A stretch of 39,149 nucleotides of DNA, taken from contig CP070820.1 of the NCBI GenBank assembly GCA_020344315.1, positions 953,977 through 993,125 of the forward strand. Direction: 5' to 3'. A program made the position numbers and the translations under genes. Source of the DNA: Candidatus Bathyarchaeum sp. Its GTDB lineage: Archaea; Thermoproteota; Bathyarchaeia; Bathyarchaeales; Bathyarchaeaceae. Under the pieces are notes generated by a model. It made no database searches. It was given only the letters and a program-made list of their open reading frames with translations, and had not been told where the DNA came from. How positions within the stretch are numbered: the stretch's first letter is position 1; the number at the start of each line of letters is the position of its first letter. Below are positions 1 through 39,149 of the stretch, one piece after another.

Positions 1-33
1 CAAGCTTTTTCAATAGTCCATTCTCTTTCATTT

Positions 34-996
34 TTATATTGCAAGTGTCTGTGCGAGTCGTAGCAAGTTTAAGTCTAATGATTTTTCTGTTTTGCACACT
101 TGCTCGAGTTCGATGCTGGTTATTCTCCCTTTCTGTAGACCAACCATCCTCTTTCCTTGTTTGTTCAGTAACAGTTCAACAGCTCTGTTTCCAAATAGAT
201 TAGCTAGGAGTCTGCTTCTGGCTGTGGGATGGCCGCCTCTCTGGGCGTAACCTGAAATGCTTAACCTAACATCTAATCCCGTTTTTTCTTCGATTTCTCT
301 TAAGAGTTTACGTGTGTCCCCGATTCCCTCTGCTGCTACGATTATGCCTGACTTCTTTCCTTTAGCACTGCTCTCCTCAAGAGTCCTAACGATATTCTCC
401 AATGAATATTTGACTTCCGGAACCAAAATTATCTCAGCTCCAACCGTCAGCCCAACTGTTAAAGCCAGAAAGCCTCTTTTTCGTCCCATAACTTCAACTA
501 TGAAGACCCGCTCGTGAGAGTTGGCTGTATCCCGAATTTTATCGATCTCCGTGATAGCCGTGTTTACGGCTGTATCAAAACCTATAGTTTCCTCTGTTCC
601 AAAGACATCATTGTCAATTGTCGCGGGAATCCCGACTATCCGGGCATCGGTCTCTCTGCTTAATTCTAAGGCTCCCCTTAAAGAGCCGTCACCACCGACG
701 ACGACGAGTCCGTCAACATTGTTCAGGGTAAGAGTTTCCGCAGCTTTCTGTACTCCCTCCCTCTTTTTGAACTCTGGACTTCTTGATGTGCGGAGAATTG
801 TGCCACCCAAATGAAGTATTCCACCAACACTCCGAGGAGTTAACCTTCTAAATGTGTTAGTCAATAAACCTTCCCATCCCCTTTCAAAACCAAACACCTG
901 CAGGTCCCTTGAGCAAGCAATCCTAACAACTGCCCGGATTGCAGCATTCATGCCCGGAGCATCTCCTCCACTTGTCACCAAGCCTATCTTCTTCAT
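34..996 (-). CDS. pfkA: 6-phosphofructokinase, PfkA family
   Basis: Phosphorylates fructose 6-phosphate to the 1,6-bisphosphate in cytosolic glycolysis. From the chosen start the protein is 320 residues, the usual length of the bacterial-type enzyme. Visible motifs are the N-terminal TSGGDAPGMNAAIR (8-21), GGDGS (101-105), the catalytic TIDND (126-130), MGR (170-172) and RGG (253-255). Gly104 in GGDGS is the residue seen in ATP-dependent enzymes; pyrophosphate enzymes usually carry Asp there. The position before TIDND is Ala, neither the Gly typical of ATP enzymes nor the Lys of PPi enzymes, so the donor is probably but not certainly ATP. The start is ATG at 994-996 rather than the ATG at 1030, because GGAGAAGGG lies just upstream and the extra 12 residues fit no family member. 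Many archaea use ADP-dependent PFK instead. Confidence 0.93.
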   Translation of the reverse strand: MKKIGLVTSGGDAPGMNAAIRAVVRIACSRDLQVFGFERGWEGLLTNTFRRLTPRSVGGILHLGGTILRTSRSPEFKKREGVQKAAETLTLNNVDGLVVVGGDGSLRGALELSRETDARIVGIPATIDNDVFGTEETIGFDTAVNTAITEIDKIRDTANSHERVFIVEVMGRKRGFLALTVGLTVGAEIILVPEVKYSLENIVRTLEESSAKGKKSGIIVAAEGIGDTRKLLREIEEKTGLDVRLSISGYAQRGGHPTARSRLLANLFGNRAVELLLNKQGKRMVGLQKGRITSIELEQVCKTEKSLDLNLLRLAQTLAI

Positions 997-1182
997 GATC
1001 CCTTCTCCAATGAGCAAACATCCAGAACACAATATTCTCGAAACAAAATAATAAGCTTGAGTGCAATATCTGTTCTTAAATAGCCGTTACACTGAAGTCT
1101 TGAAAGGAACTTTTTCGCCTGCGCTGGAGATTGTTTTCACAAAACTTGCTCTCTTTTCTCGCTCCGGGATCAGGAATAATGT

Positions 1183-1401
1183 TTAATCAAGCCGTCGCAA
1201 TAGTTGGATTCCTTTTATGAAGAATGAACCCGAGACCATTGCAGTTGTAGTTAAGAATAGCAAAATTTTGTATTGGTAGTCAACGGTAAATGGAAAAGTT
1301 GGTATTATCCAGCCGCTTATTGGCAAATAGACTAGGAGTAAAGCGATAATCCAAACTACAAAAAGAGCCGAAACGATAAAGGTTTGCAGTCTCTTTCTCA
1401 A
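1183..1401 (-). CDS. Small two-helix membrane protein
   Basis: Unrecognised 72-residue protein with two hydrophobic segments (about 8-33 and 45-64), a basic start (MRKR) and a basic tail (LLRRLD). It begins 21 nt after the stop of the exported protein at 1423-1947 and has a GAGGAAAG ribosome site, so the two are probably co-transcribed. A helper for that surface protein (anchor, assembly or secretion) is a guess from position only. Confidence 0.6.
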   Translation of the reverse strand: MRKRLQTFIVSALFVVWIIALLLVYLPISGWIIPTFPFTVDYQYKILLFLTTTAMVSGSFFIKGIQLLRRLD

Positions 1402-1422
1402 CTTTAGAAACTTTCCTCTATC

Positions 1423-1947
1423 CTAAGAGGTGCTCTCAGCTAATACCGTAATGTTAACTGTCGTCGCTTGGTCTGAGGTGACTTGATTCGCGGTGGTGGT
1501 TATCTCGAAATCAAATGTCCAATCTCCAGCTGCATCCAAGACAACTCCAGAAGAGGTGTCTGGGTTAGCTATTTTTAAGGTTGCTGTTGTGTCACCGGTG
1601 CTATTGCTTGATGCAACTGGTACTGTGTCGCCGACTTTGACGACAATCTGGAAGGTATTGTAATTTGTGCTCTGATCATTCAAATCTGTGTCAAAATGTA
1701 GGTAAACGTTGACTTTGGATGTTGTTATGCTTATTATATCGTTCAGAGATGATGTGTTGCTTGCGGTGTAAAGTATTGTTTCTCCTTCTTCTATGTTTCC
1801 AAGAGTCCCTTGATTTAATGTAATGCTGGCGACTTCAACGATAGTTTGGGTTACGGTGTTAGATGCTTGATGGTAGACAAAGGCTGAGACAGAAGCGATT
1901 ACCATGCTAGTAATTATCAACAGGGAGCCAACTATGCGTTTTCTCAT
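1423..1947 (-). CDS. Exported beta-rich surface protein, pilin- or TasA-like architecture
   Basis: About 174 residues from the chosen ATG at 1945-1947. A basic MRKR start is followed by one hydrophobic helix, then a Thr/Ser/Asn-rich, Cys-free region with short alternating hydrophobic patterns, as expected of an extracytoplasmic beta sandwich. No enzymatic motif is visible. The start is preferred over the ATG at 1983 because GAAGTGA lies 6-12 nt upstream and it places the basic residues directly before the helix. It is divergent from the secreted protein at 2062 and in line with the small membrane protein at 1183. Most likely a cell-surface or filament component; the exact family is not recognised. 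Confidence 0.65.
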   Translation of the reverse strand: MRKRIVGSLLIITSMVIASVSAFVYHQASNTVTQTIVEVASITLNQGTLGNIEEGETILYTASNTSSLNDIISITTSKVNVYLHFDTDLNDQSTNYNTFQIVVKVGDTVPVASSNSTGDTTATLKIANPDTSSGVVLDAAGDWTFDFEITTTANQVTSDQATTVNITVLAESTS

Positions 1948-2027
1948 AGAGTTCACTTCAGAATCGAAATCTGAATTCAACAATATTAAGAATTATGAAA
2001 TCTGGATATGAATGACTAATTCATACC

Positions 2028-2036
2028 TTTTATATC
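2028..2036 (+). promoter_or_regulatory. TATA-like box of the secreted protein at 2062
   Basis: TTTTATATC centred about 30 nt before the ATG at 2062, with no Shine-Dalgarno sequence in between. This spacing is typical of an archaeal leaderless transcript. The 78-nt gap between the divergent genes must also hold the promoter of the minus-strand surface protein. Confidence 0.6.
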
Positions 2037-2061
2037 TAGAAAAGCCAGCACAGCAAACCAA

Positions 2062-3084
2062 ATGAGATTCAACAGGTATACACCAGCTTTACTACTGGTA
2101 ATTATAATTCTGTTAATACCTATTGGACATTCTCTAACATTCAACCAAGAAACCAATTCCATAACCCAAACTATTAGGAATATTCCCTATTATTACGTTG
2201 ACAACAATCTTTCCAATGTAGATTCCAGCGGAGACAAAGGCACACACTCAAACTTCACTGCTCAACAATACGGTCCAGACTCCATTGAAGACACTCTCAC
2301 AGAAGAAAGCATTGGAGAAAGCAAAACCACACTCATAGATGCATGTTCCTTTGAGGGAACTTTTCCTCCTTCAGGTTGGACTGAAACACCCAGCGATTCA
2401 TGCTGGGAACGAAGAAACAATCAAGCCTACGATGGAAGCTACTCAGCAAGTTTTGATGGGTTAGGCGGCGGCAGATCAGGAGATCTTGCTACTTCAAGCA
2501 TGAACTGTTCTGATGCAAGTGCAATTTATGTTGATTTCTGGTATAGAGATGATGACCTTGATGCTGATGAATTTCTTCTTCAGTACTATGATGGAAGTGG
2601 TTGGATTACCGTCTCAGACTTGGGGTCCACGACTCAGGAAGATCAATGGCTACACTTTCAAGAAAAGGTTACAGATAGTCAATATTTCCATTCTAACTTC
2701 GCTGTGAGGTGGTCAGCTATCAATGTTGCCAATAAAAAGGAAGGCTGGATAGATTATGTCACAATTAAGAAAGAGGTGGGAACAAGCAATTACGAGTTAG
2801 ACCTGGAAGTACAATGGACAAATGTGGACTATACTGAAGCAAACGAACAAATATGCATTTATGGAGGAACCATGAGCGCTGAAAATATTGAGGTTGAGGT
2901 TTGGAACGGTTCAGCTTGGCATAACTTGTGTACAGATCTAAGCAGTGGATGGAACAACATCACGGTTTCCTCTTATATGACTTCTTCAACATTTACTATC
3001 CGATTCAAAGGTGGCACAGAAACAACCGATGCTACACAGGACTACTGGAATATAGACGTAACACTATTACATGTTTGGACTTGA
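2062..3084 (+). CDS. Secreted MAM/jelly-roll-like protein
   Basis: 340 residues. The first 25 form a signal peptide (basic MRFNRY, then a hydrophobic stretch rich in L and I). The rest is acidic, aromatic and Gly/Asn/Ser-rich. It holds two repeats of a pattern typical of extracellular jelly-roll domains: YDGSYSASFDG and WxHFQEKV at about 120-215, and a second beta domain from about 245 to the end. There is no C-terminal membrane anchor. It probably binds the cell surface or a polymer outside the cell; no catalytic motif is seen. It is divergent from another exported protein, so the locus looks dedicated to envelope proteins. Confidence 0.7.
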   Translation: MRFNRYTPALLLVIIILLIPIGHSLTFNQETNSITQTIRNIPYYYVDNNLSNVDSSGDKGTHSNFTAQQYGPDSIEDTLTEESIGESKTTLIDACSFEGTFPPSGWTETPSDSCWERRNNQAYDGSYSASFDGLGGGRSGDLATSSMNCSDASAIYVDFWYRDDDLDADEFLLQYYDGSGWITVSDLGSTTQEDQWLHFQEKVTDSQYFHSNFAVRWSAINVANKKEGWIDYVTIKKEVGTSNYELDLEVQWTNVDYTEANEQICIYGGTMSAENIEVEVWNGSAWHNLCTDLSSGWNNITVSSYMTSSTFTIRFKGGTETTDATQDYWNIDVTLLHVWT

Positions 3085-3145
3085 CCTAATTATTTGTACA
3101 AAAAAAGAGAGATGGCTCTAAATCCTTCCAAAGGATTTCAATTAA

Positions 3146-3155
3146 GTTTAAAAGC
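3146..3155 (+). promoter_or_regulatory. TATA-like box of the proteasome beta gene
   Basis: GTTTAAAAGC centred about 27 nt before the ATG at 3177, giving a leaderless or very short leader transcript. Confidence 0.45.
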
Positions 3156-3176
3156 TTCTTTCAGGTCATTATTGCA

Positions 3177-3812
3177 ATGAAACTGGAGGAAAAGAATTTG
3201 AGTGATAAAGCCCAAGGTCGTTTTTACATCCCAGGAGCCACCACTATCGGTCTGGTTTTCTCTGACGGCGTGATCTTAGCCTCAGAAAAAAGAGTTTCCT
3301 ACGGCACTATGATAATGAGCAGAACTGGAAAAAAGGTTTTCAGAATTGCCGAGACTGTTGGTGCAGCATGTGCAGGCTTGGTTTCCGACATGCAGGTTTT
3401 GGTGCGAGAGGTGGAAGCCTACGCGAAACTGTTTGAATTCGACGCGAAGAGACCGATTCCCGTAAAATCAGCCGCAAAAGTCATGTCAAACGTTCTCTTC
3501 GGCAGACGCCTGATTCCTTTGATTACCCAAACCATCGTAGGTGGAATGGATGATGAAGGGCCATCAATTTATGTGCTCGACGTTCTTGGGTCTGTTTTAC
3601 CCGACAAATATGCTGCTGTAGGCTCAGGAGCCCAGATTGCAATGGGGGTCCTAGAGGAGGGATACAAAGAGAACATGTCCCAGAAAGACGCGGAAGCTTT
3701 GGTGCTGCGAGCAATAAAATCGGCTGTGAGCCGAGATGTCATGAGCGGCGACGGAGTAGATTTCCTCACCATAACAAAAGAAGGAATTCAGGAAGAATCC
3801 AGTAACTTCTAA
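3177..3812 (+). CDS. psmB: 20S proteasome beta subunit lacking the catalytic Thr1
   Basis: 211 residues with the full N-terminal nucleophile hydrolase fold of archaeal beta subunits: the [11 protein letters not shown] strand-turn, [33 protein letters not shown] and a C-terminal [15 protein letters not shown]. In active beta subunits the propeptide ends in Gly and the next residue is the nucleophile Thr (Gly-Thr-Thr-Thr-Val-Gly in Thermoplasma). Here the sequence is Gly20-Ala21-Thr-Thr-Ile-Gly, with Ala encoded by GCC. Glu17 and Lys33 of mature numbering are kept. The subunit should therefore be structurally competent but unable to self-process or cleave. Several TACK archaea carry two beta subunits of which one is inactive, so an active paralogue elsewhere in the genome is expected. 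Confidence 0.93.
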
Positions 3813-3866
3813 TTGTACAGGAAATCAGGTCAAGGCTTAGTAGAATTTCTCAGAATAGCTTAGAAA

Positions 3867-3875
3867 CTTTAATAC
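3867..3875 (+). promoter_or_regulatory. TATA-like box that decides the AMMECR1 start
   Basis: CTTTAATAC lies only 9 nt before the ATG at 3884 but about 45 nt before the GTG at 3917. Transcription starting 25-28 nt downstream would begin after the ATG, so the ATG cannot be used from this promoter. Confidence 0.45.
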
Positions 3876-3916
3876 CGTCAGGAATGAATTGTTTCAGGAG
3901 GCAGGGGCGAAACATT

Positions 3917-4534
3917 GTGTCGTTTCAGTTGACTATTGAAGAAGGCAGGTTTCTCGTCAATTTAGCTAGACAAGCTGTAACTGAATACCTGAAAAACGGG
4001 AAGGTTTTGCAGGTTCCTGAGGGTGTTTCATCCAAGCTTATGGAAAAGTGTGGAGTCTTTGTCACATTAAACAGCGTCATTAGCGGAGAGAAGGCGTTGA
4101 GGGGTTGCATTGGGCTCCCCTATCCTACCACTCCCCTAATTCAGGCAGTGATAGATGCTGCCCTCAGCGCTGCAATGCGAGATCCGCGTTTCCCTCCTGT
4201 CACCCTTGAAGAACTTGATCAGATAATCTTTGAGGTGAGTGTCCTAACCCCTCCTGAGCTTGTCGAAGTAGAGAAACCTACGGAGTATCCCTCAAAAATC
4301 AAGGTTGGTAGAGACGGACTCATAGTTGAGAATGGCTACTGCAAGGGTCTTCTTCTGCCTCAAGTCCCAGTTGAGCTTAAATGGGGAGAAGAAGAGTTTC
4401 TCTGCCAATGCTCCATGAAGGCGGGCCTACCACCCGATTGTTGGCTACTGAAAGATACAAGAATTTACAGTTTTCAAGCGATAATTTTTGAAGAAGTTTC
4501 ACCCAAAGGTAAAATAAAGTTGAAAGAAATTTAG
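3917..4534 (+). CDS. AMMECR1-domain protein
   Basis: About 205 residues matching the archaeal AMMECR1 family along its whole length. The hallmark LRGCIG is at 61-66, followed by [35 protein letters not shown] and [10 protein letters not shown], then KAGLPPDCW near the end. The family is linked by name and co-occurrence to Memo and radical SAM proteins (AmmeMemoRadiSam), and such a radical SAM gene is present at 31447 in this window. The biochemical role is not settled. The start is GTG at 3917 (SD-like GGGG 9 nt and AGGAGG 15 nt upstream), because the ATG at 3884 adds residues with no family match and lies upstream of the likely transcription start. TTG at 3929 is a further option. Confidence 0.9.
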
Positions 4535-4540
4535 GGAACC

Positions 4541-5719
4541 ATGGTTATGCGAGTTCTATTTTGTCCTGCTGGTGTGGGTTTGGGTCATGTTGGTCGATGT
4601 ATTCCCATAGCTCGGAGGCTTGAAAAGATTGGAGCCCAAGTTTTGTTCTCTACGTACAGTGAAGGCTTCAGGTATGTTGAGCATGAAGGTTTTCCAGTTG
4701 TGGAGGCTCCATCTATTGGGGTTGCGGTTAAACCCGACGGAACCATCGATTTCAGGCAGACAACAGTGAAGCCTGGGCCTTTCATGGCTGTCTTCACTTT
4801 CTGGAAACAGGTTGACGCTGAAACAAAATTTATGAAGGCTTTTGAGCCTGATGTAGTTGTTTCGGATTCGCGGGCATCTTCTCTGATGGCTGCAAAAGTG
4901 CTTGGGATTCCTAGAATCTGCATGTTGAATCAATTTCAGGTATTCATTCCTAGACGAAGAAGATTTCTGAGGCTCGCTAGAATAGCAGACGCGTTCACAT
5001 TGACGATTATCGGAAAAATATGGACAAGTGCAATCCATGCCTTGGTTCCAGATTTTCCTCCACCCTACACAATTTCGACAAGAAATCTGCATATTCCGAA
5101 AGCTTACCATAAGAAGATTAAATTTATTGGTCCAATTCTTCCTGTGCACCCCGACGACTTGCCAGACCGAATGGAAATACGAAAAAGATTAGGTTTGCCT
5201 GAGGATAAGCCTGTGATCTTTTTGCCCATCAGTGGACCCGCGAAGGAGCGCGCCTACTTCACGGGAATCCTTCGGCGTATCTTCCGTGAATTTCCAGATA
5301 ATTACCAGATAGTTATGTCGCTTGGCTATCCGAAGGCTCCAGTAGAACCCGTTAAGGATGGGAATCTGATTATTCACGGATGGATTCCTAACCGTTTTGA
5401 GTATTTGAAGGCTTGCGATGTTGTTGTCTCTAGGGTTGGTCACGGAACGGTTTCCCAGTCAGTTTGTTATGGCAAGCCGCTGATTCTTGTTCCTACTCCA
5501 AGTCACACCGAGCAACTCAACAACGCTAAAAAGGCTGTTGAACTTGGCGTCGCGGAGATTGTCCAGCAGGAAGAACTTAGCAAGGATGTTCTGTTGGCGG
5601 CTGTCAGAAGAATTTTGGAGAATAACCAATTTCTAGAGAGGACCAAAGAGCTCCAGAAGGAAGTCATGAAATGGGATGGACTGGAAAACGCCGCCAAAAT
5701 AATTGTTGATGCAGCATAA
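4541..5719 (+). CDS. GT-B fold glycosyltransferase (MurG/GT28-like)
   Basis: 392 residues with the two Rossmann-like halves of GT-B enzymes. The N-terminal half has the glycine-rich acceptor loop AGVGLGHVGR (10-19) and DVVVSDSRASS. The C-terminal donor half has the linker GPILPVHPDD, the HGWIP strand, then SRVGHGTVSQSVCYGKPLILVP and SHTEQLNNA, the usual nucleotide-sugar binding region. No signal peptide; likely cytosolic or peripheral at the membrane. It follows the AMMECR1 gene after 6 nt, so they probably share a transcript. Substrates cannot be read from the sequence; surface or lipid glycosylation is a reasonable inference. Confidence 0.85.
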   Translation: MVMRVLFCPAGVGLGHVGRCIPIARRLEKIGAQVLFSTYSEGFRYVEHEGFPVVEAPSIGVAVKPDGTIDFRQTTVKPGPFMAVFTFWKQVDAETKFMKAFEPDVVVSDSRASSLMAAKVLGIPRICMLNQFQVFIPRRRRFLRLARIADAFTLTIIGKIWTSAIHALVPDFPPPYTISTRNLHIPKAYHKKIKFIGPILPVHPDDLPDRMEIRKRLGLPEDKPVIFLPISGPAKERAYFTGILRRIFREFPDNYQIVMSLGYPKAPVEPVKDGNLIIHGWIPNRFEYLKACDVVVSRVGHGTVSQSVCYGKPLILVPTPSHTEQLNNAKKAVELGVAEIVQQEELSKDVLLAAVRRILENNQFLERTKELQKEVMKWDGLENAAKIIVDAA

Positions 5720-5762
5720 AACAGGATGAAGCTGTGATTCGCATCATTCAGTGGGATTATCT

Positions 5763-6392
5763 CTAGCCTTTCGGGGTCTTTGTTTTTTGTTTGAAGTTCA
5801 TTCCAAGAACGTATAGTTCCGCGCTCTTTGCTCTGCTAGCCTTTGGTTTAACCAACTTTACAAACCTGAAATACTGTTTTGCCTCGTCAATGAAGTCCTG
5901 TAGTGTGTTTCCTTGAAAGACCTTGACAAAAAAGTTTCCTCCAGACCTGAGAATTGAAGTAGCTATTCGCAGAGATTGCCTTGCTAGGTCAATTTGGCGA
6001 GCATGATCTAGCTCCCAGATTCCAGAGATGTTAGGCGAGACATCTGCGATAACAACGTCAGCTGAACGGGGCAAAAACTCTAGAATATCCTGAACTGTTT
6101 TTGGTTCAGTAACATCGCCGACAATTGTGCGAACGTTCGGGGGATCAATTGGCTCTATCTGTTTTAGGTCAACTGCCAATACGAAACCTGAAGAATCCAC
6201 AATCCTTCTGGAAGCCTGTGTCCACCCCCCCGGAGCAGCCCCTAAATCCACTACCACATGACCAGCCTTGATGAACTTGTATTTCTTCACTGCTTGAAGA
6301 AGTTTATAGGCTGCTCGTGAACGAAGTTTTTCCGCTTTCGCTTTCCGATAATAATATTCTCTTTTTCGTTCTTTGACCCATGCTTTAGGCAA
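5763..6392 (-). CDS. rlmE: RlmE/FtsJ family 2'-O-ribose methyltransferase
   Basis: 209 residues. SAM-dependent methyltransferase expected to act on 23S rRNA (U2552 position in E. coli numbering). The SAM loop is VVDLGAAPGGWTQ (47-59). The K-D-K-E catalytic tetrad is visible as Lys30 (SRAAYK), Asp117 (IADVSPN), Lys157 (FVKVFQ) and Glu192 (SAELY). Length is that of the family. It begins 2 nt after the stop of the RPC34-like gene and is surely co-transcribed with it. Confidence 0.93.
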   Translation of the reverse strand: MPKAWVKERKREYYYRKAKAEKLRSRAAYKLLQAVKKYKFIKAGHVVVDLGAAPGGWTQASRRIVDSSGFVLAVDLKQIEPIDPPNVRTIVGDVTEPKTVQDILEFLPRSADVVIADVSPNISGIWELDHARQIDLARQSLRIATSILRSGGNFFVKVFQGNTLQDFIDEAKQYFRFVKLVKPKASRAKSAELYVLGMNFKQKTKTPKG

Positions 6393-6394
6393 AA

Positions 6395-6772
6395 CTAGAT
6401 TTCACCAGAAGATTCCGTTTCCCCTTTTGCAAGATCTAAAAGCCACTGAGTCATTTTCTGGCATTCATTGGGAGAAATGGTACTCCAAGCTCCACATCTT
6501 GCATCATTCGAGCACATCAAACAGGGGGAATTAATGATGGAATTGAGAGATGCGGGTTTTCTTTTAGGAAAAAGGCGGTACGTCCATCTTCCTTCATAAA
6601 GTTCCTTCTCACGACGAATCAAATCCTTGGTCTCCAGTTTTAGCGCTATTCTACTGCCCTCCCTGCTGGTGGCGTCCAGTTTTCGCCACAGTTCGGACTG
6701 TAGTACACCATCGTTTCCATTGTTAACAATCACATGTAATGCTTTATGCTCTAGCTCGTTGCGTCTCGGCAT
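6395..6772 (-). CDS. RPC34-like winged-helix protein with a C-terminal Fe-S motif
   Basis: 125 residues. Residues 1-70 form a winged helix (LEHKALHVIV, QSELWRKL, SRIALKLETKDLIRREK, RWTYRLFPK). A C-terminal Cys motif follows: C84-x2-C87-x5-C93-x10-C104. This arrangement matches the archaeal orthologue of RNA polymerase III subunit RPC34/hRPC39, which carries a cubane Fe-S cluster and is known from crenarchaea and thaumarchaea. Role by family: a basal transcription factor-like protein related to TFE beta. Co-transcribed with rlmE. A generic winged-helix regulator with an Fe-S sensor is the alternative. Confidence 0.72.
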   Translation of the reverse strand: MPRRNELEHKALHVIVNNGNDGVLQSELWRKLDATSREGSRIALKLETKDLIRREKELYEGRWTYRLFPKRKPASLNSIINSPCLMCSNDARCGAWSTISPNECQKMTQWLLDLAKGETESSGEI

Positions 6773-6890
6773 TTACATCTGTCCTGCAAGTCTTCATAAT
6801 ACATAGAGCCTCCACGGCATAAAAAGATGTATGGTATTCTACCCCATTTAGACATTTGTGGAAGAGGCGTTTCTACATGGACTGCGAAAC

Positions 6891-6900
6891 GTTTTAACAC
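6891..6900 (+). promoter_or_regulatory. Probable TATA-like box for kae1
   Basis: GTTTTAACAC lies about 70 nt before the GTG at 6968. A second A/T box, GCATAAAAAG (6817-6826), directly abuts the ATG at 6827. Either box would start the transcript downstream of that ATG, so the ORF's first 47 codons are probably not translated. Confidence 0.35.
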
Positions 6901-6967
6901 CCCGAAATCTGTTGATATACCACTATCCAAGGGTAGAGTCTACTGCGAGGAACCCCAAAAGTTGCCA

Positions 6968-7987
6968 GTGAATAATTCAGCCAACTCTTACTGTCTAGGC
7001 ATCGAATCCACAGCAGATGATTTCGGCGCCGCAATCCTCTCTTTCGAAGGCAAGGTTCTCTCCAACGCAAACGACGCCTACATGCCAAAGAAGGGAGGAA
7101 TCCATCCGCGAGAGGCAGCTAGACATCACGCTGAAGTCGCAGAAAAAGTCCTTGCAGAAGCCTTTGAGAAAGCGGAAATAAGACCCCGAGACGTTAACTT
7201 GGTTGCTTTTTCACAGGGACCCGGATTAGGACCATGTCTCCGCACAGGCGCAACGGCAGCCCGCGCCTTAGCATCTTATCTCGGCGTTCCACTAGTGGGA
7301 GTCAATCACTGTATGGCGCATATTGAAATTGGAAAGTTGGCAACCGGAGCAAGGGATCCTGTTACTCTCTACGTTTCGGGAGGAAACACTATAGTTTCAG
7401 CTTTTGAAGCTGGCAGATATCGGGTTTTCGGGGAGACCTTGGATATTGCTGTTGGGAATTGTTTAGATGTTTTTGCCCGAGAAGTGGGGTTGAAGCAGAG
7501 GCGGGGTGTGCCTTTTGGTGCTATAGTTGAGGAATTGGCGGGTAATGGTAAAACTTTCGTTTCTCTTCCTTACACTGTGAAGGGTATGGACTTGTCCTTT
7601 AGTGGGCTTCTCACGGCGGCTGTGCAGACGTTTCGTAAAAAGAAGTATTCTGTGGAGGATGTTTGTTTCAGTCTTCAGGAGGTTGCTTTTTCCATGTTGA
7701 CTGAGGTGACTGAGAGGGCTTTGGCTCACACAGAGAAGCCTGAGGTTCTGTTAACTGGGGGAGTGGCGGCTAACAAGAAGTTGCAGTCGATGCTCAGGGT
7801 GATTGCTGAGGAGCATGATGCGCGTTTCTGTGTTGTTCCCCGGGGGCTTGCTGCTGACAACGGGGCTATGATTGCTTGGACCGGCATTCTTGCCTATAAA
7901 AGTGGGTTGTCTACGCCTATTGAGAAGAGTTTCGTTAATGTGAAGTGGCGGCTGGAAGAGGTTTATGCGCCTTGGGTTGAGGGATGA
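6968..7987 (+). CDS. kae1: KEOPS subunit Kae1, tRNA t6A threonylcarbamoyltransferase
   Basis: Catalytic subunit of KEOPS, which transfers threonylcarbamoyl to A37 of ANN-decoding tRNAs. The ASKHA fold starts at YCLGIESTADDFG, 8 residues after the chosen GTG. GIHPREAARHHAE, SQGPGLGPCLRTG and the metal-binding NHCMAHIE (His114, His118) follow, with the C-terminal LTGGVAANKKL and LAADNGAMIAW. From this GTG the protein is 339 residues, normal for archaeal Kae1. The ORF is open from ATG 6827, but that adds 47 residues with no family match and lies upstream of the apparent transcription start. Bud32 begins 3 nt after the stop. Confidence 0.95.
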   Translation: MNNSANSYCLGIESTADDFGAAILSFEGKVLSNANDAYMPKKGGIHPREAARHHAEVAEKVLAEAFEKAEIRPRDVNLVAFSQGPGLGPCLRTGATAARALASYLGVPLVGVNHCMAHIEIGKLATGARDPVTLYVSGGNTIVSAFEAGRYRVFGETLDIAVGNCLDVFAREVGLKQRRGVPFGAIVEELAGNGKTFVSLPYTVKGMDLSFSGLLTAAVQTFRKKKYSVEDVCFSLQEVAFSMLTEVTERALAHTEKPEVLLTGGVAANKKLQSMLRVIAEEHDARFCVVPRGLAADNGAMIAWTGILAYKSGLSTPIEKSFVNVKWRLEEVYAPWVEG

Positions 7988-7990
7988 ACC

Positions 7991-8623
7991 GTGCTGTTAA
8001 AGAAGGGTGCCGAAGCCAGCTTATTCTTGGAGGAGTGGCACAACCGCAAGGTCATAATGAAGCGGCGATTGCCTAAGAAGTATCGCCTCCCAGAACTGGA
8101 CTTGGAGATTCGTTCTCAACGGACAGTGCATGAACCACACATCATCCACAAAGCCAAGGAGGCAGGGGTTCCTACGCCCACAATCTTCATGGTTGACGTG
8201 GCAGACGCCAACATCATTATGGAGTTTGTGGATGGAAAACAGGTTAAAGAAATATTAGACCACGTTTCCCCAGAAGAAAGGCTAAGCCTGATTGGTCGTA
8301 TTGGTGGGATGATTGGACGTCTCCACAAGCATGGAATCATCCATGGCGACCTAACAACCTCAAATATGATCCTGACGCCGTACGGCAAGGTTGTCTTCGT
8401 TGACTTCGGATTAAGCGAAAGGTCCAAAGAGCTGGAATCTAAGGGTGTTGACCTTCATCTTATGAAACGGGCTCTCCAGAGCACCCACTACAAATTTGCG
8501 AAAGAATGTTTCGAAGCGGTCATGAAAGGATATGCAGAAGTAGTGGGAGAAGACGAGACGAAAAAAGTTACAGAAAAGATACGAGAGATAGAGAAGAGAG
8601 GACGCTACATCTCCGAGAGGTAA
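7991..8623 (+). CDS. bud32: KEOPS subunit Bud32, atypical small kinase/ATPase
   Basis: 210 residues; a minimal kinase-fold protein that activates Kae1 in KEOPS. The ATP-binding Lys24 (VIMKRRLPKKYR), catalytic HGDLTTSN (118-125, Asp120 and Asn125) and DFG-like VDFGLSE (137-143) are present. The basic C-terminal tail (EKRGRYISER) is typical. It starts with GTG 3 nt after kae1, so the two are translated from one message. In several archaea they are fused; here they are separate. Confidence 0.95.
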   Translation: MLLKKGAEASLFLEEWHNRKVIMKRRLPKKYRLPELDLEIRSQRTVHEPHIIHKAKEAGVPTPTIFMVDVADANIIMEFVDGKQVKEILDHVSPEERLSLIGRIGGMIGRLHKHGIIHGDLTTSNMILTPYGKVVFVDFGLSERSKELESKGVDLHLMKRALQSTHYKFAKECFEAVMKGYAEVVGEDETKKVTEKIREIEKRGRYISER

Positions 8624-8699
8624 AAAAAGCCTACACTAAAAGGTTGAAAGTCTCTAAATAGGTGGGTGACCTTATGTTAGGATTCATTGAGGTGGTTTG

Positions 8700-8981
8700 T
8701 TGAAGCTTCTGCTTGACGAGATGTATGCTGGCTTAAAGGAGTATTTTGAGATTCTAGGATGGGATGTTATTACCGTTCAAGAGGTAGGGTTACGAGGAGC
8801 AAAAGACAGAGCCGTTGTAGAATACGCAGTAAACAACAACCTGCTGCTTGTAACTGAAGACCAAAAACCTGCAGAACTGGCGCATCTCAAGGGAGCCAAA
8901 TACGTACTTATCTCTAATGCAATGATTGCCAAGATAGCAGACGAAAAAATCAGGGAAAAATACCCCAACCTCAAACAATAG
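8700..8981 (+). CDS. DUF5615 PIN-like protein
   Basis: About 93 residues resembling the small PIN-like DUF5615 family: LLLDEMYAGLKEYFEILGWDV at the start, KDRAVVEYAVNNNLLLVTED in the middle. The acidic LDE and the VTED Asp are the residues expected at a nuclease-like centre. DUF5615 proteins are often toxin-antitoxin components, but no antitoxin-sized partner is adjacent. The start is TTG at 8700, five nt after GAGGTGG; the TTG at 8697 is too close to it. Confidence 0.72.
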   Translation: MKLLLDEMYAGLKEYFEILGWDVITVQEVGLRGAKDRAVVEYAVNNNLLLVTEDQKPAELAHLKGAKYVLISNAMIAKIADEKIREKYPNLKQ

Positions 8982-9030
8982 TAGCATTAGCACATGAAAT
9001 TTGCTCATGTAACTGAAGGGGCAGACAAAC

Positions 9031-9642
9031 ATGAACACGAAAAAAGCTTCCACAAACTATCTGAGAGGCAAAGTAGCCTACATGGTAACAAGCAACGTTC
9101 ACAAGTTTCAGGAAGCCCGCCGCGTCCTCTCCAAATACAAGATTGCGACCGCCATGCTCAGAGTAGGAGCCATCGAAATTCAAGATGACAACCCCGAAAA
9201 CATCGCAAAGGCAAGCGCCATAGATGCAGTGAAAAACTCTGGGCTCCCCATTTTCGTAGAGGACGCTGGTATATTCATTGAAGCTCTAAACGGTTTTCCC
9301 GGACCCTACTCCAGCTACGTTTACCAAACCGTGGGAACCGAAGGCATACTCAAATTAATGAAGAACATAAAGAACCGAGACGCCTACTTCCAAGCCGTAA
9401 TCGCCTTCAGCAGCCCAGAAGAACAGCCCACCTGCTTCCACGGCAAAGTCAAGGGAAAAATCTCCTTGAAAGAGCGGGGAACTTCAGGTTTCGGCTACGA
9501 CCCCATATTTGAGCCATCAAAGGGCGACGGCAGAACCTTTGCGGAGATGACTACAGAGGAAAAGAACCAGTATTCCCATCGAGCTGTGGCTCTACGAAAG
9601 TTCGCGGAATGGTATGCCTCTGGCGCCAAACGAAGATTTTAA
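9031..9642 (+). CDS. rdgB: XTP/dITP diphosphatase (Ham1/RdgB)
   Basis: 203 residues. Cytosolic house-cleaning enzyme that hydrolyses non-canonical purine triphosphates to monophosphates. The family signatures are complete: TSNVHKFQEA (20-29), FVEDAGIFIEALNGFPGPYSS around residues 75-95, GTSGFGYDPIF, and EMTTEEKNQYSHRAVALRKF. An N-terminal extension of about 14 residues precedes the usual start, so the real start could be the GTG-less region around Met18. Its last codons contain the promoter of rps15. Confidence 0.94.
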   Translation: MNTKKASTNYLRGKVAYMVTSNVHKFQEARRVLSKYKIATAMLRVGAIEIQDDNPENIAKASAIDAVKNSGLPIFVEDAGIFIEALNGFPGPYSSYVYQTVGTEGILKLMKNIKNRDAYFQAVIAFSSPEEQPTCFHGKVKGKISLKERGTSGFGYDPIFEPSKGDGRTFAEMTTEEKNQYSHRAVALRKFAEWYASGAKRRF

Positions 9643-9645
9643 ATA
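9637..9645 (+). promoter_or_regulatory. TATA-like box of rps15, inside the end of rdgB
   Basis: TTTTAAATA overlaps the last codons and stop of rdgB. A start about 25 nt on leaves a short leader that contains GGAGG at 9676-9680, ahead of the ATG at 9688. Confidence 0.55.
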
Positions 9646-9687
9646 CCCGCGCTCCTTCCGCCTTTAAGGAGTTTCGGAGGAGAAAAC

Positions 9688-10128
9688 ATGCCTAAGAAAG
9701 AAAAGGGAATGTCCCATCAAACAAGACCGGTTACCAAGAGACCGCCAGCATGGTGCAGATACACGTCTGAGGAAGTGGAAGCCCTAGTCATGAAACTGGC
9801 TAAAGAGGGGCATCCTCCCAGCAAGATAGGAACAATTCTTCGCGACCAGTATGGTATCCCCTTGGCGAAGCCTATCACAGGAAAATCCGTTACTCAAATT
9901 CTTAAAGAGAGGAACGTGGCTTCGTCTCTTCCAGAAGATCTAGAAAATCTTTTACGAAAGGCTACGCGCCTTCATGTTCACTTCGACAAAAACAAGGCGG
10001 ATTTACATAACAAAAGAGCTCTCCAGATTATAGAGGCTAAAATTTACAAGCTCTCCAGATACTACAAACGCAAAGGCGTGCTTCCTCCTGACTGGAAATA
10101 CGAACCAAAAGCAATTGCTCTCTTCTAG
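9688..10128 (+). CDS. rps15: 30S ribosomal protein uS15
   Basis: 146 residues, the long archaeal/eukaryal form of S15. The N-terminal extension (RPPAWCRYTSEEVEALVMKL, SKIGTILRDQYGIPLAK) precedes the helical rRNA-binding core ending in SRYYKRKGVLPPDWKYEP. GGAGGAG lies 8 nt before the ATG. First gene of a uS15-DHH nuclease-Pcc1 run, an order found in many archaea. Confidence 0.97.
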   Translation: MPKKEKGMSHQTRPVTKRPPAWCRYTSEEVEALVMKLAKEGHPPSKIGTILRDQYGIPLAKPITGKSVTQILKERNVASSLPEDLENLLRKATRLHVHFDKNKADLHNKRALQIIEAKIYKLSRYYKRKGVLPPDWKYEPKAIALF

Positions 10129-10143
10129 TTTCGGGGTTCACTT

Positions 10144-11598
10144 TTGACTGTGACGAATAAACAGATTGCCGACCTCATGAAAGAAGCGTCTGAGGCGGCT
10201 AACCTTATTCAGGAGCATGTCAAAAAAGGTGACGTTATTCACTTATCCTCTCACATAGACGCCGACGGTTTATCCGCAGCGGGAATTATGGGAAAATCAC
10301 TATTCAGGGCAGGCGGAAAGTTTCGTCTTCGCCTCGAAAGGTGGATGGACGAGAAAGTGGCTGACAGGATAGCCGCGGAGAACCCTCCTCTAACTATATT
10401 CACCGACATGGGAAGCGGCTACCTTGACCTCCTAGGAGAAAAACTCTCTAACCAAGACGTAATCATCCTCGATCACCACCAACCCGTCGCAGAAATTCCT
10501 CCCGGCTTCGCCCAAGTAAATCCTCACGTTCACGAAATAGATGGAACACGCGACATCAGCGGCGCAGGGGTAGCCTACTTCGCTGCCAAGGCACTGGACA
10601 AAGCCAACCTCGACCTAGCATGTCTCGCTGTTGTCGGAGCCTTAGGAGACCTGCAGGATAAAAATGAGGAGCGGAAGTTGGGAGGCGTCAACAAAACCAT
10701 AGTGAAAGACGCGGTTAAGTCTGGTTGTCTAAAAGTAGAAACTGATCTTCTTTTTTTCGGAAGGGAGACGCGTCCCATCCATCAAGCTCTTGCTCGCACC
10801 ACAAATCCCTTCATTCCAGGAATAAGCGGCGAAGAGGACAAGAGTCTTGCCTTCCTTGTAAATCTGGGGATAAAGCCTAAACGGAGAGAAAAGTGGCGGG
10901 CTTTAAGGGACCTTTCGGCGGAGGAGAAGAAAAAGCTTCTTTCAGCAATCGCGGATTATCTGGTGTCTAAGGGTTCCGCTGGAGATACTGCCTTGAATCT
11001 GGTTGGACAGGTTTACACGCTTTCTAATGAGGAGCCTTGGACTCCTCTCCGGAGCGCTCGAGAGTTCACTGTTATGCTTAATGCCACCGGACGCATGGAT
11101 AAGGCTGGTCTCGGCGCAGCTATCTGTATGGGTGACCGAAAGAAATGCTTGGAGGAGGCAATGGCGATAATGCAGGAATATCGGCGTACCATCACTAAAT
11201 ATCTCCGCTGGGTGACCGAGGAACCGGGACGGCTAGAAGAGCTGGAAAACATCTATGTTGTTCGAGGAGACGGCTTCATAGACGAGAAGGTCATCAGTCC
11301 AGTCTCAACCATCCTCTCAACGTCTCTTTCCCAACTGGGGAAACCTATCATCGCGTACTCCACCATCTCCGGGGGAGAGATGGTTAAAGTCTCAGCCAGA
11401 GGGCTAGAGCCTTTAATAAAGAAGGGCTTGAACCTCGGGGAGATTCTGCAAGTTGCGGCTGAGAAATATTCTGGCAGAGGGGGAGGACATGACGTTGCCG
11501 CTGGAGCCCAGATACCAATAAAAGATGTGGAACCGTTCCTCAAGTTGGTGAACAAGCTGGTCAAGAAGCAATTGGAGGGAACGCAGCTTGGAGGCTGA
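10144..11598 (+). CDS. Archaeal RecJ-like DHH/DHHA1 exonuclease
   Basis: 484 residues, single-strand nuclease of the archaeal RecJ/GAN type that associates with replication or RNA processing complexes. The DHH domain shows SHIDADG (36-42), TDMGSG (87-92) and DHHQ (110-113); the C-terminal DHHA1 domain ends in GRGGGHD (444-450) followed by AAGAQIP. The start is TTG at 10144 with GGGGTT upstream. It lies 15 nt after rps15, and its last 11 nt overlap pcc1, so the three genes form one operon. Whether it is the GINS-associated nuclease or the other RecJ paralogue cannot be told from this sequence. Confidence 0.9.
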   Translation: MTVTNKQIADLMKEASEAANLIQEHVKKGDVIHLSSHIDADGLSAAGIMGKSLFRAGGKFRLRLERWMDEKVADRIAAENPPLTIFTDMGSGYLDLLGEKLSNQDVIILDHHQPVAEIPPGFAQVNPHVHEIDGTRDISGAGVAYFAAKALDKANLDLACLAVVGALGDLQDKNEERKLGGVNKTIVKDAVKSGCLKVETDLLFFGRETRPIHQALARTTNPFIPGISGEEDKSLAFLVNLGIKPKRREKWRALRDLSAEEKKKLLSAIADYLVSKGSAGDTALNLVGQVYTLSNEEPWTPLRSAREFTVMLNATGRMDKAGLGAAICMGDRKKCLEEAMAIMQEYRRTITKYLRWVTEEPGRLEELENIYVVRGDGFIDEKVISPVSTILSTSLSQLGKPIIAYSTISGGEMVKVSARGLEPLIKKGLNLGEILQVAAEKYSGRGGGHDVAAGAQIPIKDVEPFLKLVNKLVKKQLEGTQLGG

Positions 11599-11860
11599 GA
11601 TTCGCCTCTCCTATGGAAACGAGAGGGAGGCAGAAGCAGTGGCAAAGGCTGTTTCTCCAGACAACGTAGAGGTTCAGCTGGGCTTAACCGTCAAAACTGT
11701 AAGAGAAAAAACTGAGGTTCTAACAAGGGTGGAGTGTCAAACAAGACTGCAGACCTTCATAGCTACTCTCGACGACCTTTTGTCCTGCGTCTCAGTGGCA
11801 GAAAAGACTTTCACTGTTGCAGAGAAATTCAAAGCGCCCAAAAACACTCTGGAGCCTTAA
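11588..11860 (+). CDS. pcc1: KEOPS subunit Pcc1
   Basis: 90 residues, the dimerisation subunit of KEOPS. The pattern AEIRLSYGNEREAEAVAKAVSPDN, then a basic beta strand and LRTFIATLDDLLSCVSVAEK-like helix (LQTFIATLDD at 55-64), is characteristic. It starts with TTG inside the end of the DHH nuclease gene, 7 nt after GGAGGG, so translation is coupled. Kae1 and Bud32 are encoded 3 kb upstream, so three KEOPS subunits lie in this window; Cgi121 is not seen. Confidence 0.88.
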   Translation: MEAEIRLSYGNEREAEAVAKAVSPDNVEVQLGLTVKTVREKTEVLTRVECQTRLQTFIATLDDLLSCVSVAEKTFTVAEKFKAPKNTLEP

Positions 11861-11942
11861 TGTTTCGTTTTAAGCATGGGTGTGAAAGGTAAAGGTTAAA
11901 GGGTATGTTGGGTATATGCCGGATGTTAATGGGTGAAACTGT

Positions 11943-12326
11943 ATGAGCAACGGTGAAGTCAAAAAGGAAGATCCAATAAAGATTCACAAAGAAGGAACTG
12001 CCTTGGCTGATGTCGGGAAGTTTGAGGAGGCAGCAGAGAAGTATTTTCGGGCGTCTGAGCTGTATGAGAAGGGCAAGAACTTTTTTGATTCTTCTTATGC
12101 TTTGTTTAAGGCTGCAGAATGCAATTATCAGCTGAAGGATTATGATAAAGCGAAGGAACGCTTTCTTAAGGCAGCAGATTTGGCATTTAAGATGGGTTAT
12201 GACCGTTTCGGAGTCAGCGCCCTAGAGTATGCCCTTGACTGCTACAAAGCCATGGACCAAGAAGATCAAACAGAGGAACTTAAACAGAAGATAAAAGACG
12301 TGAAAACCAAGCTCCAAAATTTCTAA
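11943..12326 (+). CDS. Small TPR/SNAP-like helical protein
   Basis: 127 residues of alpha-helical repeats: AxxGKFEEAAEKYFRASELYEKG, FFDSSYALFKAAECNYQLKDYDKAKERFLKAADLA, and ALEYALDCYKAMD. This is about three TPR units and resembles SNAP-type domains. It is an adaptor rather than an enzyme; partner unknown. It stands alone on the plus strand with an ATG start and GGGTGA upstream. Confidence 0.7.
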   Translation: MSNGEVKKEDPIKIHKEGTALADVGKFEEAAEKYFRASELYEKGKNFFDSSYALFKAAECNYQLKDYDKAKERFLKAADLAFKMGYDRFGVSALEYALDCYKAMDQEDQTEELKQKIKDVKTKLQNF

Positions 12327-12530
12327 ATTCACCATCTATTGGTAAACTATTCTGCACTTATTTTTTTGGAAAAAGCTGTTTTCAACATACTGCTGTTATT
12401 AGGAGCCAAATAGAATTCGGGTTCTTTTCAGCGGTCGATGGAGTTGAAGAATAATCTAGTTCGGATGTTTAACACTCCACATGACTAAGCAAAAAGTTCA
12501 GAAGAGTTGATAGTGCCCGCGTTAGAAATG

Positions 12531-12540
12531 TTTAATAAAT
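12531..12540 (+). promoter_or_regulatory. TATA-like box of rps19
   Basis: TTTAATAAAT about 35 nt before the ATG at 12573. It lies inside the longer open frame that begins at TTG 12507, which argues that translation really begins at 12573. Confidence 0.5.
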
Positions 12541-12572
12541 CCAAGTCGCAAAAGGAGATAAGTGAACAGAAA

Positions 12573-12980
12573 ATGCCCAAAAAAGAATTCACATATCGCG
12601 GCCATACAAAGGACGAACTGCAGGGTATGTCCATGGACGAGTTCATCAAGTTGCTCCCGTCACGGCAACGTCGAAGCCTACAGCGGGGACTCGCTCGTGA
12701 ACAGAGGATACTCCTAGAAAACATCCGAAGCGCCAAGAAAGGTCTGAAGGAAGGAGAAAAAGCTGTCACCAAGACTCATTCTCGCGACATGATCATCCTC
12801 CCAGAGATGGTAGGTGTCACAATTCTAGTTCACAGCGGAAAGGAGTTCACGCCCGTGGAAATAACGCCAGAAATGATTGGATATTATCTAGGCGAGTTCG
12901 CCATCACCAGCAAACCAGTGAGACATGGATCTCCCGGTATCGGCGCATCAAGATCATCAATGTATGTCCCACTGAAATAG
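12573..12980 (+). CDS. rps19: 30S ribosomal protein uS19
   Basis: 135 residues from the ATG at 12573; N terminus [16 protein letters not shown] fits the archaeal family. [46 protein letters not shown] and [12 protein letters not shown] are all typical of S19. The open frame upstream to 12507 contains the TATA-like box and has no family match. The gene stands outside the usual S10/spc ribosomal cluster. Confidence 0.96.
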
Positions 12981-13076
12981 GCAATCAAACGGGCAAAAGC
13001 ATCCATTCTAAATATATTCTGCTTAAAGCAAGCCCCATAATATCTGGGGTTAGCGGCAAATTGTAGGTCTGGGGGC

Positions 13077-13496
13077 CTAAGCTCTGTAAGTTGGTTCAGA
13101 ACGTTTCTTTTTTGTAACCGGAGAAATTTTTGGAAGAGGAATGGGCGGAGGAATGTTTAGGGTCCGACATATAATCACTGATTCTAAGAAAACTACATTG
13201 GATATTGATTGGATAATAATGGGCGGAGGAGGTTTCTTTTCCTTATGCCCTTTCAGAATTTGCTCAAGCTCATCTTTTGACCCTGTTACGTGACTCTTCC
13301 CCTTCAGGCTGATTTGAGCCACTGCTGGATTGTAGTTTATGGTGAAAACAAAGGGAACCTCCAGCATGTCTTCCCCTTTCTTGTTGATTCCAACCACATT
13401 GAGATTAGTGGCTATCTGAATAGGCGGGATAGTCTTCCCGATATCCCAAAAACTCTCAGCGGAAATGTTCTTCACAAAAACTCTTACCTTTATCAT
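13077..13496 (-). CDS. Uncharacterised protein, possibly SecB-like fold
   Basis: About 139 residues from ATG 13494-13496. Not firmly recognised. The order of elements recalls SecB-type chaperones: an N-terminal strand VRVFVKNISAESF (compare the IYTKDISFE strand of SecB), a long beta region (LEVPFVFTINYNP, QISLKGKSHVTG), a helix, then PPPIIIQSI and IICRTLNIPPPIPLPKI, like the C-terminal helix and Pro-rich end of SecB. The extra basic tail (KKKR) is not SecB-like. An A/T box about 35 nt upstream (AATAAAAT) supports this start over ATG 13523. Function unproven. Confidence 0.55.
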   Translation of the reverse strand: MIKVRVFVKNISAESFWDIGKTIPPIQIATNLNVVGINKKGEDMLEVPFVFTINYNPAVAQISLKGKSHVTGSKDELEQILKGHKEKKPPPPIIIQSISNVVFLESVIICRTLNIPPPIPLPKISPVTKKKRSEPTYRA

Positions 13497-13551
13497 TTTG
13501 GACCATTCATCCAATCTATGCATTCGAAATTTTATTGCTAAAACTGGCTAT

Positions 13552-13749
13552 TTAGGCTTGTTTGTATCGCGTTAAACCGCAATGTCCACAAGTGTAACGA
13601 TCACCGTGGTCAGCCATGAAGTAGCCGGATCCGCAACGTTCACAACTAGGAAGCAGTCTCTTGAGTCCCTTTTCATCAATTTGATAGTAAGAGGAGACTC
13701 TTCGCCTCTTCTTTTTGGTCGGTTTTTCTCCAGTTTCCTTTTCAGCCAC
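13552..13749 (-). CDS. rps27ae: 30S ribosomal protein eS31 (S27Ae)
   Basis: 65 residues. Basic N-terminal region (PTKKKRRRVSSYYQ) and a four-Cys zinc ribbon: CERC, then CGHC after 14 residues. The start is GTG, directly adjoining the TAG stop of eS24; the GAGGA in the end of eS24 serves as ribosome site. Co-transcribed with eS24 and dpcK. Confidence 0.95.
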   Translation of the reverse strand: MAEKETGEKPTKKKRRRVSSYYQIDEKGLKRLLPSCERCGSGYFMADHGDRYTCGHCGLTRYKQA

Positions 13750-14100
13750 CTAAGATTCCTCCTTTTTCTCTGTTGGTTCTTCTGGGGTTTGTGACTCCTC
13801 AGCTTTCTCCGGCTTTTCTGGGGGCGCGTTTCTGGCAATTATGTGCTGAGGTTCTATGAGTTTAGCTTGTTCGATGGATTCGTAAGCGTTAGCTTCGCCT
13901 ACGGCAACCATTGTGCCCGTCTTTGTTTTCATGCGTTTAATGTAAACCAATTCGAGGTCTGTTTTCAGCATGGTTGCAAGCTGTTTTCTAACTTCGACGC
14001 GGGTTGGAGTACCCCCATTTTTTTCATGCTCGATTCTAAATGTTACTTCCTTTCTTTTCAGTAGAGGATTCTGCTCTTTCAAGACGATCTTAACTTTCAT
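13750..14100 (-). CDS. rps24e: 30S ribosomal protein eS24
   Basis: 116 residues. MKVKIVLKEQNPLLKRKEVTF, VRKQLATMLK, VYIKRMKTKTGT and VGEANAYES are the family pattern. The last 20 residues are a Glu/Pro/Lys-rich tail, common in archaeal versions. It lies 44 nt after dpcK and immediately before eS31. Confidence 0.95.
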   Translation of the reverse strand: MKVKIVLKEQNPLLKRKEVTFRIEHEKNGGTPTRVEVRKQLATMLKTDLELVYIKRMKTKTGTMVAVGEANAYESIEQAKLIEPQHIIARNAPPEKPEKAEESQTPEEPTEKKEES

Positions 14101-14144
14101 TGATACACTTCCGCAGGTTGTTGATTTGACACATCCGCCGTACT

Positions 14145-14678
14145 TTAGCTTTTCGAAGATTCTTCCATGGCATCTACGATACGCTGCATATTTTCTTTCG
14201 TTTCTTCTGTAACCTTAACCACAACAATTCCCACGTGAGGTTGACCATAAACCACAAGTGAATCTTCGGGTGCAGACAACACCGTTACGACGGTAAGTAA
14301 ATCTTCCTCACCAGCAATCATCACCTTTGTTCGTCCCTTTTGCTCCATAGCCCTTCTTATGGCAGTCCAAGACTCATCGGTTATGGTTCCCGGAGGATTA
14401 TTTGCGTATAATGTTTGGTCGGTGTCTACCTTTATTGGTTGAATAGGTTTTCTCATAACTTTGTTGTCGACTATTAAAATATCCAGAGAGATACCCTGTT
14501 CAGCCATGTTGCGGGACACTACGTCGCCCACAGAAATAATCTTTAGGGGTTTCTCCTTCTTGATTAACTCTTTCAGCCTCATCATGGTTTTTTCGAAGGG
14601 GCCCTCAATCAACAGTCCCTGAGGCTTCTTCAATTCCTTACGCAATAAAGTAGTTAGAAGACGAATTCTAGTTCTCAT
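14145..14678 (-). CDS. GTP-dependent dephospho-CoA kinase (DUF359)
   Basis: 177 residues. Last step of archaeal CoA synthesis: phosphorylates dephospho-CoA with GTP. Family signatures are IISVGDVVSRN, ILIVDNKVMR, NPPGTITDE, GEEDLLTVV and VVYGQPHVGIVVVKV. In many archaea it directly follows spt4 and precedes eS24. Here spt4 is 6.6 kb away, with the integrated element between them. Codons 2-7 lie within the left copy of the 16-bp att-like repeat; the ATG is on the island side of the repeat. It therefore seems to be transcribed from the island edge (box at 14755-14767). Confidence 0.92.
   Translation of the reverse strand: MRTRIRLLTTLLRKELKKPQGLLIEGPFEKTMMRLKELIKKEKPLKIISVGDVVSRNMAEQGISLDILIVDNKVMRKPIQPIKVDTDQTLYANNPPGTITDESWTAIRRAMEQKGRTKVMIAGEEDLLTVVTVLSAPEDSLVVYGQPHVGIVVVKVTEETKENMQRIVDAMEESSKS
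14658..14673 (+). repeat. Left att-like direct repeat, inside the start of dpcK
   Basis: AAGACGAATTCTAGTT. It matches 15 of 16 bases of the repeat at 21287-21302 (A/G difference at base 12). The site corresponds to codons 2-7 of dpcK read on the minus strand. Confidence 0.7.
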
Positions 14679-14754
14679 AACAGCACCACATTAACCAGTA
14701 AGATCTATACATCTATCTTTCTTCGACAACCTCAGCATACCACATACCGCAATA

Positions 14755-14767
14755 GAATATAAAAATT
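14755..14767 (-). promoter_or_regulatory. TATA-like box now serving dpcK
   Basis: Read on the minus strand this is AATTTTTATATTC, about 80 nt before the dpcK ATG. It lies inside the island, so the host gene seems to use an island-supplied promoter. Confidence 0.4.
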
Positions 14768-14848
14768 AACCGAAAAAAGATGGCGAAGAGAAGAGGTAAT
14801 TAGAACGCGGAATAGAGTAAAAAAAATCAAAGTAATCAATATTTCTTG

Positions 14849-14869
14849 TTGCCAATTTACAAATGGCAA
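14849..14869. repeat. Short inverted repeat in the island's left intergenic region
   Basis: TTGCCA (14849-14854) and TGGCAA (14864-14869), extended inward by A/T pairs. It lies between the divergent dpcK promoter and the cargo operon promoter, so it could be an operator. The 14679-14985 gap otherwise holds only A/T-rich promoter-like sequence. Confidence 0.4.
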
Positions 14870-14933
14870 GGAGTGTATTGAGTTAATCCAAGTTGCGTAA
14901 GTGTTGGTTTGTTATGTTGGCAGGTAGACAAGC

Positions 14934-14949
14934 TTTTTATATATTTTAT
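14934..14949 (+). promoter_or_regulatory. TATA-like region of the cargo operon
   Basis: TTTTTATATATTTTAT-type run about 40 nt before the TTG at 14986. The leader then contains GGAGTG at 14972-14977. Confidence 0.5.
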
Positions 14950-14985
14950 TTTTTATAGGTATTTAACTTCTGGAGTGTACTAAAC

Positions 14986-15609
14986 TTGGCCCTTGAAACC
15001 AAGATTGTTGAATTTGCAGCTCCTCATGTTGTCACTGGAGTCAAATATCTTTTTCACGTGGTAAAGAACTGGTGGAATGGTAGAAAAGGGAATAAAAAAA
15101 TTCAGAATGTTGAAACTAAAATCGAGAGCCTCAAGAAAGAATTGGAAGCTCTTGTACCTCAACTGGAGACGAAGGGTAGAGATGGAAAAATTGATGAGGA
15201 AGACGTAAAGAAAGCGAACAAGCAACTCACTGAGGTAAAGAATCTTGAAAACGTTATAAATGATGATGTTACTTCCGAGCAGGCTTTTTATGCTTGGTTG
15301 AGTGCTGGAGTGAATGATGAAACATTTAGAGCAGATATGGATGTTGTGGAAGTCGGGGAACTCTACCAAAGCAAGTTGGCGAAATTCATCGTTAAAGCTC
15401 TAACAGGAAAGCCATATAAACAAAGGATTGACAAGTATCAAGACCTTCTGAGTGATATCGTAGTGAACATTAAGAGTCTTAATGATTCTAGGGAGAGAAA
15501 AAGACGTACTCCCGGTTATACGGTGATAGCTGACGAGATTATTTCTCAAAAAGAACTATCTCTATGGTATTGCATTCACGATGCTGAAGAATTAATGAGG
15601 AAGGCTTGA
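14986..15609 (+). CDS. Cargo protein 1: helical protein with N-terminal hydrophobic patch
   Basis: 207 residues, not recognised. The first 30 residues are amphipathic to hydrophobic (FAAPHVVTGVKYLFHVVKNWW), which could touch a membrane. Residues 35-80 form a heptad-like coiled coil rich in K, E and L. The rest is helical with WLSAGVNDETFRADMDVVEVGELY in the middle and ELSLWYCIHDAEELMRKA at the end. TTG start with GGAG 10 nt upstream. First of three genes transcribed together; the next begins 1 nt after its stop. No catalytic motif seen. Confidence 0.72.
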   Translation: MALETKIVEFAAPHVVTGVKYLFHVVKNWWNGRKGNKKIQNVETKIESLKKELEALVPQLETKGRDGKIDEEDVKKANKQLTEVKNLENVINDDVTSEQAFYAWLSAGVNDETFRADMDVVEVGELYQSKLAKFIVKALTGKPYKQRIDKYQDLLSDIVVNIKSLNDSRERKRRTPGYTVIADEIISQKELSLWYCIHDAEELMRKA

Positions 15610-15610
15610 A

Positions 15611-16531
15611 ATGTCTGAGCCAATTGAAAAAGCTGCTTTGTATGAGTGGGTAATTCCTAGCTATTTCCCAACCTATCAGTTACTCTACACTGCCTTTAAG
15701 GCAAAGGTTGCCAAATACAAAGAAGCTATTGAAAAACCTGGTATAGATCAGTATGAATGTACTGTAAATTTTGGATATGGTACTTACTTGGCTTTCATAA
15801 ATGCAGTCCTAAAGAATGCTGAAGAATGGGGTTTTAAAGGTCGTGCAGATTTAGAGGTTCTCCGCGGGATAAAGGCTGATCTTGTTCCTGGTCTAGAAAC
15901 ATTTAAGATCAAGTCAAGAGAATCGACAAGAAAACCATATTTGAAAGATTTGGCACAAACAGTAAAGGAAACGCATGGATTCATCCAAACATGCTTTCAG
16001 CAAGTTCAAGTGAGCGGTAAAGACCTAATTCCCCCCCCAGTGGAAGTGCGCAGATGGGATGTCCAACAAAGGAATAGTGGCCAAACGATTGGAGCCGCTA
16101 GAGAGCCTCAAAAAAGCTTTAGAGGCCCCTCAATTGAAGAACCAGACCAGCGCAAATTAAGAAACTTGAAAAAAGACTGGGAGAGATGCATAACAACAGC
16201 CAACATTTTCTATAAAATTGTAAACAAACTGAAGAAGACTGCTGAAGAAAATCCGGAAAATAAGAAATTTGCTGAAAAAAGTCTAAGGCAGATCCATGCC
16301 GAAATTATAAAAGAATTTTGTCTCCAACTTCGAGCCCTTTTCAAAAATATGGAGCACACTGAACACTTACTGACTACACTGACTACTTTTAAGGAACTTG
16401 AAGAATATGTAGAAAAAACAAACACTATAAGAAATAAAATTACCACATGTGAGATTACGGTTCTGTACGATTGTTTGGACAATATATACGTGTTCTTAAA
16501 TGACATGGACCATCATTTTCAGAATTTATGA
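15611..16531 (+). CDS. Cargo protein 2: two helical domains with a Pro-rich linker
   Basis: 306 residues, not recognised. An N-terminal helical domain of about 135 residues opens with LYEWVIPSYFPTYQLLYTAF. A flexible, Pro- and Arg-rich linker (about 140-178, with IPPPVEVRRW) follows. The C-terminal part is a Lys/Glu-rich helical bundle (WERCITTANIFYKIVNKLKK, TTLTTFKELEEYVEK, VLYDCLDNIYVFLNDMDHHF). No enzyme signature. The ATG follows the previous stop by 1 nt, showing translational coupling and suggesting a complex with cargo protein 1. Confidence 0.72.
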   Translation: MSEPIEKAALYEWVIPSYFPTYQLLYTAFKAKVAKYKEAIEKPGIDQYECTVNFGYGTYLAFINAVLKNAEEWGFKGRADLEVLRGIKADLVPGLETFKIKSRESTRKPYLKDLAQTVKETHGFIQTCFQQVQVSGKDLIPPPVEVRRWDVQQRNSGQTIGAAREPQKSFRGPSIEEPDQRKLRNLKKDWERCITTANIFYKIVNKLKKTAEENPENKKFAEKSLRQIHAEIIKEFCLQLRALFKNMEHTEHLLTTLTTFKELEEYVEKTNTIRNKITTCEITVLYDCLDNIYVFLNDMDHHFQNL

Positions 16532-16571
16532 AAAAATCAGATTATAACATTACACTTGGTGTCGGAATAAA

Positions 16572-19265
16572 ATGTCTGCTCCATCTCTTGAAGCAATAAT
16601 TTCTATTACCAAAAACTCCGTGGAAAAGCTTGCCCCAGAAATTTCGGAGTTGATCGAGAGTTATTTAACAAAAGAGGAACGCAATTTAACATATTTCGAT
16701 TACTTTAAGCTAGCTGATATATTGGAAGAAACTGCTTTACGGCTGAATGATGAACAAAAATCATCACTAGTTAGGGTTGCTGAGCTTTGGCGAGAAAAAG
16801 GTCGTAATAACGTCTCAAATGAGCTTTTTGATCTTGAAGGGGATATCGACATCCTTCTAAAGAACGGTCAAGTGGAACCTGCTATATCACTTGTTAAAAA
16901 GGTATTTGCCCTAGGAGATCAGATAAAAGATCAAACTTCAAGTCAATACATTTCGAAAAAATTTGCTCGATATTTTTTGGACAAGTCCGAATACATTAAA
17001 GCTGCCGAATGGTTCAGAAAAGCCTTAGACATCAATCCTCGTGATTATGAATCTCTTATTGGACTCTCTTTTGCTCTTTCCAGTGGAGGGAACACCGAAG
17101 AGGCTCTGCAAGTTACTGAGCAAGCAATAATCCTCTACCCAAATGGAGTTGATTTTTGGTACAATAAAGGTTATCTTCTTATGCACCTTAACAAGCAACA
17201 AGAAGCTCTCGACGCCATTGAAAAAGTAATCGAAATTGATCCAACCTATATGCCAGTTTGGCGCATTAAGGGATTTATACTAAATTTAATGGGAAAATTC
17301 AAAGAAAGCATCTCATCTTATGAAGAACATAATAAACGCACTAAACATAAGGATGCCGATGCTTTAAATGAGGAAGGAAACATTTACCATAATTCCTTAA
17401 AAGATTATGAAAATGCTGAGAAATGTTACCGAAAGGCTCTTGAAAGTAACAAAAATCACAAATTTGCTTCAATGAATCTTGGGAAAGTCTATACCAAAAA
17501 AGAAGAATGGAAAAAAGCTATAAAATATTACGATAAAGTAATCGAAATCGATTCATCATTTCCCGATGCATGGTTCGGGAAAGCTTTAGTTTACGAATTA
17601 CAGGGTAATTTTGAAAAAGCCCAGGATTGCTATAAACGAGCAACTGAAATAGACTCCGAGAAAGAAGAAGCAAACTTTGTGTTAGGCTTTTCACTATATA
17701 AAATCGGTAAATATGAAGAAGCTATCAAAAAATTCCATCGTGAGATTGAATTAAGAGGTCGTGTGCGAGAAAATGCATCTATGTGGTATCATAAAGCTCT
17801 TTGCTTTGAAGGGCTCGGGAAAAACGAAGAAGCTTTGGAATGCTATGAAGAAGCTGTGGATCTAGAACCAACGGATCTCGGAACACTAAAGGGTTTGGTA
17901 CGGCTTTTAGCATCTTTTGAGAGATACAGTGAAGCGGTTAAATACCTCGACCGGATTACACAAATTGATTCCAAGAATCCAGACATGTGGAATTTGAAAG
18001 GAACCATCTACCAAGATTTTCTAAAGAACTATCAAGAGGCTATAAAATGTTATAATCAGGCGATTAAAGCAGATTCCCAATACAAGTTCGCGTGGTACAA
18101 ACTCGGAATAACCTATTCGATACTTGAAATGAATGAAAAGGCTATAGAAGCTTTCAATAAAGCAATAGAGTTAGATTCCCAATACCTAGACGCATGCTAT
18201 GAGAAAGCAAAAGTTGAAGAGAGCCAAAAAAGATACAAAGAAGCGTTGGAATCGTACAAGAAGTGTGCCGAATTAGATCCCAAAAATACGAAAGCATTGT
18301 TTCGTATAGGATATATTCTAGGCGAGCTCAAGAATTATAGGGATGCTATAGACGCATATTCAAAAGTTTTAGAGATAGATAATCGAGACATAGCCGCATG
18401 GGGGAATAAGGGATACAACTATAGGATGTTAAAGGAGTACCAAAACTCAATAGACTGTTATGATCACGCCCTTGAAATTGATCCCAAATATATGTATGCT
18501 TTAAATGGAACGGCATTGACACTGCAATTGCAGGAAAATTGGAAAGAAGCAATGAAATATCTTGATCAAGCTCTTGAAATCGAACCTGATAATGTGCAAG
18601 CTTTACTCGAGAAGGGACTGTCACTGCAAAATTTGAAAAGTGAAAAAGAAGCCCTAGAATGCTATGATCAAGTTATTTCTCTGAAACCAGAGGATTCTGT
18701 ACTCGCAATTGCTTGGGCTAACAAGTCTCTCATTCTGATGAGACAGCAAAAACACGAAGCAGCCCTTGAGGCCGTAGCAAAAGCTTTGGAACTAGACCCC
18801 AATTATGTGTTAGCATTAAATATTAAAGCCGCATTGCTTTTCGATTATTTCAACAAGGTTGAAGAAGCCTATGAATGTTTCCAGCACGCCAGTGAAATCG
18901 AACCAGAAAATAAAGATATCCTATGTAACCTGCCTGAAGTCTTGACAGTACTTGAAAAGCATAATGAGGCAATTAACAAAGTCAAAGAGATATTAGAGTT
19001 GGATCTAACTCCGTCTCGGAAAATTGTTATGCAATATCTTCTATTTGCGAATCTTCTTTTCTCAGATAAAGAAAAAGATGCAAAGGCCGAGCTAACTGAA
19101 CTCCTGAAATTATACCGAACAACTCTCAGGGGGAAAAAAGTAGATTGGGATTTCCATGGCTTTCGGCGATTCCTTGAGGCTAACACATCAAGACATAAAC
19201 ATTTATTACTTAAACTAATAGATTTGTTTGAACAGAAAATAGGAATCAACGAATTTCAAAACTAA
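16572..19265 (+). CDS. Cargo protein 3: large TPR protein
   Basis: 897 residues. Residues 1-110 are a helical domain of their own (ELIESYLTKEERNLTYFDYF). From about 130 to 800 there are roughly twenty 34-residue TPR units with the usual W/Y-x-KG, A, Y and AIEIDP positions, for example EAIKCYNQAIKADSQYKFAW. The last 90 residues are non-repeated and end in a Trp/Phe-rich helix (VDWDFHGFRRFLEANTSRHK). TPR superhelices are scaffolds that bind peptides or partner proteins; no linked nuclease, kinase or NTPase domain is present. It follows gene 2 by 40 nt. Codons end mainly in A/T, unlike the flanking ribosomal genes. Confidence 0.85.
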   Translation: MSAPSLEAIISITKNSVEKLAPEISELIESYLTKEERNLTYFDYFKLADILEETALRLNDEQKSSLVRVAELWREKGRNNVSNELFDLEGDIDILLKNGQVEPAISLVKKVFALGDQIKDQTSSQYISKKFARYFLDKSEYIKAAEWFRKALDINPRDYESLIGLSFALSSGGNTEEALQVTEQAIILYPNGVDFWYNKGYLLMHLNKQQEALDAIEKVIEIDPTYMPVWRIKGFILNLMGKFKESISSYEEHNKRTKHKDADALNEEGNIYHNSLKDYENAEKCYRKALESNKNHKFASMNLGKVYTKKEEWKKAIKYYDKVIEIDSSFPDAWFGKALVYELQGNFEKAQDCYKRATEIDSEKEEANFVLGFSLYKIGKYEEAIKKFHREIELRGRVRENASMWYHKALCFEGLGKNEEALECYEEAVDLEPTDLGTLKGLVRLLASFERYSEAVKYLDRITQIDSKNPDMWNLKGTIYQDFLKNYQEAIKCYNQAIKADSQYKFAWYKLGITYSILEMNEKAIEAFNKAIELDSQYLDACYEKAKVEESQKRYKEALESYKKCAELDPKNTKALFRIGYILGELKNYRDAIDAYSKVLEIDNRDIAAWGNKGYNYRMLKEYQNSIDCYDHALEIDPKYMYALNGTALTLQLQENWKEAMKYLDQALEIEPDNVQALLEKGLSLQNLKSEKEALECYDQVISLKPEDSVLAIAWANKSLILMRQQKHEAALEAVAKALELDPNYVLALNIKAALLFDYFNKVEEAYECFQHASEIEPENKDILCNLPEVLTVLEKHNEAINKVKEILELDLTPSRKIVMQYLLFANLLFSDKEKDAKAELTELLKLYRTTLRGKKVDWDFHGFRRFLEANTSRHKHLLLKLIDLFEQKIGINEFQN

Positions 19266-19288
19266 GAGGTATTCGTTCTGGTAGAGAA

Positions 19289-19408
19289 TTGAAGTATGCT
19301 TTCACTCATTGGGCGGGTAGAAGATGGGTTGACAGCTACGCACAGAATTTAGCTCTTAAAATAGAGGCTGAATTTAAACACGCAAAACCGTTTTTTGTTT
19401 GTGTGTGA
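19289..19408 (+). other. Possible small ORF or gene remnant after the TPR gene
   Basis: A 39-codon frame from TTG 19289 to TGA 19406-19408, open further upstream into the TPR gene's end. The peptide has a protein-like composition (MKYAFTHWAGRRWVDSYAQ, then KIEAEFKHAKPFFVCV). No clear ribosome site. It could be the end of a decayed gene. Confidence 0.25.
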
Positions 19409-19456
19409 GTTTTTAAAGAGAGAGTTAGTAGGAGAGAGTAGGAGATAGAGAGAGTA

Positions 19457-19486
19457 TTTGGGTTTGGGTGTTAAAATTTAACCCCC
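19457..19486 (+). repeat. Palindromic repeat copy A, inside the island
   Basis: A TTTGGGTTT arm followed by the near-palindrome GTTAAAATTTAAC with G-rich left and C-rich right flanks (19466-19486). It is the same motif as the four copies at 36.1-38.5 kb, in the same orientation as the copy at 38511. Confidence 0.75.
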
Positions 19487-19536
19487 AAAAGAGCTCCTAA
19501 GCATATCAAATGGATGATATTATAGTCTCAATATCA

Positions 19537-19884
19537 CAATGATACTAGTAGTAATATTAGTACTAATAGCATAGTATCAATGTAGTATTACTAGTATAGT
19601 ATCAATGGCTTATGATATGGTCTTACTACCAATTCAATTTTTTTTCAAAACATAAACGAGTGCCTATTGCTTGGACTCGCATTTTTAGAGTAACATTTGG
19701 ATTGCTTTTTCACGTTAAAATGTTACTTTTCCAATTCGCGCGCATTTTCAGTCTCAAAATACTTTCAAAGTATGGTATCAAAGTATAGTACCATATGGTA
19801 GCAATTTTGGTATCATATGGTATCATTAGTACTAACTATAATCCTAATCACATTCTGTCTATATAGACACTATCTATATAGACA
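19537..19884. repeat. Iteron-like repeat cluster with operator-like palindromes
   Basis: GTATCA occurs at 19574, 19599, 19775, 19810 and 19820, and its complement TGATAC at 19540. ATAGTATCAATG is repeated exactly at 19571 and 19596. Between are many GTACTA/TAGTAT and CATATGG variants. The cluster ends in the perfect 14-bp palindrome TGTCTATATAGACA (19856-19869), followed by a second TCTATATAGA (19873-19882). This could be a replication origin, arm-type recombinase sites or a regulator array. The rest of the 19409-20079 gap shows no gene. Confidence 0.55.
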
Positions 19885-20079
19885 TTAGTCACGTGGATAA
19901 TTATCGATAGTTATAGACAACAGGGATAAAGAAATAACGAGCTGCAATATTCTTGTAATTCTCCTTGCGCGCGCTAAGAAAAGCTATCGCAGAATCAATA
20001 AAAAAGTGAACGCGAGCGACTTTTTCAACTTAACGCATCCCTTTAAAAAATCTTTCAAGCCCTTTTCCTAACATACGCC

Positions 20080-21228
20080 CTACTGATTCCTCAATCTCTT
20101 CAAAAATTCTTTACGTAACTTTTTATACAATTGCTCTACTGTCTTATCGTTCAAAGAATCCTGTCGTTCCCTTAGTCTACTAAGCTCCTCTTTTAGCTGT
20201 CTATTCTCTTCCCTTAAATCAGAAATATCATCAGTTGTAACTATTCTTGGTTCTGTCCGCAATGCATCGTAACATCTGACATACTCATCAAAAAGCTGTA
20301 AATCTGTAGGCTTACTGTAGCTTCCTTCACTATGAGTTAAGGCATGTCCTAGAATTTGCTGTACCCAATTTGGGTGTACTCCCTGAGATTCTAAAGTTGT
20401 TTGAAGGTACTTTCTTAGGCTATGTGCCGAAAGCTCCTTACCTAATCCGATTTTAACTATGTATTTCTTAACTAAGCTACCTATGCCTTCCCTAGAAACA
20501 TGCTGAAACCGTCCTATGTGTCGAATTAGTGGAGATTCTTTTGTTATTGTTTCTGGTTCTACACATCGAGTGCCTCTCCTTCTCATTACCAGATATTGCT
20601 TTAGCAATTCTACTGTTTCTTCACCTATGAAACATTTAGCAATAATTCCGCTTTTCTGTGTTCTAACCTTTAAGCTAATGAATTTCTTACCCTGTTCCAA
20701 CTGTTCCGCAATATCACCATACTTTAACCGTATTAGGTCAGATACACGCAATCCTGTATCTTTTAGCATGAACACGATAACCTTAGTTCTCAAACTCATT
20801 TTTGTTTCATTAACCAACTTTCTAAGTTCTGCCTTTGTAAACGCTCTTTTCCCTAAAGACCTGCCTTTTGGATAATCTGCTTTACGAGTTTGTAAGGGCA
20901 TATAGAACATTTCAAAAAAATTCTTAATACCCGCCCAAGCTATTTGACAACTGCTTACACTGTAACTTTTTTCACGTTTCAGATAATCCATGAATCCTTT
21001 TAGCTTTCTTTCGTATCGCCTTTTTTGCATAATGTCCTTAGATTTCAAATCCTCTTTTCTTTCAGCGATTATCTGGGCCGGGGTTTTGCCCAAATACTCA
21101 CAAAACTGTCTCAGAATAAATTGGTACTTTTTCTTAGTTGATTCCGCTCTACCACTAAGCTCCTCCATCCAATAACCGATTTCTCCAACCAAATTTTTTC
21201 CCCCAAGGTTATGGTTGTCCCTATCCAA
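20080..21228 (-). CDS. Tyrosine recombinase/integrase
   Basis: 382 residues. An N-terminal SAM-like DNA-binding domain (about 15-110) precedes the catalytic domain. The expected residues are visible: Arg161 (TGLRVSDL), Lys192 (TQKSG), His269-x-x-Arg272 (HSLRKY), His295 (GHA) and the nucleophile Tyr304 (EGSYSKP). The C terminus (about 330-382) is an added Glu/Arg/Leu coiled coil (REENRQLKEELSRLRER), unusual for the core enzyme. The given start is TTG 21228; TTG 21192, behind GGGGGA, fits better with the TATA-like box at about 21236-21243. The gene's 5' end lies next to the right repeat, the usual place for an element's integrase. Confidence 0.95.
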   Translation of the reverse strand: MDRDNHNLGGKNLVGEIGYWMEELSGRAESTKKKYQFILRQFCEYLGKTPAQIIAERKEDLKSKDIMQKRRYERKLKGFMDYLKREKSYSVSSCQIAWAGIKNFFEMFYMPLQTRKADYPKGRSLGKRAFTKAELRKLVNETKMSLRTKVIVFMLKDTGLRVSDLIRLKYGDIAEQLEQGKKFISLKVRTQKSGIIAKCFIGEETVELLKQYLVMRRRGTRCVEPETITKESPLIRHIGRFQHVSREGIGSLVKKYIVKIGLGKELSAHSLRKYLQTTLESQGVHPNWVQQILGHALTHSEGSYSKPTDLQLFDEYVRCYDALRTEPRIVTTDDISDLREENRQLKEELSRLRERQDSLNDKTVEQLYKKLRKEFLKRLRNQ

Positions 21229-21286
21229 ACAAGTAATATATAAAACCTTGTCTTACTGTTTAATAAAACAGCGTTACCCTACTCAA

Positions 21287-21302
21287 AAGACGAATTCTGG
21301 TT
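21287..21302 (+). repeat. Right att-like direct repeat, just after the spt4 stop
   Basis: AAGACGAATTCTGGTT, 15/16 identical to 14658-14673. It ends 2 nt from the spt4 stop codon. A perfect hairpin, CTGTTT-aata-AAACAG, lies just inside the island at 21256-21271. Confidence 0.7.
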
Positions 21303-21304
21303 AC

Positions 21305-21490
21305 CTACCTTACTCGAAGCGCGTAATGCCCTTTCTGCTTCACTTTCATGGCGCGAGCTATAGCCGAGCCCTCAGGGTCGATTATTATCACTACCCCTGA
21401 GAAGTCGTCGCTTAGATTAGTGGCTTTGCAGTTAGGACATATAGATCCATAGGATATGAAGTGGCACTCTCGACACGCTTTATCTGTCAT
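21305..21490 (-). CDS. spt4: Transcription elongation factor Spt4 (RpoE2)
   Basis: 61 residues. Zinc ribbon CREC (6-9) and CPNC (18-21), then SDDFSGVVIIIDPEGSAIA, the standard archaeal Spt4. Works as a heterodimer with Spt5 at the RNA polymerase clamp. Its ATG overlaps the stop of rpoE1 by 4 nt. The usual downstream neighbour dpcK has been displaced by the integrated element. Confidence 0.95.
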   Translation of the reverse strand: MTDKACRECHFISYGSICPNCKATNLSDDFSGVVIIIDPEGSAIARAMKVKQKGHYALRVR

Positions 21491-22092
21491 TTCTTGGATT
21501 CCTCTGCTTTCTGTGTATCCTCTGAATCTTCAGCATCGGGTCCCTCTATCTTTTCCACATCTTTTCTAATCCACTCAATCTTCCCGAGGAAAGGCTGCCT
21601 AGCAGTTACCCCTATCTTCCCGGAACCTCCGCCACGACCTAAAGAGACAGCTGTTATGCGAACTCGCACGCGGTCTCCAGTCTTGAGTTTCCTCTTCGTT
21701 TCTTTGCCCATGAGAACTCCTTGTCGTTCATCATAGGAGATGTAGTCGTCCATTAGTTGAGATACGTGAAGGAGTGCATCAACGGGTCCTATACGTATGA
21801 AGGCTCCGAATTCAGCTATTTCTACAACTTCCCCCTCGATGACCTCCTGAATCTTTGGAAAGAACGTGAGCAGCGAGAACTGGACTTTATGGAAGGTAGC
21901 TCCATCTCCAGGGATGATTTTCCCGAAGGGATTAACCTTGATTTTATCAACAGCTATGACATAGCCAAGCTCTTCGTCTACCATGCCCTCATATTTTATC
22001 TTTAATTGTTCGTAACCTACGTTATCAACTTCTTCTCCAAATCTTTCCGGTGGTATCCGAATTGCATCTTCGAGAGTTACAAGTTTGAACAC
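21487..22092 (-). CDS. rpo7: RNA polymerase subunit Rpo7 (RpoE1)
   Basis: 201 residues. N-terminal RNP-like half (VTLEDAIRIPPERFG, GDGATFHKVQFSLLTFFP) and C-terminal S1 RNA-binding domain (IEGEVVEIAEFGAFIRIGPVDALLHVSQLMDD). Forms the polymerase stalk with Rpo4. The last 25 residues are an acidic tail. Overlaps spt4 by 4 nt. Confidence 0.95.
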   Translation of the reverse strand: MFKLVTLEDAIRIPPERFGEEVDNVGYEQLKIKYEGMVDEELGYVIAVDKIKVNPFGKIIPGDGATFHKVQFSLLTFFPKIQEVIEGEVVEIAEFGAFIRIGPVDALLHVSQLMDDYISYDERQGVLMGKETKRKLKTGDRVRVRITAVSLGRGGGSGKIGVTARQPFLGKIEWIRKDVEKIEGPDAEDSEDTQKAEESKK

Positions 22093-22191
22093 TCATCTCA
22101 CCTGCCTTAAATTGATGACATTTATGTGAAAGTATCCCAAATCGTACTTGGGGCTTTCGCCTCCAAATAAGAGACAGACCCATTTATAAGG

Positions 22192-22608
22192 CTATACCGC
22201 CCCTTCCAGCATTAAACGTTGTTTCTGCCTCAAGAAAATGACTGGCAATCCCAAAGTTCGCAGTCTTCTTCTGAGTTCTCTGTCGTTTGTGGCAACCGGA
22301 GACTTCCATTCTGCTGCCACCCTAACAATTACGTCATCATAGGTCTCCTTTGAACCTTTCTCAACCGGAATTACACGACATTTTTCAGCCAATTTAAGTG
22401 CTAACAGGGCTTGTTTCCGCTTCTTTGGGGAAGTTGATTCAGCAAGTCCTTGAAGTTCCTTTTGCGTTGAGGAAAGGAGAATGGGTTCAAACCGCTGATT
22501 CAGTAAGTTTGCTAGTTCTTCGAAGATATCGAGATGGAACTGGGAGGGAATAAAAAGAAAATTTGAGTCTAAGACAACTTTAACCTTCTCTTCTTTTAAA
22601 ACCGCCAA
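22192..22608 (-). CDS. PIN-domain nuclease of the Fcf1/Utp24 type
   Basis: 138 residues. Acidic residues of the PIN fold are visible: Asp14 (VVLDSNFLF), Glu51, Asp91/Asp92 (TYDDVIVRVA) and Asp109 (ATNDRELRRRL). In archaea this gene sits between aIF2 gamma and rpoE and is related to eukaryal rRNA-processing nucleases Fcf1/Utp24. TTG start. Followed by a 99-nt gap before rpo7. Confidence 0.88.
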   Translation of the reverse strand: MAVLKEEKVKVVLDSNFLFIPSQFHLDIFEELANLLNQRFEPILLSSTQKELQGLAESTSPKKRKQALLALKLAEKCRVIPVEKGSKETYDDVIVRVAAEWKSPVATNDRELRRRLRTLGLPVIFLRQKQRLMLEGAV

Positions 22609-22662
22609 ATTGCATTTCTCCCAAAAGAGAGTTTCTATCCCTCGCTTAGAGTTTGATAACCG

Positions 22663-23922
22663 CTAACTTTGGATTATTCCGTATCCTATGAGACGCCATC
22701 GACCCGCTATCTTTCTGCTTATCGCCGCTCTGGCACCTTCTTCTGCGCACACGGGTCTAACCAACTGAAGTGTGACAACATCTTTTTTCGCAGATGAGAC
22801 ATTTCCAACGGTTATAGTTGTTCCAACGTCGAGGAGGAGACGTTCCCGCTTTATTATTTTGTCCACTTGCAATAGCTCTTTGGTTCCGATAGCGCGTTTC
22901 AAGAGTTTAGTGTTTAGGACCAGTTCAGATCGGTTTGGAGGAAGCAAGTCCGGTTTTCCTACCAGATTTCCTGTCAGACCGTCCGCTTTGGTTAGCGATG
23001 GGTCCAGATAGGTTCCTATGCCAACCAAGCCTCCACTCTGGGCTTCTTTAACATTCTTTCCTCCCGCGTTTAAACTTGTAATCTCTGTGAAGAGGGATTC
23101 GTGGAATGTTCTTCCCTGTTTCTCAACCTTGATTCCAGGCCGGATTTCTATTTCGTCTCCAACTTTGAATTTTCCTTGGGAGATGCTTCCTCCGAGAACT
23201 CCTCCCGCTAGGTTCTCTATCGAAGCGCCGGGCTTGTTCACGTCAAAGGAGCGAACAACAAACATCCTAGGAGGCTTGTTTGGGTCCCGATTTGGCGTGG
23301 GTATGTTCTCCTCTAGGGATTGAAGAACCGCGTCTATGTTTACGGAGTGTTGAGCGGAGACAGGAATAATGGGTTTTCCTTCTGCCACCGTTCCCTTCAC
23401 AAAAGAGACTATTTCGTTGTAGCTTTTCATTGCTCGTTTTTCATCAACAATATCGATCTTGTTCTGGATGATGATTAGATTCTTTACTCCTGCCAATTCG
23501 ATGGCTGCCAGATGTTCTCGCGTTTGGGGCTGGGGACAATGTTCGTTGGCGGCAATTATCAGCATAGCCCCATCCATGACTGTTGCTCCAGAGAGCATGG
23601 TTGCCATGAGAGCTTCGTGACCAGGAGCATCAACGAAACTGACCGCTCTGACAAACTCTCCCTCGGAATCGCATTTGGGGCATGTTGGGTCTGTGGAGTA
23701 GGATTGGATATGTTCACAACCTGGACACTTGTATACGGGGGCGTCAGCGTAACCGAGCTTTATGGTTATTCCTCGTCTCAGTTCCTCGCTGTGCCTTGCT
23801 GCCCAAACTCCGGTTATGGCTTCCACTAAGGTTGTTTTCCCATGGTCCACATGGCCTATGGTCCCTATGTTGACTTCGGGTTGTTGAGGGAGGTGTGCGG
23901 GCTTCTTCCGTTTTTTTGGCAT
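22663..23922 (-). CDS. eif2g: Translation initiation factor aIF2 subunit gamma
   Basis: 419 residues. GTPase that carries initiator Met-tRNA to the small subunit. GHVDHGKTT (23-31), RGITIKLGYAD (switch 1), a zinc knuckle CPGC...CPKC, VDAPGHE, QNKIDIV and PVSAQHSVNID are all present, followed by the beta-barrel domains ending in RWRLIGYGII. Start of the conserved minus-strand block aIF2gamma-PIN-rpo7-spt4. Confidence 0.97.
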   Translation of the reverse strand: MPKKRKKPAHLPQQPEVNIGTIGHVDHGKTTLVEAITGVWAARHSEELRRGITIKLGYADAPVYKCPGCEHIQSYSTDPTCPKCDSEGEFVRAVSFVDAPGHEALMATMLSGATVMDGAMLIIAANEHCPQPQTREHLAAIELAGVKNLIIIQNKIDIVDEKRAMKSYNEIVSFVKGTVAEGKPIIPVSAQHSVNIDAVLQSLEENIPTPNRDPNKPPRMFVVRSFDVNKPGASIENLAGGVLGGSISQGKFKVGDEIEIRPGIKVEKQGRTFHESLFTEITSLNAGGKNVKEAQSGGLVGIGTYLDPSLTKADGLTGNLVGKPDLLPPNRSELVLNTKLLKRAIGTKELLQVDKIIKRERLLLDVGTTITVGNVSSAKKDVVTLQLVRPVCAEEGARAAISRKIAGRWRLIGYGIIQS

Positions 23923-24022
23923 GACAATCTCCTGGAGTTAGCGTAATGCTATGCAACTAAGGTCTAAACAGTTTATATTAAGCATTCTCCTTAAAATCGG
24001 CTAGTTTCGGGAATGTGAAAAA

Positions 24023-24127
24023 TTGCAGTTAAAATATCTGGAAGCTCCAGATGTCAAACGGTTAGTTGACGAAATTTGGTTTGGTTGCTACTCTGATCGA
24101 TTGCTAGATCATCTTTTACCGGCATAA
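24023..24127 (+). other. Short unexplained open frame in the 23.96-24.23 kb gap
   Basis: A 34-codon frame from TTG reads like coding sequence (KYLEAPDVKRLVDEIWFGC, then YSDRLLDHLLPA). It lacks an obvious ribosome site. Since the adjacent sequence is a gene remnant, this may be another remnant. Nothing else is seen between the aIF2gamma promoter region and 24232. Confidence 0.25.
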
Positions 24128-24232
24128 TCAGGCATATATCCGGTGATTTCATCACAAGACGCCCCTACTAGAGATGTTCAAAGCGTGCTTTCATAGGTTT
24201 TCCCAATGTTCGGTGGCTTTGTTAATGTCGTC

Positions 24233-24379
24233 CTAAAAGGGGCAGCTTGGGTCTGTCGACAACCAGTCTCCTGTTGTTCCGAATGAGGTTAAACGACAGC
24301 CACCGCAGTAAGCCTTTGCACTACAGTGCGAACACTTGCCTTTGATCTTGTTTCTTTTTATCAGGTATCGTGTTTGCAT
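24233..24379 (-). pseudogene. Remnant of a radical SAM protein: C-terminal SPASM region only
   Basis: A 48-codon frame on the minus strand reads IKGKCSHCSAKAYCGGCR, then TGDWLSTDPSCPF and stop. GKC-x2-C-x5-CGGCR followed by TGD and DPxCP is the C-terminal auxiliary cluster motif of SPASM radical SAM enzymes. The frame is open only to a TAG about 27 nt upstream of the ATG at 24377-24379, so the catalytic barrel is absent. It could also be a free-standing small Cys-rich protein, since an ATG is available 10 nt after the upstream gene's stop. Confidence 0.6.
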
Positions 24380-24389
24380 AAATATGCTA

Positions 24390-24884
24390 TTATCCAATCC
24401 AGCTTCCAACTATTAGGATAAGCATTGCTGAAACAGTTATGAGTATGTTGTCGTCGATTGACCCGAATTCGTAGCGTTCTATAAAAGAAGCAACTATGGC
24501 AGCCAAGATTCCCCAAAGTGGGATATGTGTAACTGATATGCTTACAAAGTAGTAACCAATCGGAATACAAACCATGAGCATAAAGATGTTGCCGATGGAA
24601 CTCTTGCTTCTTTTTCTATAAAGAGTGTTCCGAACAAGTCCCGTGATTGCATCTCCGAAAGCCATAAACAATGTTGGGATAACCGCTATGAAAGGATCGT
24701 TTAGAAGAATCCATAAAATTGCGATTGACACTCCCCACATTAATGTGAATTTTGCATCATTCCAGTTTTCTTTTGTTTGCATGAAATCCATACGCTTTCC
24801 TTTAAGTCGAGGTAATGTGGTAAATAGAGTAAGAGCCAAGCCGATTCCAAGGGGATAAATCCAAGAGTCGAACAAATATGCCAT
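24390..24884 (-). CDS. CTP-dependent lipid kinase-like membrane protein (dolichol kinase/DGK1 family)
   Basis: 164 residues with about five membrane helices. MAFGDAITGLVRN (near 75-87) followed by a basic loop (YRKRSKSSIGN) and IERYEFGSIDDN near 135 match the GDA...G and E...DDN patterns of the SEC59/DGK1/VTE5 family. It would phosphorylate a polyprenol or similar lipid in the membrane. It is shorter than eukaryal dolichol kinases but of normal length for archaeal COG0170-type proteins. The family call is by motif only. Confidence 0.6.
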   Translation of the reverse strand: MAYLFDSWIYPLGIGLALTLFTTLPRLKGKRMDFMQTKENWNDAKFTLMWGVSIAILWILLNDPFIAVIPTLFMAFGDAITGLVRNTLYRKRSKSSIGNIFMLMVCIPIGYYFVSISVTHIPLWGILAAIVASFIERYEFGSIDDNILITVSAMLILIVGSWIG

Positions 24885-25026
24885 GAAAATGAGTTTTCAT
24901 ATATAGGAGGCTTGTTTCCCTTTTATTTACTTACTACTTCCTCCACCCCATAAAAGAAAAAATCAAAAGAGGTGAATGGCTAAAAATACATGGTTATGAT
25001 ATTCTTTTAGTTAACTAACTCTATTA

Positions 25027-25140
25027 ATGCATATTCCTAAAGGGTTTAAGGGAGGTTTTCGTCCACACAAAGGCTACATTAGCAGAAAACGAGTGGAGAA
25101 GATGCATAAGGAGTACATAAAGAGAAGAAGTGCCCAGTAA
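25027..25140 (+). CDS. Possible 37-residue basic protein
   Basis: ATG frame with a strongly basic composition (IPKGFKGGFRPHKGYISRKR, then VEKMHKEYIKRRSAQ). An A/T box (CTTTTAG near 25000) lies at leaderless distance. The sequence looks like a nucleic-acid-binding or ribosome-associated peptide but is not recognised. It is convergent with eS6. Confidence 0.35.
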   Translation: MHIPKGFKGGFRPHKGYISRKRVEKMHKEYIKRRSAQ

Positions 25141-25180
25141 TAATCAAACAACTCTCATTTCCAAGAAACAGCGGTTAACT

Positions 25181-25627
25181 TCAGGTTTTTTGGGCAGTTT
25201 CCTCAGTCAGCTCATCCTCTATTTTGGCTGCATCTTTCTTCTTTTTTCCTTTCGGCTTTCCTGCTTTTTTACTCTTTCTTGGTTTCTCAACAATCTTCAT
25301 GCTTATTTGAACAATCGCTTCAGTTATGACATTGCCGCGAAGGGTTTTCCGTCTTCTCTCTCCCGGTTTTGACGGATGAAAACCAACCCCCCCACTTAAG
25401 ATTGCACCCACACGAACGCCCCCATGGATGTTTGGTCTCATGGGAAATCCATCCTTGTCCGACCCCCCAGTTATCATCAACTTAGAGCCGGACAATTTAA
25501 CAGCAGCTCCATCAATAACTTCTCCCAGTTTCCTACCAATCAGGGGAACAGCCTGAGTTTCCTCCACTTCCACGAACTGCGACTTCCCAGTTTCCGGGTC
25601 TGAGATTATTACCTTGAACTTTGCCAT
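25181..25627 (-). CDS. rps6e: 30S ribosomal protein eS6
   Basis: 148 residues. KVIISDPETGKSQ, IGRKLGEVIDG, ITGGSDKDGFPMRP and RRRKTLRGNVI are the conserved core; the C-terminal 35 residues are a Lys-rich then Glu-rich tail. In many archaea eS6 heads the aIF2gamma block; here about 1.2 kb separate them. Confidence 0.96.
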   Translation of the reverse strand: MAKFKVIISDPETGKSQFVEVEETQAVPLIGRKLGEVIDGAAVKLSGSKLMITGGSDKDGFPMRPNIHGGVRVGAILSGGVGFHPSKPGERRRKTLRGNVITEAIVQISMKIVEKPRKSKKAGKPKGKKKKDAAKIEDELTEETAQKT

Positions 25628-25721
25628 AAGCGCTTTTTACTCTCCTAACGATTTTCTCGTGACGTTAACTGAATGGGGAGCAGCTATTTATTAAGCGTTC
25701 CCCAGTAAAAAAGTCAGGAAG

Positions 25722-27350
25722 CTAAAATTCGAAGATTGTTGATAGTTTTTCGATGATCTTAAGGGGTATGTTAAAAACATATGAGAAGGGACCGAGACCA
25801 CTCAGCATCTCCCTCAGACTTCTCACGTCGTTTTTGTCCACTGCCCTGATCAAGGGGGCGGCAACCAAATAGACAACCAAGAAGATTATGCCACCAGCAA
25901 ACACCTCTATAAGCCACTCTATCCGGTTACTTGCGTTAAGCGGAGACAAAAGCAAATAGGTAACCACGGCTGCAATACCTGAAGCTAAGAAAATTTTGGC
26001 TGAAGCTTTCCAATCTACTGTGGCGCCGAAATGCTTTCTTATCCACCACAATCCCACAAATAGAGCCGGGAGTCCAGCGATCAAATTTGTAGCTATCAAA
26101 CCTACAGCTCCAAACTGAGGGATGAGCAGCCATCCAAGCAACAACCCCATCCCTAGGGTGAGTGAGAAGAGCCTCATTGTAATTTCTGTCTTACCTTGAC
26201 CGTTTAAAAAAGCTACAAAACTAAGCCTTCCCAATCCCGTATAAAGAAATAAAATTGAGTATAGAGTCAGAAAGAAGGGCGCCTCAGTATATTCCACGCC
26301 AAGTAAGGCGAAAACCAGAGGCTCTGACAAAACCATAATCATCAAAGTTACTGGAATGGTGAGCAATGCTCCATACTTGACAGAAGAATTGAACACAATC
26401 CTAAGGGTTTTTTCTTCCTCTTTCGGTTTAAGCTTTGAAAAAGCTGGAAGTAACACTGTAGCTATGGGTACCGTGAAAAAAGTTATTAAAACCGTGAAGT
26501 TAACGGCTGCCTGAAAGTTGCCTATAACATTGGTGTAACTAATGTTTGTGCCTGTAGGAATACTTTGGGTTAATAGAGCATTGTAAAATGGCGGCAAGAA
26601 TCCGAGTACTATGACTGATACAGAGAGGGGCATGCCGTACTTGAGCAGCATCTTCAGTGTCGTCTTAATATTCAAATCGCTTACTCCCATATTCATTGGT
26701 TGCCTGAAAAATCTGACATAAAAAATTACGAGTCCGACAGTTCCGGCGACAAGTTGTGCCACAATTTGACCTTGTATAGCACCCAAGACGCTGTAACCAA
26801 GATATACAAGGAGGGGCGCGAGAAAGCATCGTATAGTAGAGTTTAAGATCATTGTCAAGCTGTGAAATTCCATTCTTTCAAAGCCAATAAAAGTGGACTG
26901 GGAAATTTTGAGAAAAGAATCGGCAAGAATTGTGAAAGACGCAAACTCTATCAGAATTTTTACCTCGGCTTTTGGAAAGGTTTCTGTTGCCAGAATGCCT
27001 GCCAGCATGTCTGCTAACAAAAATGATGCTAAAGTGAGGAGGACCCCTGTGATCAATTCGAAGAGTAGACCTGCGGTCATGACCTTTTTGGAACTATGGA
27101 TTCTGTTCTCAGACTTGTATTGTGCTAAATATTTCACCATAGCTGCGTTTATGCCCCAATCTTTGAGCGAACTGATGAGGATAGGAAATATCAAGGCAGT
27201 GGCGACAATGCCATAGTTATCTGGATTGTCAAGAAAATTCATTACAAGTATAAGACTAACAGCTGTGAGTATGCTAGAGATAGCTACGCCTATGAAAAGT
27301 TTGAAACCGCCCCTAGCCGACGTTTTCCCCATGCCAGTTGCTTTACCCAA
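25722..27350 (-). CDS. Polysaccharide flippase (Wzx/MurJ-like, MOP superfamily)
   Basis: 542 residues with about 13-14 membrane helices, of the family that flips lipid-linked glycans across the membrane. GxxxA/G-rich helices, the early loop DNPDNYGIVATALIFP and NGQGKTEITMRLFSL near the middle are typical. Two start codons are possible: ATG 27350 and ATG 27332 (MGKTSARGGF). It is not in an obvious glycan cluster, but a GT-B enzyme and surface proteins are elsewhere in the window. Confidence 0.88.
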   Translation of the reverse strand: MGKATGMGKTSARGGFKLFIGVAISSILTAVSLILVMNFLDNPDNYGIVATALIFPILISSLKDWGINAAMVKYLAQYKSENRIHSSKKVMTAGLLFELITGVLLTLASFLLADMLAGILATETFPKAEVKILIEFASFTILADSFLKISQSTFIGFERMEFHSLTMILNSTIRCFLAPLLVYLGYSVLGAIQGQIVAQLVAGTVGLVIFYVRFFRQPMNMGVSDLNIKTTLKMLLKYGMPLSVSVIVLGFLPPFYNALLTQSIPTGTNISYTNVIGNFQAAVNFTVLITFFTVPIATVLLPAFSKLKPKEEEKTLRIVFNSSVKYGALLTIPVTLMIMVLSEPLVFALLGVEYTEAPFFLTLYSILFLYTGLGRLSFVAFLNGQGKTEITMRLFSLTLGMGLLLGWLLIPQFGAVGLIATNLIAGLPALFVGLWWIRKHFGATVDWKASAKIFLASGIAAVVTYLLLSPLNASNRIEWLIEVFAGGIIFLVVYLVAAPLIRAVDKNDVRSLREMLSGLGPFSYVFNIPLKIIEKLSTIFEF

Positions 27351-27753
27351 AAGCCAGCGCTCCCAGTTTGTCCCTGTTTTTTGGTTAATCCATGGGAACT
27401 GTTTATTTAAAACTGTTGGATTTGGAATAACCCCTCAAGATGCCCCTAAGTCTCATAATCTTTTCGTTTCCATTTAATACAAACAGAAACTGCAAATAAC
27501 AGGGTTTAACTCTGAAAATCGCCCAAAACTCTTGCAGTAGACGTCTACATGTGTGCCTATAGACGTTTCGCTCTTTGCTGACTGAAAATCCCGAGAAAAG
27601 TCATTTTTCCCGTTTTTCCTTCTCTAACGACTTTTCAAGAATCAAAAAGCGTCACATGTTTCTCTTTTTTGCTCATGATAACGAAGAAAAATTGGAAAAC
27701 CTCAAATACTTCCAAGGAAGGTTGGTACGCAGTCCTTGAAGGAGGGTAAGCAG
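27351..27753. other. Intergenic region with inverted repeats
   Basis: About 400 nt without a gene. It holds the perfect palindrome GTAGACGTCTAC (27537-27548), with a partial copy TAGACGT at 27560, and the inverted repeat GAAAAGTC (27595-27602)/GACTTTTC (27629-27636) around a T/C-rich loop. The former may be a regulator site between divergent genes; the latter could form a weak hairpin. Confidence 0.4.
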
Positions 27754-28374
27754 ATGTCGAGTGCCAAACTTCACTCCTCAAAATATCCTATGATCCTGTC
27801 TTGGCTGGCTGGAGAACTGAAGAGAGAAATCCCTGAAGTGGACCTTTATGGTCAAGAAAGAAGCCTTTTAGACTTCGCTTACCGCGACTTGGAAATCTTC
27901 CTGAAATTGAAATGGAGAGACCTGAACTCCGATGAGCTTGAAGAAGCCTTAAAGGCTGAAGAGTGTCAAGAGGAGATGAAGGCGTTTGTGAAAGTCTGGA
28001 CCGCACAATGGCTGGAAAAATGGAGGGAACGGGTTACCCTTAGTAAAAAGATGCCCCAATTCTCCTTAGCACATCTTAAAGCTAAACGGAAAGCCAAGAG
28101 TATCTTCAAGCGCATGGAAAAAGGGCAGGAGCTGAAGAAGATGGTTGAGCAGAAGCTGATTAACCAAGGTGAGGTCTGCATGGCTGAGTTGATAGCGGAG
28201 AACCTGATAATCGAGGAGATCGCATACCGTCTGAAAATGAACCGCGGAAAGACATCAAGTGAAAAGATTGCTCTGGAGCCATGGAACATCCTCCAAAAAG
28301 TATTACCTCGGGTAAAGAGGCTGACAGAAAGAAAGATGCCGATCATACACCTGAAGCTCATGATAGATGTGTAA
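27754..28374 (+). CDS. Unrecognised helical protein
   Basis: 206 residues from ATG 27754, which follows GGAGGG by 7 nt; the TTG at 27736 is therefore unlikely. Rich in Lys, Glu, Leu and Trp, with AELIAENLIIEEIAYRLKMN resembling a helix-turn-helix-like stretch near 150-170. No enzyme motif, signal peptide or membrane helix. It is convergent with the oxidoreductase operon and stands alone. Confidence 0.65.
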   Translation: MSSAKLHSSKYPMILSWLAGELKREIPEVDLYGQERSLLDFAYRDLEIFLKLKWRDLNSDELEEALKAEECQEEMKAFVKVWTAQWLEKWRERVTLSKKMPQFSLAHLKAKRKAKSIFKRMEKGQELKKMVEQKLINQGEVCMAELIAENLIIEEIAYRLKMNRGKTSSEKIALEPWNILQKVLPRVKRLTERKMPIIHLKLMIDV

Positions 28375-28440
28375 TTGTCAAAACTACAGACCTTTATGGA
28401 TGAACGAAGAACATTTTTCTATCTTTTTTCATTTGAGCGT

Positions 28441-29298
28441 TTACATCATTTCTTTTAGGGTGGAGGCTATGTCTATGTTTTCTGTGGGTAGTTTTGTGAG
28501 ATTTACATCTTTTACGTGGGGGAGATTGTCGCGGTAGATGGGTCTCTCCTTCTTGTAGAAGATTCCGATAGGTATGCGGTCGCCCCATTCAAGGGCTTTC
28601 TCCAAAGCTTTTTGCCTGTCAGTTATATCATGCCCCTCTTCCTCGAGTTTGTATATTCTCCTGCGGAACCAGTCGTAGGTGTTTAGGTAGTTGAAGGTAA
28701 CGCAGGGCTGGAAGACATCGATGAAGGCGAAGCCTCTATGCTTAATTGCCTCCACGATTAGGCTTTTTAGATGTAGCATGTCGCCGGAGAAGCCTCTGGC
28801 AACAAAGGTGCCGTTGCTGACCAATGCGTGGGCGGATGGGTTTAGCATGGGTGGTATGACGCCGAAGGGGGTTGATTTTGATTTGAATCCGGGTTGGCTG
28901 GTGGAGGTTGCTTGGCCTGTGGTTAAGCCGAGAACCATGTTGTTGTGCACGATCAGTGTCATGTTGATGTTTCTTCTTACTGCGTGGGCGAGGTGACTCC
29001 AGCCTTCGTTGTATTGGTCTGCGTCTCCGGCAAAACCCACTACTGTTAGTTTGGGGTTTGCTAGTTTGATGCCCTGTGCTATGGGTAGTACTCTACCGTG
29101 GATGCCGTGGAAGCCGTTTACGTTCACGTAGTTAATCATTTTGCCGTGGCAGCCTATGCCTGATACAATAACGGCTTCTTCTCTCTCTAGGCCCAGTTCT
29201 ATGAGGGCTTTTTTGAAGGCCATCAGTATTCCGAAGTTTCCGCATCCTGGGCACCAAGTGTTCTTTTTGGGTGTCTTCAGGTCTTGGAGGGTTACCGT
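28441..29298 (-). CDS. korB: 2-oxoacid:ferredoxin oxidoreductase beta subunit, ACG start
   Basis: 285 residues if read from ACG 29296-29298. Binds thiamine diphosphate and one Fe-S cluster; oxidises a 2-oxoacid to the acyl-CoA with reduction of ferredoxin. TWCPGCG (14-20) is the essential N-terminal Cys motif; GDADQYNEG and NNMVLGLTTGQAT form the ThDP site. The first ATG (29221-29223) lies after the TWCPGCG motif and cannot be the start. No in-frame ATG, GTG or TTG exists between it and the upstream in-frame stop. The ACG stands exactly where relatives have Met (MVTL) and follows AGGAGGTG by 7 nt. It begins 1 nt after the alpha gene's stop. Confidence 0.9.
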   Translation of the reverse strand, partial: TVTLQDLKTPKKNTWCPGCGNFGILMAFKKALIELGLEREEAVIVSGIGCHGKMINYVNVNGFHGIHGRVLPIAQGIKLANPKLTVVGFAGDADQYNEGWSHLAHAVRRNINMTLIVHNNMVLGLTTGQATSTSQPGFKSKSTPFGVIPPMLNPSAHALVSNGTFVARGFSGDMLHLKSLIVEAIKHRGFAFIDVFQPCVTFNYLNTYDWFRRRIYKLEEEGHDITDRQKALEKALEWGDRIPIGIFYKKERPIYRDNLPHVKDVNLTKLPTENIDIASTLKEMM

Positions 29299-29299
29299 T

Positions 29300-31045
29300 T
29301 TAGAGCACCTCCTTTATCTTTTGTGAGAGAGCATCTGGGTTGAAGGGTCTCCCGTCGTACTTCAGAATTTTGTGGTCGATGGTGGTGAGGAGGTGTTCTC
29401 TTATGAGGCTGGTGAGCTGGGAGGTCTTGTTATTCTCTACCACAATGGTCTTTTTTGCAGATTTCAGTGTTTTCTGGACTTTGGCGGCTGGAAAGGGTGT
29501 TAGATACAGGATTTGTAGGTAGTTGATTTTGGTTCCTTCTTTGCTGAGAAATTTCATGGCTTCTCTTATGGCTCCTTTTGTGGAGCCCCATGCTAGAATT
29601 GTTGCTTCGGCTTCTTCTGGTCCGTATAGTTTGGTTGTTTCGAGGTTTTTGAGTTCTTTGGTGAGGGCTTCTAATTTTCTGAATCGTTTATCAGTCATTT
29701 TTGTGGCTAACGTGGGGTCTTCGGTTGTGTATCCTCTCTCGTCGTGTTCGTCTGCGTTGGTTCTCACTATGGCGCCTTTTGTTCCGGGCATGGTTCTGGG
29801 GGAGATTCCGGTGTTTGTGATTTTGTGTCTCTTGTATTCTTCTTCTCCAGTGTATTTGTCTTCAGTTGTTAGGTGTCCGCGATCGATGTTGGTTCTGGTT
29901 TGGTCGAAGGGTTCTGCGGTTCCGTGGCTTTCGGCTAGATATTTGTCTGAGATGATTATGGCTGGGATTTGGAATTTTTCTGCTAGGTTGAAGGCTTCCA
30001 TGGTTTTGTAGAATGTTTCTTCCACGTCTCCGGGCGCTATTACTATTCTGGGGAATTCTCCTTGGGAGGCGTGGATGGCGAATCTGAGGTCTCCTTGGGC
30101 AGTGTAGGTGGGGAGTCCTGTGCTGGGTCCGGGTCTCTGGACTAGGAGTATGACTGGGTTGGTTTCGGTCATGCCTGTCATGCCTATTCCTTCGGTCATG
30201 AGGCAGAAGCCTCCGCCGGAGGTGGCTGTCATGGTTCTGATTCCTGTGTAGGAGGCGCCGGCGACTGTGTTGATGGCTGCTATTTCGTTTTCTACTTGGA
30301 TTACGATCATGTTGTATGTTCGGTCTAGGTGTACTAGGAAGTGGAGCACTGAGGTGGCTGGTGTCATGGGGTATGCTGCGTAGAGTTTGCAGCCTGCTCT
30401 TATGGCTCCTAGTCCTACTGCTTCGTTTCCGGTGAGGAAGATTCTGTGTTTTCCAGCTGAGCTTGTTTTCTTCAGTTGGTATCCGAAGTCGTCTGGGTAG
30501 TGTGGTTGGGCGTAGTTGTATCCTTGTTTTGCGGCTTTTATGTTCAGTTCAGCGGTTTTTGGTTTGAATGTATCCCGCAAGACTTCGTTTAGGATTTCTG
30601 GGTCGTAGTTTAGGAGGGCGTTTGCGGCTCCTAGTGCGACGGTGTTTTCCATGATTTGGGGTCCTCGAAGGCTCTTGACTATCTTTCTTAGGGGGATTGG
30701 GTAGAGTTTTATGTTGTCTCTTCCGAGTTCTTCTTGGCTTATGGTGGTCTGGTCTGTGTCGTAAATTATTCCTCCAGAGGGGACGAGTTCGTCTTTGTGG
30801 AGGATGATGGTTTCTTTGTTGAGGGCTATGAGGAGGTCGATGGTGTCTGCTTGGCTGTAGATTTCTTCGGCGTCGGCTCTTACAGTGTAGAAGTTGTGTC
30901 CTCCTCTGATGAGGGACTGGTAGTCGTTGGCGCCGAAGACGTAGAGTCCGCCTCTTAGGCAGGTTTTGGCGAAAAGAAAGCCTGAACGGGTTATTCCTGC
31001 TCCTGCCTCTCCGCCAACTAGTAATGAAATCTTGTTGGTGATCAG
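29300..31045 (-). CDS. korA: 2-oxoacid:ferredoxin oxidoreductase, fused gamma-alpha subunit
   Basis: About 580 residues; the gamma domain comes first (ISLLVGGEAGAGITRSG near 6-22, GANDYQSLIRGGHNFYTVR), then alpha with YPMTP (225-229), the 2-oxoacid-binding loop, and ENEIAAINTVAGASYTG. This gamma-alpha fusion is the Sulfolobus-type arrangement. The first ATG in frame (30650-30652) lies inside the gamma domain and is not the start. Between the in-frame stop at 31052-31054 and the gamma domain only near-cognate codons exist: CTG 31043-31045 and ATC 31040-31042. Both follow a GGTGA site at 6 and 9 nt. ATC aligns with the Met of relatives. Substrate preference is not readable. Confidence 0.88.
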   Translation of the reverse strand: MITNKISLLVGGEAGAGITRSGFLFAKTCLRGGLYVFGANDYQSLIRGGHNFYTVRADAEEIYSQADTIDLLIALNKETIILHKDELVPSGGIIYDTDQTTISQEELGRDNIKLYPIPLRKIVKSLRGPQIMENTVALGAANALLNYDPEILNEVLRDTFKPKTAELNIKAAKQGYNYAQPHYPDDFGYQLKKTSSAGKHRIFLTGNEAVGLGAIRAGCKLYAAYPMTPATSVLHFLVHLDRTYNMIVIQVENEIAAINTVAGASYTGIRTMTATSGGGFCLMTEGIGMTGMTETNPVILLVQRPGPSTGLPTYTAQGDLRFAIHASQGEFPRIVIAPGDVEETFYKTMEAFNLAEKFQIPAIIISDKYLAESHGTAEPFDQTRTNIDRGHLTTEDKYTGEEEYKRHKITNTGISPRTMPGTKGAIVRTNADEHDERGYTTEDPTLATKMTDKRFRKLEALTKELKNLETTKLYGPEEAEATILAWGSTKGAIREAMKFLSKEGTKINYLQILYLTPFPAAKVQKTLKSAKKTIVVENNKTSQLTSLIREHLLTTIDHKILKYDGRPFNPDALSQKIKEVL

Positions 31046-31062
31046 GTTGGCTCACCGTGTGT

Positions 31063-31308
31063 TTAGATGAGTTTTTCGTTGGTTTCTAGGTTTGTGATGT
31101 GTATGGCGTTGAAGGGGCAGGCTTCCGCTGCTTCCTTGTGGCACTCTAGTTCGTCCAGTTCTACGGCTTCTCCGCTGGGGAGTTTTTTTGCTCCTTCTAC
31201 ATGAGATTTCCCGTCCTCGTCTGAGAGTTCAAACTTGGAGCATAACTCAACGCATGCCCCGAACCCCTGACAAGTATTATGATCAATTCCAACCCTAAAT
31301 TTAGGCAA
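31063..31308 (-). CDS. Single-cluster ferredoxin, [3Fe-4S]-type ligand set
   Basis: About 81 residues, similar to archaeal small ferredoxins of the Pyrococcus type. Cluster ligands Cys13, Cys19 and Cys64 (EACPFNAI) are present. The second ligand position (16) is Phe instead of Cys or Asp, so a three-iron cluster is expected. Cys23 and Cys56 sit where the Pyrococcus protein forms a disulfide. TTG start at 31306-31308, 6 nt after AGGTGG (TTG 31314 abuts it). First gene of the operon with the fused gamma-alpha and beta subunits, so it is probably their electron acceptor. Confidence 0.85.
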   Translation of the reverse strand: MPKFRVGIDHNTCQGFGACVELCSKFELSDEDGKSHVEGAKKLPSGEAVELDELECHKEAAEACPFNAIHITNLETNEKLI

Positions 31309-31446
31309 TAACAACCACCTTTCACATCGATAATTACCCTTTCAATAACATAAGCTATAATCTTTGCTCTCAAGGCATGGAAGAAATTGATCTCTTGAAA
31401 GTTTATGTGGTGGTTGTCTCTGTTTTGTATGTGAGGGAGCTAGCTG

Positions 31447-32463
31447 ATGAGGGAAGCTATGTTTTACGAGAAGCTAGAGGACAAAGTGGTTAAGTGTAAT
31501 CTGTGTAGTCATCGGTGCCCTAGGATCGCTGATTCAAAGAGGGGGATATGTGGGGTCCGGGAGAACCGTGACGGCAAACTTTACAGCCTAGTCTACGGCA
31601 GAGCTGTAGCCCGTAACATAGACCCAATAGAGAAGAAGCCCCTATTCCATTTTCTTCCCGGCAGCCAATCCTACTCTATAGCCACGGTAGGATGCAACTT
31701 CCGATGCGATAACTGCCAAAACTATGACATATCCCAGATGCCCAGAGAGTACGGTTCAATACTCGGGCAAGAAATGACACCCAAAGAAATCGTCATGGCA
31801 GCAAAATTAAACAACTGCCAGAGCATAGCCTACACCTACAGCGAACCCACTATCTTCTTCGAATACGCCTACAACACAGCCAAACTAGCCAAAAAAGAAG
31901 GAATCAAAAACGTCTTCGTAACCAACGGCTACATCACCCCAGAAGCACTCCAAAAGATAGCACCATACCTAGACGCTGCCAACATCGACCTCAAAAGCTT
32001 CAGCGACGACTTCTACCGCAAGAACTGCGGCGCCCACCTCCAACCCGTCCTAGACTCCATCAAACTCCACAAAAAACTGGGAATCTGGACCGAAATAACA
32101 ACCCTCATAATCCCCACCCTGAACGACACAGAAGAGGAAGTACAGAAAATCGCAAAATTCATCAAACAAGAAGCAGGCGAAGAAACACCATGGCACATCA
32201 CCCAATTCCACCCAACCTACAAACTCATACACCTTCCCAGAACACCCATCAAGATTCTCCGGAGAGCCAGAGAAATCGGACTGGAAACCGGGTTAAGATA
32301 CGTTTATGAAGGAAACGTACCTGGCGAGACTGGAGAGAACACCTACTGCCACAACTGCCAGAAACTGCTGATCCGCAGATTCGGCTACCAAATCCACGAA
32401 AACAAAACCAAAGACTCAACATGCTCCTACTGCGGAACAAAAATCGATGGCGTACACACATAA
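31447..32463 (+). CDS. AmmeMemoRadiSam-type radical SAM enzyme
   Basis: 338 residues. N-terminal Cys motif C17-x2-C20-x3-C24-x10-C35, then the radical SAM cluster C83-x3-C87-x2-C90 (CNFRCDNCQ), followed by YTYSEPTIFFEY, NGYITPEAL and AANIDLKSFSDDFY. This is the PflA-like family called the AmmeMemoRadiSam system radical SAM enzyme. A C-terminal zinc ribbon (CHNC...CSYC) is added. The AMMECR1 gene is 27 kb away in this window, not adjacent; Memo is not seen. Substrate unknown. Third codon positions are strongly C-rich from about 31.7 kb on. Confidence 0.9.
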   Translation: MREAMFYEKLEDKVVKCNLCSHRCPRIADSKRGICGVRENRDGKLYSLVYGRAVARNIDPIEKKPLFHFLPGSQSYSIATVGCNFRCDNCQNYDISQMPREYGSILGQEMTPKEIVMAAKLNNCQSIAYTYSEPTIFFEYAYNTAKLAKKEGIKNVFVTNGYITPEALQKIAPYLDAANIDLKSFSDDFYRKNCGAHLQPVLDSIKLHKKLGIWTEITTLIIPTLNDTEEEVQKIAKFIKQEAGEETPWHITQFHPTYKLIHLPRTPIKILRRAREIGLETGLRYVYEGNVPGETGENTYCHNCQKLLIRRFGYQIHENKTKDSTCSYCGTKIDGVHT

Positions 32464-32500
32464 CTATCCATTGTACATATTAGCACACTACACATAATAA

Positions 32501-32506
32501 TATAAA
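32501..32506 (+). promoter_or_regulatory. TATA box ahead of the candidate RNA
   Basis: TATAAA, 30 nt before GGGAAGAGCG, the 5' edge of the predicted stem at 32531. No protein start lies at that distance. Confidence 0.4.
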
Positions 32507-32530
32507 CATATTAACCAACATGACTAATTA

Positions 32531-32621
32531 GGGAAGAGCGCACACAACAGAAAAGGGAACCAACACAGATGCTGGAGAATCCCTGTTTCTTTTAAGTGGG
32601 TGGACGAAGTGTGCGCCCTTC
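32531..32621 (+). ncRNA. Candidate structured RNA of about 90 nt
   Basis: The terminal arms GAAGAGCGCACAC (32533-32545) and GTGTGCGCCCTTC (32609-32621) pair over 12 of 13 positions. Inside, AACA:TGTT, GGGA:TCCC and CCA:TGG can stack, with a GAAAA bulge and a purine-rich 3' internal loop. A TATA box sits at the right distance. It does not fit tRNA, 5S, SRP or RNase P and no box C/D motif is clear. Identity unknown. Confidence 0.4.
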
Positions 32622-32714
32622 ATACTTCAGTTCAAAAAATTATCAATATAACTCTTCAGAATCCACAATCCATATTCTCATATAATTCTCGGAATGACCC
32701 AACATAAACACATC

Positions 32715-33344
32715 TCAAAAGAGTAAAGAGTCAACGAGAAAAGAGAACCCAAAATAAATTAGAACTGCCCCGAAAACCGCCATCATAACTCGGTACCACT
32801 TCAATCTCAAGATTTTAGCGCCCCTCTTTGCGAAGTTAGCAATAAGAGTGAGCCAAACATAATCCACCCAAACGTGACAGACATACATGAAGATAACACC
32901 AACCAGGCCCGCGAACTCGAGAGAAATAAGAATCAAATTCGCCCCAATAGTCAACCACCAAATAATAAAGTAAGGATTCAAACCAGTGAAAGCCAATCCA
33001 ATCAACAACAGCTTCCTGTTGGTCATCTGCCCAGATTCCTCCTCATCCGCTTTGTGAGAAAAGGAACCACGAATCTGCATAGCACCAAAAACTAGGAGAA
33101 CCACTCCTCCAGCAACCCCCACAGCAAGCTTAACCACAGGCTCACTCGCAACACTCACCAGCCCCAAAGCTAGAAGCATAACAAGACTGAACTCGATTAA
33201 AGAGTGAGCTACTGAGAACATCAAACCACTTTTAGTTCCCGACTTGACGCCCTGAGCAATCGTTACAAAGAACAATGGTCCAGGAGCCAAGGCACCCGAG
33301 ACAGTTATAAGAACAACTGTAACAGCGAAACTCAGAGGGTCCAT
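32715..33344 (-). CDS. LysE-family transporter
   Basis: 209 residues with six hydrophobic helices. The N-terminal GALAPGPLFFVTIAQG (about 17-32) is the LysE/RhtB signature; LNPYFIIWWLTIGANL in helix 4 is also typical. Proteins of this family export amino acids or related compounds across the cytoplasmic membrane; the substrate cannot be told. Single gene. Confidence 0.85.
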   Translation of the reverse strand: MDPLSFAVTVVLITVSGALAPGPLFFVTIAQGVKSGTKSGLMFSVAHSLIEFSLVMLLALGLVSVASEPVVKLAVGVAGGVVLLVFGAMQIRGSFSHKADEEESGQMTNRKLLLIGLAFTGLNPYFIIWWLTIGANLILISLEFAGLVGVIFMYVCHVWVDYVWLTLIANFAKRGAKILRLKWYRVMMAVFGAVLIYFGFSFLVDSLLF

Positions 33345-33385
33345 GAAAGTAAAAACTAGAAGGTATATAATGAATCTTATGTGTA

Positions 33386-34231
33386 TCAGCCTAAATGAAC
33401 AAGAAACCTTGATAGCACGGAGGTCCTAAATTTTTTCTCCACCTTCGCTATAGGCTCGCCCAGTACCTCAATACGCTTCAGGTCGCTTATCCCAAGCCCC
33501 CGCTCTTCCGCTAAGCGCAGGTGATCAACCTTCTCAGGAGATATTCCCATAACTGCTGCACCAACCGAATCCACTGCAACCGGGTCCGTTCCCGCGATAA
33601 CTAGATTCATCTCGACCGGTTCTCCACTGTTCTCGTGGCCTTCACCGGCTATTATTCCATCGATTACAGCAACGCTCGGTTTTATGATGGATGCCAAGTC
33701 AACTATCTTCTGACTCAAAGGGTGATGAATGAAATTCTTTGGGGTAACTGCGCCCATCATGTTCTTGAGGCTCAACGTGACACGTGCCAATCTGTGAGGT
33801 TTAAGTTTGGGAACGCTTATTATGGTGCTTTCTAGCGCGGTTTTAGCTATCTTTATCCTCTTTAGAGCCATAGGGTTTACAGGTTTAACTTCCGTTAAAT
33901 CGTCTCTGTTGAGGTCTATCAGAGGGACATTCCATTTCTCAGCCACAGCATCAACGCCAGCAACCTGATATGCCTTGAATGTCTCTGCAAAACCACTTCC
34001 TTCTCCGATAATAACATCTTTTACTTGGTGCTGTTTCAGGAACATAACTACGCCCTCGATGACTCTGCCGTCGGTAGTTACTCCGGTTGAAGGATGCTTC
34101 GCATTCAGATAGTTGGGCTTTATTAAAACTGGTTTTTCTTTTGGGAGAACTTTGTGGGCTGCTGTCATTTCCAAGGCTTGAATAGTCATATCCTGAGGGT
34201 TTGTTCCTCTTACAATGGCAACTTTTGGCAT
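33386..34231 (-). CDS. DUF362 domain protein
   Basis: 281 residues. KPVLIKPNYLNAKHP, DVIIGEGSGF, ISVPKLKPHRLARVTLSLKNMMGAVTP and AGTDPVAVDSVGAAVMG are the DUF362 core. Many family members carry ferredoxin domains; this one has no Cys-rich segment. The family's function is poorly defined. It lies upstream of the LysE gene in the same orientation, 41 nt apart. Confidence 0.85.
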   Translation of the reverse strand: MPKVAIVRGTNPQDMTIQALEMTAAHKVLPKEKPVLIKPNYLNAKHPSTGVTTDGRVIEGVVMFLKQHQVKDVIIGEGSGFAETFKAYQVAGVDAVAEKWNVPLIDLNRDDLTEVKPVNPMALKRIKIAKTALESTIISVPKLKPHRLARVTLSLKNMMGAVTPKNFIHHPLSQKIVDLASIIKPSVAVIDGIIAGEGHENSGEPVEMNLVIAGTDPVAVDSVGAAVMGISPEKVDHLRLAEERGLGISDLKRIEVLGEPIAKVEKKFRTSVLSRFLVHLG

Positions 34232-34397
34232 AGGTTCACTTCATAGACTTGGAGAGTTCAATGATTTGAATGAATCGGTAAAAACAAGGATAGGAGAGAT
34301 GATGGCATCTGTTTGTGATCCGCGCATAATGTGATAAAGCTTTTGAATCAAGCCTCATCATCTAATTAGGGTCTAGCCCTCACGTTGGTGGAAGCTT

Positions 34398-35102
34398 TTG
34401 ATTCCTATACGGGACGAGAATCGCTCCAAAACAACTCCACATATAACGCGGATTCTTTTAGTGTTGAATATTCTGGCTTTCATCCCATTACTCTTCTTCA
34501 CATTTTTCCCACAAGATACCGCTCTAAATCTATTTGCAAACTGGATTTATGACAATTTCACTATGGTTCCAGCCGAAATTGTTCAAGGAAAAAATCTTCA
34601 CACCCTCTTCACATCCCTCTTCCTTCACGCTGACATCTTTCATATCGGTGGAAACTTGCTCTTTCTTTACGTCTTCGGAGACAACGTGGAAGACGCTTTC
34701 GGGCATCTTCGCTATCTGCTCTTTTATTTCGTCTGCGGCCTTGTTGCGGACGCTGCCCATATCCTAAGCGCCACATCAACTGGCGGCCTTCTTATTCCCA
34801 CTTTGGGCGCTTCGGGAGCGATCTCTGGAGTGATGGGCGCATACATCTTATTGTATCCTAGGGCGCGTATCGAGACCTTGATTTTAACTTTGTTTGTAAC
34901 TGTCGTGAGCATACCAGCATTCTTCTTCCTCGGCTTCTGGTTTCTCCTTCAGCTGCTCTACACATGGCTAGGCATGGCCGGCAACGTAGCTTACTGGGCT
35001 CATATAGGCGGTTTTGTTGCTGGAATGATTTTGAGCTTGATTGTCAGAAGGAAACGGAAACCTAAACCTGTAATATCTTACTATACAGAATTCCAAATCT
35101 AA
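34398..35102 (+). CDS. Rhomboid family intramembrane serine protease
   Basis: 234 residues, about six membrane helices. The catalytic dyad is visible as Ser139 in GASGAISG and His202 in AHIGGF; HIGGNLLFLYVFGDNVED (82-99) supplies the oxyanion-side His/Asn. Active enzyme expected, cleaving membrane proteins. TTG start with GGTGG 7 nt upstream. Confidence 0.93.
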   Translation: MIPIRDENRSKTTPHITRILLVLNILAFIPLLFFTFFPQDTALNLFANWIYDNFTMVPAEIVQGKNLHTLFTSLFLHADIFHIGGNLLFLYVFGDNVEDAFGHLRYLLFYFVCGLVADAAHILSATSTGGLLIPTLGASGAISGVMGAYILLYPRARIETLILTLFVTVVSIPAFFFLGFWFLLQLLYTWLGMAGNVAYWAHIGGFVAGMILSLIVRRKRKPKPVISYYTEFQI

Positions 35103-35172
35103 CATTGTAGAGTGTTTTTCCTTCTTTGGAGAAGAGGGGTCTGTCAGCCTTATAGTCTTCATACCAGTTAAG

Positions 35173-35224
35173 GTCGGTCTGGGACGGCTACATCATCCCC
35201 CCATAATAAAACACCGTCCCCGAC
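35173..35224 (+). other. Hairpin after the rhomboid gene
   Basis: GTCG-GTCT-GGGACGG (35173-35187) pairs with CCGTCCC-CGAC (35214-35224), an 11-bp helix with a 4-nt bulge and a 26-nt loop. No T-tract follows directly. A possible TATA-like CTTATAG lies about 25 nt upstream, so this could be a small RNA; otherwise a termination or 3' end structure. The rest of the 35103-35552 gap holds the direct repeat at 35251 and a C-rich stretch (35370-35410) without a gene. Confidence 0.35.
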
Positions 35225-35250
35225 AAATAAGATATTCGACACCCTATGGG

Positions 35251-35361
35251 ATCGCCAAAAAATGCTTAACATACACTCATACATACTATGAGCAAATAAT
35301 TAAGCCACTTTTTACGAAGAAAAGTGTTCACCACAAAAACGATTCAAAAACCTAAATGCGT
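35251..35361 (+). repeat. Long direct repeat, copy 1
   Basis: About 111 nt, some 90% identical to 36009-36120. It contains two hairpins: CTCATA/TATGAG and CACTTTT/AAAAGTG. It ends in AAAAACCTAAATGCGT, after which the two copies diverge. Confidence 0.8.
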
Positions 35362-35552
35362 ACGTGGAATCCCCCACTGGGTGCCCTCCTCGTGCTCCGA
35401 ACTCCTCCCTCAGCGCATGGGTAAGTTCAGCAATTATGGAAGCTATTCATTCCACAAATTTTTTAAATGAAGTGTAATAACTGAAATGCAACAAAATTGA
35501 GTTTTTTATACTCATTTTTGATAGTGGAAGGGAGAAAGTAGGAGGTGAAAGC

Positions 35553-35951
35553 TTGATAAGCGATAACGGGATAAGCGGACAACAGTTTTTTCAACTTTTC
35601 AGTATCCTTGTGTTCGTGGGCTTGTTTGCTGGTGGTGTTTTGATTGCATATCTTTATAGCAAAAGGGTGGAGAAACGAAAGACGCATTTGTCGAGATACC
35701 AAGAAATTCGTAAAAGATTCTTAAAGGCCGCAGTAATTGGCGGATTCTTTTCTGCATTTTGGCTGTATTCTCTTATTACCAATAATAATCCGTTGGGACT
35801 AATTGGGATACAGGCAAACCCTACGTTTGAATTCTTCTTCTTACTTTATTTATTATTCTTCGGATGGCCTTTGTTTGCACTTAGTTTGGGAATACAGATA
35901 GGCTCGCTGATTTTCCCTGTGAAAAAGCCTCCAGACTCTCTCTCTTCATAG
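35553..35951 (+). CDS. Small three-helix membrane protein between the long repeats
   Basis: 132 residues, unrecognised. Hydrophobic segments at about 14-34, 60-77 and 90-122, with a basic loop (YSKRVEKRKTHLSRYQEIRKR) after the first. TTG start with AGGAGGTG 5 nt upstream. It is the only gene between the two long direct repeats, so it probably arrived or was duplicated with them. Confidence 0.65.
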   Translation: MISDNGISGQQFFQLFSILVFVGLFAGGVLIAYLYSKRVEKRKTHLSRYQEIRKRFLKAAVIGGFFSAFWLYSLITNNNPLGLIGIQANPTFEFFFLLYLLFFGWPLFALSLGIQIGSLIFPVKKPPDSLSS

Positions 35952-36008
35952 TGATTACACTTGGAACCCCAGATACAAAAAAACAGACAAAAAGGTGCTC
36001 CACAGACA

Positions 36009-36120
36009 ATCACCAAAAAAATGCTTAACATACGCTCATACACACTATGAACAAATTATTAAGTCACTTTTTTTACGGAAAAGTGTTCAGCACAAAAACG
36101 ATTCAAAAACCTAAATGCGT
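36009..36120 (+). repeat. Long direct repeat, copy 2
   Basis: About 112 nt; differs from copy 1 by scattered single changes, including a weakened CTCATA/TATGAA hairpin and a 1-2 nt shift in the CACTTTT/AAAAGTG loop. It is followed within 8 nt by palindrome copy B. Confidence 0.8.
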
Positions 36121-36127
36121 GCATTTT

Positions 36128-36147
36128 GGGGTTCAATTTTAACCCCC
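36128..36147 (-). repeat. Palindromic repeat copy B
   Basis: GGGGTTCAATTTTAACCCCC, one change from the consensus core, then AAAACCCAAAA on the right arm. It lies at the 3' end of the gene at 36180. Confidence 0.75.
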
Positions 36148-36173
36148 AAAACCCAAAACAGCTCTTGGGTTTT
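36148..36173 (+). terminator. Hairpin with T-tract after copy B
   Basis: AACCCAA (36151-36157) pairs with TTGGGTT (36165-36171) and runs into TTTTTATT. Suits a terminator for plus-strand transcription from the membrane protein gene. Confidence 0.45.
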
Positions 36174-36179
36174 TATTAA

Positions 36180-36575
36180 TTAAACCAATTCTGCGAGTAC
36201 TTTTTCGAGGAGCATTTCATTATTTGCTTCTTTGAATAACTGACCATATCTTTCGTTCGTGAATTTGAAAGGTATATATTTGATCTTTTTCTTCCGTAGA
36301 AAACTGCCAATTTTTTTTGTCCTCACCCAATTTCTGTGAATTGACACCGCTTCAAGACGCCCTTTAAAAAACGATCCCCCCCTTTTCAGTTCCCTAGCAC
36401 ATGTTGAACAATAAGGGAATCTGAAGATCCACTCCCCCTGATGAATACCTAAAGGAGGCATAAAATCTGCAACTCTTACTTCTATTAACTCAGAGGGAAA
36501 CAACTGACTGCATTTACAACAGGCGTTAGGTATTGTAATCGTTGGGTTATCATAAAAGACCACATTAACTATCAA
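36180..36575 (-). CDS. Cys-rich (zinc-knuckle-like) unknown protein
   Basis: About 131 residues from TTG 36573-36575. CCKCSQLF and YCSTC, 40 residues apart, look like a four-Cys metal site. The rest is basic (RTKKIGSFLRKKKIKY) and not recognised. The frame is open to ATG 36701, but those 42 codons are largely a translation of palindrome copy C (GWVWGLKFN), so they are doubtful. The TTG follows GAAGGGG by 7 nt, and the A/T core of copy C could act as its TATA box. Confidence 0.55.
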   Translation of the reverse strand: MIVNVVFYDNPTITIPNACCKCSQLFPSELIEVRVADFMPPLGIHQGEWIFRFPYCSTCARELKRGGSFFKGRLEAVSIHRNWVRTKKIGSFLRKKKIKYIPFKFTNERYGQLFKEANNEMLLEKVLAELV

Positions 36576-36640
36576 ATCAAAACCCCTTCTAAATAAAATT
36601 TGAGAAGTAGGTAATAAAACATTTGATCCACGCGTGTGTA

Positions 36641-36675
36641 CGTTAAATTTTAACCCCCAAACCCAACCCAACCAA
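36641..36675 (-). repeat. Palindromic repeat copy C
   Basis: GTTAAATTTTAACCCCC followed by AAACCCAACCCAACC. Only the left G-run is missing. Located at the 5' side of the gene at 36180 and 140 nt before the phosphatase gene. Confidence 0.75.
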
Positions 36676-36812
36676 CTACAAATCAACAACAAAACAAGCA
36701 TAGATTAACTACTCGATTCCAAATAGACAAAATTCACAGAACACCCAAACTTCAATATTTCATCAGATCATGGTCTACGAAGAGTCTATACGCTCGTAGT
36801 CATATAATCAAT

Positions 36813-37397
36813 ATGAATATTATGAAGCTTCATATTTACCTCTTCAGGCATGGTGAAACCACTTTCAATAGAACCAAAAGATTCACTGGATTGGTGAATT
36901 CGAGATTAACCCCTGAAGGAATAGAACAAACCAATCTGATAGCAGAACAACTTAAGGAGAAAAGATTTCAAATAGCCTTTAAAACAAGCCTTTCTCGTTC
37001 GTCCAATAGTCTAAAAATAGTTCTGAAATATCATCCTGAATGTAAAAGAGTCATTGTTGATGATAGAATAATCGAGAGATCTTACGGAGATCTTGAGAGG
37101 AAATATCACAAGACTGTAATAAGGAAATATGGAAAAAGACAATTTGACCTATGGCATAGATCCTATGATGTTCCTCCTCCTGGAGGCGAATCAATCAAAA
37201 TGGTTGAAAAAAGGGTTTTGTCATTCGTGAAAGCTTTACTAAGCTTACTGCAAAGGGAGAAAGTCAATGTTGTGGTTTCGGCTCATAACAATTCGATGAG
37301 GCCATTCAGAAGATATTTTGAAAACCTAACAATAAAACAGATGATGGCGCTAGAAAATCCATATGACAAATATTTTGAATATACCATAAAGTGTTAA
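36813..37397 (+). CDS. Histidine phosphatase (phosphoglycerate mutase-like)
   Basis: 194 residues. The phosphate-binding FRHGETTFNRT (11-21, His13 the phospho-acceptor), SLSRSSNS with Arg62, ERSYGDLE (88-95) and SAHNNSMRPF (157-166, His158) are those of the cofactor-dependent mutase/phosphatase branch. The gene lies alone between palindromes C and D. A hairpin (CTACGA/TCGTAG, 36775-36799) and the box CATATAATC precede its ATG. Whether it is a glycolytic mutase or a phosphatase is open. Confidence 0.85.
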   Translation: MNIMKLHIYLFRHGETTFNRTKRFTGLVNSRLTPEGIEQTNLIAEQLKEKRFQIAFKTSLSRSSNSLKIVLKYHPECKRVIVDDRIIERSYGDLERKYHKTVIRKYGKRQFDLWHRSYDVPPPGGESIKMVEKRVLSFVKALLSLLQREKVNVVVSAHNNSMRPFRRYFENLTIKQMMALENPYDKYFEYTIKC

Positions 37398-37418
37398 TTG
37401 ATCGAAACAATAAATATA

Positions 37419-37437
37419 GGGGTTAAATTTTAACCCC
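37419..37437. repeat. Palindromic repeat copy D, perfect palindrome
   Basis: GGGGTTAAATTTTAACCCC, 19 bp with perfect 9-bp arms, followed by AAACCCAAA. It lies 22 nt after the phosphatase stop and is the clearest copy. Confidence 0.85.
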
Positions 37438-37555
37438 AAACCCAAATGTTATTAACTAAAAAACTCACACATCATATCAAGTTGCGTGTGCCAGTGCACG
37501 ATAATTGATGCGATTGGCAAACCTTCTGCGCGTGCATCGTAACTATAAGCTCTGT

Positions 37556-38434
37556 TTATGGTAAAAATAGTTTCATCATCTCTATTGGATGTCTTAGACT
37601 TGCTAGAGATTGAAATGCCCCTGCAAAAGACCCACAATTGGAACAGTCTGGATTGGTCACAAAGCATTTTCTTAGGTTCCACGAAACATCAAAATGTAAT
37701 ACTTCATCCCGCCAAGCACATGAGTCTCTGTGATCCGGATATTCAAACCATTCTATCATTCGTTTGTTCAAAAGAAAATCTTTCGGGTATAATTTCATCA
37801 CCCGTTTCAGTTCTCGTATTATTGGTACTCTTTCTTTTCTTGTTACAACCTGGGGAGTACCAAAGTCTGTGTCACCTGCACATATATTGCACACAACACC
37901 TTGGAAACCATTCTCTTGTGAAAGTTTTACAACATACTCAAGATCTCTATAATTATACGGCGTTAATGTCATGTTGATAACAACTCGTTCATCCCCTAAA
38001 TAGTTCTTCATTACTCTCGAAAAAACACTTTTTCCTCTAATTGAATCGTTTGTTTTTTGAGAACCATCTATTGAAACAAATAAAGTATGATTGAATTTTT
38101 TGGGTATCTTTATTGTTCCGTTTGTAATAACGAAAACGTAAGGAAATATCTTGTCAGCGGCCATAATAACGTCAATTCTAAGCGCAGGCTCACCACCACA
38201 CAAAAGGATGTTCCTTATTCCTGACTTGTAGAGGCCATTGAACCTTTTTTTCCAAACATGCAAAGGCAGTTCTTGTGCTTTGAAATCGTTTTTGCAGTGA
38301 AAATGGTAGCAATGTTTACATCTAAGATTACAGTTATCCGTGACATCAATATCTGCATGATATTTAACTTTAAATATGGCTCTCTTTAGCTGGAGCCAAA
38401 GAGGATGAAAAAATACCTTTGAAAATTTTTTCAT
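37556..38434 (-). CDS. Radical SAM protein with C-terminal Cys motif
   Basis: About 292 residues from ATG 38432-38434. Radical SAM cluster C35-x3-C39-x2-C42 (CNLRCKHC), then CGGEPALR, VSIDGSQKTND and IRGKSVF. The C-terminal part has CAWRDEVLHFDVSWNLRKCF and PDCSNCGSFAG, a possible auxiliary cluster site. Substrate unknown. The frame is open to GTG 38509, which abuts palindrome copy E; no strong ribosome site marks either start. It lies alone between palindromes D and E. Confidence 0.82.
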   Translation of the reverse strand: MKKFSKVFFHPLWLQLKRAIFKVKYHADIDVTDNCNLRCKHCYHFHCKNDFKAQELPLHVWKKRFNGLYKSGIRNILLCGGEPALRIDVIMAADKIFPYVFVITNGTIKIPKKFNHTLFVSIDGSQKTNDSIRGKSVFSRVMKNYLGDERVVINMTLTPYNYRDLEYVVKLSQENGFQGVVCNICAGDTDFGTPQVVTRKERVPIIRELKRVMKLYPKDFLLNKRMIEWFEYPDHRDSCAWRDEVLHFDVSWNLRKCFVTNPDCSNCGSFAGAFQSLASLRHPIEMMKLFLP

Positions 38435-38510
38435 GATAGAAGTACTATTTTCACTCTGTTCATTAAGTGCTTTTCGGACAAAAAAACAGGGACCGGTAAA
38501 CAGGAACACG

Positions 38511-38537
38511 TTTGGGTTTGGGGTTAAAATTTAACCT
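38511..38537 (+). repeat. Palindromic repeat copy E
   Basis: TTTGGGTTTG arm, then GGGTTAAAATTTAACCTC (last bases diverged). Same orientation as copy A, opposite to B, C and D. It separates the radical SAM gene's 5' end from the nucleotidyltransferase's 3' end. Confidence 0.75.
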
Positions 38538-38549
38538 CGCTACTTGCGC

Positions 38550-39101
38550 TTACAGAAACCTCTTTAACACTGAAAATATGAACGAGTTAGTCAGATAAAA
38601 AGAGTTGAAGAAAGGTCGTTTGATTTTTCCTCCTGAATAGCGTTTTTCAAGCTCGTTCCATACATCAATAATTGTTGTTTTTTCATGTCCAAATTGCATT
38701 TTCTCCTCTTTGAGGAGCTTATAGTATCTACTCCAAGTATTCTCAAGTTCAGGATTTTCATCAAAATAGTTTTTAATCTCTTTAAGAAAAGGCTCAATCA
38801 TATTCTCGCGATCAAAAAGAAGCTTTGCGTTTCCTAAAGGATGCAACAGGTAGGGAACTGTTTTTACACTCTGGGTCAGGATTTCATGAGTGAAAAAAAT
38901 ATTACCAATTTTTTTCCCATCTGTTACAGTATTTTTTATCCCTGAAGATGGTTTTTGTTTTCGAAAAACTGTAATCACATCAATATCCGATTTTTCATGA
39001 TGAGTTCCTGTAGCGACAGATCCGAAAACTAGCAAGCCAACAATATTATGATCACTTTTAGCCTTTAATAGAAGTTGCTCCAATATCTGTTCATGCTTCA
39101 T
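38550..39101 (-). CDS. MNT-type nucleotidyltransferase-domain protein
   Basis: 183 residues. GSVATGTHHEKSDIDV (27-42) is the pol-beta-type motif, with Gly27-Ser28 and Asp39/Asp41 as metal ligands. The C-terminal half is helical with no recognised domain. Such proteins include MNT antitoxins that AMPylate HEPN toxins; no HEPN gene is seen before the window ends, but one could lie beyond 39149. It is longer than a typical minimal MNT (about 100 residues). Confidence 0.8.
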   Translation of the reverse strand: MKHEQILEQLLLKAKSDHNIVGLLVFGSVATGTHHEKSDIDVITVFRKQKPSSGIKNTVTDGKKIGNIFFTHEILTQSVKTVPYLLHPLGNAKLLFDRENMIEPFLKEIKNYFDENPELENTWSRYYKLLKEEKMQFGHEKTTIIDVWNELEKRYSGGKIKRPFFNSFYLTNSFIFSVLKRFL

Positions 39102-39149
39102 TAGAAAACCTTTCAGTTAATACTGAGGCTATTTTGATTTTTTAGGGTT

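Follow-up and report, generated by a model that had tools for sequence, protein, structure and literature searches.

Single unrelated genes parted one by one by the same short palindrome raise the question of whether the palindrome is the place at which such genes are exchanged or a site of another kind at gene borders. The array was found in a stretch of 39,149 nucleotides (the window, G000:C1:953977-993125) of the 1.56-Mb genome (G000) of an uncultured archaeon of the class Bathyarchaeia. This genome was compared with its relatives (G001, G002, G005, etc.), all of the genomes being metagenome assemblies. Little is known about the way in which accessory genes are added singly to archaeal chromosomes. 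A site present in many copies and used for swapping single genes would give archaea a counterpart to integrons and dif modules, and it would explain the hotspots at which small unrelated genes gather in genomes of Bathyarchaeia.

Palindromic sites in the window and in the genome

Five copies of the palindrome, A to E, were present in the window (Table 1). Four of them, at 36.13, 36.64, 37.42 and 38.52 kb, had been reported in a preliminary description made from the sequence, and all four were recovered; copy A was added. Scanning the window with a 30-column matrix returned the same five places and no others. At up to two mismatches, six matches were obtained versus a mean of 2.13 after shuffling, none of the 100 shuffles reaching six, and there were four exact copies versus none across 60 first-order simulations. 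The C-rich arm is located to the right of B, C, and D (CCCCAAACCC) and to the left of E, and an inverted repeat of 38 nt, made up of D and E, encloses the radical SAM gene. Each of the intervals B-C, C-D, and D-E contains one gene, and the three genes are unrelated and in mixed orientation, in agreement with the preliminary description. The longer open reading frame listed for the Cys-rich gene (range starting at 36180) extends through site C. A homologue of the radical SAM gene was found in G004:C155, where the sites are absent. The 105-bp direct repeat flanking the 132-aa gene may be the mark of an older insertion or duplication. More sites lie just outside the window, for example at G000 994178 (two mismatches).

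Table 1. Palindrome copies, genes and repeats of the window (window coordinates)
Feature	Position	Strand	Remarks
Site A	19470..19482	.	Exact core; an arm on either side (TTTGGGTTTGGGT / CCCCAAAA); purine-rich tract at left
Tyrosine recombinase, PF00589	20080..21228	-	598 bp from site A
105-bp direct repeat	35257-35361 and 36016-36120		90% identical; second copy runs up to the edge of site B
132-aa gene left of site B	35553..35951	+	Flanked by the 105-bp direct repeat
Site B	36131..36143	+	Core GTTCAATTTTAAC, one mismatch from consensus; left TTTTGGG; right arm CCCCAAAACCCAAAAC to ~36158
Unit B-C gene, small Cys-rich (CxxC) protein	36180..36563	-	No Pfam match; GTG start approximate
Site C	36642..36654	+	Exact core GTTAAATTTTAAC; right arm CCCCAAACCCAACCCAACC
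Unit C-D gene, histidine phosphatase, PF00300	36813..37397	+	Stop codon 25 bp before site D
Site D	37422..37434	+	Exact core GTTAAATTTTAAC; left GGG, right CCCAAACCCAAA
Unit D-E gene, radical SAM protein, PF04055	37556..38434	-	Start approximate
Site E	38523..38535	-	Exact core GTTAAAATTTAAC; left arm TTTGGGTTTGGG
Gene after site E, nucleotidyltransferase-domain protein, PF01909	38550..39101	-

Two other features of the window were observed. Many short ATAGTATCAATGGTA-like repeats occupy positions 19500-20020, between site A and the integrase gene. A non-coding segment of ~107 bp at 35135-35242 has a core found in six of the seven other genomes of the genus with 83-97% identity, and it may represent an RNA not yet described or the terminal part of an RNA gene. 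Neither Rfam nor tRNA matches were found anywhere in the window, this segment included, and a known RNA or tRNA was therefore rejected as the target of the palindromes.

Throughout G000, 44 copies with up to one mismatch were identified, compared to two for a reversed control, and they were clustered, with 23 of 43 neighbouring distances below 4.5 kb versus 5.2 expected. Alignment of the copies gave the consensus RTTAAAWTTTAACCCC(C)AAACCCAAA, which comprises a near-symmetrical core and a variable AAACCC-type arm, mostly on one side only. A pyrimidine-rich flank, 80-130 bp long and occurring in related versions, accompanies some copies, and the predicted hairpins are 5-12 bp long. All 43 classified sites in the G000 loci that were fetched are intergenic, while coding sequences account for 80.5% of these loci. 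The median distances from these sites to stop codons and start codons were 51.5-58.5 bp and 176-194 bp, respectively, as estimated with a simple custom gene caller, for which small genes and starts are approximate; the latter distance leaves room for a promoter. Gaps with a site in G000 lie between tandem (16), convergent (15), and divergent (10) genes, an arrangement that looks random, whereas gaps without a site (240, 56, and 51, respectively) show the usual operon bias.

Most of the units between sites are ordinary single accessory genes. Compact arrays contain open reading frames of 66, 70, and 88 aa between sites, and units of 130-400 bp exist. Several genes are present in some units, at least one of which is split by a more degenerate site (750908). 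An unrelated dispersed repeat of ~60-75 bp was also found in G000 (195630-195689, 1147891-1147959, and 1187003-1187083); G001, G004, and G005 contain dozens of matches to it.

Probable gene turnover at the palindromes

The units have a patchy distribution: those bounded by palindromes were present, absent, or exchanged among relatives, with several breaks in gene content at the core, which supports the cassette-like array proposed in the preliminary description. In three comparisons, the breaks were located at or beside the palindromic core. The first concerns G005:C45, in which a small gene and its flanks separate stretches that are near-adjacent in G000, where the gene is absent from this place; the same unit was found in G000 at 666343. 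The similarity between the two copies spans from half-palindrome to half-palindrome (TTAAYC-CCAAACCC to GGGGYTAAAATT) and stops inside the core at both ends. A direct repeat was not seen at this palindrome-ended unit, the flanks of which are too diverged for certainty. The second is the L15e locus, extending from the ribosomal protein L15e gene to the next conserved gene, which is empty in G002, G009, and G012. In G000, it contains genes for a 61-aa protein, rubrerythrin, and a GNAT protein, the last being bracketed by sites 1245754 and 1246418, while in G001 the place is taken by a different gene, of 133 aa, with a palindrome after it. From the first base of the core of site 1246418 onwards, G001 and G000 are homologous again. 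In the third comparison, G005:C180 matches the G000 flank through the core of site 1511579, and the genes beyond are different. The G000 homologue of the G005:C180 gene past the core adjoins site 749631; the gene has its site at one end in G000 and at the other end in G005.

Only G000 has a 2.5-kb block containing three sites, the neighbours of this block being joined in all seven relatives in which the junction was read (G002, G003, G004, G005, G015, G017, and G022). The ends of the block, at a possible 6-bp ACTCTA repeat, lie 205 and 41 bp beyond its outer palindromes. Some other changes around sites do not end at them, and site 197170 of G000 appears to be a geneless insertion of ~45 bp.

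Among junctions of four G000 loci compared with five relatives, only 2 of 61 with a site were syntenic versus 78 of 184 without a site; the p-value of this test is indicative only, because a hand-compiled table of DNA matches was used, in which fast-evolving genes score as missing, the loci were picked for having sites, and adjacent comparisons are not independent. Both syntenic site-bearing junctions represent a single gap, at which the palindrome is absent in G004 and G005. The situation that the preliminary description had set against its own reading, with the motif lying between conserved genes in unchanged order, was thus not encountered in G000. Gene turnover at the palindromes is very probably real.

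Most sites are static in G002, G006, and G007, which is expected for genomes that are ~99% identical, given the short time. No excised circle was seen, nor any recent event between near-identical strains. One break in G006 relative to G002 and G007 starts at the arm of site G002 1914563, and it was rejected as a clean unit exchange since the sequences beyond differ over kilobases. Two further differences between these genomes were recorded. At the L15e locus, G006:C5 (287330-288320) carries a ~1-kb methyltransferase-gene block, without palindromes, relative to G002 (825800-825830), and a homologue is located within the G000 unit 751953-753190. The region of G002:C1 at ~1208600-1219000 (L068) is provirus-like, with integrase and phage-like proteins and one palindrome, site 1211680; G006 and G007 matched its left flank and not the region itself.

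Proposed recombination at the palindromic core

The palindromes are probably, although far from certainly, att-like recombination sites, with the segments between them being mobile gene units and short units being integrated and excised by an archaeal tyrosine recombinase. The inverted half-site ends, the breaks inside the core, and the occurrence of either orientation would fit conservative site-specific recombination of the tyrosine-recombinase type. As would be expected for att sites with inverted half-sites, a short core, and crossover within that core, unit homology ends inside the core on both sides and resumes at the core. We estimate that the chance of a tyrosine recombinase acting at the palindromic core is even or slightly better.

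According to the proposed mechanism, the core RTTAAAWTTTAAC would act like a core site of a tyrosine recombinase, in which two half-sites lie inverted around an A/T middle where crossover would take place. The unit, which has the ends TTTAACCCC(AAACCC)n ... GGGGTTAAA, would insert at another such core or, alternatively, at a chromosomal sequence resembling half a core. Each junction of a unit would retain the palindrome, and repeated insertion would produce arrays. Since the core is nearly symmetrical, a unit could enter either way round, which would lead to the mixed gene orientation. For this process, we infer a circular intermediate, tyrosine-recombinase chemistry, and the identity of the enzyme discussed below.

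Alternatively, the palindromes could be scars or preferred att targets of larger integrative elements, such as proviruses and plasmids, the arrays being decayed leftovers of these elements and the single genes not being mobile. Integrase genes and fragments do adjoin sites, site 1211680 of G002 lies within a provirus-like region, and the inserted site at G000 197170 carries no gene. However, most units carry ordinary single accessory genes, some are very compact, and one single-gene unit occupies differing chromosomal places in G000 and G005. Moreover, a viral contig collection contained no match to the palindrome, for which reason a virus-borne system was rejected. An origin of the sites from such integrative elements is unlikely.

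Still less likely, in our opinion, are transposon-like units with short inverted ends (TTTAACCCC...) moved in trans by a transposase, as in MITEs with passenger genes, the palindrome arising where two ends meet. Inverted half-site ends, the inverted repeat formed by D and E around the radical SAM gene, the extended flank families, and the possible direct repeat at the 2.5-kb insertion, the ends of which are not palindromes, would all suit such units. Against such units, the breaks were located inside a shared palindrome and not next to a target duplication, junctions have one shared core instead of two full ends with a target duplication, and transposases were not recognised by eye among the unit proteins read.

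The least probable explanation is that the palindrome is a terminator, an operator, or a site for a chromosome-organising protein at gene borders, with ordinary turnover in coincident gaps: the intergenic position, often ~55 bp past stop codons, the pyrimidine tracts resembling archaeal terminators at some sites, and the stasis of most sites in close relatives are consistent with it, but sites occur both between two starts and between two stops, which neither a terminator nor an operator fits, syntenic junctions are rare where sites are present, the breaks are at the core itself, and the palindrome is missing at the same conserved gap in relatives.

Candidate enzymes, known systems and distribution

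If the palindromes are recombination sites, the enzyme could be encoded by one of the six tyrosine-recombinase genes or fragments (PF00589) found in G000. Three of the six are located within 650 bp of a site (p = 0.002 for random placement, with the distance chosen after inspection). The leading candidate is a 308-aa archaeal integrase encoded outside the window (G000 1192957-1193883) in its own unit, and 23 bp separate its stop codon from a palindrome. In G022, where sites are very few, the stop codon of a 56% homologue is followed by a palindrome after 24 bp, and a fragment of a 36% homologue in G005:C16 has one at 23-24 bp; no palindrome follows the stop codon of a 55% homologue in G022:C19. 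This family is common in genomes with few sites, and many of its members have another sequence after the stop codon. In four members, the stop codon is followed at 39-70 bp by a tRNA gene, and in others a tRNA gene lies directly upstream; the neighbourhood of tRNA genes is a usual place of att sites. The association with palindromes suggests that the 308-aa integrase may be the enzyme responsible. The integrase of the window, a gene near site A to which the preliminary description had not referred, was rejected as the sole enzyme since its homologue was not found in the site-rich G005, and it is a weaker candidate with a possible minor role. A concrete DNA site and a candidate enzyme are now available for testing.

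Archaeal integrons with attC sites and a few IntI genes have been described (PMC9668308), and the array resembles integron cassettes in having single unrelated genes parted by a repeated recombination-like site, a patchy distribution, compactness, and a genome that encodes tyrosine recombinases. The connection with integrons and attC sites drawn in the preliminary description found no support, however. The integron integrase (IntI) is marked by an additional domain of its own, and the three of six G000 recombinases that were scored with the integron integrase model (NCBIfam TIGR02249) reached 31.7, 41.6, and 75.4 bits versus a cut-off of 265. The attC site has the order RYYYAAC ... GTTRRRY, with its half-sites in two pairs and a hairpin that is long and imperfect, while the core of the palindrome has the reverse order, GTTRRRY-RYYYAAC. 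Since IntI was not detected at the cut-off among the three, the halves are reversed, and the hairpins are short, the integron reading is not supported. In addition, attI was not seen, the sites occupy ~27 scattered places rather than one array beside the integrase, sites and genes are found in both orientations instead of a fixed one, and each gene seems to have space for a promoter of its own.

The dif site is a 28-bp sequence whose XerC and XerD arms the host Xer enzyme recognises, and the palindrome has no sequence likeness to it. The organization of the units nevertheless appears to resemble Xer-dependent dif (pdif) modules of Acinetobacter plasmids more closely than integron cassettes, because genes are bracketed by short sites with inverted half-sites, site orientation is mixed, and the genes are shuffled between places, which in the plasmid modules are different replicons (PMC6449649, PMC13141974). 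Unlike pdif modules, the units are chromosomal and archaeal, have a 13-bp near-perfect palindrome with an AAACCC arm, and lack a XerC/XerD pair. Archaeal integrative elements of the pNOB8/SSV type (PMC8371274) use the same broad enzyme class, and family relatives of the candidate integrase are found beside tRNA genes; these elements, however, carry many genes and integrate at one or a few places in the chromosome, most of them tRNA genes, whereas the genes described here are mostly single and lie between copies of one intergenic palindrome with many copies. MITEs and REP-type repeats (PMC10969869) are likewise short, dispersed, intergenic, and palindromic, but in our case whole genes are exchanged, the breaks are inside the palindrome, and neither a transposase nor a clear target duplication was seen at palindromes. 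Nothing alike was found in the accessible literature searched, mostly journals free of subscription. The array seems to belong to a type of gene-swapping system that is undescribed for archaea, its novelty being provisional.

A 22-mer comprising the core and arm was found with up to one mismatch in 23 of 257 Bathyarchaeia genomes, while the control gave zero matches in all of them. G000, G005, and a few members of the family are site-rich. Public records with the same 22-mer mostly belong to Bathyarchaeia, and exact copies are also present in Methanomethyliaceae and Hadesarchaea, with one gene between two sites. In Hadesarchaea DG-33, a site is followed by an 88-aa gene and by another site at the stop codon of this gene. 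Sites around single genes in these lineages may move genes between them. One matching contig is labelled Clostridiales and may be misbinned. A more far-reaching proposal, which we put forward only tentatively, is an archaeal gene capture unrelated to integrons, in which the near-symmetrical core with its telomere-like AAACCC arm would let a tyrosine recombinase shuffle single genes, in either orientation and with apparent promoter room, across the chromosome and across lineages (Bathyarchaeia, Hadesarchaea, and Methanomethyliaceae).

The apparent copies in G045 were rejected as belonging to a different, longer repeat containing GTTAACATTTAACC. This repeat is conserved over at least 60 bp and occurs at ~14 places (e.g., L184, L188, and L192), often near contig ends. 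In another Bathyarchaeota assembly (L163, 2770-2795), two cores were found back to back (GTTAAAATTTAACGTTAAATTTTAAC) beside a TTTGGG arm.
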